Source: an uncultured Hungatella sp. (GTDB lineage Bacteria > Bacillota > Clostridia > Lachnospirales > Lachnospiraceae). Taken from it: a DNA stretch of 51,839 bases. Below are positions 1-51,839 of the stretch, in pieces. The first letter of the stretch is position 1. Each line of letters begins with the position of its first letter. The position numbers and the translations under genes are program-made. The notes beneath the pieces are model-generated. The model did no database searches and was not told the DNA's origin. It saw nothing but the letters and a program-made list of their open reading frames with translations. The stretch is taken from assembly GCA_947066955.1 (NCBI GenBank), contig CAMTAF010000012.1, forward strand, positions 1-51,839. Reading direction: 5' to 3'.

Positions 1-255
1 GTTTTTGTGGATAAAAATAGTATACACCAAAAAAGGGCTGATGTCTTATTTTTTTTAGCTATTTTTACAAGTTTGGTAAATTTTCAAATGTTTATAGATC
101 GAAAGAACAATCCGGAAAAGGATTCCAACATGGACGAGAATACAAAGTAAGTTTGATTAAGAGGATACCAGCTTTCGCTTAAAAAATCTATACGGTATCT
201 CTTGGAGCGCTTACCCATAACGGAGAAGAACGGATTTTCACAATATAAAAATATT
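1..255. other. AT-rich intergenic region at window edge
   Basis: No convincing gene is visible here. Frame 1 on the plus strand is open from base 1 to a stop at 148-150 (about 49 codons, including a hydrophobic stretch followed by a charged tail). It could be the end of a gene that starts outside the window, but an open frame of this length is not rare in sequence this rich in A and T. A minus-strand open frame also covers the region but has no ribosome-binding site and runs through the riboswitch. An imperfect inverted repeat (GGATACC near 163, GGTATC near 193) is present without a T tail. Confidence 0.4.
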
Positions 256-256
256 C

Positions 257-285
257 TTGCGTTTTCCATAATTTCGTGATAATAT
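257..285 (+). promoter_or_regulatory. Putative sigma-A promoter for the thiamine-precursor operon
   Basis: TTGCGT (257-262) and TAATAT (280-285) are separated by 17 bases. Transcription would begin around 292, exactly where the TPP aptamer starts, which is the main support for this call. Confidence 0.55.
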
Positions 286-293
286 TTATAAAA

Positions 294-378
294 CAAAGGG
301 GAGCTTGTGTGCCAGGCTGAGAGGAAATTAAGAATTTCGACCCATAACCTGATTTGGATAATGCCAACGTAGGGATTT
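294..378 (+). promoter_or_regulatory. TPP riboswitch (THI element)
   Basis: The region carries the conserved aptamer landmarks in order: GGGGAGC at the 5' side, GCTGAGAGGA, GACCC, ACCTGATTTGGATAATGCC, and the closing AACGTAGGGA. It senses thiamine pyrophosphate in the nascent mRNA. A strong intrinsic terminator follows immediately and the first downstream genes are a thiamine-precursor-type ABC importer, so ligand binding is expected to switch the operon off by premature termination. Confidence 0.95.
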
Positions 379-393
379 ATAGAGAAATCTTTT

Positions 394-426
394 ATGACCG
401 CTGTTATCCGTGCGGTCATTTTTTTG
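394..426 (+). terminator. Riboswitch expression-platform terminator
   Basis: A perfect stem (ATGACCGC at 394-401 pairing with GCGGTCAT at 412-419) is followed by a run of T. It lies 16 bases downstream of the TPP aptamer and well upstream of the first gene, as expected for a transcription-attenuating expression platform. Confidence 0.9.
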
Positions 427-427
427 C

Positions 428-482
428 ACACGGGCCCCGCCCCGGCGCGGAGAGCAGTGGGAAAGGCCCCTCCTACTCGATC
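428..482 (+). repeat. Interspersed hairpin repeat, family B, copy 1 (short)
   Basis: A GC-rich segment (ACGGGCCCC...GGCGCGG) is followed by GAGCAGTGGG-AAAGG-CCCCTCCTACTC and ends in CTACTCGATC. The same module, ending in CTACYCGATY, occurs at 4785-4871 and 26651-26733. This copy has a shorter first half and an imperfect second stem. It lies in the leader between the riboswitch terminator and the first gene. Confidence 0.55.
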
Positions 483-579
483 ACACAGGGCAGAAAGGTA
501 TATGCTGCTTGTGCAGCCTACCCCAACGCACGGGCAGGGGATAAGGCATTTTCCTCCCTGACAAAAAAGGAGCTGACAT

Positions 580-1350
580 ATGAAAAAATACATTCCAAGG
601 CTTGCGCCTGTTTTACTGATCTTAATCTTGCTGCTCATCTGGCAGGCAGGGGTGGAACTGTTTCATGTTCCCCTCTATGTTCTTCCCTCCCCTCTCCAGG
701 TTATAAGAGCCCTGGCAGAGGAGCTGCCCACCCTGATTTCCCACGGGGGAGTCACGGTGGCAGAGGCCCTGGTCGGCATGGCCATCTCTCTGGTTCTGGC
801 CGTGTTTCTGGGGATTGTCATGGACTGTTTCCCTCTGGTGCGCCAGGGGCTTTACCCTGTCCTTGTAGTGACCCAGACCGTGCCCATGATCGTCATGGCG
901 CCTATCCTGATTATCTATATGGGGTTCGGCGCGGCGCCGAAGATCCTGACCGTGGTGCTTATGTGCTTTTTCCCGGTGGCTGTCAGCTTTTCTGACGGCC
1001 TGGCCCAGGTGGATGAAGAGTATGTAAACCTTGTGCGCTCCTACGGGGCAGGCCGGATTCAGGCCTACAGGCTGGTGAAGATCCCGGCCTCCGTGCCGCC
1101 TCTGCTCTCAGGCCTTAAAGTGGCGGCCACCTACAGCATCAGCGGAGCCGTGGTAGGAGAGTGGATCGGGGCCACACAGGGGCTGGGATATTATCTGCTC
1201 CGCGTAAAGAACAGCTACATGCTGGACAGGGTATTTGCCTGTGTAGCAGTGATCATATTATTAAGTCTGGGCATGAACGGGCTGATCAGACTGTATCAAT
1301 ATCAGGCATTTCCTTATATGAGAAGGAAGGCAAACGCGCAGCGTTTTTAG
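580..1350 (+). CDS. thiX: ABC transporter permease, thiamine-precursor type (ThiX-like)
   Basis: This 256-residue integral membrane protein belongs to the SsuC/TauC/ThiX binding-protein-dependent permease family. A first membrane span lies at about residues 6-25 and there are about six in all. The cytoplasmic EAA-type loop that contacts the ATPase is recognisable near residues 150-170 (SYGAGRIQAYRLVKIPAS). The ATG is preceded by AAAGGAG. It is the first gene after a TPP riboswitch and is followed by a binding protein and an ATPase, so the likely substrate is a thiamine pyrimidine precursor (HMP or formylaminopyrimidine); that is inference from context. The last residues (about RRKANAQRF) and the stop codon are read from repeat family A, which starts at 1325, so the C-terminus may have been altered by insertion of that element. 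Confidence 0.85.
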   Translation: MKKYIPRLAPVLLILILLLIWQAGVELFHVPLYVLPSPLQVIRALAEELPTLISHGGVTVAEALVGMAISLVLAVFLGIVMDCFPLVRQGLYPVLVVTQTVPMIVMAPILIIYMGFGAAPKILTVVLMCFFPVAVSFSDGLAQVDEEYVNLVRSYGAGRIQAYRLVKIPASVPPLLSGLKVAATYSISGAVVGEWIGATQGLGYYLLRVKNSYMLDRVFACVAVIILLSLGMNGLIRLYQYQAFPYMRRKANAQRF

Positions 1351-1402
1351 GATGCCTTCCGCCGACGTGGCAGGTGTCGCGAAAGCGGCGCGTGCCGATA
1401 CC
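1325..1402 (+). repeat. Structured interspersed element, family A, copy 1
   Basis: Hairpin 1: GGAAGGC (1325-1331) pairs with GCCTTCC (1354-1360), enclosing AAACGC/GCGTTT around a GCA loop. A GACGT-type linker leads to hairpin 2: GGCAGGTGTCGC (1369-1380), a GAAA loop, then GCGGCGCGTGCC (1385-1396), with G-U pairs and one G-G mismatch. The element ends in GATACC. AGAAGG lies on its left and AAGGAGG, the Shine-Dalgarno of the next gene, on its right. It provides the stop codon of the upstream permease gene. Confidence 0.85.
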
Positions 1403-1422
1403 AAAAAGGAGGAGAAGAGAAG

Positions 1423-2529
1423 ATGAGAAGACATTTGGCAAGAAATGTAAGAAATGCAGCAGCAGGGCTGGCGGCCCTCCTGGTGCTGTCGGGCTGTTCC
1501 GGCCAGGGAGGAAATGAGGGCGCCGCGGCGGCAGGCCAGGAGCGTGGGAGTTCTCCCGTGACAGAGGCGGGAAGCGGCAGCGGGGCTGATCAGGAAACCG
1601 GCAGCGGGGCCAACCGGGGAAGCGGCGGTTCTCTGGAGGAGGTGACGGTGATTCTGGATTATGTGGCCAACACCAACCACACGGGGATGTATGTGGCTCT
1701 GGATCAGGGATATTATGAGGAGGAAGGGCTTGAGGTCAACATCGTGGAGCCTACGGAGGGGGCCACGGCCACTCTCATTGCCGTGGGAAAAGGTGATTTC
1801 GGAATCAGTTATCAGGAGGACGTCACCATTGCCCTGACTTCGGCGGATCCCCTGCCCATCAAGGCGATCGCGGCCATTATTCAGCACAATACATCTGGAT
1901 TTGCCACCTATGCGGATAAAAATATCCGGTCGCCCAAGGATTTTGAGGGGAAAATCTACGCAGGCTGGGGAGGGCCCGGGGAGGAGGCGGTTCTGAAGGC
2001 AGTCATGGCTCAGGACCAGGGAGATTTTTCCAAGCTGACCATGGTGATCTCCGACGGTTCCGGATTTGAGGCTTTAAAGGACAAAGCCGACATTATGTGG
2101 TTTTATGAGGCCTGGGACAATGTGAAATGCAAACTCAATGATTTTCCTATCCAGTATATGCCGGTGCGGGATCTGGATGAGAGGCTGGACTACTACACGC
2201 CTGTGATCATCGCCTCTGACGATACTTTGGCGCAGAAGCCGGACATGGTGCGGAGATTTCTTTCTGCCACGGCCAGGGGATATGAATACGCCATAGACAA
2301 TCCACAGGAGAGCGCCCGGATCCTTCAGAAATATGCGCCGGATTATTCTCTGGAGATGCTCACCATGTCCCAGGAATATCTGGCTTCCAAATATATGGAG
2401 GACGCGGACCGATGGGGAGAGATGGAGGCCAGGGTGTGGGATAATTACACGGAGTTTATGGTGGAGTACGGGGTGATTGACAAGGCCATCGAGGCAGGGC
2501 AGTGCTTTACCAATGAATTTCTGCCGTAA
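1423..2529 (+). CDS. thiY: ABC substrate-binding lipoprotein, NMT1/THI5-like (ThiY-like)
   Basis: The protein has 368 residues. Its signal peptide ends in a lipobox (LVLSGC, about residues 20-25), so it should be anchored outside the membrane by a lipidated cysteine. A Gly/Ser/Glu-rich flexible linker of about 45 residues follows. The mature domain opens with VTVILDYVANTNHTGMYVAL and continues with YYEEEGLEVNIVEP, which are hallmarks of the NMT1/THI5-like family that binds thiamine pyrimidine precursors or related small molecules. The ATG has an AAGGAGGAG ribosome-binding site. Its place between permease and ATPase, downstream of a TPP riboswitch, supports the role; the exact ligand cannot be read from the sequence. 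Confidence 0.87.
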   Translation: MRRHLARNVRNAAAGLAALLVLSGCSGQGGNEGAAAAGQERGSSPVTEAGSGSGADQETGSGANRGSGGSLEEVTVILDYVANTNHTGMYVALDQGYYEEEGLEVNIVEPTEGATATLIAVGKGDFGISYQEDVTIALTSADPLPIKAIAAIIQHNTSGFATYADKNIRSPKDFEGKIYAGWGGPGEEAVLKAVMAQDQGDFSKLTMVISDGSGFEALKDKADIMWFYEAWDNVKCKLNDFPIQYMPVRDLDERLDYYTPVIIASDDTLAQKPDMVRRFLSATARGYEYAIDNPQESARILQKYAPDYSLEMLTMSQEYLASKYMEDADRWGEMEARVWDNYTEFMVEYGVIDKAIEAGQCFTNEFLP

Positions 2530-2570
2530 TCTGGGGACGGCAGGCTATAAGAAGATCCGGAGGACTGGAC

Positions 2571-3311
2571 ATGAAGCTTAGGGTGGAAGGGCTGACATTT
2601 GCCTATGAACAGAAAAAGATACTGGATAACCTGGATTTTTCCGTGGAGGAGGGAGCGTTTGTCAGCATTCTGGGTCCTTCGGGAAGCGGAAAATCTACGA
2701 TCCTGAAGCTGCTCACCGGGGTGCTGAAGCCTGAAAAGGGAGAGATCCTGGTGGATGGGCAGAAGATAGGGGGCTTATCCAGTCAATTTGCCTACATGCC
2801 CCAGAATGACCTTCTCTTTCCCTGGAAGACTATCCTGGACAATGTGTGCCTCTACGGCGAGATCCACGGATCTTTAAAAGAGATGCGCCGGGAGGCCAGG
2901 GAGCATCTGGCTGAGTTCGGTTTGGCCGGGTATGAGGATTGCTATCCATCCCAGCTGTCAGGTGGGATGCGCCAGAGGGCGGCATTTCTGAGGACAGCGC
3001 TGTGCAGAGCGGACATCCTCCTGCTGGACGAACCCTTCGGGGCTCTGGATGTGATCACCAGGGGAGAGATGCAGGACTGGCTTTTGAATATGCGGAAAAA
3101 GCTGAACCGGACAGTGGTTTTAGTGACCCATGATATGGATGAGGCCATTTATCTGTCAGACCGGATTCTGATTCTGAATCAGTCTCCGGCCCGGATCGTG
3201 GATGAGATCGCCATAGAGGAGAGGCAGAGAAACCGGGAGTGGCTCTATGGCCAGGGAGCCATGCGCAGAGAGATCTACGGGAGGATCATGGATTATGTGG
3301 ATATTAAGTGA
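2571..3311 (+). CDS. thiZ: ABC transporter ATP-binding protein, thiamine-precursor type (ThiZ-like)
   Basis: This 246-residue nucleotide-binding subunit energises the importer formed with the two preceding genes. Visible motifs in order are Walker A GPSGSGKST (about residues 36-44), Q-loop YMPQNDLLFPW, ABC signature LSGGMRQR, Walker B DILLLDEPFGALD and the switch histidine in LVTHDMDEA. The profile matches the SsuB/TauB/ThiZ group. A GGAGG-type ribosome-binding site sits just upstream. The 3' end overlaps the start of the next gene, so the two are probably translationally coupled. Confidence 0.88.
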   Translation: MKLRVEGLTFAYEQKKILDNLDFSVEEGAFVSILGPSGSGKSTILKLLTGVLKPEKGEILVDGQKIGGLSSQFAYMPQNDLLFPWKTILDNVCLYGEIHGSLKEMRREAREHLAEFGLAGYEDCYPSQLSGGMRQRAAFLRTALCRADILLLDEPFGALDVITRGEMQDWLLNMRKKLNRTVVLVTHDMDEAIYLSDRILILNQSPARIVDEIAIEERQRNREWLYGQGAMRREIYGRIMDYVDIK

Positions 3312-4131
3312 TGCCCACGGGCACCTGGGGGATGAAAGGGAGAGGCTGGAAAGGCAGGAGGCGGGAATCTTAAGCCTCCTGTGTGCTTCGACCCCTGGTG
3401 AGGCGGAGGAATTGTTCCGGATGCAGGGGAAACAGGGGACGGAACAGTACCTGATACCTGCCTGCGGGATTCACCCGTGGCAGGCGGACAGGTACAGCCT
3501 GGAAGACATGGAGCCCTGGATTCTCCGCGCTCCGGCAGTGGGGGAGATCGGCATGGACAGCGTGTGGTGCCGGATATCCCTGAAAGTTCAGGAGGCAATC
3601 TTCCGGCAGCAGCTGGAACTGGCGGCAAAGGCGGGCAAACCGGTGATTCTCCACACCAAGGGCCAGGAGAAGGAGGTGGCCTCCGCGCTCCGGCAGTACC
3701 CCAACCGCTATCTGGTCCACTGGTATTCCTGTGAGGAATATCTGGAAGACTACCTGGGTCAGGACTGCTGGTTTTCTGTGGGCCCTGACGTGTGGTGGAA
3801 TCCGGCAGTGCAGAAGGTGGCCAAAACGGTTCCCATGGACAGGCTTCTCATTGAGACAGACGGCCTGGAAGCGGTAAAGTGGGCTGCCGAGGAGGGAAGA
3901 AAGTACCTTGGTCAGAGAAGGCAGGGCCTTTCGGGCAGCATGGAGCAATGGGAGGAAGACCCATGGGGCTTTGGCGGGGGAGAGCACCAATGGGGTACAG
4001 AAAACCGGGTATTTTCCAGCCTTGCCCACACCCTTAAGACCGTAGCGGACTTAAAAGGAATCCGCCCGGAGACAGCCGGAAAACAGTTTCGGGACAATCT
4101 GGTTTTGGGGTTTCTGCAGGTTTACAACTGA
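3295..4131 (+). CDS. TatD-family metal-dependent hydrolase
   Basis: The protein has 278 residues from the chosen ATG, which follows GGGAGG at a good distance; an in-frame ATG at 3247 has no such site. The TatD metal-ligand pattern is complete: DAHGH near the N-terminus, the glutamate in VGEIGMD, histidines in VILHTKGQ and LVHWYS, and the aspartate in LIETDG. After that aspartate there is an unusually long insert of about 50 residues, rich in Gly, Trp and Gln, before the terminal helix (LKGIRPE). It is the last gene of the TPP-riboswitch operon and overlaps thiZ by 17 bases. TatD enzymes are usually called DNases. In this context a role in hydrolysing an imported thiamine precursor is worth considering, but that is inference. 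Confidence 0.8.
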   Translation: MWILSDAHGHLGDERERLERQEAGILSLLCASTPGEAEELFRMQGKQGTEQYLIPACGIHPWQADRYSLEDMEPWILRAPAVGEIGMDSVWCRISLKVQEAIFRQQLELAAKAGKPVILHTKGQEKEVASALRQYPNRYLVHWYSCEEYLEDYLGQDCWFSVGPDVWWNPAVQKVAKTVPMDRLLIETDGLEAVKWAAEEGRKYLGQRRQGLSGSMEQWEEDPWGFGGGEHQWGTENRVFSSLAHTLKTVADLKGIRPETAGKQFRDNLVLGFLQVYN

Positions 4132-4154
4132 ATTCACAAAATCTTCACAATTTT

Positions 4155-4181
4155 TTGGCACTCACCTCTTGACAGTGCTAA
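4155..4181 (+). promoter_or_regulatory. CIRCE element (HrcA operator)
   Basis: TTGGCACTC (4155-4163), nine bases, then CAGTGCTAA (4173-4181). Each arm matches the CIRCE consensus TTAGCACTC-N9-GAGTGCTAA at 8 of 9 positions. It overlaps the -35 box of the hsp20 promoter, which fits repression by HrcA. Confidence 0.85.
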
Positions 4182-4197
4182 CAACAAGTGCTATAGT
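4169..4197 (+). promoter_or_regulatory. Sigma-A promoter of hsp20
   Basis: A consensus -35 box TTGACA (4169-4174), a 17-base spacer and TATAGT (4192-4197). The -35 box lies inside the CIRCE palindrome. Confidence 0.85.
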
Positions 4198-4258
4198 ACA
4201 GATATAACAAATAAAACAAATGCCGCAAGGCGTTTCCACAGAAAAGGAGAGATGAGTG

Positions 4259-4693
4259 ATGTTGATGCCCAGTATTTTTGGAGAGGATTTATTTGATGAT
4301 TTTATGGATGCATTTCCCTTTGGAGGTTACAGAAACACATCTTCTTACGGTAACCTGATGAAGACCGATATTCGGGACACAGACCAAGGTTATGAGCTGG
4401 ATATCGACATGCCGGGATTTTCGAAGGAGGATATCAAGGCAGAGCTGAAAGACGGCTATCTCACCGTGAAAGCCCAGTCCAGCCAGAACCGGGATGAGAA
4501 GGATGAGAACGGAAGATATATCAGAAGGGAGAGATACTCCGGATCCTGCCAGAGAAGTTTTTATGTGGGAGAGGGGATTACTCAGGAGGATATCAAGGCC
4601 AGATTTGAGAACGGTATCTTAAGGCTGTCTGTACCTAAGAGGGAGGCGCTGCCAAAGAAAGAGGAGAACCGCTATATCGCCATAGAAGGCTGA
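4259..4693 (+). CDS. Small heat-shock protein, Hsp20/alpha-crystallin family
   Basis: The protein has 144 residues and is an ATP-independent holdase chaperone that keeps unfolding proteins soluble. The N-terminus (MLMPSIFGEDLFDDFMDAFP) is typical of clostridial Hsp18. The alpha-crystallin domain runs from about residue 40 to 135, including YELDIDMPGFSKEDIKAEL, a central RRERYSGSCQRSFYV and the terminal strand NGILRLSVPK. I chose the ATG at 4259, eight bases after GGAGA, over the GTG at 4256. The gene is monocistronic: its own sigma-A promoter with a CIRCE operator precedes it and a strong terminator follows. Heat induction through HrcA is therefore expected. Confidence 0.95.
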   Translation: MLMPSIFGEDLFDDFMDAFPFGGYRNTSSYGNLMKTDIRDTDQGYELDIDMPGFSKEDIKAELKDGYLTVKAQSSQNRDEKDENGRYIRRERYSGSCQRSFYVGEGITQEDIKARFENGILRLSVPKREALPKKEENRYIAIEG

Positions 4694-4733
4694 TGGGTTT
4701 GTTGATAATAGCTGCAAAGAGATGAAAAGCATA

Positions 4734-4776
4734 AGAGAGGGCCTGACGGAACATGATCCGTCAGGCCCTCTCTTTG
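4734..4776 (+). terminator. Strong intrinsic terminator after hsp20
   Basis: A perfect 17-bp stem (4734-4750 with 4757-4773) with a six-base loop ACATGA and a short T-rich tail. Because the stem starts with AGAGAGGG and ends with CCCTCTCT it may also slow transcription of the convergent araC-type gene. Confidence 0.9.
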
Positions 4777-4784
4777 ATTATACC

Positions 4785-4871
4785 CGCGGGCCCCCGAGAT
4801 AAGGTTTGCCGGCAAAGCCGGCCAGGTGCCCGGCGCAGGGAGCAGGGGGAACCACCTCCCCTACCCGATTA
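4785..4871 (+). repeat. Interspersed hairpin repeat, family B, copy 2
   Basis: CGCGGGCCC..., an inner hairpin GCCGGC-AAA-GCCGGC, GGTGCCCGG, then AGCAGGGGG-AACCAC-CTCCCCTACCCGATT. The layout (outer GC stem, inner GCCG stem, second hairpin, CTACYCGATY end) matches copy 3 at 26651-26733. It lies between hsp20 and the convergent regulator gene, and the regulator's stop codon (4861-4863 on the minus strand) falls within it. Confidence 0.65.
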
Positions 4872-5811
4872 TGACAGGCCCCCTGGGAAGGGTTACCCCA
4901 TAGGACATCTGATTATGGGTATTGATCTTATAATCGGAAGGGGACATGCCGCAGAATTTGCGGAATACCCGGTTAAACTGGGAGAAGCTGGAAAAACCGG
5001 TAACCTCCGAAATCTGGGTGATTTTCTGGTCAGAGTTCAGCAGAAGGTACTGGGCATTCTTGATGCGGGTGAGCTGGATGTACTGTACCACCGTATAGCC
5101 GGTTACCTCCTTGAACCGATGGGAGAGGTAATAGGGGCTGATGTAAAAGCTGTCGGCCAGGGAAGCAAGGGAGATATCCTCGTTATAATGTGTGTGGATA
5201 TAATTGGTTATGGTATACATCTTGTCCTTAATTCCGTTTTCGATACTGGGCGTATAGTGGTTATGTTCTTTCATACTGTACAGCAGGAACAGAAATTCCG
5301 TAAATTTGCAGTGAATCATCAGATTGCGGACGCCGGTGTGGTGGACCGTATTGTTGATTTCCACGATTTCGTTCAGCTTTTGAAATAATTGATGCTGTTC
5401 CTCTTTGTGGAACCGGTAGATGGGCTGCTGGGTATTGAAAATGGACAGAATTTCATGAAACCCGCTGCTCTGGGCCCCTTGTTTAGGCAGCATGAAGCCG
5501 ATAATGATCCGGTCGCTGGGCGGCCCCTCCAGATAAACGGACTGGTGGAGGACAGAAGGGGGCAGCAGGATCATATCATTGGCAATCATATCATACCTTT
5601 TTCCTTCCACAAAATGGTATGCCTTCGGGCTTAAGAGAATCATCATTTCATAAAAAATATGAAAATGGGGGAACTCCATATTGACGGACTGGCTCCTCTT
5701 GTCGTAGTCGAAATAATAGCAGATGGAGTTTTCAAGAGGTATTACCATATCGTTGATAATGATGGAAAAACCCCGTTCATAGAGGAGCGATGAATTGGGA
5801 AAATATTTCAT
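4861..5811 (-). CDS. AraC-family transcriptional regulator with cupin-like sensor domain
   Basis: The protein has 316 residues from the chosen ATG (start at 5811). A longer frame reaching 5943 would need a TTG with no ribosome-binding site and would add an artificial hydrophobic leader. The N-terminal half is a cupin-type ligand domain (HFHIFYEMMILLSPKAYHFV and DMILLPPSVLHQSVY). The C-terminal 100 residues hold two helix-turn-helix motifs (LASLADSFYISPYYLSHRFK and ITQISEVTGFSSFSQFNRVF) and the PSDYK ending of AraC/XylS proteins. It is divergent from an MFS transporter and lies upstream of a glycan utilisation operon, so it probably activates one or both in response to a sugar. Its stop codon lies in repeat B copy 2. 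Confidence 0.9.
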   Translation of the reverse strand: MKYFPNSSLLYERGFSIIINDMVIPLENSICYYFDYDKRSQSVNMEFPHFHIFYEMMILLSPKAYHFVEGKRYDMIANDMILLPPSVLHQSVYLEGPPSDRIIIGFMLPKQGAQSSGFHEILSIFNTQQPIYRFHKEEQHQLFQKLNEIVEINNTVHHTGVRNLMIHCKFTEFLFLLYSMKEHNHYTPSIENGIKDKMYTITNYIHTHYNEDISLASLADSFYISPYYLSHRFKEVTGYTVVQYIQLTRIKNAQYLLLNSDQKITQISEVTGFSSFSQFNRVFRKFCGMSPSDYKINTHNQMSYGVTLPRGPVIIG

Positions 5812-5892
5812 ATACAGGTCTCTGCCTTTCTGATTGGCCGGGAGATCCGCCTGGCCGGACAGCAGATCTCCCCAGTCTCTTCTGTTTCTTTT

Positions 5893-5921
5893 AGTAAACC
5901 ACAAAAAAACAAAAAGTGCAA
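5893..5921 (-). promoter_or_regulatory. Possible sigma-A promoter for the AraC-type regulator
   Basis: Read on the minus strand, TTGCAC (5921-5916), 17 bases, TTTACT (5898-5893). Transcription would begin about 75 bases before the chosen start codon. The boxes are imperfect. Confidence 0.4.
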
Positions 5922-6030
5922 GAAAATACAAAAAGAAAGGCAAAAAATGTGATAGTTATTGCTGAAAAAATCAGGTATACTCACCTTGAGAGCTGCGAAA
6001 AGAGCAGCGAAAAGGAAAGGATAAAGGATC

Positions 6031-7216
6031 ATGAAGGAAAAAAGGGAAGAGAAGAGAATAAGACTGCTTCCGGTTCTGTGCTTCGGCCTTTTGATGGCAG
6101 GGCTTGGATCCAGCGATGCGTTGAGGGGGATTTTCGCCCCGGTGTTTCAAGACCGGTATGGGCTGAGGGAGAGCCAGCTGTCTCTGATGATTACCATCAG
6201 CTATGTGGGAAATCTGCTGTTTTTAAGTGTGGGAGGGAAGCTTCTGGATTCGTTTCCCCGCAAACGGGTGGCCATGGGAGTGGTGGGAATCTGGATGGGA
6301 GCTATCCTGCTGAACCTGGTCACGGATCATTATGGCTGTATTGTAGTTTCCATGTTCCTGGCCCTGGGCGCTTCCACTTTGCTGAATACGACGGTGAATA
6401 TTCTGACACCTGTCGTGTGTGCCGGCTACGCGGGACTGATGGTGAATGTATTTTTCTTTATACAGGGCATCGGAACCAGCGGCAGTCAGTATCTCCTGGG
6501 AAAATACGGGTTTTCCTATGGAGGCTGGAAAGGGATTAACGGAATTCTTTTTGGGATCGGGGCAGCGGTTCTGGTGCTGCTGGTGTTTTTGGCAATCCCG
6601 GATGCAGAGCCTGCCAAAAAAGGCTGAGGACGACCGTGGGGAGGCGGAGCCGGAAGCTTTGGTCTTCTGGATATTTGCCGCCATGATGGGCTGTTATTTT
6701 ATCGCGGAGCACGGAATTATGAACTGGCTGCTGTCCTATTGCATCAATGCGTTTCAGATGGAAGCTTCCAGGGCTTCAGTCAGCCTGTCCTTATTCTGGG
6801 GCGGCATGACGGCCGGCCGGCTTTTGCTCGCCCCGGCGGTACAGAAGATGGGAGCCGTAAAGAGCCTGTATTTGTTCGGCGGGCTGGGAACGGTGATGTT
6901 CGCGGCCGGCTGCCTGATGGGAAGCAGTGGAATCCTTGTTCTGGGCTGTTCCGGATTTGTTATTTCCATTCTGTATCCTACCATGGTGCTGCTGATCCAG
7001 CAAATCTACCCAAGGCGGTGCGCGGCAACCAAAACAGGAGCGATCATCAGCATTGCCACCTTTGCGGATATTGGTTTTAATCTGGTGTTCGGGGTGGCAG
7101 CCGATCAGCTGGGATACCGGATCAGTTTCCTGATTCTTCCGGTCTGTATGGCGGGATTCTACCTGTTGTATTTAAAGCTTGTCAAAAAAGCAGGAAAAAT
7201 ACTGCAAAAACCGTAA
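6031..7216 (+). pseudogene. MFS transporter split by a +1 frameshift
   Basis: Two overlapping frames encode the two halves of one major facilitator protein. The first (6031-6627, 198 residues) carries about six membrane spans, including GLLMAGLGSSDALRGIFAPV and a conserved GGKLLDSFPRKR loop. The second frame, used from about 6620 to 7216, carries the other six spans (for example GGMTAGRLLLAPAVQKMG). The join falls at a run of six A (6616-6621) in the central cytoplasmic loop; with five A the frame would read AEPAKKAEDDRGEAEP continuously. This is either a real inactivating or phase-variable slip, or a sequencing error. Conservation of both halves suggests the break is recent. It is divergent from the AraC-type gene, so a role in uptake or efflux of the same sugar is plausible. 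Confidence 0.85.
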
Positions 7217-7282
7217 ATAAAAACCGAAATAAAGCAAAATATGCAATATTATATATTCAAAAAGGCAAAAACAAAGTAGAAA

Positions 7283-7310
7283 TTGACATTTATAAATGCT
7301 ATGATAAATT
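7283..7310 (+). promoter_or_regulatory. Possible promoter of the glycan operon
   Basis: TTGACA (7283-7288), 16 bases, TAAATT (7305-7310). The start site would fall only about ten bases before the start codon, right at the ribosome-binding site, so the true promoter could be elsewhere in the AT-rich 7217-7310 stretch. Confidence 0.4.
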
Positions 7311-7327
7311 CAGAGAGGAGGAGAGAG

Positions 7328-8425
7328 ATGAACTACCGACAAGAAGAAATCGATCAGGCAATTGCCAAATACCTGAGCAGCTTCGAAAAGGTTTTGTACG
7401 AGGAAGATTCCCAGTTCATGGAAGGAATGAAAACGAAAAGTCTTGCCAATGACGACATTCGCAAATACCAGTTCTGGGAGTGGACACAGGGAGTAGGACT
7501 GTACGGCGTGTGGAAGCTCTACAAGGAGACAAAGGACGTTCAATATATGGATATCCTGAGTTCTTACTACAAGAGACAGATGGACATCGGACTTCCCACC
7601 CCCAATGTGAACACCGTAACACCGTTGCTGCCAATGTCCTTTGTAGCAGAGGAACTGCACAATGACACTTATATGGATATTTGCAGCCAGTGGGCGCAGT
7701 GGATCTGTGAAAAATTCCCCAGAACCAGAGAAGGGGGGCTCCAGCACATCACGTCGGATACGCTGAATGAGGGAGAGATTTGGGACGATACGTTGTTTAT
7801 GACGGTTTTGTTCCTGGCCAATATGGGGCGTATCCTGGGAGTGCAGAAGTATCTGGATGAGGCAGAGTATCAGTTTTTGCTTCACACCAAGTACCTGGCG
7901 GACCGGGAAACCGGATTATGGTATCACGGGTGGACCTTCAAGGACAATAACCATTTTGCAGGCGCGTTCTGGGGGCGGGGCAACTGCTGGATCACGGCGG
8001 CAATTCCGGAATACTTAGACATGGTCCCGGTTGCCGCAAGCGTGAAGACATTGCTGATCCAGACCTGGAGACGCCAGGTAGAAGCTCTGATGGAGTATCA
8101 GGAGAGCAACGGAATGTGGCATACACTGGTGGATGACAAAGATTCCTATGTGGAAGCCAGCGCGACCTGTGGATTTGCCTACGGGATCTTAAAAGGCGTG
8201 GGTATGGGGATTGGAGAAGAATGGTGGGCAGAACGCGCCATGAGAGCCATCGACCCGATCTTGGGCTACACCGATGAGGAAGGCGTGCTGCACCAGGTTT
8301 CTTATGGGACGCCCATGGGAAGAGGATCAAAGAATTTTTATAAAGAAATAGAATTGAAACCTATGCCCTATGGTCAGGCGTTAGCAATGCTGTTCTTTAT
8401 GGAAAGCAAAAAATATATTAAGTGA
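7328..8425 (+). CDS. Glycoside hydrolase family 88/105, unsaturated (rhamnogalact)uronyl hydrolase
   Basis: The protein has 365 residues from the ATG that follows GAGAGGAGGAGAGAG; the frame is open further upstream but without a site. It resembles YteR/YesR: an (alpha/alpha)6 barrel with the catalytic-aspartate region EIWDDTLFMTVLFLANMGR and the substrate-site segment WYHGWTFKDNNHFAGAFWGR-GNCWITAA. No signal peptide is visible, so it acts in the cytoplasm. There it would cleave the terminal unsaturated uronic acid from oligosaccharides made by a polysaccharide lyase. It starts an operon with a sugar ABC importer, a large unrecognised protein and a ROK kinase, which fits import and breakdown of lyase products. 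GH88 and GH105 cannot be separated by eye. Confidence 0.87.
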   Translation: MNYRQEEIDQAIAKYLSSFEKVLYEEDSQFMEGMKTKSLANDDIRKYQFWEWTQGVGLYGVWKLYKETKDVQYMDILSSYYKRQMDIGLPTPNVNTVTPLLPMSFVAEELHNDTYMDICSQWAQWICEKFPRTREGGLQHITSDTLNEGEIWDDTLFMTVLFLANMGRILGVQKYLDEAEYQFLLHTKYLADRETGLWYHGWTFKDNNHFAGAFWGRGNCWITAAIPEYLDMVPVAASVKTLLIQTWRRQVEALMEYQESNGMWHTLVDDKDSYVEASATCGFAYGILKGVGMGIGEEWWAERAMRAIDPILGYTDEEGVLHQVSYGTPMGRGSKNFYKEIELKPMPYGQALAMLFFMESKKYIK

Positions 8426-8440
8426 GAGGAGAACCATATT

Positions 8441-9766
8441 ATGAGAAAGATGTTAAAGAAAACCATGGCAGGCGTGATGATGATGTCGCTGGCTTCTGCT
8501 GCGCTGGCAGGATGCGGCGGCTCATCCCAATCCGGTTCTGGGGCAACCACAGCGGCGGCCGGCGGGAGCGCAGGCCCCATCAGCGGACAAACCCTGCAGG
8601 TGATGATTTCCGAGGAGCCGGGCGAGGGGGATGCTCTTGGAAACGCCCTGAAAAAATGGTCAGAGGAATCCGGCAATGAGATCAAGCAGATTATTATTTC
8701 CCATGATGATATGCTTAGCAAATTCCCGTCCATGGCCAAGAACAACGATCTTCCGGATCTGGTGGCAACCACCCGTCTGCACCAGCTGTATCCGGAGGAG
8801 TTTGTGGACATGAGCAGTGTCCTGGATCTCTCCAAGTTCAACGAATCGGCTTTAAAGATCGTAGGAAAGTCCTATTCCTCCGATGCGATCACCGGAATTC
8901 CGGATCAATACACCACCACCTGCATGTTCTACAATCAGGATGCCTTCCAGACGGCAGGTATTGAGGTTCCCACGGTTGAAAATCCATGGACTTGGGATGA
9001 ACTGTATGAGAACGCCAAGGTTCTCCAGGAAAAGGGCGGCGTAAAGTACGGCTTTGCGGCAGATGTTTCCAGAGCCCGCTATGACATTTTAATGTACGCG
9101 AACGGCGGCTCACTGGTACAGCAGGACGGCGATACCTTCAAAGTAGCTGTCAACAGCGCGGAGAATGTGGCAACTCTGGAGCGCTTCGTTCAGGCCAACA
9201 ATGAGGTAATGCCCAAAGCGATCTGGGCAGGCGGCACCACCGATAACCCGGTTGAGTACTTTAAAAACGGCGACGCAGCCATCCTGCTGTCCGGCTCCTG
9301 GAATTACAATACCTTCACCACCGAGATTTCCAAGTTTGCATTCGGCGTAATGCCCACTCCAAAGGGCAGCGCGGGACAGGGCGCCATCATCGGAGGCGAG
9401 GCCCTGGCTATCCCGGCTAACGGAAAAAATGTAGAGCTGGCAAAGCAGTTTATTCAGTGGCTGTTTGAAGATGAGCACTACACCGAGTTCCTTCAGATCC
9501 GCAAGGAGCCCTCGGTTATGAATGACATTTCCTATGTTCCGGATACGGATAAAGCCAAGGAAGATTTTGCGATTATCCAGAATGAGACCAACTATGTAAC
9601 CGATACCTTTATGGTAGACGAAAGCTCTTCCTGGAGAACTTATAAGGACAATGAGTACAGAGATGCCATCAAGCGCGCAGTGGCCGGTGAGATTACCCCA
9701 CAGGAGGCGCTGGACGGCTTCGCGAAGGCACTGTCCGAGTCTTCCGGATGGGCGGTAGCCAACTGA
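8441..9766 (+). CDS. Sugar ABC transporter substrate-binding lipoprotein
   Basis: This 441-residue family 1 extracellular solute-binding protein has a signal peptide ending in a lipobox (SAALAGC, about residues 20-26) and a short Gly/Ser/Ala-rich linker. The mature protein shows the usual landmarks: DLVATTRLHQLYPEEF, YTTTCMFYNQDAFQTAGI, NPWTWDELYENAK and AILLSGSWNYNTF. It lies 15 bases after the GH88/105 gene and is followed by a perfect hairpin and two permeases. No ATPase gene is present, so a shared MsmX-type ATPase encoded elsewhere probably powers the system. The likely cargo is an unsaturated oligosaccharide (inference from neighbours). Confidence 0.92.
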   Translation: MRKMLKKTMAGVMMMSLASAALAGCGGSSQSGSGATTAAAGGSAGPISGQTLQVMISEEPGEGDALGNALKKWSEESGNEIKQIIISHDDMLSKFPSMAKNNDLPDLVATTRLHQLYPEEFVDMSSVLDLSKFNESALKIVGKSYSSDAITGIPDQYTTTCMFYNQDAFQTAGIEVPTVENPWTWDELYENAKVLQEKGGVKYGFAADVSRARYDILMYANGGSLVQQDGDTFKVAVNSAENVATLERFVQANNEVMPKAIWAGGTTDNPVEYFKNGDAAILLSGSWNYNTFTTEISKFAFGVMPTPKGSAGQGAIIGGEALAIPANGKNVELAKQFIQWLFEDEHYTEFLQIRKEPSVMNDISYVPDTDKAKEDFAIIQNETNYVTDTFMVDESSSWRTYKDNEYRDAIKRAVAGEITPQEALDGFAKALSESSGWAVAN

Positions 9767-9781
9767 TACGGGAGCTTTACA

Positions 9782-9811
9782 GGCAGCGGAAGCCATAAAG
9801 CTTCCGCTGCC
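9782..9811 (+). promoter_or_regulatory. Perfect intercistronic hairpin between binding protein and permeases
   Basis: GGCAGCGGAAGC (9782-9793) pairs perfectly with GCTTCCGCTGCC (9800-9811) around CATAAA, with no T tail. Such stems after binding-protein genes often protect the upstream mRNA and let it accumulate over the permease message. That role is inferred here. Confidence 0.75.
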
Positions 9812-9836
9812 GGAATGATTTAGGAGGAACTGTGCA

Positions 9837-10721
9837 ATGAAAAAGAAAAACCCGGCTTTTTGCCATACAAAAGCTTTCTGGATGTTTGTCCTTCCGTCAC
9901 TGCTGCTGTTTGGTGCCTTTTTCCTGGTTCCGTTAGGGCTGAGCATCTGGTTTTCCTTTACCAACTATGACGGTTGGAAAACCATGGATTTTATCGGGAT
10001 TAAGAATTATACCAGCATCCTGACAAACGCAGATTTCTACAAGACGGTTACCAGAACCATTATTTATACGGTCTGCAATCTGCCGTTTAAGATTGCGATT
10101 CCGCTGCTGCTGGCAGCCCTTGTCACCTCCTCAAAATTAAAGGGAACTACGCTTGTGCGTACCATGATCTACATCCCGGTATTGTTTTCCGCTCTGGTAG
10201 CCGGTATTACCATTAACTGGATGTTTGGACAGGAATATGGTTTAATCAATTTCCTGCTGCAGAAGATGGGAATCGAGCCGCTGCAGTGGTCCCTGAATCC
10301 GGTACTGGCGACGGTGGTAATCAGCGTGGCATCCAACTGGATCTCTGCCGGATATTATATGCTGATGTATGTAGGCGGCATCAATAACATTTCCAAAGAA
10401 CTGTATGAAGCTGCCAGCGTGGACGGTGCCACCAAGGTTCAGGCATTCTTCCGGCTTACCCTGCCTCTTTTGATGCCCACCACCTTTATTGTGCTGCTGC
10501 TGTCAACGGTAAACCTGCTGAAAGAATACGCGTTGGTACAGGGTATTTCTCTGGGCGGCCCCGGATCTTCCACCACTTACATCGTACAGTATATCTTTGA
10601 TCAGGGCTTCAATCAGTACCGCTATGGCTACGCGTCCGCGGCCGGCATTGTAATCAGCTTATTATTTATTGTTATTGCCATGATTCAGTTTAAAGCAACG
10701 AAAGGCGGAGGTGAAGTATAA
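9837..10721 (+). CDS. Sugar ABC transporter permease (MalF/UgpA type)
   Basis: This 294-residue integral membrane subunit starts after TAGGAGGAACTGTGCA. The first span (about residues 13-33) contains FVLPSLLLFGAFFLVPLGLS. The EAA loop near residues 195-215 (YEAASVDGATKVQAFFRLTL) is the docking site for the ATPase. It pairs with the next gene to form the membrane channel; the two share one base (TAATG), indicating translational coupling. Confidence 0.93.
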   Translation: MKKKNPAFCHTKAFWMFVLPSLLLFGAFFLVPLGLSIWFSFTNYDGWKTMDFIGIKNYTSILTNADFYKTVTRTIIYTVCNLPFKIAIPLLLAALVTSSKLKGTTLVRTMIYIPVLFSALVAGITINWMFGQEYGLINFLLQKMGIEPLQWSLNPVLATVVISVASNWISAGYYMLMYVGGINNISKELYEAASVDGATKVQAFFRLTLPLLMPTTFIVLLLSTVNLLKEYALVQGISLGGPGSSTTYIVQYIFDQGFNQYRYGYASAAGIVISLLFIVIAMIQFKATKGGGEV

Positions 10722-11557
10722 TGAAAGGAGCGACAAAACAAAGACTGGAAACGGTCTTGATAACCATACTGGGAATTGCAGTTGCCTTATTGATGATTTT
10801 CCCGATCATCTGGCTCTGCTTCAGTTCCTTTAAGCCATCTACAGAGCTGTTTGCCTACCCGCTTCACCTGTTCCCCCAGAATCCCAGCACCGATTCCTAT
10901 ATCGGCGTTGTGGAGGATGGACTGTTTACATACGTGAAGAACAGCTTATTCCTGGCTGTAGTAGGTACTTTGATCACAGTGGTGATCAGCGCCATGTGCG
11001 GCTACGCCCTTGCAATCTACCGGAAAGAAATTTCCTATGTGAACAAGGTATTCGCCGTATTCCTTTTGGGAACCCTGATCCCCGGCGAGATCCTGACCAT
11101 CAGCCAGTTCACGGTAGTCAGTGAGATGGGTCTTTACAACAATATCTGGGGCTGTATCCTCCCGGTGGTCACTACCACCACAGGTATCTTTATGTACCGC
11201 CAGCATTATATGTCCATTCCCCTGGAGCTGGTGGAATCGGGGCGCCTGGACGGAGCCTCCGAGTTTCACATTTTCCGGGCGCTGATGCTTCCTTTAGGAT
11301 CATCGGTTACCATCACCCTAACGATTTTCTCCTTTATGTGGAGATGGAATGATTATATTCTGCCGCTGATGGTACTGTCGGATCAGGAGAAGTTTACTAT
11401 CCAGATCGCAATCAAGAGCTATATCGGAACCATGGGCGTTGACTGGAATTCCATTCTGGCAGCCTCCATTTTGTCAATCATTCCGATTATTGTTATCTTT
11501 ATCATATTACAGCGGTATATTACCGGCGGCCTTGCCGCTACCGGCGTAAAAGGCTGA
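10721..11557 (+). CDS. Sugar ABC transporter permease (MalG/UgpE type)
   Basis: This 278-residue protein is the second channel subunit of the sugar importer. An N-terminal span (about 12-32, ending in IIWLCFSSFKPSTELF) is typical of the MalG type. The EAA loop is ESGRLDGASEFHIFRALMLP (about residues 168-187). The C-terminus IILQRYITGGLAATGVKG is highly characteristic of carbohydrate uptake CUT1 permeases. It overlaps the preceding permease by one base and is followed after 18 bases by the next gene of the operon. Confidence 0.94.
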   Translation: MKGATKQRLETVLITILGIAVALLMIFPIIWLCFSSFKPSTELFAYPLHLFPQNPSTDSYIGVVEDGLFTYVKNSLFLAVVGTLITVVISAMCGYALAIYRKEISYVNKVFAVFLLGTLIPGEILTISQFTVVSEMGLYNNIWGCILPVVTTTTGIFMYRQHYMSIPLELVESGRLDGASEFHIFRALMLPLGSSVTITLTIFSFMWRWNDYILPLMVLSDQEKFTIQIAIKSYIGTMGVDWNSILAASILSIIPIIVIFIILQRYITGGLAATGVKG

Positions 11558-11575
11558 TAAAAACGGAGGGAACGT

Positions 11576-13243
11576 ATGAAGCGTTATATGGCACATCTGC
11601 TGAAAGGGGCAGAGATCAGAACACAGCGTTTTTTGGACTCTCAGGTGAGGATGCCGGACCATCCCATGTACGGAGGAATCCACAGTACCATTTTGGAAGC
11701 CAAGCCGACGATTTATGCCCTTGCCACCGCGGTGGCGGTGTATGTGAATCAGGACAGCAGCTTCTTTCATCAAAAGGAGCTATACGAGACGATCAATCTG
11801 GCTTTGGACTTTGTGGGGAGAACCCAGCGGGACGATGGCAGCTTCGACTTTCCCTCCTGCAATTTTAAATCGGCGCCGGACACCTCCTTCTGCTTTAAAC
11901 GGCTGTTTGCGGCGTACCGCCTGCTGGTGAAATATGATGACCGGACACCGGAAATGGCGCTTCTGCAAAAGAAATACCAGGCGCTGATGCATCGGGCGCT
12001 GGGAGCGATTGCGGAGGGCGGATTTCACACGCCCAATCATCGATGGGGAATCACGGCAGCCTTGATGCAGGGCGCCGGATTGTTCCGGGAGGAGACGGAT
12101 TTTGCCGGCCAGCTGAAAAAGAGGGCAGAGCAGTATTTGGCAGAGGGGATCGACGGGGACGAGTACGGAGAATACGCAGAGCGCTCTACGGGCAATTACA
12201 ATGCGGTAGTCAATAATGCCATGATGGCGCTGTTCCAGGAGACAGGAGACGACTCCTTTCTGGGATACGTAAGACGGAATCTGCACATGATGCTTCTTTA
12301 TATTGATCCCGACGACACCATCTTTACCCAGAACTCCACCCGTCAGGACCGGGGAAAGCAGGAGCACCCGGACAAGTACTTTTACCAGTATCTGTATGTG
12401 TGCAGCCGGGAGGAAAATCCGGAGTTTGACGCTGCAGCCCATAAGATCATCCGGGATAATATGGAACGGGGCGATTTGGCGCCGGATTGTCTCCACATCA
12501 TCATGAATCATGACGAGATGATGAGCCATCATTTTGAACACTATGGATTTTTAGAGGAATACCGGCAGTTTTTCCCGAATTCCGGTGTGCTCCGAGTTAA
12601 GAAGCCGGAGTACGGCTATACGGTGTTAAACGGAAAAAGCGCTTTCCTGTTCTTTAAGAGGAAGGCGATGATGCTGGCGGTAAAGCTGGGTGAAAGCTAC
12701 TGCGATATCCGAAACTTCATTCCCCAGAAGATCCAGGCAGAGGAGGGACATTGTGAGCTGGAGGCTACGGCTCACGGCTGGTATTACCTTCCTTTCCGGG
12801 AACCTCAGGGAACTTCCGACTGGTGGAAGATGGATCACGGCAAGCGGGAAAAGCTGGTAAACAGCACCGTAAAAACTACGGTGCAGATCCATGAGTTAAA
12901 GGACGGGCTGGAGCTGACCGTCAAGGCAGAGGGCTTAAGCGGTCTTCCCATGCGGCTGGAGATCCTGATTGACACGGGGGTTGTGCTGGAGAATGATGGG
13001 TTTTACTTAAAGGCCGGGGCCGGAGAAGGATTGATTCTGCGGAAAGGCAGCCTTCGCCTGGAGGAGGATGGCACAGCTATGGAAATCGGACCCGGTTTTG
13101 GAGAACATGAATTCCAGGGACATTACTCCGGCGAGGAGCTCAATACCTCCGGCTATACCATTTACTGCAATGCCTATACGCCCTTCGAAAAAAAATTCAG
13201 AATCCGAGTAATAGGAGGAAGGCAAACGCGCAAGCGTTTCTAG
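11576..13243 (+). CDS. Large two-domain protein of the glycan operon, possibly a polysaccharide lyase or hydrolase
   Basis: The protein has 555 residues and no signal peptide; I do not recognise the family with certainty. The N-terminal two thirds looks all-helical, with tracts rich in aromatic residues and an internal NHRWGITAALMQ and ERSTGNYNAVVNNAMM. This is the kind of Asn/His/Arg/Tyr pattern seen in the (alpha/alpha) toroid of heparinase- and alginate-lyase-like enzymes. The last third reads as beta strands (residues about 350-550). Gene order (uronyl hydrolase, importer, this gene, sugar kinase) suggests cytoplasmic processing of an imported oligosaccharide. The last eight or so residues (GGRQTRKRF) and the stop codon are read from repeat family A copy 2, so the native end was probably slightly different. 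Heparinase-like membership is inference. Confidence 0.6.
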   Translation: MKRYMAHLLKGAEIRTQRFLDSQVRMPDHPMYGGIHSTILEAKPTIYALATAVAVYVNQDSSFFHQKELYETINLALDFVGRTQRDDGSFDFPSCNFKSAPDTSFCFKRLFAAYRLLVKYDDRTPEMALLQKKYQALMHRALGAIAEGGFHTPNHRWGITAALMQGAGLFREETDFAGQLKKRAEQYLAEGIDGDEYGEYAERSTGNYNAVVNNAMMALFQETGDDSFLGYVRRNLHMMLLYIDPDDTIFTQNSTRQDRGKQEHPDKYFYQYLYVCSREENPEFDAAAHKIIRDNMERGDLAPDCLHIIMNHDEMMSHHFEHYGFLEEYRQFFPNSGVLRVKKPEYGYTVLNGKSAFLFFKRKAMMLAVKLGESYCDIRNFIPQKIQAEEGHCELEATAHGWYYLPFREPQGTSDWWKMDHGKREKLVNSTVKTTVQIHELKDGLELTVKAEGLSGLPMRLEILIDTGVVLENDGFYLKAGAGEGLILRKGSLRLEEDGTAMEIGPGFGEHEFQGHYSGEELNTSGYTIYCNAYTPFEKKFRIRVIGGRQTRKRF

Positions 13244-13294
13244 GAGGCCTTCCGACGTCATGGCAGGTGCCGCGTTGCGGCGCGTGCTGATACT
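13217..13294 (+). repeat. Structured interspersed element, family A, copy 2
   Basis: Hairpin 1: GGAAGGC (13217-13223) with GGCCTTCC, enclosing AAACGC/GCGTTT. Linker GACGTCAT. Hairpin 2: GGCAGGTGCCGC-GTT-GCGGCGCGTGCT, then GATACT. AGGAGG occurs at both flanks (13213-13218 and 13303-13308), the right one being the ribosome-binding site of the ROK gene. The stop codon of the upstream gene is the TAG inside hairpin 1. Confidence 0.87.
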
Positions 13295-13319
13295 GATCAA
13301 TTAGGAGGAAGATGGGATT

Positions 13320-14270
13320 ATGTATCATATAGGAATTGACCTGGGCGGAACCAATATTGCCGCCGGTGTAGTAGATCATCAGCATAAGCTGATATGCAAG
13401 GCCTCCGTGCCCACATCCCTTCCCCGGTCTTCTCAATCGCTTGCAGACGGTATCCTGGAGCTGACAAGGAATATGCTGGAAGACAACCAAATAGAGCTGT
13501 CCCAGATAGATGGTCTTGGCATCGGGATTCCGGGAACGGTGAATCAGTCTGCCGGCATGATTGAGTATGCCAATAACTTCGGGTTTGACAATGTGCCTTT
13601 TATCGGTATGCTGCAGCAGCGTTTCCCCTTCCCGATTGTGGCCGAAAACGACGCCAAGGCAGCAGCTTGGGCGGAATATCTTGTGGGCGCCGGCTCCGGC
13701 TGCCATTCGATGGTGGCTGTGACCCTGGGAACCGGTGTGGGAGGCGGTATTATTCTGAACGGAAAGCTGTGGGACGGATGCAACAGCGCAGCCGGAGAGA
13801 TCGGCCATATGGTGGTAGAACGGGGAGGAAGACTGTGTACCTGCGGCCGGAGAGGCTGCCTGGAAGCTTACGCCTCCGCCGCCGCGCTGGTGCGGTCTGC
13901 CAGGGAGGCAGCCGGACAGAATCCGGATTCCCTGCTGGGAAAGCTGTGCGGCGGTGATCTGTTAAAATTAAACGGAAAAGCGGTCTTTCAGGCGGTAAAG
14001 GAGGAAGATCCCACTGCAAAGGCAGTGATGGAATCCTTTATCCGGTACCTGGCGGAAGGGATCGCAAATTTGATCAACATTCTGCAGCCGGAGATCTTGT
14101 GCATCGGAGGCGGACTCAGCGGCGCCGGAGATTCCCTTCTCCTTCCTCTGCGGGAGGCTGTCCGCCCTATGATCTATTCAAAAAATTCAAAGGTAAACAC
14201 CCGCATCGTTCTGGCAGAGCTTGGCAACGACGCGGGGATCATCGGGGCGGCAGGACTGTGGCTTTTGTAG
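13320..14270 (+). CDS. ROK-family sugar kinase
   Basis: The protein has 316 residues. The N-terminal phosphate-binding motif IGIDLGGTNIAAGVVD, the second glycine-rich motif VTLGTGVGGGI and the ROK zinc-binding signature (GHMVV...LCTCGRRGCLEAYAS) are all intact, with a third nucleotide-binding motif (LCIGGGLSG) near the C-terminus. It should phosphorylate a free hexose or N-acetylhexosamine in the cytoplasm. It has no N-terminal DNA-binding domain, so it is a kinase and not a NagC-type repressor. It closes the glycan operon and would trap the sugar released by the upstream hydrolases; the exact sugar is not readable. Confidence 0.92.
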   Translation: MYHIGIDLGGTNIAAGVVDHQHKLICKASVPTSLPRSSQSLADGILELTRNMLEDNQIELSQIDGLGIGIPGTVNQSAGMIEYANNFGFDNVPFIGMLQQRFPFPIVAENDAKAAAWAEYLVGAGSGCHSMVAVTLGTGVGGGIILNGKLWDGCNSAAGEIGHMVVERGGRLCTCGRRGCLEAYASAAALVRSAREAAGQNPDSLLGKLCGGDLLKLNGKAVFQAVKEEDPTAKAVMESFIRYLAEGIANLINILQPEILCIGGGLSGAGDSLLLPLREAVRPMIYSKNSKVNTRIVLAELGNDAGIIGAAGLWLL

Positions 14271-14317
14271 GTGAGCATTGATCGGCGCCGGCTCCGTCTA
14301 TTGGAAACAGAAAAAAT

Positions 14318-14345
14318 CCATAGGGGATTATGACTTCTCCTATGG
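14318..14345. repeat. Inverted repeat between the ROK gene and its terminator
   Basis: CCATAGGGGA pairs with TCTCCTATGG (9 of 10 bases) around an eight-base loop, without a T run. It lies about 25 bases before the terminator at 14369. Confidence 0.5.
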
Positions 14346-14368
14346 CCATTATTCCGCAGGCTTCACTT

Positions 14369-14404
14369 AAAAAGAAAAGCTCTTTTGGGGGCTTTTCTTT
14401 TTTT
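14369..14404 (+). terminator. Intrinsic terminator of the glycan operon
   Basis: AAAGAAAAGC (14371-14380) pairs with GCTTTTCTTT (14391-14400), followed by further T. Confidence 0.8.
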
Positions 14405-14484
14405 GCATACAGGGAGGAGAGGAAATGCGGCCGCCTGCACGGCCGGGCCCCGGCGCATAATTATAAAATAGTGAAGAAAAAGAA

Positions 14485-14513
14485 TTGCTATGAGCGGTAA
14501 AATACAGTATTAT
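14485..14513 (+). promoter_or_regulatory. Putative sigma-A promoter of the hybrid histidine kinase gene
   Basis: TTGCTA (14485-14490), 17 bases, TATTAT (14508-14513). It lies downstream of the in-frame ATG at 14490, which supports the later start codon at 14568. Confidence 0.5.
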
Positions 14514-14567
14514 AGTATAGAGCAGGGGTATGCATATAATTACGAAAAGCACAGGGGGAAGGAAAGC

Positions 14568-17500
14568 ATGTACCATTGTCACGTTCATTTCTGCCTGACA
14601 GGAAGTCGCTGCAGAGTGTATGAGATCATAGAAGGGATGTCCCCGCTTGAACATTTTACTCATGAATTTGTTCATAGCGAAACTATAGAGGAACTGTCTG
14701 AAATACAGGCTGATGTGATTCTGGCCTATCTCCGGGGGCCGGAAGACAGGGAGAAGCTTGAAAAGCTCATGTCCGGCAGGCCTGGGGAGGCCTGGGTGAT
14801 CCTTATGGCAGACAGAGATCAGGCGGATGGTTTTGGAGATCTTCTGACCTGGGCGGAGGATCTGTGGATCCTGCCTATGTCTGATGACGAGATCCGGTTC
14901 CGATTCGCCAGATGGCAGAAAGCTTATAAGAGGGAGAAGGACCTGTGGGAGAGCAGGCAGTATCTGGATGCTACCATCAACAATGTGCCGAACCTTGCGT
15001 GGTACAAGACCAAGGACGGCATCCATGAGAAGGTCAATGACAGCTTTTGCAGGACCGTGAACAAGACCCGGCAGCAGGTGGAGGGCAGGAGGCATGCTTA
15101 CATCTGGGATGTGGAGGAGGATGACCCTGCCTGCATTGAGTCTGAGCGGATCGTCATGGAGAAAAGGCAGACCTGCGTCTCGGAGGAGATGGTGAAGACA
15201 GGGGAGGGCAACCGGCTTCTCACAACCTACAAGTCCCCTCTGTATGATCTGGACGGCAGCGTCATGGGGACCGTGGGGGTGGCCATTGATGTGACCCAGG
15301 AGAAGGCCTACGAGCGGGAGATCATAGAGAAGAACCGCACGCTGGAGACCATCTTTACCACCATGGACTGCGGGATCATGTGGCACAGCCTGGATGGGCG
15401 GCGGATCGTCAGCGTCAACAGGGCTGCCCTGGAGATCTTAGGGTATCAGACCCAGGAGGAGATGATCGACGACGGATTTGACATGGTGGCGGCGTCGGTT
15501 ATGGATGAGGACAAGGGAAAGCTCAGGGCATGCATCAGGGAGCTGAAGAAAGAGGGGGACAGCATCAGCGTTGAGTACCGGGCACAGCACAAGAATGGGG
15601 AGATCCGGCACATTATGGGAAATGTAAAGCTTCTGAGGGAGAACGGGGAACTGCTGTATCAGCGTTTCCTTCTGGACTGCACTGCCCAGAAGCTTAGGGA
15701 AAAGGCCAACGAGCAGCATCAGATGGAGCTGATCCATGCTCTGAGCATTGACTACAATCTGGTGTGTTTCTTTGACCTGGATACAGGTGAGGGCGCTCTC
15801 CTCAGGATCAGTGAGGACCAGTACGATCTGTTTGCCCCGGCATTCGGAAGGGAGCTGCCTTTGAAGGAGAGCATGGAGATTTACATAGCAACCCGGGTCT
15901 ATGAGGAGGACCAGGAGATGATGAGGGCTGTGTTCTTCCGTGACAAACTGAAGGAAGAGCTGTCTGAAAAGAGGCAGTATTATGTAAATCACCGGGTTAT
16001 ATGCCAGGAGGGCATGAAGTATTTTCAGATGAAAGCGGTGCGGTCAGGGGTCTGGAATAACAGCCACGGCATTGTCCTTGGCTTCCGCAGCGTGGACGAG
16101 GAGATCCGCCGGGAGATGGAGAAGAAGAGCCTTCTGGAGGACGCGCTTATGCAGGCCAACAGGGCCAACAAAGCCAAAAGCGTATTTCTGTCCAATATGT
16201 CCCATGATATCAGGACTCCCATGAATGCCATCGTAGGGTTCACGGCCCTGGCCATCGCCCATATTGACCGCCAGGAACAGGTGGAGGAGTACTTAAAGAA
16301 GATCATGACGTCAGGCAATCATCTTCTGAGCCTGATCAACGATGTCCTGGACATGAGCCGGATCGAGAGCGGGAAGATGCACCTGGAGGAGAAGCCCTGC
16401 AGCCTCCCGGATATCCTTCACGGCCTGCGGAATATTCTTCAGGCGGATATCAGGTCAAAACAGCTGGAATTGTCCATTGACGCGGTGGACGTGATCGACG
16501 AGGAGATTTACTGCGACAAGCTGCGGCTGAATCAGGTTCTCCTCAACCTTCTGAGCAATGCGGTGAAGTATACGCCTGCCGGCGGCAGCATCAACATGAG
16601 GATCACGGAAAGGGCCAGCGCCCTGGACGGAGGAGCCATCTATGAGTTCCACATTAAGGATACCGGGGTTGGGATGAGCGATGAATTTGTGTCCCACATT
16701 TTTGAGCCCTTTGAGAGGGAGAAAACTTCTACGATCAGCGGAATTCAGGGAACCGGGCTGGGGATGGCCATCACAAAAAATATTGTGGACATGATGAACG
16801 GAACCATCAAGGTGGAGAGTAAAGTGGGGGTGGGAACCGAGGTCACCGTATGCTTTACCTTCCAGTTTTCCGCCGAGAAAAAGGAACCGCCGGAGATTCC
16901 TGACTTAAAGGGATGCAGGGCTTTGGTGGTGGATGACGATTTTGATACCTGCGACAGTGTGTCCTGCATGCTGGGGCAGATCGGGATGCGGGCAGAGTGG
17001 ACTCTGTCGGGAAAGGAGGCTGTGCTCAGAACAAAACAGGCGGTTATGAGGGGGGACAGCTACAATGTATATGTGATTGACTGGCTTCTGCCTGACATGA
17101 ACGGCGTGGAGGTTGCCAGGAGGATCCGCAAGGAGGTGTCCCAATCTGTGCCTATTATTGTCCTGACAGCCTATGACTGGGCCGACATAGAGGAGGAGGC
17201 CAGGGAGGCCGGGGTCACCGCTTTCTGCAGCAAGCCCCTGTTTTTGTCGGAGCTGAGGACCTGCCTCTATTCCATTCTGCATCCGGACAGTGAGGCGGAG
17301 AAGATGGAGAAGGCGGGGTTCGGAAAGCGCCATACAGGAAGGATCCTGCTGGCGGAGGATAATGAGCTGAACCAGGAGATTGCCGTGGCCATACTGGGGG
17401 ACGCGGGCTTTACCACGGAGGTCGCTCCCAACGGCCAGATTGCCGTGGATATGCTGAAAGCTTCCCAGCCGGGGTACTATCAGCTGGTGCTTATGGATGT

Positions 17501-17711
17501 CCAGATGCCGGTGATGAACGGATATGAGGCCACCAGGGCGATCCGCGGCCTGGCAGATAAAAGGCTTGCGGCCATACCGGTTCTGGCCATGACGGCCAAC
17601 GCTTTTGAGGAAGATAAGCAGGAGGCTGCCAGAAACGGCATGAACGGCCATATCTCAAAGCCCATTGATATCAAGAATCTGTTTACCGTGTTGGACAGAA
17701 TTTTAAAATAG
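14568..17711 (+). CDS. Hybrid sensor histidine kinase with PAS domains and two receivers
   Basis: The protein has 1047 residues from an ATG preceded by GGGGAAGGAAAGC; the frame extends to 14490 but that ATG has a weak site and lies over a promoter. An N-terminal domain opening MYHCHVHFCL is followed by at least two PAS-type sensors (INNVPNLAWYKTKDG and FTTMDCGIMWHSLDGR). The kinase core has the phospho-acceptor histidine in FLSNMSHDIRTPMNAIVGF, the N box LNQVLLNLLSNAVKYT, DTGVGMS and GTGLGMAITKNI. Two receiver domains follow: ALVVDDDF with acceptor Asp in VIDWLLPDMNG, and ILLAEDNELNQ with VLMDVQMPVMNG. No membrane span is visible, so it is cytoplasmic. There is no DNA-binding output, so it probably passes phosphate on or controls a partner encoded elsewhere. 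It lies upstream of a TRAP transporter but is separated from it by a terminator. Confidence 0.92.
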   Translation: MYHCHVHFCLTGSRCRVYEIIEGMSPLEHFTHEFVHSETIEELSEIQADVILAYLRGPEDREKLEKLMSGRPGEAWVILMADRDQADGFGDLLTWAEDLWILPMSDDEIRFRFARWQKAYKREKDLWESRQYLDATINNVPNLAWYKTKDGIHEKVNDSFCRTVNKTRQQVEGRRHAYIWDVEEDDPACIESERIVMEKRQTCVSEEMVKTGEGNRLLTTYKSPLYDLDGSVMGTVGVAIDVTQEKAYEREIIEKNRTLETIFTTMDCGIMWHSLDGRRIVSVNRAALEILGYQTQEEMIDDGFDMVAASVMDEDKGKLRACIRELKKEGDSISVEYRAQHKNGEIRHIMGNVKLLRENGELLYQRFLLDCTAQKLREKANEQHQMELIHALSIDYNLVCFFDLDTGEGALLRISEDQYDLFAPAFGRELPLKESMEIYIATRVYEEDQEMMRAVFFRDKLKEELSEKRQYYVNHRVICQEGMKYFQMKAVRSGVWNNSHGIVLGFRSVDEEIRREMEKKSLLEDALMQANRANKAKSVFLSNMSHDIRTPMNAIVGFTALAIAHIDRQEQVEEYLKKIMTSGNHLLSLINDVLDMSRIESGKMHLEEKPCSLPDILHGLRNILQADIRSKQLELSIDAVDVIDEEIYCDKLRLNQVLLNLLSNAVKYTPAGGSINMRITERASALDGGAIYEFHIKDTGVGMSDEFVSHIFEPFEREKTSTISGIQGTGLGMAITKNIVDMMNGTIKVESKVGVGTEVTVCFTFQFSAEKKEPPEIPDLKGCRALVVDDDFDTCDSVSCMLGQIGMRAEWTLSGKEAVLRTKQAVMRGDSYNVYVIDWLLPDMNGVEVARRIRKEVSQSVPIIVLTAYDWADIEEEAREAGVTAFCSKPLFLSELRTCLYSILHPDSEAEKMEKAGFGKRHTGRILLAEDNELNQEIAVAILGDAGFTTEVAPNGQIAVDMLKASQPGYYQLVLMDVQMPVMNGYEATRAIRGLADKRLAAIPVLAMTANAFEEDKQEAARNGMNGHISKPIDIKNLFTVLDRILK

Positions 17712-17736
17712 GACCTTTATAAAATTGGATTCATAG

Positions 17737-17771
17737 AAAAGAGGACTGCATCTTTTGCAGTCCTCTTTTTT
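17737..17771 (+). terminator. Intrinsic terminator after the hybrid kinase
   Basis: AAAAGAGGACTGCA (17737-17750) pairs perfectly with TGCAGTCCTCTTTT (17756-17769) and is followed by T. Confidence 0.92.
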
Positions 17772-17812
17772 ACGGAATCTTAACTGTTCGAAAATCGATT
17801 TAGGGCTTAAAA

Positions 17813-17846
17813 TAAAAGCAGAAACCGTGCATGTTTTCTGCTTTTA
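17813..17846. repeat. Perfect 12-bp inverted repeat, possible bidirectional terminator
   Basis: TAAAAGCAGAAA (17813-17824) and TTTCTGCTTTTA (17835-17846) with a ten-base loop CCGTGCATGT. The A-rich and T-rich arms could terminate from either side. The rest of 17847-18014 is AT-rich leader for the TRAP genes in which no clear promoter stands out. Confidence 0.6.
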
Positions 17847-18014
17847 ATTTGAGAAAAATGCAGGGCTATTTATGTACAAATTATACAAAAATACAGATAA
17901 AAACACTATAAAATATGTTAAAATTGTACTAAGAATATCAAAAAATTCCCGTTTTCAGTATAAAATTTACCATTTATAATAAAGGCAGAAATAAAGAATA
18001 AGGAGGGCGTTTTT

Positions 18015-18536
18015 ATGGCATCGATCTTTGAGAAGATTGATAAGTTGAAACCAATGTACGACATGGTATACCATGGGGTGATGGTTCTGTGCAAGCTGCT
18101 GTTGATCGTGGATATCGGAATCACCTGCATGGCAGTGACGGGGAGATATGTTCCCTTTATTCCTGACCCGTCGTGGTCAGAGGAGATTGTATTGACCTGC
18201 ATGTCCTACATGGCAGTGCTTTCGGCAGCTCTGGCGATCCGCAGGGGAGTTCACATCCGCATGACGGCTCTTGACAGCTACATGCCAAAGGGAGTGGTAA
18301 AGTTTTTGGATATTCTGTCGGATGTGTCGGTTCTGATCCTGGCTGTTATCATGATCACGGTGGGCTGGCAGTATGCTTCCGGAATCGGGGCAAAGGGATC
18401 TTACGTGAGTATGCCGGGGCTGTCCAGATTCTGGATGTATTTTCCGGTTCCGCTGGCAGGAGTGGCTATGGTGGTCTTTGAACTGGAGGCCCTGTACAAT
18501 CATGTGAAAGACATTTTTCTGAAGGAGGAGAAGTGA
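18015..18536 (+). CDS. dctQ: TRAP transporter small permease subunit (DctQ)
   Basis: The protein has 173 residues and about four membrane spans (roughly 25-47, 60-80, 95-118 and 133-155). It carries typical DctQ features: a short charged N-terminus, the WSEEIVLTCMSYMAVLSAAL segment and RRGVHIRMTAL. The start is an ATG after AAGGAGGGCG. It is the small membrane partner that stabilises the DctM channel for sodium- or proton-driven uptake of organic acids. It is followed one base later by dctM. No DctP solute-binding protein gene is found beside the pair. Confidence 0.92.
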   Translation: MASIFEKIDKLKPMYDMVYHGVMVLCKLLLIVDIGITCMAVTGRYVPFIPDPSWSEEIVLTCMSYMAVLSAALAIRRGVHIRMTALDSYMPKGVVKFLDILSDVSVLILAVIMITVGWQYASGIGAKGSYVSMPGLSRFWMYFPVPLAGVAMVVFELEALYNHVKDIFLKEEK

Positions 18537-18537
18537 T

Positions 18538-19830
18538 ATGACTGGTGAGACATTTCCCATTGCGGTGCTGCTGGGCAGCTTTTTCATTATGATTATGATA
18601 CGTTTCCCCATCGCCTACGCGGTGGCCCTTTCGTCAGTGCTGTGCCTCTTATCCCAGGGCCTGCCCCTGACCACGATCTGCCAGCAGATGGTAAAAGGCA
18701 TCAGCTCTTTCAGCCTCATGGCAGTGCCTTTCTTCATTGTTATGGGCTGCCTCATGGGCACCGGCGGAATCTCTGAGAAGCTGATTGCCTTGGCCAATGC
18801 CTGTGTGGGCTGGATGCGGGGCGGCATGGCCATGGTGAATATCGTGGCTTCCTATTTCTTCGGAGGGATCTCCGGCTCTGCCTCCGCCGATACCGCGTCT
18901 CTGGGGTCCCTGCTGATCCCCATGATGGTGGATCAGGGATATGACGCCGATTTTTCCACAGCCGTTACCATCACCTCGTCCTGTGAGGGACTTCTGGTTC
19001 CCCCCAGCCACAACATGGTAATCTATGCTACCACGGCAGGCGGGATCTCCGTGGGAAGCTTATTCCTGGCAGGTTATATTCCGGGAGCGCTGCTGGCCGG
19101 TTCCCTGATGGTGGGGTCCTACATTATTTCTGTAAAGCGAAATTATCCCAAAGGCGATAAATTCAGCGTCAAGAATCTGGTGAAGCAGCTGAGTGTTTCC
19201 TTCTGGGCCCTGGCGGCAGTCCTGATCGTTGTGTTTGGCGTGGTCGGCGGTCTGTTCACAGCCACGGAGTCGGCGGCTGTCGCGGTTATCTACAGCCTGA
19301 TCGTCAGTGTCTACATATACAAGGGACTGGACTGGAAGGGTGTATGGAAGGTCCTGGGAGACTGCATCGACACGTTGTCCATCGTGCTGATCCTTATTGC
19401 TACATCAAGTATTTTCGGATATTGCCTTACAAGACTCCATGTGCCGGATCTGGCGGCCAACGCCATTACGGGAGTAACCAACAACCCCATCCTTCTGGCC
19501 ATGCTTTTGAACCTGATTCTGCTGGTGCTGGGCTGTATCATGGATATGGCCCCCATCATATTGATCGCCACCCCGATTCTGCTGCCAATCGCTACGTCGA
19601 TCGGAATCGACCCGATTCAGTTTGGCATTATTGTAGTGCTTAACTGCGGTATCGGTCTTCTCACCCCTCCTGTTGGTGCGGTATTGTTTATCGGGTCTGC
19701 GGTGGCGAAGCTTCCGATGGAGAAAGTGGTCAAGGCTACTCTGCCTTTCTATCTGTGCATGATAGTGACCCTGCTTTTGATCACTTTTGTTCCTGCCATC
19801 AGTCTGTGGCTGCCCAATCTTCTGGGCTAA
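18538..19830 (+). CDS. dctM: TRAP transporter large permease subunit (DctM)
   Basis: The protein has 430 residues and about 12 hydrophobic segments, the usual length for DctM. Family landmarks include FPIAYAVALSSVLCLL, VPFFIVMGCLMGTGGIS, YFFGGISGSASADTASLGS (the conserved GxSGSxxAD motif), CEGLLVPPSHNMVIYA, FTATESAAVAVIYSL and GIGLLTPPVGAVLFIGSAV. It forms the ion-coupled channel. It starts directly after dctQ with AAGGAGGAGAAGTGAT upstream and ends at a strong terminator, so the operon consists of only these two genes. The substrate (dicarboxylate, sugar acid or other) cannot be read, especially without the binding protein. Confidence 0.95.
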   Translation: MTGETFPIAVLLGSFFIMIMIRFPIAYAVALSSVLCLLSQGLPLTTICQQMVKGISSFSLMAVPFFIVMGCLMGTGGISEKLIALANACVGWMRGGMAMVNIVASYFFGGISGSASADTASLGSLLIPMMVDQGYDADFSTAVTITSSCEGLLVPPSHNMVIYATTAGGISVGSLFLAGYIPGALLAGSLMVGSYIISVKRNYPKGDKFSVKNLVKQLSVSFWALAAVLIVVFGVVGGLFTATESAAVAVIYSLIVSVYIYKGLDWKGVWKVLGDCIDTLSIVLILIATSSIFGYCLTRLHVPDLAANAITGVTNNPILLAMLLNLILLVLGCIMDMAPIILIATPILLPIATSIGIDPIQFGIIVVLNCGIGLLTPPVGAVLFIGSAVAKLPMEKVVKATLPFYLCMIVTLLLITFVPAISLWLPNLLG

Positions 19831-19839
19831 AAAGGACAG

Positions 19840-19871
19840 AGAGCCCCTGCGGGAGAAGCAGGGGCTTTTTC
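19840..19871 (+). terminator. Intrinsic terminator of dctQM
   Basis: AGCCCCTGC (19842-19850) pairs with GCAGGGGCT (19858-19866), followed by T5. Confidence 0.92.
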
Positions 19872-19901
19872 CTTTGGGAATCTGAAAAACAGAAAAAAAC
19901 A

Positions 19902-19930
19902 TTGACACCGCCGCCGGAAAGCAGTAGTCT
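19902..19930 (+). promoter_or_regulatory. Putative promoter of the MATE/amidohydrolase operon
   Basis: A consensus -35 TTGACA (19902-19907), 17 bases, TAGTCT (19925-19930). The leader that follows carries a GGCCCG/CGGGCC hairpin (19941-19959). Confidence 0.5.
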
Positions 19931-19958
19931 CTTATAGGCAGGCCCGGTGTGTACGGGC

Positions 19959-19996
19959 CGGGAGAACGATAAACGGGAGAACCATAAAAGGGAGCA
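19959..19996 (+). repeat. Tandem 15-base repeats in the MATE gene leader
   Basis: CGGGAGAACGATAAA (19959-19973) and CGGGAGAACCATAAA (19974-19988) differ at one base. A third, diverged unit (AGGGAGCA...) supplies the ribosome-binding site just before the ATG at 20003. Confidence 0.7.
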
Positions 19997-20002
19997 AGAG
20001 CT

Positions 20003-21373
20003 ATGGAACAGAAAAAGAGATTTTTGTTTACCAACAGGGATTTAAAGCGCCTCATTATCCCTCTGATTATTGAGCAGATTCTGGCGGTTACCGTGGGCAT
20101 GGCAGATACCATGATGGTTTCAAGCGCCGGGGAGGCGGCCACGTCGGGGGTATCTCTGGTGGATATGATCAACAACCTCCTGATCAATGTGTTTGCGGCT
20201 GTCTCTACAGGAGGAGCGGTGGTGGCCTCCCAGTATCTGGGGCAGAGGGACCAAAAGAAGGCCTGTGAGTCGGCAGACCAGCTGGTTCTCATCACGGCGC
20301 TCATCGCCACGGCGGTGATGACTCTGTCCGTGGTGTTCCGCCGGGGGATCCTGGGGGCTCTGTACCAGGGGATCGAGGAGGAGGTTATGAGAAATGCCCT
20401 GATCTATCTGGTGCTGTCTGCTCTGTCCTACCCGTTTTTGGCAGTGTATAACTCCTGCGCTGCCCTGTTCCGGTCCATGGGCAATTCGGGAATCTCCATG
20501 CAGGTGTCCATTATCATGAACCTGATCAACGTGGCGGGCAATGCTTTCCTGATTTTCGGCATGAAGTGGGGAGTGGCGGGGGCTGCCCTGGCCTCCTTGG
20601 TGGCAAGGATGGTGGCCTGCGTGATCCTGTTTGTAAGGCTGAGAGACCGGAAGCTGGAGATCCATACAGGTACAGGCGGGCTTTCCTGGAACGGAGCCAT
20701 GATCCGCCGGATCCTCCACATCGGCATCCCGGGAGGGATCGAGAGCAGCATTTTCCAGCTGGGCAGGGTGCTGGTGGTGAGCATAATCGCCATGTTCGGC
20801 ACAGTCCAGATCGCTGCCAACGCGGTGGCCAACAACCTGGACGGCATGGGGGTTCTGGCGGGGCAGGCCATGAACCTGGCCATGATTACCATAGTAGGAC
20901 AGTGTGTGGGCGCGGGAGACTTTGACCAGGCGGATTACTATGTAAAGAAGCTGATGAAGCTGACCTATGTGATCAACGGAATCTGCTGTCTCGGGGTTCT
21001 TGCCACCCTTCCCCTCACCCTGAAGCTGTACGGGCTGTCGGAGGAGACCTTAAAGCTTGCCGCCACTCTGGTGCTGATCCACGACGGAATCGCCATCCTT
21101 TTGTGGCCCGCCTCCTTTACCCTGCCCAATGTGCTGAGGGCGGCCAATGATGTGAAATTTCCCATGGCAGTGTCCATCACTTCCATGATCGTCTTCCGCA
21201 TCGGCTTAAGCTATGTCATCGGCGTGGGCTTAGGCCTTGGCGCCGTGGGTGTGTGGATCGCTATGATCGTGGACTGGGTGGCCAGGGTCACCTGCTTTGT
21301 GGGCAGGTATAAAAGCGGAAAATGGAAAGAGTTTTCCTGGAAAGAGGCAGCGGGCGGACAAGGAGGAAAATAA
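20003..21373 (+). CDS. MATE-family multidrug/toxin efflux transporter
   Basis: The protein has 456 residues and about 12 membrane helices in two six-helix bundles, the normal MATE size. The N-terminal bundle shows LIIPLIIEQILAVTVGMADT and AAVSTGGAVVASQYLGQRD. The second bundle starts near residue 235 (RRILHIGIPGGIESSIFQLG) and shows NLAMITIVGQCVGAGDFDQA. Such proteins export cationic compounds or metabolites by sodium or proton antiport. The next gene, an amidohydrolase, starts one base after the stop codon, suggesting linked functions such as export of a deaminated purine-like or xenobiotic compound; that link is inference. Confidence 0.93.
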   Translation: MEQKKRFLFTNRDLKRLIIPLIIEQILAVTVGMADTMMVSSAGEAATSGVSLVDMINNLLINVFAAVSTGGAVVASQYLGQRDQKKACESADQLVLITALIATAVMTLSVVFRRGILGALYQGIEEEVMRNALIYLVLSALSYPFLAVYNSCAALFRSMGNSGISMQVSIIMNLINVAGNAFLIFGMKWGVAGAALASLVARMVACVILFVRLRDRKLEIHTGTGGLSWNGAMIRRILHIGIPGGIESSIFQLGRVLVVSIIAMFGTVQIAANAVANNLDGMGVLAGQAMNLAMITIVGQCVGAGDFDQADYYVKKLMKLTYVINGICCLGVLATLPLTLKLYGLSEETLKLAATLVLIHDGIAILLWPASFTLPNVLRAANDVKFPMAVSITSMIVFRIGLSYVIGVGLGLGAVGVWIAMIVDWVARVTCFVGRYKSGKWKEFSWKEAAGGQGGK

Positions 21374-21374
21374 G

Positions 21375-22721
21375 ATGAAGACCGTTATTTACAACGGAAT
21401 CCTGGTGACCATGAACCGGGAAATGGCTGTGTACCAAAACGGATATGTGGCTGTGGAGGATGGAACCATCGCCGCCGCGGGCCCGGCAGAGGAATTGGAG
21501 GCTAAGTACGGCCGGAACTTTCAGGAAGATAAAAGCCTTGGCATCCATTGGAGGGATGCCGGAGGAGGCATCATCATGCCCGGCATGGTCAACACTCACT
21601 GCCACATGAGCATGATCCCCTTCAGAGGGCTTGGAGACGACTGCAAAGACCGCCTCAGGGTGTTTCTGCTCCCCATGGAGGAAAAGGCCATGGACCGGGA
21701 GCTGGCGGTTCTGGCAGGCCGCTACGGGATCTGTGAGCTTCTCCTGGCAGGGGTGACCACGGTGATGGACATGTATTACTATGCCGGCGATTTGGCCGGA
21801 GTCATGGATGAGATGGGGATCCGGGGCATAGAGGGGGAGACGGTGATGGACCAGCCCACCTGCGATGCCAAAACTCCCCGGGAGGCTGTTGCCGCGGCGG
21901 CGGAGGCCATGGAAAGGTACAGAGGCCACGACAGGGTGTCAGTGTGCCTGTCCCCCCACGGGACCACCACCTGCTCAAAGGAGCTTCTGCGCCTCTGCTA
22001 TGACATGGACAGGGATTTTAACCTGCCCTTTACCCTCCATACGGCGGAGATGGATTATGAGATGGCGCATCTCAGAGAGACTCTGGGCCTGGGGGCAGTG
22101 GAGTATCTGGATCACATAGGAGTCCTGGGGAAAAATACCCTGGCGGCCCACGCCATCCAGGTGAGCCCCAGGGAGATCCGGCTTCTGGCCGAGAGAGGCG
22201 CTTCGGTGGCCCACTGCATCGGGTCCAACACCAAGGCAGCCAAGGGGGTGGCGCCTGTGAAGGAGATGACGGAGGCTGGGGTGGCCGTGGGGCTGGGAAC
22301 CGACGGGCCGGCCAGCGGCAACACTCTGGATTTGTTTACCCAGATGCGGTTCTGCGCCAATTTTCATAAAAATACCTTGAGGGACCGGGGCGCCTTTCCG
22401 GCAAAGGACATCGTGTCCCTGGCTACCATAGGAGGGGCGAGGGCCCTGGGCCTTGAAATGGTCACAGGCTCCCTGGAGACAGGCAAGGCGGCGGACATCG
22501 TGGTGGTGGAGACGGACTCTGCCAACATGTTCCCGGTGTATGACCCTTACGCGGCCCTGGTGTACAGCGCTCAGGCAGCCAATGTCCGGGATGTGTACGT
22601 GGCGGGAAAGTGTCTGGTGGAGGATAAGAAGCTGGTGAAGGCGGACTTGAGAGAAGCGCGGCAGGCCTTGGAGGAGAAGATGCTTGAGACGGAATTCGCG
22701 GGGTATTTTCCCGGGCGGTAA
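21375..22721 (+). CDS. Amidohydrolase, MtaD/SAH-deaminase-like
   Basis: The protein has 448 residues from the ATG preceded by AAGGAGGAAAATAAG. It is a metal-dependent hydrolase of the amidohydrolase superfamily. The HxH metal pair is NTHCHMSMIPF; downstream ligands are the histidine in TLHTAEMDYE, the histidine in LAAHAIQVS and the aspartate in GLGTDGPASGNTLDLF. The pattern (PFRGLGDD after HxH, VAHCIGSN, LGTDGPAS) is that of 5'-methylthioadenosine/S-adenosylhomocysteine deaminases and related chlorohydrolases. It would deaminate an adenosine-type or other N-heterocyclic substrate in the cytoplasm. Substrate assignment from sequence is not reliable in this family. Confidence 0.85.
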   Translation: MKTVIYNGILVTMNREMAVYQNGYVAVEDGTIAAAGPAEELEAKYGRNFQEDKSLGIHWRDAGGGIIMPGMVNTHCHMSMIPFRGLGDDCKDRLRVFLLPMEEKAMDRELAVLAGRYGICELLLAGVTTVMDMYYYAGDLAGVMDEMGIRGIEGETVMDQPTCDAKTPREAVAAAAEAMERYRGHDRVSVCLSPHGTTTCSKELLRLCYDMDRDFNLPFTLHTAEMDYEMAHLRETLGLGAVEYLDHIGVLGKNTLAAHAIQVSPREIRLLAERGASVAHCIGSNTKAAKGVAPVKEMTEAGVAVGLGTDGPASGNTLDLFTQMRFCANFHKNTLRDRGAFPAKDIVSLATIGGARALGLEMVTGSLETGKAADIVVVETDSANMFPVYDPYAALVYSAQAANVRDVYVAGKCLVEDKKLVKADLREARQALEEKMLETEFAGYFPGR

Positions 22722-22753
22722 AAGGCGCGGCAATTTTTTTCCAATACGCTCTT

Positions 22754-22779
22754 GTATTTTTTGAAATATCGGGTATAAT
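22754..22779 (+). promoter_or_regulatory. Putative sigma-A promoter of nrdDG
   Basis: A weak -35-like TTGTAT lies at about 22752-22757, a spacer of about 16 bases follows, then a consensus TATAAT (22774-22779). The first NrdR-like box begins at the end of the -10 box. Confidence 0.65.
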
Positions 22780-22826
22780 ACTATATGTAGTGTATTGAGT
22801 GCTACCAATAATACAATATATGGAGT
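22778..22826 (+). promoter_or_regulatory. Tandem NrdR-box-like operators
   Basis: Box 1 is ATACTATATGTAGTGT (22778-22793), 14 of 16 matches to the NrdR consensus ACACWATATATWGTGT. Box 2 is ATACAATATATGGAGT (22811-22826), 13 of 16. Centre-to-centre spacing is 33 bases, about three helical turns, close to the usual 31-32. Both lie between the -10 box and the nrdD start, the usual place for this dNTP-sensing repressor. Confidence 0.7.
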
Positions 22827-22835
22827 GTTGTGGGA

Positions 22836-25019
22836 ATGAACATTATAAAAAGAAGCGGTATGGAAGTTCGTTTTGAAGCGCAGAAGATCCAGAACGCGGT
22901 GGAGAAAGCCAACCGCACTGTAAAAGAGGAGGAACATCTGACCTCGGAGCAGATCGTCAGGATCGTCCAGGCGGTGACTGCCAGATGCCAGGAACTGAAC
23001 CGGGCAGCGGGGGTGGAGGAGATCCAGGATATGGTGGAGGAGGAGATTATGCGCCACCAGGCGTACAAGGTCGCCAACCATTATATCACGTACCGTTACA
23101 AAAGACAACTGGTTCGTAAGTCCAACAGCACGGATCAGCAGATCTTAAGCCTGATCGAATGCAGCAACGAGGAAGTGCTCCAGGAGAACTCCAACAAGAA
23201 TCCTGTGGTGAACAGCGTGCAGAGAGACTACATGGCAGGCGCGGTGAGCAAGGACATCACCAACCGTCTGCTTCTTCCCCAGGAAGTGGTTCAGGCCCAT
23301 GAGGAAGGGATTATCCACTTCCATGACGCGGACTATTTTGCCCAGCATATGCACAACTGCGATTTGGTGAACCTGGAGGATATGCTGCAGAACGGGACCG
23401 TGATCTCGGACACCCTGATCGAGAAGCCTCACAGCTTTTCCACGGCCTGCAACATTGCCACACAGATTATCGCCCAGGTGGCCTCCTCCCAGTACGGCGG
23501 CCAGAGCATTTCCCTGACTCACCTTGCCCCGTTTGTAGATGTGAGCCGCCAGAAGATCGTTATGGAGGTGCGGGAGGAACTTAAGGAGCTGGGCTGCGAG
23601 GGGACCAGGGAGCAGATGGAGTCCATCGTGGAGAAGCGCCTCATGGATGAGGTGAAGAAGGGGATCCAGACTATCCAGTATCAGGTGATCACCCTGATGA
23701 CCACCAACGGCCAGGCGCCCTTCCTCACCGTGTTCATGTATCTCAATGAGGCGGGGCAGGACCAGCGGTTAAAGAGAGATCTGGCCATGATTATCGAGGA
23801 GACTCTCCGCCAGAGGATCCAGGGAGTGAAAAACGAGAAGGGTCAGTGGATCACCCCAGCGTTCCCCAAGCTGATCTATGTTCTGGAGGAGGACAATATT
23901 CACCCGGATTCGCCTTATTATTATCTGACCCAGCTGGCCGCCAGGTGCACGGCCAAGCGCATGGTGCCGGATTACATCTCCGAGAAGATCATGATGCAGA
24001 ACAAGGTTGACAAGAACGGAGAGGGACACTGCTACACCTGCATGGGATGCAGGAGTTTTCTGACCCCCTACGTGGATCCGGACACGGGAAAGCCCAAGTA
24101 CTACGGCAGGTTCAACCAGGGCGTGGTGACCATCAGCCTTCCCGACGCGGCCCTGTCCTCAGGGAGGGATATGGACCGGTTCTGGGAGATCTTGGATGAG
24201 CGCCTTGATCTGTGCTACAGGGCTTTGATGTGCCGCCACAAGAGGCTGAAAGGCACTCTGTCCGACGTGGCTCCTATCCTGTGGCAGAACGGCGCCCTGG
24301 CCAGGCTGAAGAAAGGGGAGACCATCGACAAGCTGCTGTACGGCGGTTATTCCACCATCTCCCTGGGATATGCGGGGCTCTATGAGTGTGTCTATTACAT
24401 GACAGGCAAGTCCCACACAGACCCGGAGGCCATGCCCTTTGCCCTGGAGGTTATGCAGCACTTAAACGATGCCTGCAAGGCGTGGAAGGAGAAGGAGAAT
24501 ATCGACTTTTCCCTTTACGGGACGCCCCTTGAGTCCACTACCTACAAGTTTGCCAAGTGCCTTCAGAAGCGCTTCGGAATCATCGAGGGCGTAACGGACA
24601 AAAATTATATTACCAACAGCTACCACATCCATGTGACGGAGGAGATCAACGCCTTTGACAAGCTGTCCATTGAGGCCAAATTCCAGGCACTGTCCCCGGG
24701 AGGTGCCATCAGCTATGTGGAGGTGCCGGATATGCAGAACAACATCCCGGCAGTCATGGCTCTCTTAAACCATATATACGACAACATCATGTACGCGGAG
24801 CTGAACACAAAGAGCGACTACTGCCAGGTATGCGGCTATGACGGGGAGATCCAGATCGTCGAGGACGAGCACGGCAAGCTGGTGTGGGAGTGCCCCAGCT
24901 GCGGTAACCGGGATCAGGACAAGATGAATGTGGCCAGAAGAACCTGCGGCTACATAGGAACCCAGTTCTGGAATCAGGGCAGGACCCAGGAGATCAAGGA
25001 CCGGGTGCTGCATCTGTAA
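22836..25019 (+). CDS. nrdD: Anaerobic ribonucleoside-triphosphate reductase (class III)
   Basis: The protein has 727 residues, starting at an ATG ten bases after TGGAG; the upstream GTG at 22830 is too close to that site. An N-terminal ATP-cone domain (IIKRSGMEVRFEAQKI..., about residues 1-90) senses ATP/dATP. The catalytic barrel includes HFHDADYFAQHMHNCDL and CYTCMGCRSFLTPY. The C-terminal zinc site is CQVCGYDG...CPSCGNRDQ, followed by the glycyl-radical loop RRTCGYIGTQFWNQGR, whose glycine is made a radical by NrdG. It makes dNTPs from NTPs without oxygen, marking an anaerobe. nrdG follows after 33 bases. Confidence 0.97.
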   Translation: MNIIKRSGMEVRFEAQKIQNAVEKANRTVKEEEHLTSEQIVRIVQAVTARCQELNRAAGVEEIQDMVEEEIMRHQAYKVANHYITYRYKRQLVRKSNSTDQQILSLIECSNEEVLQENSNKNPVVNSVQRDYMAGAVSKDITNRLLLPQEVVQAHEEGIIHFHDADYFAQHMHNCDLVNLEDMLQNGTVISDTLIEKPHSFSTACNIATQIIAQVASSQYGGQSISLTHLAPFVDVSRQKIVMEVREELKELGCEGTREQMESIVEKRLMDEVKKGIQTIQYQVITLMTTNGQAPFLTVFMYLNEAGQDQRLKRDLAMIIEETLRQRIQGVKNEKGQWITPAFPKLIYVLEEDNIHPDSPYYYLTQLAARCTAKRMVPDYISEKIMMQNKVDKNGEGHCYTCMGCRSFLTPYVDPDTGKPKYYGRFNQGVVTISLPDAALSSGRDMDRFWEILDERLDLCYRALMCRHKRLKGTLSDVAPILWQNGALARLKKGETIDKLLYGGYSTISLGYAGLYECVYYMTGKSHTDPEAMPFALEVMQHLNDACKAWKEKENIDFSLYGTPLESTTYKFAKCLQKRFGIIEGVTDKNYITNSYHIHVTEEINAFDKLSIEAKFQALSPGGAISYVEVPDMQNNIPAVMALLNHIYDNIMYAELNTKSDYCQVCGYDGEIQIVEDEHGKLVWECPSCGNRDQDKMNVARRTCGYIGTQFWNQGRTQEIKDRVLHL

Positions 25020-25052
25020 CCTTTATGGCCGGAAAGGAAGTTTAGGAGGATT

Positions 25053-25580
25053 ATGTACTACAGCACCATCAAGAAGTGGGACATCGCAGACGGGCCGGGG
25101 GTCAGGGTCACCCTCTTTGTATCCGGATGCACCAACCGCTGCCCCGGCTGCTTTCAGCCGGAGACCTGGGATTTCTCCTACGGACAGCCCTACACCGAAG
25201 AGACGGAGGCGGAGATCCTAAAGGCATTGGAACCCTCTTATATTCAGGGGCTGACCCTTCTTGGAGGAGAGCCTATGGAGCTGGAGAATCAGCCGGCTCT
25301 CCTGGAGCTGGCCCGGAAGGTGAAAAGCTGTTTCGGAGGGAAAGATATCTGGTGCTACACCGGCTTCACCTACGAGACAGACCTGCGCCCCGGAGGGAAG
25401 CGGCACTGCCAGGTTACGGATCGGTTTCTGGGCTGCCTGGATGTGCTGGTGGATGGCCGGTTTATCCAGGAGAAGAGGAACCTGATGCTGTCTTTCCGCG
25501 GGTCGGAGAATCAGCGGATTATCAATATGCCCGCCACTTTACAGACAGGCAGGGTAGTCCTTGAGGACTGGGGAAGATAG
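25053..25580 (+). CDS. nrdG: Anaerobic ribonucleotide reductase activating protein (radical SAM)
   Basis: The protein has 175 residues. The radical-SAM iron-sulfur motif CTNRCPGC (CxxxCxxC) follows the characteristic opening DIADGPGVRVTLFVSGC. The SAM-binding GGEP motif is seen as TLLGGEPME. It cleaves S-adenosylmethionine to place the glycyl radical on NrdD. The ribosome-binding site TTTAGGAGGATT is strong. It forms one operon with nrdD; no convincing terminator follows, only a short GC-rich stretch with a T run near 25595. Confidence 0.96.
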   Translation: MYYSTIKKWDIADGPGVRVTLFVSGCTNRCPGCFQPETWDFSYGQPYTEETEAEILKALEPSYIQGLTLLGGEPMELENQPALLELARKVKSCFGGKDIWCYTGFTYETDLRPGGKRHCQVTDRFLGCLDVLVDGRFIQEKRNLMLSFRGSENQRIINMPATLQTGRVVLEDWGR

Positions 25581-25615
25581 CCGTACCGGCGCGCTTTTTT
25601 CGCCGCTGCCCCTCT

Positions 25616-25641
25616 TATATTTTTTCGGAAGATACCGATAT
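25616..25641 (+). promoter_or_regulatory. Possible sigma-28 (FliA/SigD) promoter of the FliD-like gene
   Basis: CCGATAT (25635-25641) matches the core of the motility sigma-factor -10 element. TATA (25616-25619) lies 15 bases upstream in place of the usual TAAA. The predicted start is about 35 bases before the gene, and the fliA sigma gene lies in the same window. Confidence 0.5.
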
Positions 25642-25683
25642 ATAAGGTAAATATGGTATTTATTACCGGAAAGGAGAACAATT

Positions 25684-26595
25684 ATGGCAGTAAGCGGAGT
25701 TACATCGGATCTGTATGGCAGTTATTATACCTATAATTACGGCTACAACAATTCTTCCAGCGGCATCAGCAGCGACAGCTGGGGAAAGAAGGCCACCGAG
25801 GAAGCGGATAAGCTGAAAGAGTCTCTGGGCATTTCCAGCACCGATAAGACCGGTACTTCCTCCAAGACCAACACCACGGCCAGCAATGTGTCAGGTTTTC
25901 TTATGGGTTACCAGACAAGGCTGGAAGATTTGGAGACATCTGCTTCCAAGCTTCAGCTGAACAATAAGAACAATGTGTTTGATAAGTATGACGCGGTGAA
26001 GGCCAAGGCAGACAAGGGAGAAGCTACAGAGGACGACTTGACAAAGGCGGCCGAGGAAGTTTATTCCGCAGTGAAGGATCTGGCGGACAAGTACAACAGC
26101 GCAGTGGATTATCTGAAGAATAATACCCAGTACGGCGAGGGCCTCAGCAGCCAGCTGGATTCCTTAAAGAGAGGGATGCCCACGGAGCAGGGGCTGAAGT
26201 ACTTCGGCATGAGCTACGATACCAGCGGCAATGTAAAGGTGGACAAGGACGAGTTCATGAAGACCTTCCAGAGCGATTCCAACTATGTGAAGGATTCCTT
26301 CGGCGGACAGTACGGCATTGCCGACCGTCTTGGCGCCAAGGCCAGCGCGATCCTGGATTCTTCTGTTGACAAGGTTCTTGGAAGCGGCGCCACGGACGGC
26401 GTATCTGACGGCGACAGCAGCAAGCCCAAGGTCAGCAGCTCCCCGGCTTCCGAGACTTACGGCGGTTCTACCGTCAACACGGCCAACGCAGCCAATGTCA
26501 ATGATTCCTTTAAGCAGTTTGCCAGCTTTGCCAGAAGCGGCGCGTTCAATCTCAGCAATTATTATGCCGTATCTATGCTGAACATCCTCGCATAG
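25684..26595 (+). CDS. FliD-like flagellar protein (C-terminal cap-domain similarity only)
   Basis: The protein has 303 residues. The N-terminus is Tyr/Ser/Asn-rich (residues about 1-35) and unlike FliD. Residues 75-165 are coiled-coil-like. The segment around 175-225 (YFGMSYDTSGNVKVDKDEFM, then FQSDSNYVKDSFGG and GIADRLGAKASAILDS) closely follows the FliD C-terminal pattern in which a residue block predicts filament-cap assembly. It is much shorter than FliD, which usually exceeds 400 residues. The ATG has an AAAGGAGAACAATT site, a sigma-28-like promoter lies upstream and a terminator follows, so it is a late flagellar monocistron just before the main fla operon. It could be a truncated or accessory cap protein, or a divergent secreted protein; function is inferred. 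Confidence 0.6.
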   Translation: MAVSGVTSDLYGSYYTYNYGYNNSSSGISSDSWGKKATEEADKLKESLGISSTDKTGTSSKTNTTASNVSGFLMGYQTRLEDLETSASKLQLNNKNNVFDKYDAVKAKADKGEATEDDLTKAAEEVYSAVKDLADKYNSAVDYLKNNTQYGEGLSSQLDSLKRGMPTEQGLKYFGMSYDTSGNVKVDKDEFMKTFQSDSNYVKDSFGGQYGIADRLGAKASAILDSSVDKVLGSGATDGVSDGDSSKPKVSSSPASETYGGSTVNTANAANVNDSFKQFASFARSGAFNLSNYYAVSMLNILA

Positions 26596-26616
26596 TCCGG
26601 CGAATATTGGAAACAT

Positions 26617-26645
26617 GAGAGTCCGGTGATTCCGGGCTCTTTTTT
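26617..26645 (+). terminator. Intrinsic terminator after the FliD-like gene
   Basis: AGAGTCCGG (26618-26626) pairs with CCGGGCTCT (26632-26640; one G-T pair) and is followed by T5. Confidence 0.9.
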
Positions 26646-26650
26646 ATGCG

Positions 26651-26733
26651 CAGGCCCGTGCAGTGGAAGTTTGCCGCTAAAGCGGCGCACGGGCCGCGCG
26701 GCGAGTAGGGGGAAAGACCTCCCCTACTCGATT
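26651..26733 (+). repeat. Interspersed hairpin repeat, family B, copy 3 (best formed)
   Basis: Outer stem GGCCCGTGC (26653-26661) pairs perfectly with GCACGGGCC (26687-26695), enclosing an inner hairpin GCCGC-TAAA-GCGGC. A second hairpin follows: GAGTAGGGG (26703-26711) with CCCCTACTC (26721-26729), then GATTG. The sequence and layout correspond to copy 2 at 4785 and, in part, copy 1 at 428. Confidence 0.7.
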
Positions 26734-26753
26734 GTTGGCGGCGTAAAATAAGT

Positions 26754-26833
26754 GTATCGGCACGCGCCGCTGGGGGTCATCTGCCGGTTCGCCGGATGGC
26801 ATCCTAAAAATGTTCTGCATTTGTTTTTCTGCC
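26754..26833 (-). repeat. Structured interspersed element, family A, copy 5 (inverted, decayed)
   Basis: Read on the minus strand it has GGCAGAAAAAC, AAATG/CATTT around a short loop, TTAGGATGCC, a linker, then GGCAGATGACCCCCAGCGGCGCGTGCC and GATAC. The 3' end (AGCGGCGCGTGCCGATAC) is nearly identical to the direct copies, but the left half is degraded and no AGGAGG flanks are present. Unlike the others it is not between co-directional genes of one operon. It sits upstream of the fla operon promoter, next to a family B copy. Confidence 0.75.
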
Positions 26834-26864
26834 TATAAAAAATGATCAAAAAATATATTCCGTC

Positions 26865-26893
26865 TTGATTTTAAGTTGAAGTAATGATATGAT
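26865..26893 (+). promoter_or_regulatory. Putative sigma-A promoter of the fla/che operon
   Basis: TTGATT (26865-26870), 17 bases, TATGAT (26888-26893), in an AT-rich stretch about 90 bases before flgB. No sigma-28 motif is seen here, fitting an early-class operon that makes FliA for later genes. Confidence 0.6.
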
Positions 26894-26984
26894 AGGAAAT
26901 ATCGGTTAATCAAATGCCAGAAAATTACTATTGAAAATATATGGTATATAAGAGACAATAGAGTTGAGAGAGGAGAGAAGTTTT

Positions 26985-27377
26985 ATGTCTCAGATATATG
27001 GCAACGGAATAGCCCTCACAGAGAAGGTTCTCGATTATCTTTGGCAGCGCCAGACGGTGTCTCTGAACAACATTGCCAACGATGATACGCCGGGTTTTAA
27101 GTCCCAGTACATAACATTTGAGGACGAACTGAGGAAAAGAGTGGCGGATGCCAACAAAGCAAAAAGAAGCCCCAGGAGGGCTGTGTACGAGGCCATCGGC
27201 AATACCCGTTCCCGGCTCAACACCACATGGAACGAGTCCAGCAGACTTGACGGCAACAATGTGGATGTAGATCAGGAGCAGGTGGAGATCGTGCGCACCG
27301 CTTACGAGTATCAGTACATGCTCAGCTCTCTCAACAACGATATAACGCGCTTGAGAAGCGCTGCCAAGACATTTTAA
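26985..27377 (+). CDS. flgB: Flagellar basal-body rod protein FlgB
   Basis: The protein has 130 residues from the ATG after AGAGAGGAGAGAAG; an in-frame ATG 21 bases upstream overlaps that site. The rod-protein N-terminal motif is LWQRQTVSLNNIANDDTPGF and the C-terminal helix is VEIVRTAYEYQYMLSSLNND. It forms the proximal rod above the MS ring. It is the first gene of the operon. Its usual partner flgC, normally the next gene, is instead found at 40778. Confidence 0.95.
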   Translation: MSQIYGNGIALTEKVLDYLWQRQTVSLNNIANDDTPGFKSQYITFEDELRKRVADANKAKRSPRRAVYEAIGNTRSRLNTTWNESSRLDGNNVDVDQEQVEIVRTAYEYQYMLSSLNNDITRLRSAAKTF

Positions 27378-27439
27378 GCCTGATTCGGGCAGGGAGATTT
27401 GAGGACAGCAGGAAAAAATAAGAAGACGGAGGCAGAGTT

Positions 27440-27757
27440 ATGGAAGGTGCGGGATTTATCACTCCTATGCAGCTGTGGAACATAGGCGGAAGCGAATTAA
27501 ACGAAGCCCAGAATGTGGCCGCGGCCAATACAGACGCGTCATTGTTCAAGAATATATTTAAGACTGCCGTGGACCAGGTGAAGGAGACACAGGCGGATGT
27601 GGAGCACAAGCAGTATCTGCTGTCCACCGGCCAGCTGGATGATGCCCACACGCTGCCCATCGCGGAGGCAAAAGCCGCCCTGAGCGTGGATGTGCTGATC
27701 ACTTTGCGCAATAAGACTTTGGAAGCGTATAATGAGCTGATAAAGATGAATGCCTGA
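27440..27757 (+). CDS. fliE: Flagellar hook-basal body protein FliE
   Basis: The protein has 105 residues. It carries the FliE pattern: a variable N-terminus, then LFKNIFKTAVDQVKETQADV, AEAKAALSVDVLITLRNKTLEAYNELIKM. It links the MS ring (FliF) to the proximal rod and is needed early for rod export. It follows flgB after 62 bases with GACGGAGGCAG upstream of the ATG. Confidence 0.95.
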   Translation: MEGAGFITPMQLWNIGGSELNEAQNVAAANTDASLFKNIFKTAVDQVKETQADVEHKQYLLSTGQLDDAHTLPIAEAKAALSVDVLITLRNKTLEAYNELIKMNA

Positions 27758-27862
27758 TTTTGATCAGCGGGCCGTATACAAGCTGGCGTCTTGTATAATG
27801 TACCCTATAAAGGCGGATGCCTTGCAGAGAACACGCCGGGCGTATGAATATTATGACAAAGG

Positions 27863-29611
27863 TTGGATAAGGACGTGCAGAATTTGAAAGAGAGCTGGCA
27901 GAACATGCCGGAGAAGACCAGGAAAATCATTAAAGCAATTGCAGGAGGAACTGCTACAATTGCTTTAATTGCGATAATTGCGTTGAACCTTTTTGGCAAT
28001 CAGTCGGATTATTCTACATTGTTTACCGGCTTGAGCCAGGATGAGGCCCAGGAAGTGGTGGGCCTTCTTCAGGATGAAGGGATCGAATACCGCTACAGCG
28101 CCAACGACGGCGCCATACGGGTTCCGGAGACACAGGTAGAGCAGACAAGGGTGAGCCTTCTGAGCAAGGGCTACCCAAAGAGCGGTTTTGCCTATGACAT
28201 GTATTTGAATAACACAGGCTTGATGACCACGGAATCTGACAAAAAACTGATCACGAAGTACGAGCTGCAGGACCGCTTGGGAGCTACCATCCGGGTCTTT
28301 GACGGCGTTCAGGATGCCAAGGTGACCATCAACGAGGGGACAGAAGCCTTGTATGCCTGGGAAGACCGGTCGGCAGCCGGGGCTTCGGCGTCCGTTGTGG
28401 TGACCATGAAGAACGGAAGCGTCCTGACGGCGGATAAGGCCCAGGCGGTGAAGACCTTGATTTCCCGAGCCGTAAAGGGCATGACGTTTACCAATGTGGC
28501 GGTGTTTGACGCTGCCACCATGACAGAGGTGGGAGGCAGCGGGGACGGCTCCGCCAGCGGCCTTGCGGACATCACCAGCCTCACCAGCCTGGTGGAGAGC
28601 AACATTGCCGCCAATGTAAGGCGGGTGCTGGAACAGCTTTACGGGACCGGCAATGTGGCCGTATCCGTAAAGGGCACTCTGAACATGGAAAGGCTTGTGC
28701 AGGAGACCACTCAGTACACGGTTCCGGAGAAGATCAATGATCAGGACAAAGAAGGCCTTCTCAGGTCAGAGAACCTGACTAATGAGGGGAGCAGCTCAGG
28801 CGGCCTGGGCGCCGGCGGCGTGGTGGGCGCGGACGCCAACGCGGATGTCCCCAGATATACTAACGAGAACGGAACCGGACAGGGCGGCGATACATATAAC
28901 AGTGACACAGCTTCCAGGGAGTGGCTGTATAATACATTAAAGGAACAGCGGCAGATTGATCCGGGAGTGTTGGAGGACACCTCCATCGGCGTGGTGATCA
29001 TCACGGACCGCCTGGATTCCCCCACACAGGAGGAGCTGATCCGCCTTGTGGCCAACTCCGCCGGTATCCCCACGGAGACGGCGGGAGATAAGATCACCCT
29101 GATCCGGGATTCCGGCCCCACAGTGGATATGCCGGTGGTTCCCGGAGGAGATACTCAGACAAGCGGAGACGGGAACGGGGATGAGAATCCGCAGATCCCT
29201 CTTCTGGTGTGGATCGCTCTGGGAGCCGGACTTCTCCTTCTGCTTCTCACAACTCTTCTTCTGCTTCTCAGGAGAAAGAAGAGGAAAGCTCAGGAAGTGG
29301 TCATGGCAGGGGACGACTTTATCGACGGAGACGCGCTGTCTGACCTGGCAAGAGGCGAGGAAGGCCTGGCCCTTGCGGAGGGAGGCGCCGGAGTGGGAGC
29401 CCTGCCCGGAGCGGAAGAGGAGGAAGACGAGTTTGCCAAGAACGAGGAGATCCTCAATCTGCGCATGCAGAGGAGCCTGCGCCTGAAACAGAACATCGCG
29501 GAATTTGTGGATCAGAACCCGCAGATCGCAGCCAAGCTGGTACAGAGCTGGTTAAGAGGAGAGGAGGACGGAGACGGTGGCAGAAGCAAAGACGGCAATC
29601 GAAGAAAGTAG
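27863..29611 (+). CDS. fliF: Flagellar MS-ring protein FliF
   Basis: The protein has 582 residues if translation starts at the TTG at 27863. GTG at 27875 or TTG at 27884 are alternatives; the only Shine-Dalgarno-like sequence, AAGGA at 27868-27872, better suits the later ones, so the first few residues are uncertain. A membrane span (about residues 22-42) is followed by ring-building domains (STLFTGLSQDEAQEVVGLLQ; VRVPETQVEQ-type YscJ region). A Gly/Ser-rich loop follows at about 300-350, then a second span (about 452-475) and a C-terminal tail that binds FliG. It is the base on which the switch, rod and export gate assemble. The next gene, fliG, starts inside its 3' end. Confidence 0.95.
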   Translation: MDKDVQNLKESWQNMPEKTRKIIKAIAGGTATIALIAIIALNLFGNQSDYSTLFTGLSQDEAQEVVGLLQDEGIEYRYSANDGAIRVPETQVEQTRVSLLSKGYPKSGFAYDMYLNNTGLMTTESDKKLITKYELQDRLGATIRVFDGVQDAKVTINEGTEALYAWEDRSAAGASASVVVTMKNGSVLTADKAQAVKTLISRAVKGMTFTNVAVFDAATMTEVGGSGDGSASGLADITSLTSLVESNIAANVRRVLEQLYGTGNVAVSVKGTLNMERLVQETTQYTVPEKINDQDKEGLLRSENLTNEGSSSGGLGAGGVVGADANADVPRYTNENGTGQGGDTYNSDTASREWLYNTLKEQRQIDPGVLEDTSIGVVIITDRLDSPTQEELIRLVANSAGIPTETAGDKITLIRDSGPTVDMPVVPGGDTQTSGDGNGDENPQIPLLVWIALGAGLLLLLLTTLLLLLRRKKRKAQEVVMAGDDFIDGDALSDLARGEEGLALAEGGAGVGALPGAEEEEDEFAKNEEILNLRMQRSLRLKQNIAEFVDQNPQIAAKLVQSWLRGEEDGDGGRSKDGNRRK

Positions 29612-30638
29612 CGCGTCCAAGCCTGAGGGCGAGGCCATAACCGACCCGAAGAGCAAAGCGGCCCTGGTTGTGGTGTCTCTCGGAGCCGACAGGGCATCCC
29701 AGATCTATAAATATCTCAATGAGGAGGACATAGAGGAGCTTACCTACGAGGTGGCGAAGCTTGGAAAGACTTCCAACTCCCAGGTGGAGACCACCCTGGA
29801 TGAATTTTATAAATTGTGCCTGACCCACAAGATGATGACCGACGGAGGCCTTGATTACGCCAGGAACGTGCTGGAGAAAGCCTTCGGCGAGTCCACGGCC
29901 AGGAACCTGCTGGAGAAAGTCTCCAAGACCCTCCAGTCCAAGCCCTTTAACTTCTTTATGAAGGGGGATCCCAAGGCTCTCCTTTCCCTGCTGCAGAATG
30001 AGCGGCCCCAGGTGATTGCCCTGATCATGGCCTACATGGATGCCCAGCAGGCGGCCCAGGTTCTGGAACAGCTTCCTGACGAGAAGAGGATCCAGACAGT
30101 GGAGAGCATGGCCCGGATGGACCGTGTGTCCCCGGAGGCCATTGCCATTGTTGAAGAGGAGATGAAGCGGAAGTTTGCCACCATCATCACCAGCGAGGAC
30201 AATATGAATCTGGGCGGTATCGACTATGTGGCGGATATGATGAACCACATCGACCGCAGCAGCGAGCGGAAGATTTTCGAGGAATTGGACAAGAGAAATC
30301 CGGAGTTGTCCCAGAGCATCCGGGAGAAGATGTTCGTGTTCGAGAACATCCTGGATATGGACGACAGGTCCGTGCAGCGCTTTGTCAGGGAGTGCGATAC
30401 AAAGGATGTGGTGTACGCCTTAAAGAGCGCCTCGGAGGAGATGCGGGATATGTTCTTCCGAAACATGTCCAAGCGTATGGCCGAATCGGTCCGCGGAGAC
30501 TTGGAGATCACTACCAATGTCCGTCTGAAAGACGCGGAGGAGGCTCAGCAGCGCATTGTCAATATTATCAGAAGGCTGGAAGAGCAGGGTGAAGTGATCA
30601 TCAAGAAGGGAGGAGACGATGATAACATCCTCGTCTAG
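29577..30638 (+). CDS. fliG: Flagellar motor switch protein FliG
   Basis: The protein has 353 residues from a GTG start preceded by AGAGGAGAGGAGG inside the end of fliF (35-base overlap). N-terminal, middle and C-terminal domains are all present: VSLGADRASQIYKYLNEEDI; the middle-domain FliM-binding motif region (RPQVIALIMAYMDAQQAAQV); and the C-terminal torque helix with VFENILDMDDRSVQRFVREC. It transmits stator force to the rotor. An extra N-terminal acidic tail of about 20 residues is present. Its 3' end overlaps fliH by 20 bases. Confidence 0.96.
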   Translation: MAEAKTAIEESSASKPEGEAITDPKSKAALVVVSLGADRASQIYKYLNEEDIEELTYEVAKLGKTSNSQVETTLDEFYKLCLTHKMMTDGGLDYARNVLEKAFGESTARNLLEKVSKTLQSKPFNFFMKGDPKALLSLLQNERPQVIALIMAYMDAQQAAQVLEQLPDEKRIQTVESMARMDRVSPEAIAIVEEEMKRKFATIITSEDNMNLGGIDYVADMMNHIDRSSERKIFEELDKRNPELSQSIREKMFVFENILDMDDRSVQRFVRECDTKDVVYALKSASEEMRDMFFRNMSKRMAESVRGDLEITTNVRLKDAEEAQQRIVNIIRRLEEQGEVIIKKGGDDDNILV

Positions 30639-31536
30639 ACAGATCATCAAAGCTTCCGGCTCTCAGGGAGGACCTCGGATCGAGAATTATCTGCCCTCCC
30701 TGGAACAGCTGATGAATCAGAATGTAGAATTGAGAAAACCGGTTTTTCCCCAGTACACACTGGAGGGAAAGAAGAAAAATACGGGAAAGCAGCCTGACAA
30801 AAAAAAGTCTCCTTCGGAGCAAACCCCGAAAGAGGAGGAACCGCTTTTTGAAGATGTGGTTGCTGCCCGTGAGGAGGCTCTTCAGAGACAGGGAGAGAAA
30901 CTTCTGGAGGAGTGGAAAGAGGAGGGCGCCAGGCTTTTAGATGAAGCCAGGCAGGAAGCGGCCCGTATTCTTGAGGACAGCAGGGCCCAGGCGGAAGAAG
31001 AGAAAGCGCTGGCCTGCCAGGAAGGCCGGCGGGAGGGCTATGAGGCCGGTTTCGCGGAAGGCAGGGAGCAGGGACTGGCGGAATTTCGTCAGGAAGTTCA
31101 AAGCCAGCTGGCTGATTTCCAGACAGATATGAAACAGGCCCTTCAGTCCGTTGACAAAGCCAAAGAGCGGTGCCTCCACACCTACCTGGATGAATTGAAG
31201 GACTGCGCCATAGCGGTAGGCGAAAAGGTTATCCACATCAGCTTAAAGTCCAGCGGCGAGGTCATCAAGCACATGATCATCGCGGCCACGGAGAAGCTGA
31301 AGAAGACGGCGTGGGTGAAGATTTATATAGATAAGTATGACTACGACATGATGATGGAGGCGGATGCCGGGGTGGTGGAGGAGCTGTCCAGGCTGTCGGA
31401 CAACATCAAGTTCATCGTCATGGACAAAGAGGACAGAGGCAGCTGTATCGTTGAGATGCCTGAGGAGATCGTGGATGTCAGCGTCAACACTCAGATGGGC
31501 AATATCAGGGATATGCTAGAAACCATAAGGCTGTAA
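30619..31536 (+). CDS. fliH: Flagellar assembly protein FliH
   Basis: The protein has 305 residues. The N-terminal half is charged and rich in Glu/Gln/Arg (long coiled-coil region, about 75-160) with a glycine-spaced stretch (ARQEAARILEDSRAQAEEEK; EGRREGYEAGFAEGREQG) typical of FliH. The C-terminal domain (about 180-305) resembles the peripheral stalk of V/F ATPases. It holds FliI at the export gate as a regulator of the ATPase. ATG after GGAGGAGACG, overlapping fliG by 20 bases. Confidence 0.9.
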   Translation: MITSSSRQIIKASGSQGGPRIENYLPSLEQLMNQNVELRKPVFPQYTLEGKKKNTGKQPDKKKSPSEQTPKEEEPLFEDVVAAREEALQRQGEKLLEEWKEEGARLLDEARQEAARILEDSRAQAEEEKALACQEGRREGYEAGFAEGREQGLAEFRQEVQSQLADFQTDMKQALQSVDKAKERCLHTYLDELKDCAIAVGEKVIHISLKSSGEVIKHMIIAATEKLKKTAWVKIYIDKYDYDMMMEADAGVVEELSRLSDNIKFIVMDKEDRGSCIVEMPEEIVDVSVNTQMGNIRDMLETIRL

Positions 31537-31550
31537 AAGAGGAGTCTCCT

Positions 31551-32852
31551 ATGTTTGAAAAGATACCTCAGCTGATCTCAAAAACCGAGACAGTGAGCCA
31601 TATCGGAAAGATTGAAAATGTGGTCGGAATGTCCATGGAGGCTTCCGGCGGCCGCTCCAGCATAGGCGATATCGTCATGATCTATAACGAGGAACAGAAC
31701 CGCCAGATGCCGGCCGAGGTGGTGGGCTTCAAGGACGGAAAGATCCAGCTTATGACCTATGAGGCCACCAGCGGGATTGCCTCGGGGAGCTTTGTGCGTA
31801 ATACCCGCCACAGGCTGAAGATTCCGGTGGGGGATTTCTTAAGGGGCAGGATCATCAACGCTCTGGGAGAGCCTATAGACGGGGGGAATCCTTTTCCCGC
31901 GTCAAAGCACTACACGGTGCAGAGCCCTTACATCAACCCCTTGAACCGCCCGCCTATCAGGGAAAGGCTGGAATTCGGCGTCAAAGCCATAGACGGCCTT
32001 AACACCATCGGCAAGGGGCAGAGAATCGGGATTTTCGCGGGATCCGGGGTGGGAAAAAGTACCCTCATGGGCATGATCGCGAAAAATGTAAAGACGGATA
32101 TCAACGTCATCGCCCTGGTGGGAGAGCGTGGCCGCGAGGTCCTGGAGTTTATCGAGAAGGATCTGGGGGCCGAGGGGATGAGAAGATCGGTTCTTGTGGT
32201 AGCCACCTCCGACCAGCCTGCCATGCTCCGGATGAAGTGTCCCCTGGTGGCAACTACCATTGCCGAGTATTTTAAGGATCAGGGCTTTGACGTGCTTCTG
32301 ATGATGGATTCCCTCACCAGGTACGCCATGGCTCAGAGAGAGATCGGCCTGGCCATCGGGGAGCCCCCTATAGCCAGAGGCTACACTCCTTCCATCTACG
32401 CGGAGTTCCCCAAGCTTCTGGAGCGCAGCGGCAATTTCGGAAAGGGTTCGATCACAGGGGTTTACACCGTGCTGGTTGAGGGCGACGATACCAACGAGCC
32501 CATCTCCGATACCGTGCGCGGCATTCTGGATGGCCATATTGTCCTCAGCAGGCAGCTGGCCAATGAAAACCATTTTCCCGCCATCGACATCGGCGCCAGC
32601 ATCTCCCGCCTTATGGTGGAGATCGTGCCGCCGGAACATCAGAAGACAGCCTCCAGGATGCGCAATCTTCTGGGACTGTACCAGAAGAACGCGGATCTCA
32701 TCGCCATCGGCGCGTACAAAAAAGGCAACAACCAGGCGCTGGACGAGGCAGTGGGCAAGATCGACGACATCAACGGATTCCTGCAGCAGGGGATCAACGA
32801 GAGTTTCAGCTATGAGGACACCGTGGAACAGATAAAAAAAATAACCGGCTGA
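31551..32852 (+). CDS. fliI: Flagellum-specific ATPase FliI
   Basis: The protein has 433 residues. Walker A is GIFAGSGVGKSTLMG (about residue 160) and Walker B is VLLMMDSLTRYAMAQREIGL. The family segment GEPPIARGYTPSIYAEFPKL is present. It is a hexameric export ATPase related to F1-beta that energises delivery of flagellar subunits to the gate with FliH and FliJ. Start ATG after AAAAGAGGAGTCTCCT. Confidence 0.97.
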   Translation: MFEKIPQLISKTETVSHIGKIENVVGMSMEASGGRSSIGDIVMIYNEEQNRQMPAEVVGFKDGKIQLMTYEATSGIASGSFVRNTRHRLKIPVGDFLRGRIINALGEPIDGGNPFPASKHYTVQSPYINPLNRPPIRERLEFGVKAIDGLNTIGKGQRIGIFAGSGVGKSTLMGMIAKNVKTDINVIALVGERGREVLEFIEKDLGAEGMRRSVLVVATSDQPAMLRMKCPLVATTIAEYFKDQGFDVLLMMDSLTRYAMAQREIGLAIGEPPIARGYTPSIYAEFPKLLERSGNFGKGSITGVYTVLVEGDDTNEPISDTVRGILDGHIVLSRQLANENHFPAIDIGASISRLMVEIVPPEHQKTASRMRNLLGLYQKNADLIAIGAYKKGNNQALDEAVGKIDDINGFLQQGINESFSYEDTVEQIKKITG

Positions 32853-32868
32853 TTCCGGAGGGAATAAA

Positions 32869-33327
32869 GTGAAAAAGTTTCAATACAGACTCGAGACAGT
32901 GCTTGACTATAAGACCCAGGTGCTGGACAATTTAAAAACCGAACATGCGGTGATTCTTCAGAGTGTAAACAGGAAGCAGGAGGAGATCAGGGGGCTTCAC
33001 CGGGAACTGACAGGATATGAAGAGGAATTCGACAGGACCAAGGAAGAAGGGGCTACCATTGAGAACTACCGGCTTTTTGACATGTGCATCGGGCGCATGG
33101 AGCAGATCATTGACCAGGAGAAAGAAAGGCTGAAAGTCCTGCGCAGGCAGGAGGAGGAGAAAAAGAAACAGGTAATCACGGCCAAGGTAGATACCTCCAA
33201 GTTTGAGAAGCTAAAGGACAAGAAGCTGAAGGAATACCAGAAGACAGCGGCTAAGGCAGACGAGACATTTATTGAGGAATTTATTATCGGCAACACCCTT
33301 CGGGTCAGACCTCAGCACAGGGGCTGA
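32869..33327 (+). CDS. fliJ: Flagellar export protein FliJ
   Basis: The protein has 152 residues from a GTG with GGAGGGAATAAA upstream. Nearly the whole chain is a long antiparallel coiled coil rich in Lys, Glu and Gln (opening KKFQYRLETVLDYKTQVLDN, the conserved FliJ start). It is the central stalk that fits into the FliI ring and contacts FlhA. It lies 16 bases after fliI. Confidence 0.93.
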   Translation: MKKFQYRLETVLDYKTQVLDNLKTEHAVILQSVNRKQEEIRGLHRELTGYEEEFDRTKEEGATIENYRLFDMCIGRMEQIIDQEKERLKVLRRQEEEKKKQVITAKVDTSKFEKLKDKKLKEYQKTAAKADETFIEEFIIGNTLRVRPQHRG

Positions 33328-33431
33328 AGGGGTTTAACTGGATAATCACAGGAATAAAAAAAGCCTGTTGATTATAGATCATATAGGATATCCGCAGGTC
33401 GGATATTCAGGAAAGGAGGGAAAGAAAAGCT

Positions 33432-34982
33432 ATGGAAACAGTAAAGATGCCAAGTGTGATCCGGACAAAAGCCGCCGTGGTGTCGGAAGGCCAGAAACCG
33501 GTGAGCCGGGCGGAGAAGAGCGGAGATTTCGCGAAGCTCCTTCAGGAAAAAGGCCAGGCGGCAGAGACCGGAGAATCTCAGGCAAAAGCTGCCCCCGCCG
33601 ATTCGGGAAAGGCCGCAAAGGCCGATGCCAGAGAATCCCAGACAGCGGATGGGAAGCCGAAAGATCCGAAAGTGGAGGATATACTTGCGCAGGCGGGAAT
33701 CCAGCAGGCCGCGGCCCAGATCACAGGGTTGCTGCCGGAAGAGCTGCAGGGGGTATCAGAGGAAGAGAGCGGATCTCTGACAGAAGTGTGGGACTCTGGG
33801 GTAGTGGAGATTCTGCCCAAGGTCCAGGAGTCCCGGGAAGAGGGGCTGCTGACAGAGGAACCGGAATTCCAAGAGATCCAACTGCCAACAGGGGAGAAGG
33901 ACTTGGGGATCGTGAAGATCCTGCCAAAAGTTCAGGGCTCCGAAGAAGGCGAACTGTCAGCCGAAGAATCACAGGACCCTGTCGCTCATGTGGCGGCGAA
34001 AACATCGGAAGGTCCTGAGGCGGCGAGGGAGCCGCTGACACTGCGGACACGCCTGACCACCGATGAGCCGGAGGCGGCCAAGAGGCCGGCAGGAACCGAA
34101 AGCCCGGCTGATCAGAATTCTGCTTCCGAAGGAGAGGAAAAAGCGCCGGAGAGCGGGATAAAAACAGGAGAACCTCCAGTGCTGTCAGATCCTTCAAAAG
34201 CAGAAGGAGAAGCCTCAAAACTTCCGGAAAGTCCCCAGGAGTCGGAATCCCTAAAGGGAACCGGAATGCCGGAGGATTCCGCCGGGAACCAGGGCAAAGA
34301 ACTTGCCGCCGGACCTGTCCTGAAAGATGACAGCCAGGACAACGGCAGGGTGGAGAGAGATGAAAACGGACTGCGGATTCTTCGGGGCATCTCCGACACA
34401 GACCGGAAGCCGGAAGCGGCGAGGCCCAATATTTCCGGAACCGCGGCTATATCCCGGAGAGAAGACACAAAGGCAGGACAGGAAGGGAAGGTTCATCTGA
34501 CATACAGAACCGACAGTCTCCAGGAACAGCCGGGTGAGATGTATGAAGTGTTTAAGACAGAGCCGGTGCGCATAAAGACCTCTTACAGCCAGCTTCCCCA
34601 GGATCTGGGAAAGACTTTGGCAGCCAGGCTTCCCGGCAGCGGGCGGGAGATGGTTATTGAGCTGGAACCGGCTTCTCTGGGCAAGCTTACCATCAAGCTG
34701 GCTTACGAGGCAGGCAGGGCGGCAGTGTCCATCCTGGCTTCCAACCCCAGAACGCTGGAGCTCCTGAATCAGAAAGCGTCGGAGATCGCGGCGATCCTGG
34801 AGGAGAAGACAGGGGAGGAGACCATCATCTACACACACGCTCCTGAGCAAAAGGAGCAGGAGCCTGACCAGAGCCAGAACAACCAGGGCAGACAGCAGCA
34901 GGAAGAAGGATCCAAAAAGGACCGTCAGGACCAGCAGCAGACAGAGTCCTTCGCGCAGCAGCTCAGGCTGGGACTTATCTAG
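33432..34982 (+). CDS. fliK: Flagellar hook-length control protein FliK
   Basis: The protein has 516 residues, ATG after AAAGGAGGGAAAGAAAAGCT. The N-terminal 370 residues are low-complexity, rich in Glu, Pro, Ala, Lys and Ser, as expected for a molecular ruler that is exported and extended. It includes a near repeat (GVVEILPKVQ at about residue 121 and GIVKILPKVQ at about 159). The conserved C-terminal domain, which flips the export gate specificity through FlhB, contains VIELEPASLGKLTIKLAYE and ASNPRTLELLNQKASEIAAI. It ends in a Gln-rich tail. The leader (33328-33431) holds a small perfect hairpin (ATATCCG/CGGATAT). Confidence 0.92.
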   Translation: METVKMPSVIRTKAAVVSEGQKPVSRAEKSGDFAKLLQEKGQAAETGESQAKAAPADSGKAAKADARESQTADGKPKDPKVEDILAQAGIQQAAAQITGLLPEELQGVSEEESGSLTEVWDSGVVEILPKVQESREEGLLTEEPEFQEIQLPTGEKDLGIVKILPKVQGSEEGELSAEESQDPVAHVAAKTSEGPEAAREPLTLRTRLTTDEPEAAKRPAGTESPADQNSASEGEEKAPESGIKTGEPPVLSDPSKAEGEASKLPESPQESESLKGTGMPEDSAGNQGKELAAGPVLKDDSQDNGRVERDENGLRILRGISDTDRKPEAARPNISGTAAISRREDTKAGQEGKVHLTYRTDSLQEQPGEMYEVFKTEPVRIKTSYSQLPQDLGKTLAARLPGSGREMVIELEPASLGKLTIKLAYEAGRAAVSILASNPRTLELLNQKASEIAAILEEKTGEETIIYTHAPEQKEQEPDQSQNNQGRQQQEEGSKKDRQDQQQTESFAQQLRLGLI

Positions 34983-35005
34983 GAGAAAGAGAGAATCAGA
35001 AAATT

Positions 35006-35608
35006 ATGGCAGACATAACAGTAAGCGGCACCAGCAATCCCTATGTGACAGGCGCTTATACACCGGAGACCAATGACAAGAACACTCTGACCATGACCGG
35101 GTATTTTCAGCTGATGGCAGCCCAGCTCCAGAACCAGGATATGATGAATCCCACGGACAACAGCGAGCTCATGGCCCAGATGACCCAGATGGCCATGGTG
35201 CAGTCCATGAGTTCCATGACAGAGGCCCTTAAGACCTCCACGGCAGTCACCACCCAGACTTACGCGGCCAGTTTGGTAGGCCAGGAAGTGACCATGGCCA
35301 TCACGGAAAAAAATTCCTATGGACAGGAGACGCCGGTGGATGTAAAATATGCTAAGGTGGAATATGTAAATTTTACCAGCGGTGATCCAACTATCAAGCT
35401 TGAGGGGGATGACAAGATCTATTCCCTGACCCATTTGGTAGGAATGGGACGGGTTCCCAACCCTTATGTCAAGGATGTGGAGACAGACGGCTCAGAGGAT
35501 GAAGGAGATAAGCCGGTGGATCCTCCCAAAGACGACGACGAGAACAAGCCGGTGGATGGCCCCGAAGATGACAATGGGCCAGGCACAGGAGATCCGGTTC
35601 TCATCTAA
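35006..35608 (+). CDS. flgD: Flagellar hook-capping protein FlgD
   Basis: The protein has 200 residues. The N-terminal FlgD motif is MTGYFQLMAAQLQNQDMMNP, followed by MAQMTQMAMVQSMSSM. The C-terminal tudor/Ig-like part is reduced and ends in an acidic Pro/Asp/Gly-rich tail of about 40 residues (residues 160-200). FlgD forms the cap under which FlgE subunits assemble. The ATG is preceded by AGGAGAAAGAGAGAA at a longer than usual distance. Confidence 0.93.
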   Translation: MADITVSGTSNPYVTGAYTPETNDKNTLTMTGYFQLMAAQLQNQDMMNPTDNSELMAQMTQMAMVQSMSSMTEALKTSTAVTTQTYAASLVGQEVTMAITEKNSYGQETPVDVKYAKVEYVNFTSGDPTIKLEGDDKIYSLTHLVGMGRVPNPYVKDVETDGSEDEGDKPVDPPKDDDENKPVDGPEDDNGPGTGDPVLI

Positions 35609-35648
35609 ATAAAGCCGCCGCCGCTGAGTTTTGGAAAGAGGGGGCAGT

Positions 35649-36029
35649 ATGGACATTAACAGAATAGGCTTTGCCGCGAACAGGCCGGCAGGAACCATTG
35701 GCCAGAGCAGCCAGGTTTCTGAAAATGACAATAAGCAGGCAGGTTTTAAAACCCTTCTCCAGGAAAAGGCGAAGGCAGGCTTAAGCTTTTCAAAACACGC
35801 TGCAAAGCGTATGAATGAGAGGGGCATATCGGTTGACAACCAGCTGATGAGCGATCTGGAGCACGCCGTGGAGGGTGCCAGGAAGAAAGGCGCCAGAGAT
35901 GTGGCCGTCATCGGCCCTCAGGGAGTGTTTATCGTCAACGTGCCCAACAACACCGTGGTTACCACCATGTCCCAGAGCGACATGAGGGAGCGGGTATTTA
36001 CTAATATTGACAGTGCCGTCCTGATGTAA
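35649..36029 (+). CDS. Flagellar operon protein, TIGR02530 family
   Basis: The protein has 126 residues, starting at the ATG after AGAGGGGGCAGT. The C-terminal part (LSFSKHAAKRMNERGISVDN, then GARDVAVIGPQGVFIVNVPN) matches the small conserved protein found between flgD and flgE in Firmicutes fla operons (TIGR02530 / Flg_new type). Its function is not established; position suggests a part in hook assembly or its control. Confidence 0.85.
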   Translation: MDINRIGFAANRPAGTIGQSSQVSENDNKQAGFKTLLQEKAKAGLSFSKHAAKRMNERGISVDNQLMSDLEHAVEGARKKGARDVAVIGPQGVFIVNVPNNTVVTTMSQSDMRERVFTNIDSAVLM

Positions 36030-36102
36030 CAGGCCCTCGTTTGAGGATGGTATTCTTCCTGCCAGACAGACAGGAAGAGGGACGGGGAAAGGAAAATTAA
36101 TT

Positions 36103-37065
36103 ATGTTAAGATCAATGGATTCAGCAGTAGCGGGTTTAAGAGCCCACCAGAATAAGATGGATGTGGTGGGCCACAACATCGCCAACGTCAACACCTTCGG
36201 TTTCAAGGCCCAGACCTACACCTTCAAGGAAGCTATGTATCAGACCTCCAGCGCATCCACCGGCGGTTCCGGCGGAGCAGGCGGTACCAACGCGGCTCAG
36301 TATGGTTACGGTACCTTGATGGGAAGCATTGGTATGGATATGACTTCCAGTACGCCTTCTTATGTTGGTGGGTTTAACGCGACGATTGATGGGGATGGGT
36401 TCTTTATTACTGGTACTGCAAATAATCACAATATTAACCCAAGTACTTCAAATGCTGTCAAGGGCACTGATTTTAATTACACAAGAGTAGGACAGTTTAC
36501 TGTAGATAATAACGGATATATTGTGGATACTAACGGAAACTTTATATATGGTTTTCGAAATAATGGGTCTAATGGCTATGATACGAACTTAAAAGCTCTG
36601 CAGCTTCCGGATATTATGAATGCCGACAATACAGCTTTTTCTTATGGCGGTGCGAATGTATCTTTGTCAACCAGTATTGAGATCAATTCTCTGGGCAAAA
36701 TCATGGCAACCATAAAAGTGACGCCGGGTAATGGTACAGCTTCTGCTGCCACTGCTACAGAGACCAAAACTGTTGAGATCGGCCAGGTAGCCATCGCCAC
36801 CTTCCAGAACCCCAACGGTCTCGCAAAGGTAGGAGGCAATTATTACAAGACCACCCTCAGCGACAACGCCGGCCAGGTGGCAGCGGGCAAGCCGGGAGAA
36901 GGCGGATCTGCCAGCCTGATGACCGGCTACATAGAGGCTTCCAACGTAGACCTTGCCAAGGAGTTCTCTGACATGATCACCACCCAGAGGGGTTTCCAGG
37001 CCAACTCCAAGATGATCACGGTTGGCGACGAGATGCTCCAGGAACTGGTTAATATGAAGAGGTAA
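36103..37065 (+). CDS. flgE: Flagellar hook protein FlgE
   Basis: The protein has 320 residues, shorter than many hook proteins. The N-terminal rod/hook motif (LRAHQNKMDVVGHNIANVNTFGFK) and the C-terminal one (DLAKEFSDMITTQRGFQANS and MITVGDEMLQELVNMKR) are intact and form the axial core. Between them, bases about 36361-36720 drop to about 38% GC by hand count, against roughly 55-60% nearby, with codons ending in A/T and many Asn and Thr residues. This central block would be the surface-exposed domain. It looks like recombinant sequence dropped into a conserved frame. Confidence 0.92.
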   Translation: MLRSMDSAVAGLRAHQNKMDVVGHNIANVNTFGFKAQTYTFKEAMYQTSSASTGGSGGAGGTNAAQYGYGTLMGSIGMDMTSSTPSYVGGFNATIDGDGFFITGTANNHNINPSTSNAVKGTDFNYTRVGQFTVDNNGYIVDTNGNFIYGFRNNGSNGYDTNLKALQLPDIMNADNTAFSYGGANVSLSTSIEINSLGKIMATIKVTPGNGTASAATATETKTVEIGQVAIATFQNPNGLAKVGGNYYKTTLSDNAGQVAAGKPGEGGSASLMTGYIEASNVDLAKEFSDMITTQRGFQANSKMITVGDEMLQELVNMKR

Positions 37066-37230
37066 TTGACAGGTAATTAATATATGAGACGGCGTAGAAG
37101 CGATGACCAGAAGATCATGGACAGAGCCCGAGAAGCTCGCAGGGAGAGGATAAGTGGGGAAAGGAGCCGCGATAAAAGCGGCCCCTTCCGCCAAAGCGGA
37201 GCAAGCCAGTCAGAAGAGGGTGGAAGAAAG

Positions 37231-37425
37231 ATGGTAAAGGTTATAAGACTTAATGGGGAAGTGTTATATCTAAACATATTTCAGATTGAAATGATGGAGG
37301 CAATACCCGAGACAAAGATCAAGATGATGAATGGCGACTATTTCCTCGTAAAGGATTCCGCGGATTCGGTGCTGGAACAGATCAGAGCGCTTATCAATGG
37401 CTGTATCATCCCGGGTGGCCACTAA
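37231..37425 (+). CDS. flbD: Flagellar protein FlbD
   Basis: The protein has 64 residues, ATG after GAAGAGGGTGGAAGAAAG. A longer open frame begins at 37084 but its extra 49 residues are Arg-rich noise from a GC-rich hairpin-bearing spacer. The protein (VKVIRLNGEVLYLNIFQIEM... and YFLVKDSADSVLEQI) is the small FlbD/YlzI family member always found between flgE and motA in Gram-positive bacteria. Its role is unknown. Confidence 0.92.
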   Translation: MVKVIRLNGEVLYLNIFQIEMMEAIPETKIKMMNGDYFLVKDSADSVLEQIRALINGCIIPGGH

Positions 37426-37468
37426 AATTGGCGGGATTAGCAATCTATAAGTAGGAGGAAAAAGAGCA

Positions 37469-38296
37469 ATGGATATATCAACACTTATTGGCTGGGTCCT
37501 GGCCATTGTTTTGATTGTTTGGGGAATCACCTTTGACAAGCTGGGCAACTTCGGGGATCTGCAGAGTTTGGCTATTGTTATGGGCGGCGCCGTCGCTGCC
37601 CTGATCGCCAGCTACCCGTTCCGTATATTAAAGGAAGTACCGAAGCATTTTATGATATTGTTCCGCGGCGGAAAGTACAATATCCCCAAATTAGTGGATC
37701 AGATGGTGGATCTGGCAATGCTTGCCAGGCAGAGCGGCCTTCTGGCCCTGGAAGAGAAGGCTGAGGAGATTAAGGATCCTTTCTTTAAACAGAGTATTCT
37801 CAAAATCGTTGACGCCAACGATCCGGACAAAGTCCGGGAGCTCCTTGAAAAAGAGCTGGATGACATGGCGGCCAGGCACGACGAGGCTGCCGGCATCTAT
37901 GAGAAGGGTTCTGCCTATGCTCCGGCTTTCGGTATGATCGGTACCCTGGTAGGTCTGATCAACATGCTGAAAGGCATGAATCTGGGGGACGGCGGCGGCG
38001 CCAGCAATCTGGGTCAGGATATGTCCGTGGCTTTGATCACAACCTTCTACGGAAGCGCACTTGCCAATATTTTCTTTCAGCCCATTGCGAAAAAACTGAG
38101 AATCCGACAGGCGGAGGAGGAGCTTTACTGCGCCACCATAGTGGAGGGCGTCATGGCCATCCAGGCAGGAGAGAACCCCAAGTTCCTCAGGGAACATTTG
38201 CTGTCCTGCATGAAGAAGTCCCAGCAGAAGAAGCTCCTGCTGAAAGCTGAAAAATCAGGAGGCGGAGCTGCGGGAGCGGGAGGCGGTGAAGGCTGA
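37469..38296 (+). CDS. motA: Flagellar motor stator protein MotA
   Basis: The protein has 275 residues, with four membrane spans (about 5-25, 33-52, 150-170 and 185-205) and a large cytoplasmic loop that contacts FliG. Family landmarks: GGAVAALIASYPF, GSAYAPAFGMIGTLVGLINM and MSVALITTFYGSALANIFFQ. ATG after GTAGGAGGAAAAAGAGCA. It overlaps motB by one base (TGATG). Confidence 0.95.
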   Translation: MDISTLIGWVLAIVLIVWGITFDKLGNFGDLQSLAIVMGGAVAALIASYPFRILKEVPKHFMILFRGGKYNIPKLVDQMVDLAMLARQSGLLALEEKAEEIKDPFFKQSILKIVDANDPDKVRELLEKELDDMAARHDEAAGIYEKGSAYAPAFGMIGTLVGLINMLKGMNLGDGGGASNLGQDMSVALITTFYGSALANIFFQPIAKKLRIRQAEEELYCATIVEGVMAIQAGENPKFLREHLLSCMKKSQQKKLLLKAEKSGGGAAGAGGGEG

Positions 38297-39222
38297 TGAG
38301 CAGAAGAAAAAAAAGCGGCGGAGGCGACGGAGAGTGCGGAAGCTGGATGGATACATACGGGGACATGGTGACCCTGCTTCTCTGTTTTTTTGTTATGCTG
38401 TACTCCATGTCCGACTTAAACCAGCAGAAGTGGGAGATGTTTGTGAAGAGTATTTTCCCCAATGCAGGTGATACCGAACAGGTCGCCATCAACGAGAATA
38501 TCGCTGAGGGAGAATACGATGTGTCAGGCCTACTAAAGACCGATGAGGAGATTCCGGAAGCCACGCCGGAGGAGCTGTGGGTTACTCTGGTGAAAAAGCT
38601 CAATGAGAGCGGCGTGGACGGAGTCTCCGTGTCCAGGGGAGAGGGCTATACGTTTGTGGCTTTTGAAAACCAGGCCTTTTTCAACGGAGACAGCTCCGTG
38701 CTCACGGATCAGGCCATGGCTATTCTGGATATTTTCTGCGATATCATCGCTCCCCAGGCGGATAATATTTCCCAGATCGAGATCTTGGGACATACGGCCC
38801 AGGCACGGCCGGACAGGGAGAACAATGTCCGGACAGACCGCATGCTCTCGGCCCTGCGTTCCGCCGAGGTGGCGGCCTATATCCAGAACAAGGACATCAT
38901 TGATCCCAGCAAGCTCATCGGCATCAGCTATGGCCAGTACCGGTCCGTAGCGTCCAATGAGACCAGCGAAGGAAGAGCCAAGAACCGCCGTGTGGAATTT
39001 TTGATTGTGGACGCGGGAGCAGATATCAAGTCCATGAACGATTATTATGATGAGTACTATAACAGTTTAGATGAAGGCAATGTTACGGTCACTGACGGTA
39101 TCTCCGCGGACGGAGGCGTGGGCTTCGCGCCTGTGGAGGAGGGCAACATGGAGGGGTCGGCCAGCATGGTTCCCGAGAGCGCCCTTTCACCGGAGGCGGC
39201 AGAGCAGGTTCCGGCAAACTAA
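38296..39222 (+). CDS. motB: Flagellar motor stator protein MotB
   Basis: The protein has 308 residues. A short charged N-terminus and one membrane span carry the ion-binding aspartate in MDTYGDMVTLLLCFFVMLYS (about residue 23). An OmpA-like peptidoglycan-binding domain follows (about 135-260: EILGHTAQARPD and GISYGQYRSVASNETSEGRA-KNRRVEF). With MotA it makes the ion-driven stator. The usual fliL gene does not follow; fliM starts 24 bases later. Confidence 0.95.
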   Translation: MSRRKKSGGGDGECGSWMDTYGDMVTLLLCFFVMLYSMSDLNQQKWEMFVKSIFPNAGDTEQVAINENIAEGEYDVSGLLKTDEEIPEATPEELWVTLVKKLNESGVDGVSVSRGEGYTFVAFENQAFFNGDSSVLTDQAMAILDIFCDIIAPQADNISQIEILGHTAQARPDRENNVRTDRMLSALRSAEVAAYIQNKDIIDPSKLIGISYGQYRSVASNETSEGRAKNRRVEFLIVDAGADIKSMNDYYDEYYNSLDEGNVTVTDGISADGGVGFAPVEEGNMEGSASMVPESALSPEAAEQVPAN

Positions 39223-39246
39223 AAAAGAGGAGAGGTGGCTTAAAAA

Positions 39247-40332
39247 ATGGCAGATGTATTATCCCAAAGTCAGATCGACGCGCTGTTGAAGTCCATGTCG
39301 TCCACTTCGGCCCAGGAGCCGGCGGCCACTGTTGTCAAGGACGAGAAAAAGAAGCCAGAGACCGAACAGGTCAAATACAGCAAGTACGACTTTTACAGTC
39401 CCAGAAAGTTTACAAAAGACAAGATCAAGATTCTCACAAGCATTTTTGAGAATTACGCGCGGATCATTACCTCGCAGGTCAACGGCATATTCCGTGTTAT
39501 GACCGATATCACTGTGATGGAAGTCCAGGAGCGGCGGTACTACGAATATGTAAACTCTCTTAATGAAAATGATACGGTTACTTTGGTTGATGCCGCGATA
39601 CAGGATTACAATAAGAATTTAGCGCCTCTTATGATGTTCGTGTCTCCCGGTCTGATCATTACCCTGATCGACCACATGCTGGGAGGCGGAGATGAGGTGG
39701 CCAAGGTCAAGCCCGGCTACCGGTACTCGGATGTGGAGACGGCGCTCTATAAAAGGATTCTCCAGTACCTGATTCAGGCATTAAAGGATGGATTTTCTAA
39801 TTATATCAGTATAAATTTCAAGTCCCGCAGGATTGAAGATAATCCCAGCATGATACAGGATGTGGGCCTTGACGAGACAGTGGCCATCATCCATCTCAAC
39901 GTGGATGTGACAGGCCTTGCGGTAGAGCGAATCCGGATCTGCCTTCCGGGCAATCTGCTGGAGAATATTTTCCAGGTAATCGACAGCCGCAAACACCTTG
40001 CGAGAGGCTACTCCTATGAGGATAACCGGGATACCATCCTGGATAATATCCGTCAGTCACAGCTTCCGGTTACCGGGCAGCTGGGAACGATCTTCCTTGA
40101 CCTTAATGATATCTACCACTTAAAGGTAGGCGATGTCATTGACATGAACAAGAGCAAGGATAAAGACGTGAAGCTGTATATCGGAAAGCAGCCGTGGTTT
40201 ACCGGCAAGATGGGGGTATACAAAAAGAATGTTGCTATCCGCATAAACAGGCGTCTCTACGAGGAAGAGACAGGAGAGCAGGGGGAAGAAACCCGAGACA
40301 GTCTGCCTGAATCAGGGGCTGAAAATATATGA
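39247..40332 (+). CDS. fliM: Flagellar motor switch protein FliM
   Basis: The protein has 361 residues. The N-terminal CheY-P binding peptide is present (VLSQSQIDALLKSM, about residues 4-17). The middle CheC-like domain includes the region around GLIITLIDHMLGGGDE, and the C-terminal SpoA/FliN-like domain ends near residue 340. It forms the switch ring with FliG and FliY. ATG after GAGGAGAGGTGGC. It is followed by cheY and flgC before fliY, which is not the common order. Confidence 0.96.
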   Translation: MADVLSQSQIDALLKSMSSTSAQEPAATVVKDEKKKPETEQVKYSKYDFYSPRKFTKDKIKILTSIFENYARIITSQVNGIFRVMTDITVMEVQERRYYEYVNSLNENDTVTLVDAAIQDYNKNLAPLMMFVSPGLIITLIDHMLGGGDEVAKVKPGYRYSDVETALYKRILQYLIQALKDGFSNYISINFKSRRIEDNPSMIQDVGLDETVAIIHLNVDVTGLAVERIRICLPGNLLENIFQVIDSRKHLARGYSYEDNRDTILDNIRQSQLPVTGQLGTIFLDLNDIYHLKVGDVIDMNKSKDKDVKLYIGKQPWFTGKMGVYKKNVAIRINRRLYEEETGEQGEETRDSLPESGAENI

Positions 40333-40393
40333 CGGCAGGAAGCCGCGTCAACACGAAAATTAAAAATGTTTTTAGAAAAGAGAGGGAAAAGAA

Positions 40394-40756
40394 ATGGCTA
40401 AAATTATGTTGGTAGATGATGCCGCTTTTATGAGAATGATGGTTAAGAATGCTTTATCCAAAAGCGGGTACGACAACTTTGTGGAGGCACAGGATGGCGC
40501 GGAGGCTGTTAAAAAATATGATGAGGAGAAGCCGGATATGGTGATCATGGATATCACCATGCCCAATATGGATGGACTTCAGGCGCTGAAGAAGATCAGG
40601 GAGGTTCACCCGGACGCGAAGATCGTTATGTGTACGGCTATGGGCCAGGAGGGAATGGTTGTGGATGCCATCAAGTCCGGGGCCAAGGATTTTATCGTAA
40701 AGCCATTTAACGCAGACCGTATCGTGCAGACGGTAAATACGATCTTAGGAAATTAG
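40394..40756 (+). CDS. cheY: Chemotaxis response regulator CheY
   Basis: The protein has 120 residues, a single receiver domain. The acidic pocket is VDDAAF (Asp 8-9), the phosphorylation site is the Asp in MVIMDITMPNMDG, the Thr/Ser site is in MCTAMGQ and the conserved Lys is in FIVKPF. Phospho-CheY binds FliM and, here probably, the motif array of FliY. It sits inside the fla operon between fliM and flgC. Confidence 0.96.
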   Translation: MAKIMLVDDAAFMRMMVKNALSKSGYDNFVEAQDGAEAVKKYDEEKPDMVIMDITMPNMDGLQALKKIREVHPDAKIVMCTAMGQEGMVVDAIKSGAKDFIVKPFNADRIVQTVNTILGN

Positions 40757-40777
40757 TGCCTGTCAGGAGGGAAAAAG

Positions 40778-41227
40778 ATGGCTTTTTTGAGTTCATTTGA
40801 TATCAGCGCCTCCGGTATGAGCGCCCAGCGTATGAGAATGGACGTTGCTGCGGAGAATATAGCGAACATAGACTCTACCAGGACGGCAGGCGGAGGCGCG
40901 TACCGCCGGAAGAATATTGTCTTTGAAAGCTATGGCGCAGGTTCCTTTAAGGAGGCCATGCGCAGTGCTATGAAAGGGAACGGGTTCAGCAGCAGACATG
41001 CGGGAGTCCGTGTAGCAGGTATCGTCGAGGATGACCGTGAGATGAAGCAGGTGTACAATCCAAACCACCCGGATGCAGATGAAAACGGTTTTGTGACGAT
41101 GCCCAACGTGGATCTGTTAAAAGAGACGGTTGACAGCATGTCAGCTACCAGGTCCTATGAGGCAAACGTTACAGCTTTGAACGCGATGAAGCTGATGGCG
41201 CAGAAGGCTCTGGAGATCGGCAAATAA
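40778..41227 (+). CDS. flgC: Flagellar basal-body rod protein FlgC (displaced)
   Basis: The protein has 149 residues. It shows the FlgC pattern: FDISASGMSAQRMRMDVAAE-NIAN with TRT shortly after, YNPNHPDADENGFVTMPNVD and a C-terminal SATRSYEANVTALNAMKLM. It is a proximal rod protein. It normally follows flgB; here it is about 13.4 kb away, between cheY and fliY. ATG after CAGGAGGGAAAAAG. Confidence 0.95.
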   Translation: MAFLSSFDISASGMSAQRMRMDVAAENIANIDSTRTAGGGAYRRKNIVFESYGAGSFKEAMRSAMKGNGFSSRHAGVRVAGIVEDDREMKQVYNPNHPDADENGFVTMPNVDLLKETVDSMSATRSYEANVTALNAMKLMAQKALEIGK

Positions 41228-41273
41228 TCTTCAGAGCGGCCCGAATAAATAAGGATAAAGGAGATTGAAAAAA

Positions 41274-42806
41274 ATGGGCGCTAGCATCTTTAATGAAATG
41301 GAACTAGATGCCATAGGCGAAATTATGAATATCAGTCTCGGCGCGTCAGCAACGGCGGTTTCTACAATGCTGGGTACGACTGTGAACATTACCACGCCGG
41401 TGGTTTCTGTTCTGACTCGCGAAGAGTTTGAATTCAGGCGTCTGGAACCGGCTATCGGCGTTGAGATTGACTATGTCGAGGGACTGGATGGCAAGAATAT
41501 CATGATGTTCCGCCGCGAGGACGTGGGCATCATTGTGGGCACCATGCTGGGTGAGGACCCTCCGATGATGGAGGAACTGGATGAACTGCATATCAGCGCC
41601 ATCTGCGAGGTCATGAACCAGATGATGGGCGCCTCTGCCACGGCACTGTCCGAGTTCTTAGGCACGGTTGTCAATATATCCACTCCCAAGTCTTTTGACG
41701 TGGGAGACCCTGAAGATTTTAAAATGAAATATTTTCCGGAAAAGGATGGCATGGTGGTAGTCCGTTTCCGGCTGGAGATAGAGGGAAAGCTGAACAGTGA
41801 ATTTATGAACATCATGTCCACCAGCTTGACCAAGCGCCTTCTGGAGCCTTTTGCGGACAGCTTTGCCCAGGCGGAAGCCGCGGCTCAGCCCCAGCCGGCT
41901 CCCGAACCGCAGCCGGCCCCCGCGTCAAGCGGCGGGACCATGTCCCAGGAGGAGATCAATGCCATGCTGGCGGGAACTTCCGGCGCGGCAGAGCCTGCCC
42001 CTGCGTCAAGCGGCGGCGGAACCATGTCCCAGGAGGAGATCAACGCCATGCTGGCGGGAGCCTCTTCCGGCGGCGCGCAGCCTTCTCCGGCATCATCGGG
42101 CAGCGGCGGAACCATGTCCCAGGAGGAGATCAACGCTATGCTTGCGGGAGCCTCATCAAGCGCGGCTCCTACAGCTCCGGCATCATCGGGCAGCGGCGGG
42201 ACCATGTCTCAGGAGGAGATCAATGCCATGCTTGCCGGGAATTCCGGCGCGCCTCAGCCGGCTCCGACTCCTCAGGCAGCAGCGCCCCAGGCAGCGGCTC
42301 CTCAGATGGGGGCAGGCCAGCCTTACTATCCCTACCCGCCCATGGGAACGGATCCCATGATGATGCAGATGTTCACCCAGATGCAGCAGACGCAGCTCCA
42401 GATGATGGAGATGATGAAAGCGGTTACCGCATCTCACAGCGCGCCTGCCCAGAGCCAGCCTCAATCCCAGGCTCCTGCCGGAAATACTATTATCCGCCCC
42501 ATGTCCTCGCCTTCTATTTACGATGAGTCAGGAAACGGGGAGGAGGACAAGACCAATCAGGAGATGCTGATGAAGGTGCCTCTTGAGATCTCCGTGGAGA
42601 TCGGACGCACCAAGCGACTGGTTCGGGATATTTTGGAGTTTACCCAGGGTACCCTGGTGGTTTTAGATAAGATGGCCGGCGAGCAGGTGGATCTGTATGT
42701 CAACGGCCAGTGTATCGCAAAGGGTGATATCGTGGTTGTGGAGGACAACTTCGGTATCCGTATCACAGAGATCGTTACAAGGGAAATCAACCCGGAAAGC
42801 CTGTAG
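41274..42806 (+). CDS. fliY: Flagellar motor switch phosphatase FliY/FliN with tandem CheY-binding-like motifs
   Basis: The protein has 510 residues from the ATG ten bases after AAAGGAG; a TTG at 41265 is in frame. Residues 1-200 are a CheC-like domain with both phosphatase motifs (EIMNISLGASATA and EVMNQMMGASATA). Residues 205-370 are a Pro/Ala/Ser/Gln linker holding four copies of MSQEEINAMLAG at about 223, 251, 281 and 311, spaced 28-30 residues apart. This motif strongly resembles the N-terminal CheY-binding peptide of FliM. The C-terminal FliN/SpoA domain (about 430-505) begins LMKVPLEISVEIGRTKRL. The usual N-terminal copy of the motif is absent. It would be a switch component that also dephosphorylates CheY-P. 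Confidence 0.93.
   Translation: MGASIFNEMELDAIGEIMNISLGASATAVSTMLGTTVNITTPVVSVLTREEFEFRRLEPAIGVEIDYVEGLDGKNIMMFRREDVGIIVGTMLGEDPPMMEELDELHISAICEVMNQMMGASATALSEFLGTVVNISTPKSFDVGDPEDFKMKYFPEKDGMVVVRFRLEIEGKLNSEFMNIMSTSLTKRLLEPFADSFAQAEAAAQPQPAPEPQPAPASSGGTMSQEEINAMLAGTSGAAEPAPASSGGGTMSQEEINAMLAGASSGGAQPSPASSGSGGTMSQEEINAMLAGASSSAAPTAPASSGSGGTMSQEEINAMLAGNSGAPQPAPTPQAAAPQAAAPQMGAGQPYYPYPPMGTDPMMMQMFTQMQQTQLQMMEMMKAVTASHSAPAQSQPQSQAPAGNTIIRPMSSPSIYDESGNGEEDKTNQEMLMKVPLEISVEIGRTKRLVRDILEFTQGTLVVLDKMAGEQVDLYVNGQCIAKGDIVVVEDNFGIRITEIVTREINPESL
41937..42239 (+). repeat. Four tandem 84-90-base units in fliY
   Basis: The motif MSQEEINAMLAG is encoded at 41940-41975, 42024-42059, 42114-42149 and 42204-42239. 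Units two to four also share the upstream codons for SSG(S)GGT, with periods of 84, 90 and 90 bases. DNA identity is high enough for slippage or recombination to change copy number. Confidence 0.92.
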
Positions 42807-42807
42807 G

Positions 42808-43167
42808 ATGGAAGGTTTGACTTTGTTCCGCTCAGTGCTTACTGTACTGATTGTGCTGGTAATCGCCTATTGGTGCAGCCGTGTACTGGCAAGACAGTGG
42901 GTGAAGAACTCCGGTTCCGCAAACCTGCAGATCATTGAACAGCTGCAGGTAGGGCAGAACCAGAGGATTCTTCTCCTGAAGACAGGGGAGTCTTATTATC
43001 TGATCGGTGTCAGCCAGGCAGGGATACAGTGCTTAGGGGAGGTGAAAGGGGACTTTGAGACGGAGCCCCTGCCGCCTGGGCAGGAGGAACCGGCGCAGTT
43101 TCCTTTTCAGGAGGTTATGAAAAAATACCTGACCGGCCATTCGAAAAAGAAGGGAGGAGACCGATGA
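42808..43167 (+). CDS. fliO: Flagellar export-apparatus protein FliO
   Basis: The protein has 119 residues, ATG one base after the fliY stop. One membrane span near the N-terminus (LFRSVLTVLIVLVIAYWCSR) is followed by a small cytoplasmic domain (IIEQLQVGQNQRILLLKTGE, SYYLIGVSQAGIQCLGEV), the FliO/FliZ pattern. It helps assemble the FliP ring. The frame extends upstream within fliY but that is shadow. It overlaps fliP by four bases (ATGA). Confidence 0.88.
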   Translation: MEGLTLFRSVLTVLIVLVIAYWCSRVLARQWVKNSGSANLQIIEQLQVGQNQRILLLKTGESYYLIGVSQAGIQCLGEVKGDFETEPLPPGQEEPAQFPFQEVMKKYLTGHSKKKGGDR

Positions 43168-43820
43168 ACGACCTTCTGACGCAGCTGAACGGCGGGAATG
43201 TTCCCGTGCTGGATTTGATGTTCATGCTCACGCTGGCAGCCCTGCTGCCTTCCATTGTGGTCATGATGACGTCCTTTACCAGGACGATTATTATCCTGTC
43301 TTTTACCAGGAACGCCATGGGTGTCCAGCAGGCCCCGCCTAATATGGTGATAGTGGGGATCTCCATTTTCCTCACCTTGTATATCATGAGTCCGGTGGTG
43401 AGCCGGATCAATGAAGAAGCATATCAGCCTTATTTGAGGGAGGAGATCACTCAGGAGGAGGCGGTGGAGCGGATGGTGGTTCCCCTTAAGGAATTCATGG
43501 TCCGCAATACCTACAAGAGCACTCTGGACAATTTCGTGAGAATGTCCAACACGCCGGAGGAGGAGGAAGCCATTGACTATCCCCTCACGGTGGTTGTGCC
43601 GTCCTTTATGACAAGCGAGCTGAAAAGGGCGTTTACAGCCGGCTTCCTGATCTATCTGCCTTTCCTTCTGGTAGATATCATTGTCTCTACCACTCTGATG
43701 TCCATGGGTATGGTAATGCTTCCTCCGGCTATGATCTCCCTGCCCTTCAAGTTGCTGCTGTTTGTGACAGTTGACGGGTGGGAACTTTTGTTTTCCAGTA
43801 TTGTGCAGAGCTTCCATTAA
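43164..43820 (+). CDS. fliP: Flagellar export-gate protein FliP
   Basis: The protein has 218 residues. Hallmarks are LAALLPSIVVMMTSFTRTII, RNAMGVQQAPPNMVIVGISI and, near the C-terminus, VDIIVSTTLMSMGMVMLPPA. No cleavable signal peptide stands out. FliP, FliQ and FliR form the core of the type III export gate. ATG after AGGGAGGAGACCG. Repeat A copy 3 lies directly after it, before fliQ. Confidence 0.96.
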   Translation: MNDLLTQLNGGNVPVLDLMFMLTLAALLPSIVVMMTSFTRTIIILSFTRNAMGVQQAPPNMVIVGISIFLTLYIMSPVVSRINEEAYQPYLREEITQEEAVERMVVPLKEFMVRNTYKSTLDNFVRMSNTPEEEEAIDYPLTVVVPSFMTSELKRAFTAGFLIYLPFLLVDIIVSTTLMSMGMVMLPPAMISLPFKLLLFVTVDGWELLFSSIVQSFH

Positions 43821-43826
43821 ATAGGA

Positions 43827-43903
43827 GGAAGGCAAACGCGCAGCGTTTTCAGCATGCCTTCCGACGTACTGGCAGGTGGAGCAACGCGACGCGTGCCGTT
43901 ACC
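43827..43903 (+). repeat. Structured interspersed element, family A, copy 3
   Basis: Hairpin 1 begins GGAAGGC (43827-43833), AAACGC-GCA-GCGTTT, TCAGCAT, GCCTTCC. Linker GACGTACT. Hairpin 2 is GGCAGGTGGAGC-AAC-GCGACGCGTGCC, with two mispairs, so this arm is weaker; then GTTACC. AGGAGG flanks at 43823-43828 and 43909-43914. It separates fliP from fliQ, which are usually nearly touching. Confidence 0.87.
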
Positions 43904-43921
43904 TTAATAGGAGGGTGACTT

Positions 43922-44185
43922 ATGAGTGAAGTGGAGATCATGGATGTAATGTATCAGACTTTCCAGACAGCAGTGCTTTTGTCCATGCCCTTTTTGCTGG
44001 TGAGCATGGTGGTAGGTGTCGTGATCGCAATTTTTCAGGCAGCTACCCAGATCAATGAGCAGACCATGACTTTTGTGCCCAAGTTTCTCTCTATCTTGGT
44101 GGTCATGGGGCTTTTGGGAAGTTCGATTTTGTCCACCTTGCAGCAGTTTTTCCAGCATATGCTGACTTTGATAATAGGGAGTTAG
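43922..44185 (+). CDS. fliQ: Flagellar export-gate protein FliQ
   Basis: The protein has 87 residues and two membrane spans (about 15-40 and 52-75), exactly the family size. Conserved segment: VVGVVIAIFQAATQINEQTM. ATG after ATAGGAGGGTGACTT, whose AGGAGG is also the right flank of repeat A copy 3. fliR follows four bases after the stop. Confidence 0.96.
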   Translation: MSEVEIMDVMYQTFQTAVLLSMPFLLVSMVVGVVIAIFQAATQINEQTMTFVPKFLSILVVMGLLGSSILSTLQQFFQHMLTLIIGS

Positions 44186-44189
44186 TCTT

Positions 44190-44942
44190 ATGTTTATCTT
44201 ATTTGCCCTGGTATTCATGAGGATGACGGGAGCGGTGTTTTTTAACCCTGTGCTTGGCAGGTCCAATATCCCCAATTCCTACAAAGGGGCGCTGATCCTG
44301 ATGCTGACCCTGATGATGTATATGTCGGTGGGAGGAACCCTGACACATGAGCCTGCCACCATGATCGAGTTCGGGGTCATGCTGGTGAAGGAGCTTTTTA
44401 TGGGGTTTGTGCTGGGCTTTTCCATGGAGCTGTTCTTCATGGTGGTGCGGTACGCTTCCTCTATCATGGATCACACCATGGGGCTTTCCATGGCCCAGGT
44501 CTATGACCCCACCAACAGGACGCAGATGACGGTGTCATCGGGGCTGTACTACGCTTTTTTGTTCCTGATGTTTCTGGCAGTGGACGGACATGTGAATGTG
44601 ATCGGGATGTACTTTATATCCGCCAGGTTAGTGCCTTTCGGGGAGATCCAGATCAGGCCGGAGCTCTACCAGATGATTCTGGAGCTGTTCAAGAGCAACA
44701 TCGTCCTGGGGCTGCAGTTCGCTTTTCCCATCATAGCCATGGAGCTGGTGACGGAGGCGGCCGTGGGGATCCTTATGAGGATGATTCCCCAGATCAACGT
44801 GTTTGCCGTGAATTTCCAGCTGAAGATCCTGGTGGGACTGATGATGCTGGTGTATATGTTCAGCCCTATGGCAGATAAGATACATGTGATTTTGAGAGAT
44901 ATGTTTGTGTACATGGGGAGGCTCATCGCGGCGATGGGCTGA
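44190..44942 (+). CDS. fliR: Flagellar export-gate protein FliR
   Basis: The protein has 250 residues and about six membrane spans. Family landmarks: FMRMTGAVFFNPVLGRSNIP, FVLGFSMELFFMVVRYASSI and SMAQVYDPTNRTQMTV. It completes the FliPQR pore. The ribosome-binding site GGGAGTTAGTCTT overlaps the fliQ end. flhB starts 31 bases later. Confidence 0.95.
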   Translation: MFILFALVFMRMTGAVFFNPVLGRSNIPNSYKGALILMLTLMMYMSVGGTLTHEPATMIEFGVMLVKELFMGFVLGFSMELFFMVVRYASSIMDHTMGLSMAQVYDPTNRTQMTVSSGLYYAFLFLMFLAVDGHVNVIGMYFISARLVPFGEIQIRPELYQMILELFKSNIVLGLQFAFPIIAMELVTEAAVGILMRMIPQINVFAVNFQLKILVGLMMLVYMFSPMADKIHVILRDMFVYMGRLIAAMG

Positions 44943-44973
44943 GGAGCTTTGGGGAAGAAGGGAGTGGTGAAGC

Positions 44974-46047
44974 TTGGCGGAGTCAAACGGACAGGAAAAG
45001 ACCGAACAGCCAACCGGGAAACGAATCCGAGACGCGAGGAAAGAAGGAAATATCTTCCAGAGCAAGGATGCGGTCACGGTTGTGATGCTGTTCGGTGTAT
45101 TTTATATGGTGAAGATCATGCTCCCCTTTATTGTCAGGACGGCGAGGGAGTGTGTGCTCCATATCTTTTCCATGGCATTGACAGACGACCCGCTGGCAGC
45201 TTCCGCCCACATCTTTGCCTACATGGTGGCCGCTGTGGTCAAGTGCTCCATGCCGATTCTTCTGGTATCCATGGTTCTGGGGATTCTTGGCCATGGCATT
45301 CAGACCCGCTTTAACGTAAGCTTCAAGATGCTGAAGCCAAAGTTCAGCAAAATGAATCCCATCAACGGAATTAAGAGAATGTTCGGCATAAAAAAGCTGG
45401 TAGACCTTGCCAAAAACCTGATTAAGATTGCTTTGCTTCTCGCTTTGTTGTATAATCTGTTACAGAGTGATCTGATCCAGGTGGCAAGGATGATCGACAT
45501 GAACCTGTATGTGTCTGCCGGCCGTATGCTGGAGCTTGTGCTTGACCTGGTGGTAAAGGTATGCATTGCCTTTGCCGTTGTCGCGTTTTTAGATTATCTC
45601 TATCAGAGATGGGATCATGCCCAGAACCTGAAGATGACCAAGCAGGAAGTAAAAGAGGAGTACAAGAACACAGAGGGAAACCCGGAGATCAAGGGCAGGA
45701 TCCGAAAGGTCCAGAGGCAGATGTCCATGAGCAGGATGATGCAGAAGGTCCCGGAGGCCGACGTGATCGTAAAGAACCCCACTCATTTCGCGGTAGCCTT
45801 AAAGTACGACCCGGAGAAGAACGGGGCCCCCGTGGTGCTGGCCAAGGGCCAGGACCATGTGGCCCTGAGGATCATAAAGATCGGCGAGGAGAGCGGGGTG
45901 TCCGTGGTGGAGAACCGTCCCCTGGCCAGGGCCCTCTATGCTTCCTGCGAGGTGGACCGGGAGATCCCCGCGGAGTTCTACGGGGCGGTGGCGGAGCTTT
46001 TGGTGTACATCTACAGACAGAGCCACCGGGAAGACATGTTCCAATAG
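44974..46047 (+). CDS. flhB: Flagellar export switch protein FlhB
   Basis: The protein has 357 residues from a TTG start (AGAAGGGAGTGGTGAAGC upstream). The N-terminus is typical (KTEQPTGKRIRDARKEGNIF). Four membrane spans follow, then a cytoplasmic domain. The self-cleavage motif NPTH is present (Asn 268-Pro 269, in VIVKNPTHFAVALKYD). Cleavage there, prompted by FliK, changes export from hook to filament subunits. Confidence 0.96.
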   Translation: MAESNGQEKTEQPTGKRIRDARKEGNIFQSKDAVTVVMLFGVFYMVKIMLPFIVRTARECVLHIFSMALTDDPLAASAHIFAYMVAAVVKCSMPILLVSMVLGILGHGIQTRFNVSFKMLKPKFSKMNPINGIKRMFGIKKLVDLAKNLIKIALLLALLYNLLQSDLIQVARMIDMNLYVSAGRMLELVLDLVVKVCIAFAVVAFLDYLYQRWDHAQNLKMTKQEVKEEYKNTEGNPEIKGRIRKVQRQMSMSRMMQKVPEADVIVKNPTHFAVALKYDPEKNGAPVVLAKGQDHVALRIIKIGEESGVSVVENRPLARALYASCEVDREIPAEFYGAVAELLVYIYRQSHREDMFQ

Positions 46048-46075
46048 ATGAAAGACTGAGGGATGGAGTTTTTGC

Positions 46076-48235
46076 ATGAAAAAGTTACTGAGCTATTCCA
46101 TTGTACTGTTTGTACTGACCATTATTCTGTTATTGATCATACCGCTGCCGGAAGCCATGGTGGATGTGGCCATTATCCTCAATATGTCCCTTTCGCTGAT
46201 GATCCTGATCATCACCATGACCATCAAGGACGCTTTGGAGTTCTCCATATTTCCGTCCCTCCTGCTGGTCACCACCCTGTTCCGGCTGGGGATCAATGTT
46301 TCTACAACCAGAAACATCCTTACAAGCTCCGGATCCTCAGGACAGATCATCAAGGCCTTCGGTGATTTCATTCTCCAGGGCAACGTAGTAGTAGGCCTGG
46401 TAATTTACATGATCATCGTGCTCATGCAGTTCCTTGTTATCACCAAGGGCGCTGAGCGTGTATCCGAGGTTGCCGCCAGATTCACCCTGGATGCCATGCC
46501 CGGAAAACAGATGGCCATTGACGCGGATTTAAACTCCGGCCTGATCGACGAGCAGGAAGCCAAGGCGCGGCGTGAGAAGATCCAGAGGGAAGCTGACTTC
46601 TATGGTTCCATGGATGGCGCCACCAAGATCGTAAAAGGCGATTCCGTCATGTCCCTGATCACTACGGCAATCAACCTCATAGGCGGAAGCATCATCGGCC
46701 TGATCCAGGGCGGACAGACCGTGGGGGAGGTTTTGAACACCTACTCCATCGCCACCGTGGGCGACGGCCTGGTGGGCCAGATTCCATCCCTGCTGATCTC
46801 CGTGGCAACGGGCATGATCGTCACCAGGGCCGTGTCTGAGGGCAGCTTAAACGAGGATATCTCCAAGCAGTTTATGGCCCAGCCTGTGGCCATTATGATA
46901 AGCGGCATCGTCATCGCGGTGCTGGCTGTGATCCCGGGGATGCCGGTGATCCAGCTGCTGATCATCTCTCTCGGATTGGTGGGAGGCGGCTATTACCTGT
47001 ACAGGAGGATCGAGGCAGAGCCCGGCCTGGCAGTGGCGGGAGCAGGAGCCATGGGCGCGGGAGGCGCCACCACATTGAGGAACTACTCTCCCGAAGGGGA
47101 ACCGGCTCAGGGAGAGCCGGAACAGCCGAAGCCGGTGAGCGAGGAGGAGTTTTTCAAGGATGTCAACAACGTGTACAGCCTTCTTTCCGTGGAAGCCATT
47201 GAGATGGAGTTCGGCTACAGCCTGATCCCGCTGGTGGATGAGTCCGTGGGCGGGCGTCTGATCAACAGGATCATCATATTCCGAAGACAGTATGCCCAGG
47301 ATATGGGATTTGTCATCCCCTCCATAAGACTGCGGGACAGCTCGGCCCTGAATACGAACCAGTACTGTATCAAGATAAAGGGCGAGGAGGTGGCCAGAGG
47401 GGAGATCCTTATTGATTACTTCCTGGCTCTGGAACCGGAGAATCCGGAGAAGGAGATTGATGGCATCGAGACCATTGAGCCGGCATATGGTATTCCAAGC
47501 AAGTGGATCCGGCCGGAGGACAGAGAGATGGCGGAGATCTACGGATACACGGTTATCGATCCTCTGTCCGTGCTGGTGACCCATCTCTCGGAGGTGGTGA
47601 AGCAGCACGCCCACGAGCTGATCACCAGGCAGGAAGTGATCCACCTGGTGGAGAATATAAAGAAGACATCGCCGGAACTGATCGAGGAGGCATTTCCAAA
47701 CTTTATCTCCTACAGTCTGTTCCAGAAACTGCTTACCAGCCTTCTGAAAGAAGGCGTTCCGATTAAAGATTTGGAGACAATTATAGAGACAGCTTTGGAG
47801 ACCATATCTGATACAGGCCTTCCGGTCAGGGATGTGGATGGCCTCATTGAAAATATCAGAGCGGCGCTTAAAAGGACGATCACCCGCATGTACTGTGAGG
47901 ACGGCAGCATGAAGGTACTGACCCTGGATTCCGAGTTGGAGCGGACCATGGTAGGCTGCCTGTCCAAGGGGGATCGGGGATATTATCTGGCCTTAAGCCC
48001 GGATGTGCTCCAGAGCCTGGTCAACCAGCTGACAGGGCAGCTGAAAAAATTCAGCGGTCTCTCCCAGACGCCTGTGGTGCTCACATCTCAGGTCATGAGA
48101 GTGCATTTCTATCGGCTGATTGAACAGTTTTACCCCAATGTGAGAGTGCTGTCATTTAATGAGATATCCAACAATGTACAGATACAGTCTATTGGCAGTC
48201 TTACTCTCGAAGGCAGGGGGAGAATGGGGGCCTGA
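46076..48235 (+). CDS. flhA: Flagellar export-gate protein FlhA
   Basis: The protein has 719 residues. About eight N-terminal membrane spans (through residue about 315) contain the FHIPEP signature region (SLLLVTTLFRLGINVSTTRN; GDFILQGNVVVGLVIYMIIV; VSEVAARFTLDAMPGKQMAI). The long C-terminal cytoplasmic domain forms the nonameric ring that receives substrates and chaperones. ATG after GAGGGATGGAGTTTTTGC. In most Firmicutes flhF and flhG follow; here fliA follows directly. Confidence 0.97.
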   Translation: MKKLLSYSIVLFVLTIILLLIIPLPEAMVDVAIILNMSLSLMILIITMTIKDALEFSIFPSLLLVTTLFRLGINVSTTRNILTSSGSSGQIIKAFGDFILQGNVVVGLVIYMIIVLMQFLVITKGAERVSEVAARFTLDAMPGKQMAIDADLNSGLIDEQEAKARREKIQREADFYGSMDGATKIVKGDSVMSLITTAINLIGGSIIGLIQGGQTVGEVLNTYSIATVGDGLVGQIPSLLISVATGMIVTRAVSEGSLNEDISKQFMAQPVAIMISGIVIAVLAVIPGMPVIQLLIISLGLVGGGYYLYRRIEAEPGLAVAGAGAMGAGGATTLRNYSPEGEPAQGEPEQPKPVSEEEFFKDVNNVYSLLSVEAIEMEFGYSLIPLVDESVGGRLINRIIIFRRQYAQDMGFVIPSIRLRDSSALNTNQYCIKIKGEEVARGEILIDYFLALEPENPEKEIDGIETIEPAYGIPSKWIRPEDREMAEIYGYTVIDPLSVLVTHLSEVVKQHAHELITRQEVIHLVENIKKTSPELIEEAFPNFISYSLFQKLLTSLLKEGVPIKDLETIIETALETISDTGLPVRDVDGLIENIRAALKRTITRMYCEDGSMKVLTLDSELERTMVGCLSKGDRGYYLALSPDVLQSLVNQLTGQLKKFSGLSQTPVVLTSQVMRVHFYRLIEQFYPNVRVLSFNEISNNVQIQSIGSLTLEGRGRMGA

Positions 48236-48260
48236 CCGGCCATAGGGAGATGACGGGAAC

Positions 48261-49031
48261 ATGGTTCAAACAGATTATTTAGAAGAGAAGACCAATGAGG
48301 AGCTTCTTGAGATGTACCGGGCGGAGGGCAGGCTCGAGGTGAAGCAGGCCCTGGTGCTCCGCTATCTCTATATTGTAAAAACCATCGCAAACCAGATGCG
48401 CAATGTCTATACCGGATCCCTTCAAATGGAAGACATCATCAATGAGGGCGTCATCGCCATCATGAAAGGTCTTGACAGATATGACCCGGAGCGAGATAAT
48501 AAATTCGAGACTTTTATCTCAAGGCGCATCCGTGGCATGATCATCGATCTGGTGAGAAAAAACGACTGGATGCCCCGGGATTTCCGCAAACAGGTGAAAG
48601 CCATGGAGGAACAGCAGGCTGCCCTCGGCAGAAAGCTGGGACGGCTTCCCTCAGACGAGGAGGTAGCCTCCGCCATGGGCATGGATATACGGAAATACCG
48701 GAAACTGCAGCGCATGAGCGTTATGATGAACGTGCTTTCTCTGGACATGATAACCGATGACGAGGGGGAACACCAGTCTCTGCAGCTTTCCAGCGGAGAC
48801 GTGGAGTCCCAGCCGGAGAGAGCTTTTTTGAAAGTAGAATCCCGCCAGGTGCTGGCGGAGGCCATCAACAGCCTGAAAGAGAAGGAGAAGATGGTCGTTT
48901 CTCTGTACTATGTGGAGGAGCTGAACATGGGCCAGATCGCCCAGATCCTGGGAGTCAGCGAACCCCGTATCTCCCAGATACACAGTTCGGCTATCCGCAA
49001 ACTGAAGACTTACATGAGTCAATATAATTAG
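48261..49031 (+). CDS. fliA: RNA polymerase sigma factor FliA (sigma-28, SigD type)
   Basis: The protein has 256 residues. Region 2 contains GSLQMEDIINEGVIAIMKGL, DRYDPERDNKFETFISRRIR and GMIIDLVRKNDWMPRDFRKQ, a hallmark of the FliA/WhiG group. Region 4 contains the helix-turn-helix MGQIAQILGVSEPRISQIHS. It directs late flagellar and chemotaxis promoters, possibly including the one at 25616-25641. ATG after GGGAGATGACGGGAAC. Repeat A copy 4 starts four bases after the stop codon. Confidence 0.95.
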   Translation: MVQTDYLEEKTNEELLEMYRAEGRLEVKQALVLRYLYIVKTIANQMRNVYTGSLQMEDIINEGVIAIMKGLDRYDPERDNKFETFISRRIRGMIIDLVRKNDWMPRDFRKQVKAMEEQQAALGRKLGRLPSDEEVASAMGMDIRKYRKLQRMSVMMNVLSLDMITDDEGEHQSLQLSSGDVESQPERAFLKVESRQVLAEAINSLKEKEKMVVSLYYVEELNMGQIAQILGVSEPRISQIHSSAIRKLKTYMSQYN

Positions 49032-49035
49032 AGGA

Positions 49036-49114
49036 GGAAGGCAAAATGCGCAGCATTTTTTAGGATGCCTTCCGACGACGTGGCAGGTGACGCGAAGCGT
49101 CGCGTGCCGATACC
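49036..49114 (+). repeat. Structured interspersed element, family A, copy 4
   Basis: Hairpin 1: GGAAGGC, AAAATGC-GCA-GCATTTT, TTAGGAT, GCCTTCC. The inner stem differs from copies 1-3 (AAACGC/GCGTTT) by compensating changes. Hairpin 2: GGCAGGTGACGC-GAA-GCGTCGCGTGCC, again with compensating changes against copy 1. AGGAGG flanks at 49032-49037 and 49120-49125, the right one being the ribosome-binding site of the next gene. Confidence 0.88.
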
Positions 49115-49134
49115 AGGATAGGAGGAGGAGAGAC

Positions 49135-49926
49135 ATGTATCAAGGGTTTTATAATCTGGCTTCAGGCATGCTCACCCAGAGCCGGAATCTGAATGTGGTC
49201 AGCAACAACATGGTCAATATTCAGACCCCGGGTTATAAGACAGACAGGATGGTGGGCACCACCTTCCAGGAGGAGATGCTTTACAGGACAGGGAAGTATT
49301 ATAAGGACAATCCCCAGCCCATCGCCACGACCTCCAAGATCCGCGCCGCTGAGCAGACTTACGTGAACTATGAGCAGGGCGGATTTGAGCAGACAGACGG
49401 AGTCCTTGATTTTGCCTTGGCAGACAAGGGATTTTTCTGTGTGGACACCCCGTCAGGCGTCCGCTATACCAGAAACGGCTCCTTCTATGTAGATGACGAG
49501 GGTTATCTGGCGCTGAATAATCAGGGGAGGGTTCAGGGAACCGACGGCCCCATCCTCATTGCCTCGGAGGATTTTATGGTGGACAGCCAGGGAACCATAA
49601 TCATCCCGGGAACCACTGTTGCCGGCGAGGATGGCGAGGTGGAGGTGATCGAGGATGAGGTTCTGGGAACCCTCAGAGTTGTGGATTTTGAGGATTACGG
49701 ACAGCTCCACAAGGAGGACTACGGCATGTTCTCCACGGACCAGGAGCCCCAGGAGCAGGAGAATCCCTCCGTCATGTGGAAATCCTTAGAGGAGTCCAAT
49801 GTAGATATGATCGAGGAGATGACCACCATGATGTCATCTCAGAGAGCTCTCCAGAGCGCGGCCCAGGTGCTGAAGATGTATGATCAGATCATGAGCAAGG
49901 CAGCCACGGATGTAGGCAGACTGTAA
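49135..49926 (+). CDS. Flagellar rod/hook-type protein, FlgF/FlgG family (FlhO-like)
   Basis: The protein has 263 residues from the ATG after AGGAGGAGGAGAGAC; an upstream in-frame ATG lies inside repeat A. N-terminal rod motif: QSRNLNVVSNNMVNIQTPGY. The centre (DFALADKGFFCVDTPSGVRY-TRNGSF) is the FlgE/F/G beta domain. The C-terminus is DMIEEMTTMMSSQRALQSAA. It is likely a distal-rod protein. FlgF and FlgG cannot be told apart safely by eye; B. subtilis has two similar genes, flhO and flhP. Confidence 0.9.
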   Translation: MYQGFYNLASGMLTQSRNLNVVSNNMVNIQTPGYKTDRMVGTTFQEEMLYRTGKYYKDNPQPIATTSKIRAAEQTYVNYEQGGFEQTDGVLDFALADKGFFCVDTPSGVRYTRNGSFYVDDEGYLALNNQGRVQGTDGPILIASEDFMVDSQGTIIIPGTTVAGEDGEVEVIEDEVLGTLRVVDFEDYGQLHKEDYGMFSTDQEPQEQENPSVMWKSLEESNVDMIEEMTTMMSSQRALQSAAQVLKMYDQIMSKAATDVGRL

Positions 49927-49942
49927 GGGAGGAAGCAAAGCT

Positions 49943-50740
49943 ATGTATCAGTCATTTTATACCGGCGCTTTGGGAGCCGGAACCCATATGGCAAGGATGA
50001 GCGTCATTGCCAACAACTTAGCCAACATCAACAACAATGGTTTTAAGCCCAAGACAGCGGCTTTTTCCGATCTTATGAACTACAACCTCAATGATTCGGA
50101 GGATGCCGTGACAGAGCTTCAGTCCGGAAACGGGGTGCGGATGCAGAGAACCTACACCACGTTTACCACAGATGCCCTGACTCAGACCGAGGCGCCTTTG
50201 GATTTTGCCCTTCTTGACAACAATACATTTTTCATGGTAGAAGATCCTGTCACAGGGAATATCACCTTTACCAGGGATGGCCATTTCCGCAGGGGACAGC
50301 TGGGGGAGGACTTTTTTGTCATGACAGAGGCGGGAAAGATTGTTCTGGACCAGAACGGGGAGCGCCTGGCAGCGGATCTTCCGGACCTTGAGCGGATGAT
50401 AGCGGCTTTGGAGGAGGACTATGAGGAAGAGGATTATGAGGACGATTATGAGGACGACTACGAAGACGAAGAGGAAGTCCCGAGAGTAGGCGTCTACACG
50501 TTTTCCAACCCCAGCCGCCTTATGAGCGTGGGCGACAACGAGTTCGCGGCTCCTGAGGGCATGGATGCCCAGCTGGCAGAGCATGCCAGGGTTCAGCCCA
50601 AAGCTTTGGAGCGCTCCGGAACGGATCTGGCGAAAGAGATGGCGAAATTGATTGAGTGTCAGAGGGCTTACAGCTATGCCCTCAAGATGGTGATCACCTC
50701 CGATGAGATTGAGTCCACCATCAACTCACTGAGAGGATAA
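49943..50740 (+). CDS. Flagellar rod/hook-type protein, FlgG/FlgF family (FlhP-like), with acidic insert
   Basis: The protein has 265 residues, ATG after AAGGGAGGAAGCAAAGCT, 16 bases after the preceding paralogue. N-terminal motif: HMARMSVIANNLANINNNGF. C-terminus: DLAKEMAKLIECQRAYSYAL, then IESTINSLRG. Unusually, residues about 157-178 are a run of Asp, Glu and Tyr in tandem EDY/DDY units encoded by near-identical 12-base repeats (50410-50476). This falls in the surface domain. It pairs with the previous gene to form the distal rod. Confidence 0.9.
   Translation: MYQSFYTGALGAGTHMARMSVIANNLANINNNGFKPKTAAFSDLMNYNLNDSEDAVTELQSGNGVRMQRTYTTFTTDALTQTEAPLDFALLDNNTFFMVEDPVTGNITFTRDGHFRRGQLGEDFFVMTEAGKIVLDQNGERLAADLPDLERMIAALEEDYEEEDYEDDYEDDYEDEEEVPRVGVYTFSNPSRLMSVGDNEFAAPEGMDAQLAEHARVQPKALERSGTDLAKEMAKLIECQRAYSYALKMVITSDEIESTINSLRG
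50410..50476 (+). repeat. Short tandem repeat encoding an acidic Tyr-spaced tract
   Basis: Tandem units of the type GAGGAYTATGAG/GACGAYTAYGAG encode repeated (D/E)(D/E)Y residues in the rod protein gene. Repeats of this kind are prone to gain or lose units in frame. Confidence 0.8.
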
Positions 50741-50749
50741 GAGGTGCAT

Positions 50750-51370
50750 ATGAGACTGAAACGATATGAAGACATGAACCTTTTGGAATTGGATGTGATG
50801 AAAGAGATCAGCAGCATCGGCACAAGCCATGCGGCTACGGCGCTGTCCAAGCTTCTTCAGAAAGAGATCCGCATCACCATCCCGGAAGTCAATATCCTGG
50901 GATACGAGGAGACTGTGAATAAGATCGGTTACATAGAGGAGCTGGTGGCCGCCACTCTTGTGAGGATGTCCAATGAGGTGAATGGTCTGATGCTGTTCAT
51001 CTTCAAGCTGGATCTTGCCAACGCTGTTTTAGAGAAACTCATCGGCCAGAAGTACGAATCTTTTATGGACATGGATGAGCTGGCTTTTTCCGCTCTGGAA
51101 GAGGTGGGCAATATTATTATCTGTTCTTATGTTAATGCTTTTACACAGCTGGTAGGAGTGGAGATCGACCTGTCCGTCCCAAGCTCAACAGTGAACATGC
51201 TGGGCGGTGTCCTGACAGTTCCCATGGCAGAGTATGGATATGTGACGGATAAGCTGATGTACATTAACGCAGAGTTTATCATGGATGGCGTGAAGCTCTC
51301 CGACGGACTGCTGATGCTTCCTGACATAGACTCCCTTAATGGTATTTTAGAGAGACTAGGGGTTTTATAA
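50750..51370 (+). CDS. cheC: Chemotaxis protein CheC (CheY-P phosphatase)
   Basis: The protein has 206 residues, from the ATG after AGAGGATAAGAGGTGCAT; a GTG at 50744 is in frame but overlaps the site. Two CheC phosphatase helices are seen. In the first (MKEISSIGTSHAATALSKLL) the catalytic Asn is replaced by Ser at residue 22. In the second (LEEVGNIIICSYVNAF) both Glu and Asn are kept. It should dephosphorylate CheY-P and bind CheD, the next gene. Confidence 0.93.
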   Translation: MRLKRYEDMNLLELDVMKEISSIGTSHAATALSKLLQKEIRITIPEVNILGYEETVNKIGYIEELVAATLVRMSNEVNGLMLFIFKLDLANAVLEKLIGQKYESFMDMDELAFSALEEVGNIIICSYVNAFTQLVGVEIDLSVPSSTVNMLGGVLTVPMAEYGYVTDKLMYINAEFIMDGVKLSDGLLMLPDIDSLNGILERLGVL

Positions 51371-51372
51371 CA

Positions 51373-51839
51373 ATGGCTGAAAAGGAATATAAAGTAGGTA
51401 TTGGTGATATGAAGTTTGCCAGGGGGGACAGCCGCATCATCACTTACGCCCTTGGGTCCTGTATCGGGATAACGTTCTACGACCCGTCGATCAAGCTCGG
51501 GGCCCTTCTGCATATTATGCTTCCTGCCAGAGTTGACCCGAAAGATCCCAAGGTGTTCAAATACGCTGACAGCGGGATCAGGGAGACCGTCCGCAAGCTT
51601 ACGGCTTTCGGTATGGTGAAGAGCAGGACTGTGGTCAAGATCGCCGGCGGCGCCAAGATGTTTGAGATGAAAGGAAGCTCCTCAGATTTCGGCAACATCG
51701 GGCAGAGAAACGCGGCCATGGTAAAAAAGATTTTGATGGAGGAGAAACTGCGCATCTCTGCTGAGGACACAGGCGGCAGCTATGCCAGGACTATGCTGAT
51801 CGACGTTTCAAACGGTGACGTGGTGATACGCACCGTGGG
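51373..51839 (+). CDS. cheD: Chemoreceptor glutamine deamidase CheD (partial, runs off window)
   Basis: 155 codons are visible and the 3' end lies beyond the window. The catalytic cysteine is in YALGSCIGITFYD (Cys 30) and the histidine in LGALLHIMLP (His 47). The conserved KIAGGAKMFEM and NIGQRNAAMVKKIL follow. CheD deamidates methyl-accepting receptors and is regulated by CheC, encoded just upstream (two bases between stop and ATG). The pair forms an adaptation feedback on CheY-P. Confidence 0.93.
   Translation, partial: MAEKEYKVGIGDMKFARGDSRIITYALGSCIGITFYDPSIKLGALLHIMLPARVDPKDPKVFKYADSGIRETVRKLTAFGMVKSRTVVKIAGGAKMFEMKGSSSDFGNIGQRNAAMVKKILMEEKLRISAEDTGGSYARTMLIDVSNGDVVIRTV

What the first reader, a model, noticed from the sequence alone, without database searches (positions are those of the whole stretch)
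41937..42239. FliY carries four tandem copies of a FliM-like CheY-P-binding motif in its linker
MSQEEINAMLAG repeats four times at 28-30-residue spacing between the CheC-like and FliN domains. FliM in the same operon has one N-terminal motif of this type (LSQSQIDALL), and FliY of B. subtilis carries one at its N-terminus. Here the N-terminus starts directly in the CheC domain, and the motif has apparently moved to the linker and multiplied. Such an array could tether several CheY-P molecules near the FliY phosphatase sites or the switch and tune switching cooperativity. Nearly identical DNA units suggest that copy number could vary between strains.
Basis: partly seen in the sequence, partly recalled or inferred. 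Interest (0 to 1): 0.9.

Follow-up and report, generated by a model that had tools for sequence, protein, structure and literature searches.

The report
Tandem CheY-docking motifs in FliY
In a group of gut bacteria the flagellar switch protein FliY carries a string of short peptides, each resembling the one with which FliM grips the chemotaxis signal CheY, which suggests a signal-gathering tail on the motor whose strength evolves by changing the number of copies.

Summary
In detail: FliY (41274-42806) carries four MSQEEINAMLAG copies, 28-30 residues apart, between its CheC-type phosphatase domain and its FliN domain. A matrix built only from FliM N-terminal motifs ranks FliM's own motif and these four as the five best matches in the window's six frames. 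Arrays occur in many species; linker motif number runs from 0 to 5. In an evenly drawn family sample, 22 of 39 FlhF-lacking genomes with such a FliY-type protein have at least one. Motif copies are under purifying selection while their flanks drift (pN/pS 0.13 against 0.60-0.65), and copies are homogenised within species.

The other known ligand, FlhG, binds the FliY N-terminus in Bacillus. FlhF and FlhG were found in 14 of 14 genomes with an N-terminal motif and in 0 of 55 of the array lineage, so FlhG docking is unlikely here.

Most likely this is a multivalent CheY(-P) docking array on a CheY-P phosphatase: a new variant of FliY. Binding is untested. That the motif 'moved' from the N-terminus is not shown; the two FliY types form separate clades.

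The parts
41274..42806 (+). fliY; ATG start as in relatives (a TTG lies at 41265)
   Evidence: ORF; NF005995 313 bits against a cut-off of 218; relatives begin MGA(S/N)
41289..41880 (+). CheC-type phosphatase domain at the very N-terminus (end approximate); D12-E16-N19-P42 and S108-E112-N115-P138 invariant
   Evidence: PF04509 two stretches; invariant columns of A1; 4hyn chain E 5.8e-46
41940..41975 (+). motif copy 1, MSQEEINAMLAG
42024..42059 (+). motif copy 2, MSQEEINAMLAG
42114..42149 (+). motif copy 3, MSQEEINAMLAG
42204..42239 (+). motif copy 4, MSQEEINAMLAG
42354..42428 (+). Met/Gln-rich helix in the linker after the array
   Evidence: model helix 361-385
42564..42776 (+). FliN-type C-terminal domain
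   Evidence: PF01052 residues 434-504 of the 513-aa frame
39247..40332 (+). fliM, with the single N-terminal motif LSQSQIDALL at 39259-39288
   Evidence: PF02154; matrix 31.6 bits
40394..40756 (+). cheY, the proposed ligand, in the same operon
   Evidence: PF00072; T. maritima CheY chains, E about 2e-42, including 4iga

Best explanation
The four repeats are short linear docking motifs of the FliM N-terminal (EIDALL) type. On a flexible Pro/Ala/Ser/Gly linker they hold several CheY(-P) molecules next to FliY's own two CheY-P phosphatase sites and next to the C-ring into which the FliN domain inserts. Copy number and spacer length would set the local CheY-P concentration, and so the balance between offering CheY-P to the switch and destroying it. 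Shown here: the array, its likeness to FliM's motif, selection on the copies, homogenisation and change of copy number, intact phosphatase residues, cheY in the same operon, absence of FlhF/FlhG. Inferred: CheY(-P) binding, multivalency, and the effect on switching or signal termination.
For: Only FliM's own motif scores above the four copies in the window. pN/pS between copies 0.133 in the motif against 0.647 and 0.601 in its flanks; in the window 20 synonymous and 0 non-synonymous differences over six copy pairs. CheC active-site residues invariant. Operon cheY close to the T. maritima CheY of 4iga, named in PMC11087270 as a CheY-FliM 1-16 complex (passages); its alpha4-beta5-alpha5 stretch is strongly conserved in 83 array loci. 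CheY-P binds the EIDALL motif of FliM and FliY (PMC9126983, passages). FlhF/FlhG absent. A CheW-domain frame of 727 aa (CheA-like by length), a CheW and a CheV-like frame exist in the genome. Independent multiplication at the N-terminus in L235.
Against: No binding data. 17 of 39 FlhF-less family genomes have no linker motif (five of these 17 have an odd short FliY type), so the array is dispensable. L067 keeps a triplicated but drifted unit without the Gln. FliM's motif here has Gln where the FliY copies have Glu. T. maritima FliY is reported not to prefer activated CheY (PMC7355467, passage). Motif helices in the model have low confidence and copy 4 is not helical.
Confidence: 0.7

Rival explanations
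1. The motifs dock FlhG, which loads FliY/FliM into the C-ring: an assembly device, not a signalling one.
For: The first 36 residues of FliY are necessary and sufficient for binding FlhG in Bacillus/Geobacillus (PMC12327844, passages), and the N-terminal motif lies in that part of FliY.
Against: FlhF above cut-off in 0 of 55 array-lineage genomes and FlhG only at MinD level in 0 of 55, against 14 of 14 N-motif genomes with both (13 FlhF over the cut-off, G128 just under). 0 of 8 further FlhF in the phylum sample.
Confidence: 0.05
2. The motifs bind another partner: FliY's own domains, another C-ring or export protein, or a different response regulator such as CheV.
For: A CheV-like frame exists; some arrays have drifted in sequence (L067).
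Against: The core matches FliM's CheY-binding motif more closely than anything else in the window.
Confidence: 0.17
3. The array is a slippage-prone spacer without a binding role; the motif is a relic that repeats copy along.
For: Units are homogenised within species and vary in number between close relatives; 12 of 99 members have none at the matrix threshold.
Against: Low pN/pS in the motif against its flanks, and the same core across distant members: position 3 Gln in 222 of 225 copies, position 5 Glu in 208 of 225.
Confidence: 0.08

Closest known systems
FliY of the Bacillus subtilis type (NF005995, flagellar motor switch phosphatase)
   Same: CheC-type domain with two active sites plus FliN domain; scores over the family cut-off
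   Different: No N-terminal motif; up to five motifs in the linker; no FlhF/FlhG in the genomes tested
FliM N-terminal CheY-binding motif (EIDALL)
   Same: Core L/M-S-Q-x-E-I-x-x-L/M-L/M in the same order
   Different: FliM has one copy at a free N-terminus; here several inside a linker
   Same: Three tandem motifs, spacing 27
   Different: All three at the N-terminus before the CheC domain, in a genome with FlhF: a separate multiplication

Membership tests
FliY (flagellar motor switch phosphatase) | CheC-type domain with two E/N active sites | tested here: met
   PF04509 two stretches; E16, N19, E112, N115 invariant. The D/S-x3-E-x2-N consensus is recalled.
FliY (flagellar motor switch phosphatase) | C-terminal FliN domain and score over the family cut-off | tested here: met
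   PF01052 76.3 bits; NF005995 313 against 218
FliY (flagellar motor switch phosphatase) | N-terminal EIDALL motif (usual in the family, not needed for the model's cut-off) | tested here: not met
   Frame starts in the CheC domain
FliY (flagellar motor switch phosphatase) | CheY-P phosphatase activity | not testable with these tools
   Residues only
FliM-type CheY-docking motif | Sequence of the motif | tested here: met
   16.2 bits for each copy with a FliM-only matrix
FliM-type CheY-docking motif | Short helix in a disordered stretch | tested here: inconclusive
   Copies 1-3 helical at low confidence, copy 4 not
FliM-type CheY-docking motif | Binds CheY-P | not testable with these tools
   No complex could be predicted here
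FlhG-docking FliY N-terminus | FlhF and FlhG in the genome | tested here: not met
   Own genome and 54 others of the lineage

The most novel reading that the evidence does not exclude
A lineage of flagellar motors without FlhF/FlhG has freed the EIDALL peptide from its second duty. On FliY it has become an expandable multivalent CheY-P antenna between phosphatase and rotor, so that motor gain, cooperativity or signal lifetime evolves by repeat copy number; another lineage (L235) multiplied the motif independently at the N-terminus.
Probability: 0.42. Interest if true: 0.8.

Novelty: new variant of a known kind. Interest (0 to 1): 0.66.

Why it matters
CheY-P is generally described as meeting the motor through one N-terminal tether per FliM (and, in FliY motors, one per FliY). 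A natural series of FliYs with 0 to 5 linker tethers beside a phosphatase makes the roles of tether number and of rotor-bound phosphatase in switching directly testable. The near-perfect split (N-terminal FliY motif where FlhF exists, none where it is missing) is genomic support for the reported FliY-FlhG contact and separates two jobs of one short peptide.

Tried and rejected
Rejected: assembly artefact (arrays in many independent assemblies), chance, FlhG docking in this lineage. FtsY mistaken for FlhF: I opened ten regions with FlhF matches under the cut-off. Eight show an FtsY-type frame at the match; in L149 and L155 the frame at the match was not printed by my overlap filter; all ten lie beside an SMC-type gene (FtsY and SMC named by reading, not by a search). 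The first CheC helix (LSxMEIDAIGEI) scores about 10 bits and was left out of linker counts, as were QSQN matches in the Met-rich helix. 'Moved from the N-terminus' was left open.

Literature: searches listed no paper whose title or shown abstract describes tandem CheY motifs on FliY or FliM; I saw listings, and passages of six papers, no whole text. The library lacks most subscription papers; PMC3650386 (structure of FliY) was not held.

Bias and dropped rows: the scan used QEEINAML among its query patterns and kept the best 80 of 512, so the 87 of 99 with at least one linker motif is inflated; the family sample gives 22 of 39 (my count). One search used the window, L058-L137 and L157-L186, without repeats of residues 150-320 and, for the copy table, without frames of 380 aa or less. 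One search kept 119 of 191 FliYs; it is a quick tree with long branches (L187, L215, L224, L256) and 44 open forks, and its 11 linker changes include L216/L222, whose match is a CheC helix. 'Classic' is an E-value band; of its 161 genomes I read 30 FliYs, all with the N-terminal motif. The FliM matrix used 108 of 151 FliM matches; the rest lacked the N-terminus or the pattern. No fold search was run.

Full report
Observation. FliY lies at 41274-42806 in a flagellar operon that reads fliM, cheY, flgC, fliY, fliO, fliP (flgC, fliO and fliP are named by reading). It has a CheC-type domain at its very N-terminus, a long Pro/Ala/Ser/Gly linker and a FliN domain. The linker holds four MSQEEINAMLAG copies at 41940, 42024, 42114 and 42204. 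FliM has one N-terminal LSQSQIDALL. Between the four copies all differences in the 12 codons are synonymous: 20 synonymous and 0 non-synonymous, summed over six pairs.

Is it a FliM-type motif? I built a matrix from 39 distinct FliM N-terminal motifs (108 FliMs). In the window's six frames its five best matches are FliM's own motif (31.6 bits) and the four FliY copies (16.2 each); the next is 13.8. Five residue-shuffled draws of the window reached 10.1-14.9. Of 6240 shuffled FliY linkers the 99th percentile of the best score is 8.7 and the maximum 20.5. Of 1884 other frames in fetched loci 12 have one match and none has two.

Distribution. In the same genus 10 of 26 genomes have FliY. A scan of genome contigs confirmed 512 relatives and kept 80. 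With loci from a family sample, 99 distinct full-length FliYs of the N-terminal-CheC type have linker motif counts of 0 (12), 1 (15), 2 (27), 3 (29), 4 (15) and 5 (1); 136 spacings have median 29 and range 22-53. This set is biased, since the scan used a motif peptide as one of its patterns. In the evenly drawn family sample, 22 of 39 FlhF-less genomes of this FliY type or score band have at least one linker motif and 17 have none (my count). Record titles of carriers include Hungatella, Enterocloster, Lacrimispora, Oscillibacter, Intestinimonas and Butyricicoccus. L099, whose title names a quiver-polished scaffold of 3.5 Mb, has two copies; Oscillibacter ruminantium GH1 (L111) has four. Contigs end inside the array in several metagenome assemblies (L012, L014, L209, L210), so single copy counts there need care; this holds for the window too, which is one of 240 contigs.

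Evolution. Within 73 arrays, 22-residue units are 74% identical on average (217 pairs), against 44% for same-rank units of different species (6411 pairs): copies are homogenised. Near-identical proteins differ in number, for example L128 (4) and L131 (3), cores 99.3% identical; 33 of 123 pairs above 90% differ. pN/pS between copies is 0.133 in the motif and 0.647 and 0.601 in the flanks. Against a simple reading, many members have none, and L067 keeps a triplicated but drifted unit.

Which ligand? Two are reported for this peptide in FliY. CheY-P binds the EIDALL motif of FliM and FliY (PMC9126983, passages). FlhG binds the first 36 residues of FliY in Bacillus/Geobacillus (PMC12327844, passages). 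FlhF is present in 14 of 14 tested genomes with N-terminal-motif FliY (13 over the cut-off, G128 at 170.5 bits just under 174.15) and over the cut-off in 0 of 55 genomes of the array lineage, 51 of which carry at least one linker motif. FlhG follows: 14 of 14 at E 7e-92 or better; in the 55 the best match is E 1.8e-22, a level that second, MinD-like matches in the other 14 also reach. In the family sample of 397 genomes, FlhF at E 1e-40 or better occurs in 159 of 161 with a classic FliY (the two without are 70% and 68% complete), 5 of 9 in the next band, 3 of 38 in the band of the window's FliY, 3 of 14 in the weakest band and 0 of the 175 without a match. The five in the next band have the N-terminal motif; the four without FlhF there do not. 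The three exceptions in the window's band are G126, whose FliY has no motif at all, and G192 and G413, where I read only short CheC-type frames. In 35 phylum genomes FlhF occurs in 27 of 27 outside the no-N-motif clade, among them two with multi-CheC FliYs that lack the motif (G725, G526), and in 0 of 8 inside it, three of which carry linker motifs. FlhG is therefore a poor candidate here, and CheY the natural one. The genome has a 727-aa frame with a CheW domain (CheA-like by length), a CheW and a CheV-like frame; the operon has cheY, cheC and a cheD-like frame (cheD by reading).

Tree. FliYs with and without an N-terminal motif separate with SH-aLRT 100. L212-L215, with no motif anywhere, lie outside the 55-row array clade. 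N-motif presence needs at least 4 changes and linker motif presence at least 11. The correlation with FlhF is therefore few events, not many independent ones. Multiplication also arose elsewhere: L235 has three N-terminal motifs and L259 one N-terminal and one linker motif, both in FlhF-positive genomes. Of 40 further phylum loci (L237-L276), 37 have an N-terminal motif (one of them weak), two have none and one gave no FliY match.

Structure. A model from 33 sequences (mean pLDDT 66) has a confident CheC domain and a disordered linker with short helices at copies 1-3 and a Met-rich helix at 361-385; copy 4 is not helical, and all motif blocks are under 70. CheC active-site residues are invariant. 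The operon's CheY matches T. maritima CheY chains including 4iga, named in PMC11087270 as a CheY-FliM 1-16 complex (passages). In the Salmonella C-ring, CheY** meets the FliM N-terminal helix through its alpha4-beta5-alpha5 face (PMC11528121, passages).

Mechanism. Most likely each copy is a CheY(-P) dock. Four on one linker beside two phosphatase sites and the rotor would raise local CheY-P. Whether this speeds termination, sharpens switching or both cannot be decided from sequence.

Noticed in passing
window 46076-49031: flhA-like gene is followed directly by a sigma-28-like gene, with no flhF or flhG between; none was found elsewhere in the genome.
   Followed up: yes
window 40778-41227: A flgC-like gene (named by reading) sits between cheY and fliY; the order fliM-cheY-flgC-fliY holds in 63 of 95 loci compared.
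   Followed up: partly
window 42354-42428: Met/Gln-rich linker helix after the array, recognisable in many relatives; possible coiled coil, function unknown.
   Followed up: no
L236 residue 34; also L219, L233: The first, catalytic CheC helix of some FliYs (LSQEEIDALGEI, 22 bits in L236) closely resembles the EIDALL motif: coincidence or common origin.
   Followed up: no
L216, L222: FliYs of 805 and 622 aa that appear to have three and two CheC-type units, without an EIDALL motif, in FlhF-positive genomes.
   Followed up: partly
L188-L191, L204: A second, short FliY type with divergent CheC part and no motif, in FlhF-less family genomes G173, G385, G172, G040 and G071.
   Followed up: no
L067, L072: Linker units drifted to LTPDEIAAMVAG (three copies, L067) or LSPEEIAALVAG (one, L072): the repeat persists while the Gln is lost.
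   Followed up: no
window 50410-50469: Short acidic tandem repeat (periods 12-15 bases; EDDYEDDYEDE) inside a flagellar rod/hook-type gene at 49943-50740.
   Followed up: no
L128, L131, L133 near 982-1110: A further frame of about 290-320 aa upstream holds one motif-like match (IEQSEIEDLMSQ, MEQADIDDLLQQ).
   Followed up: no
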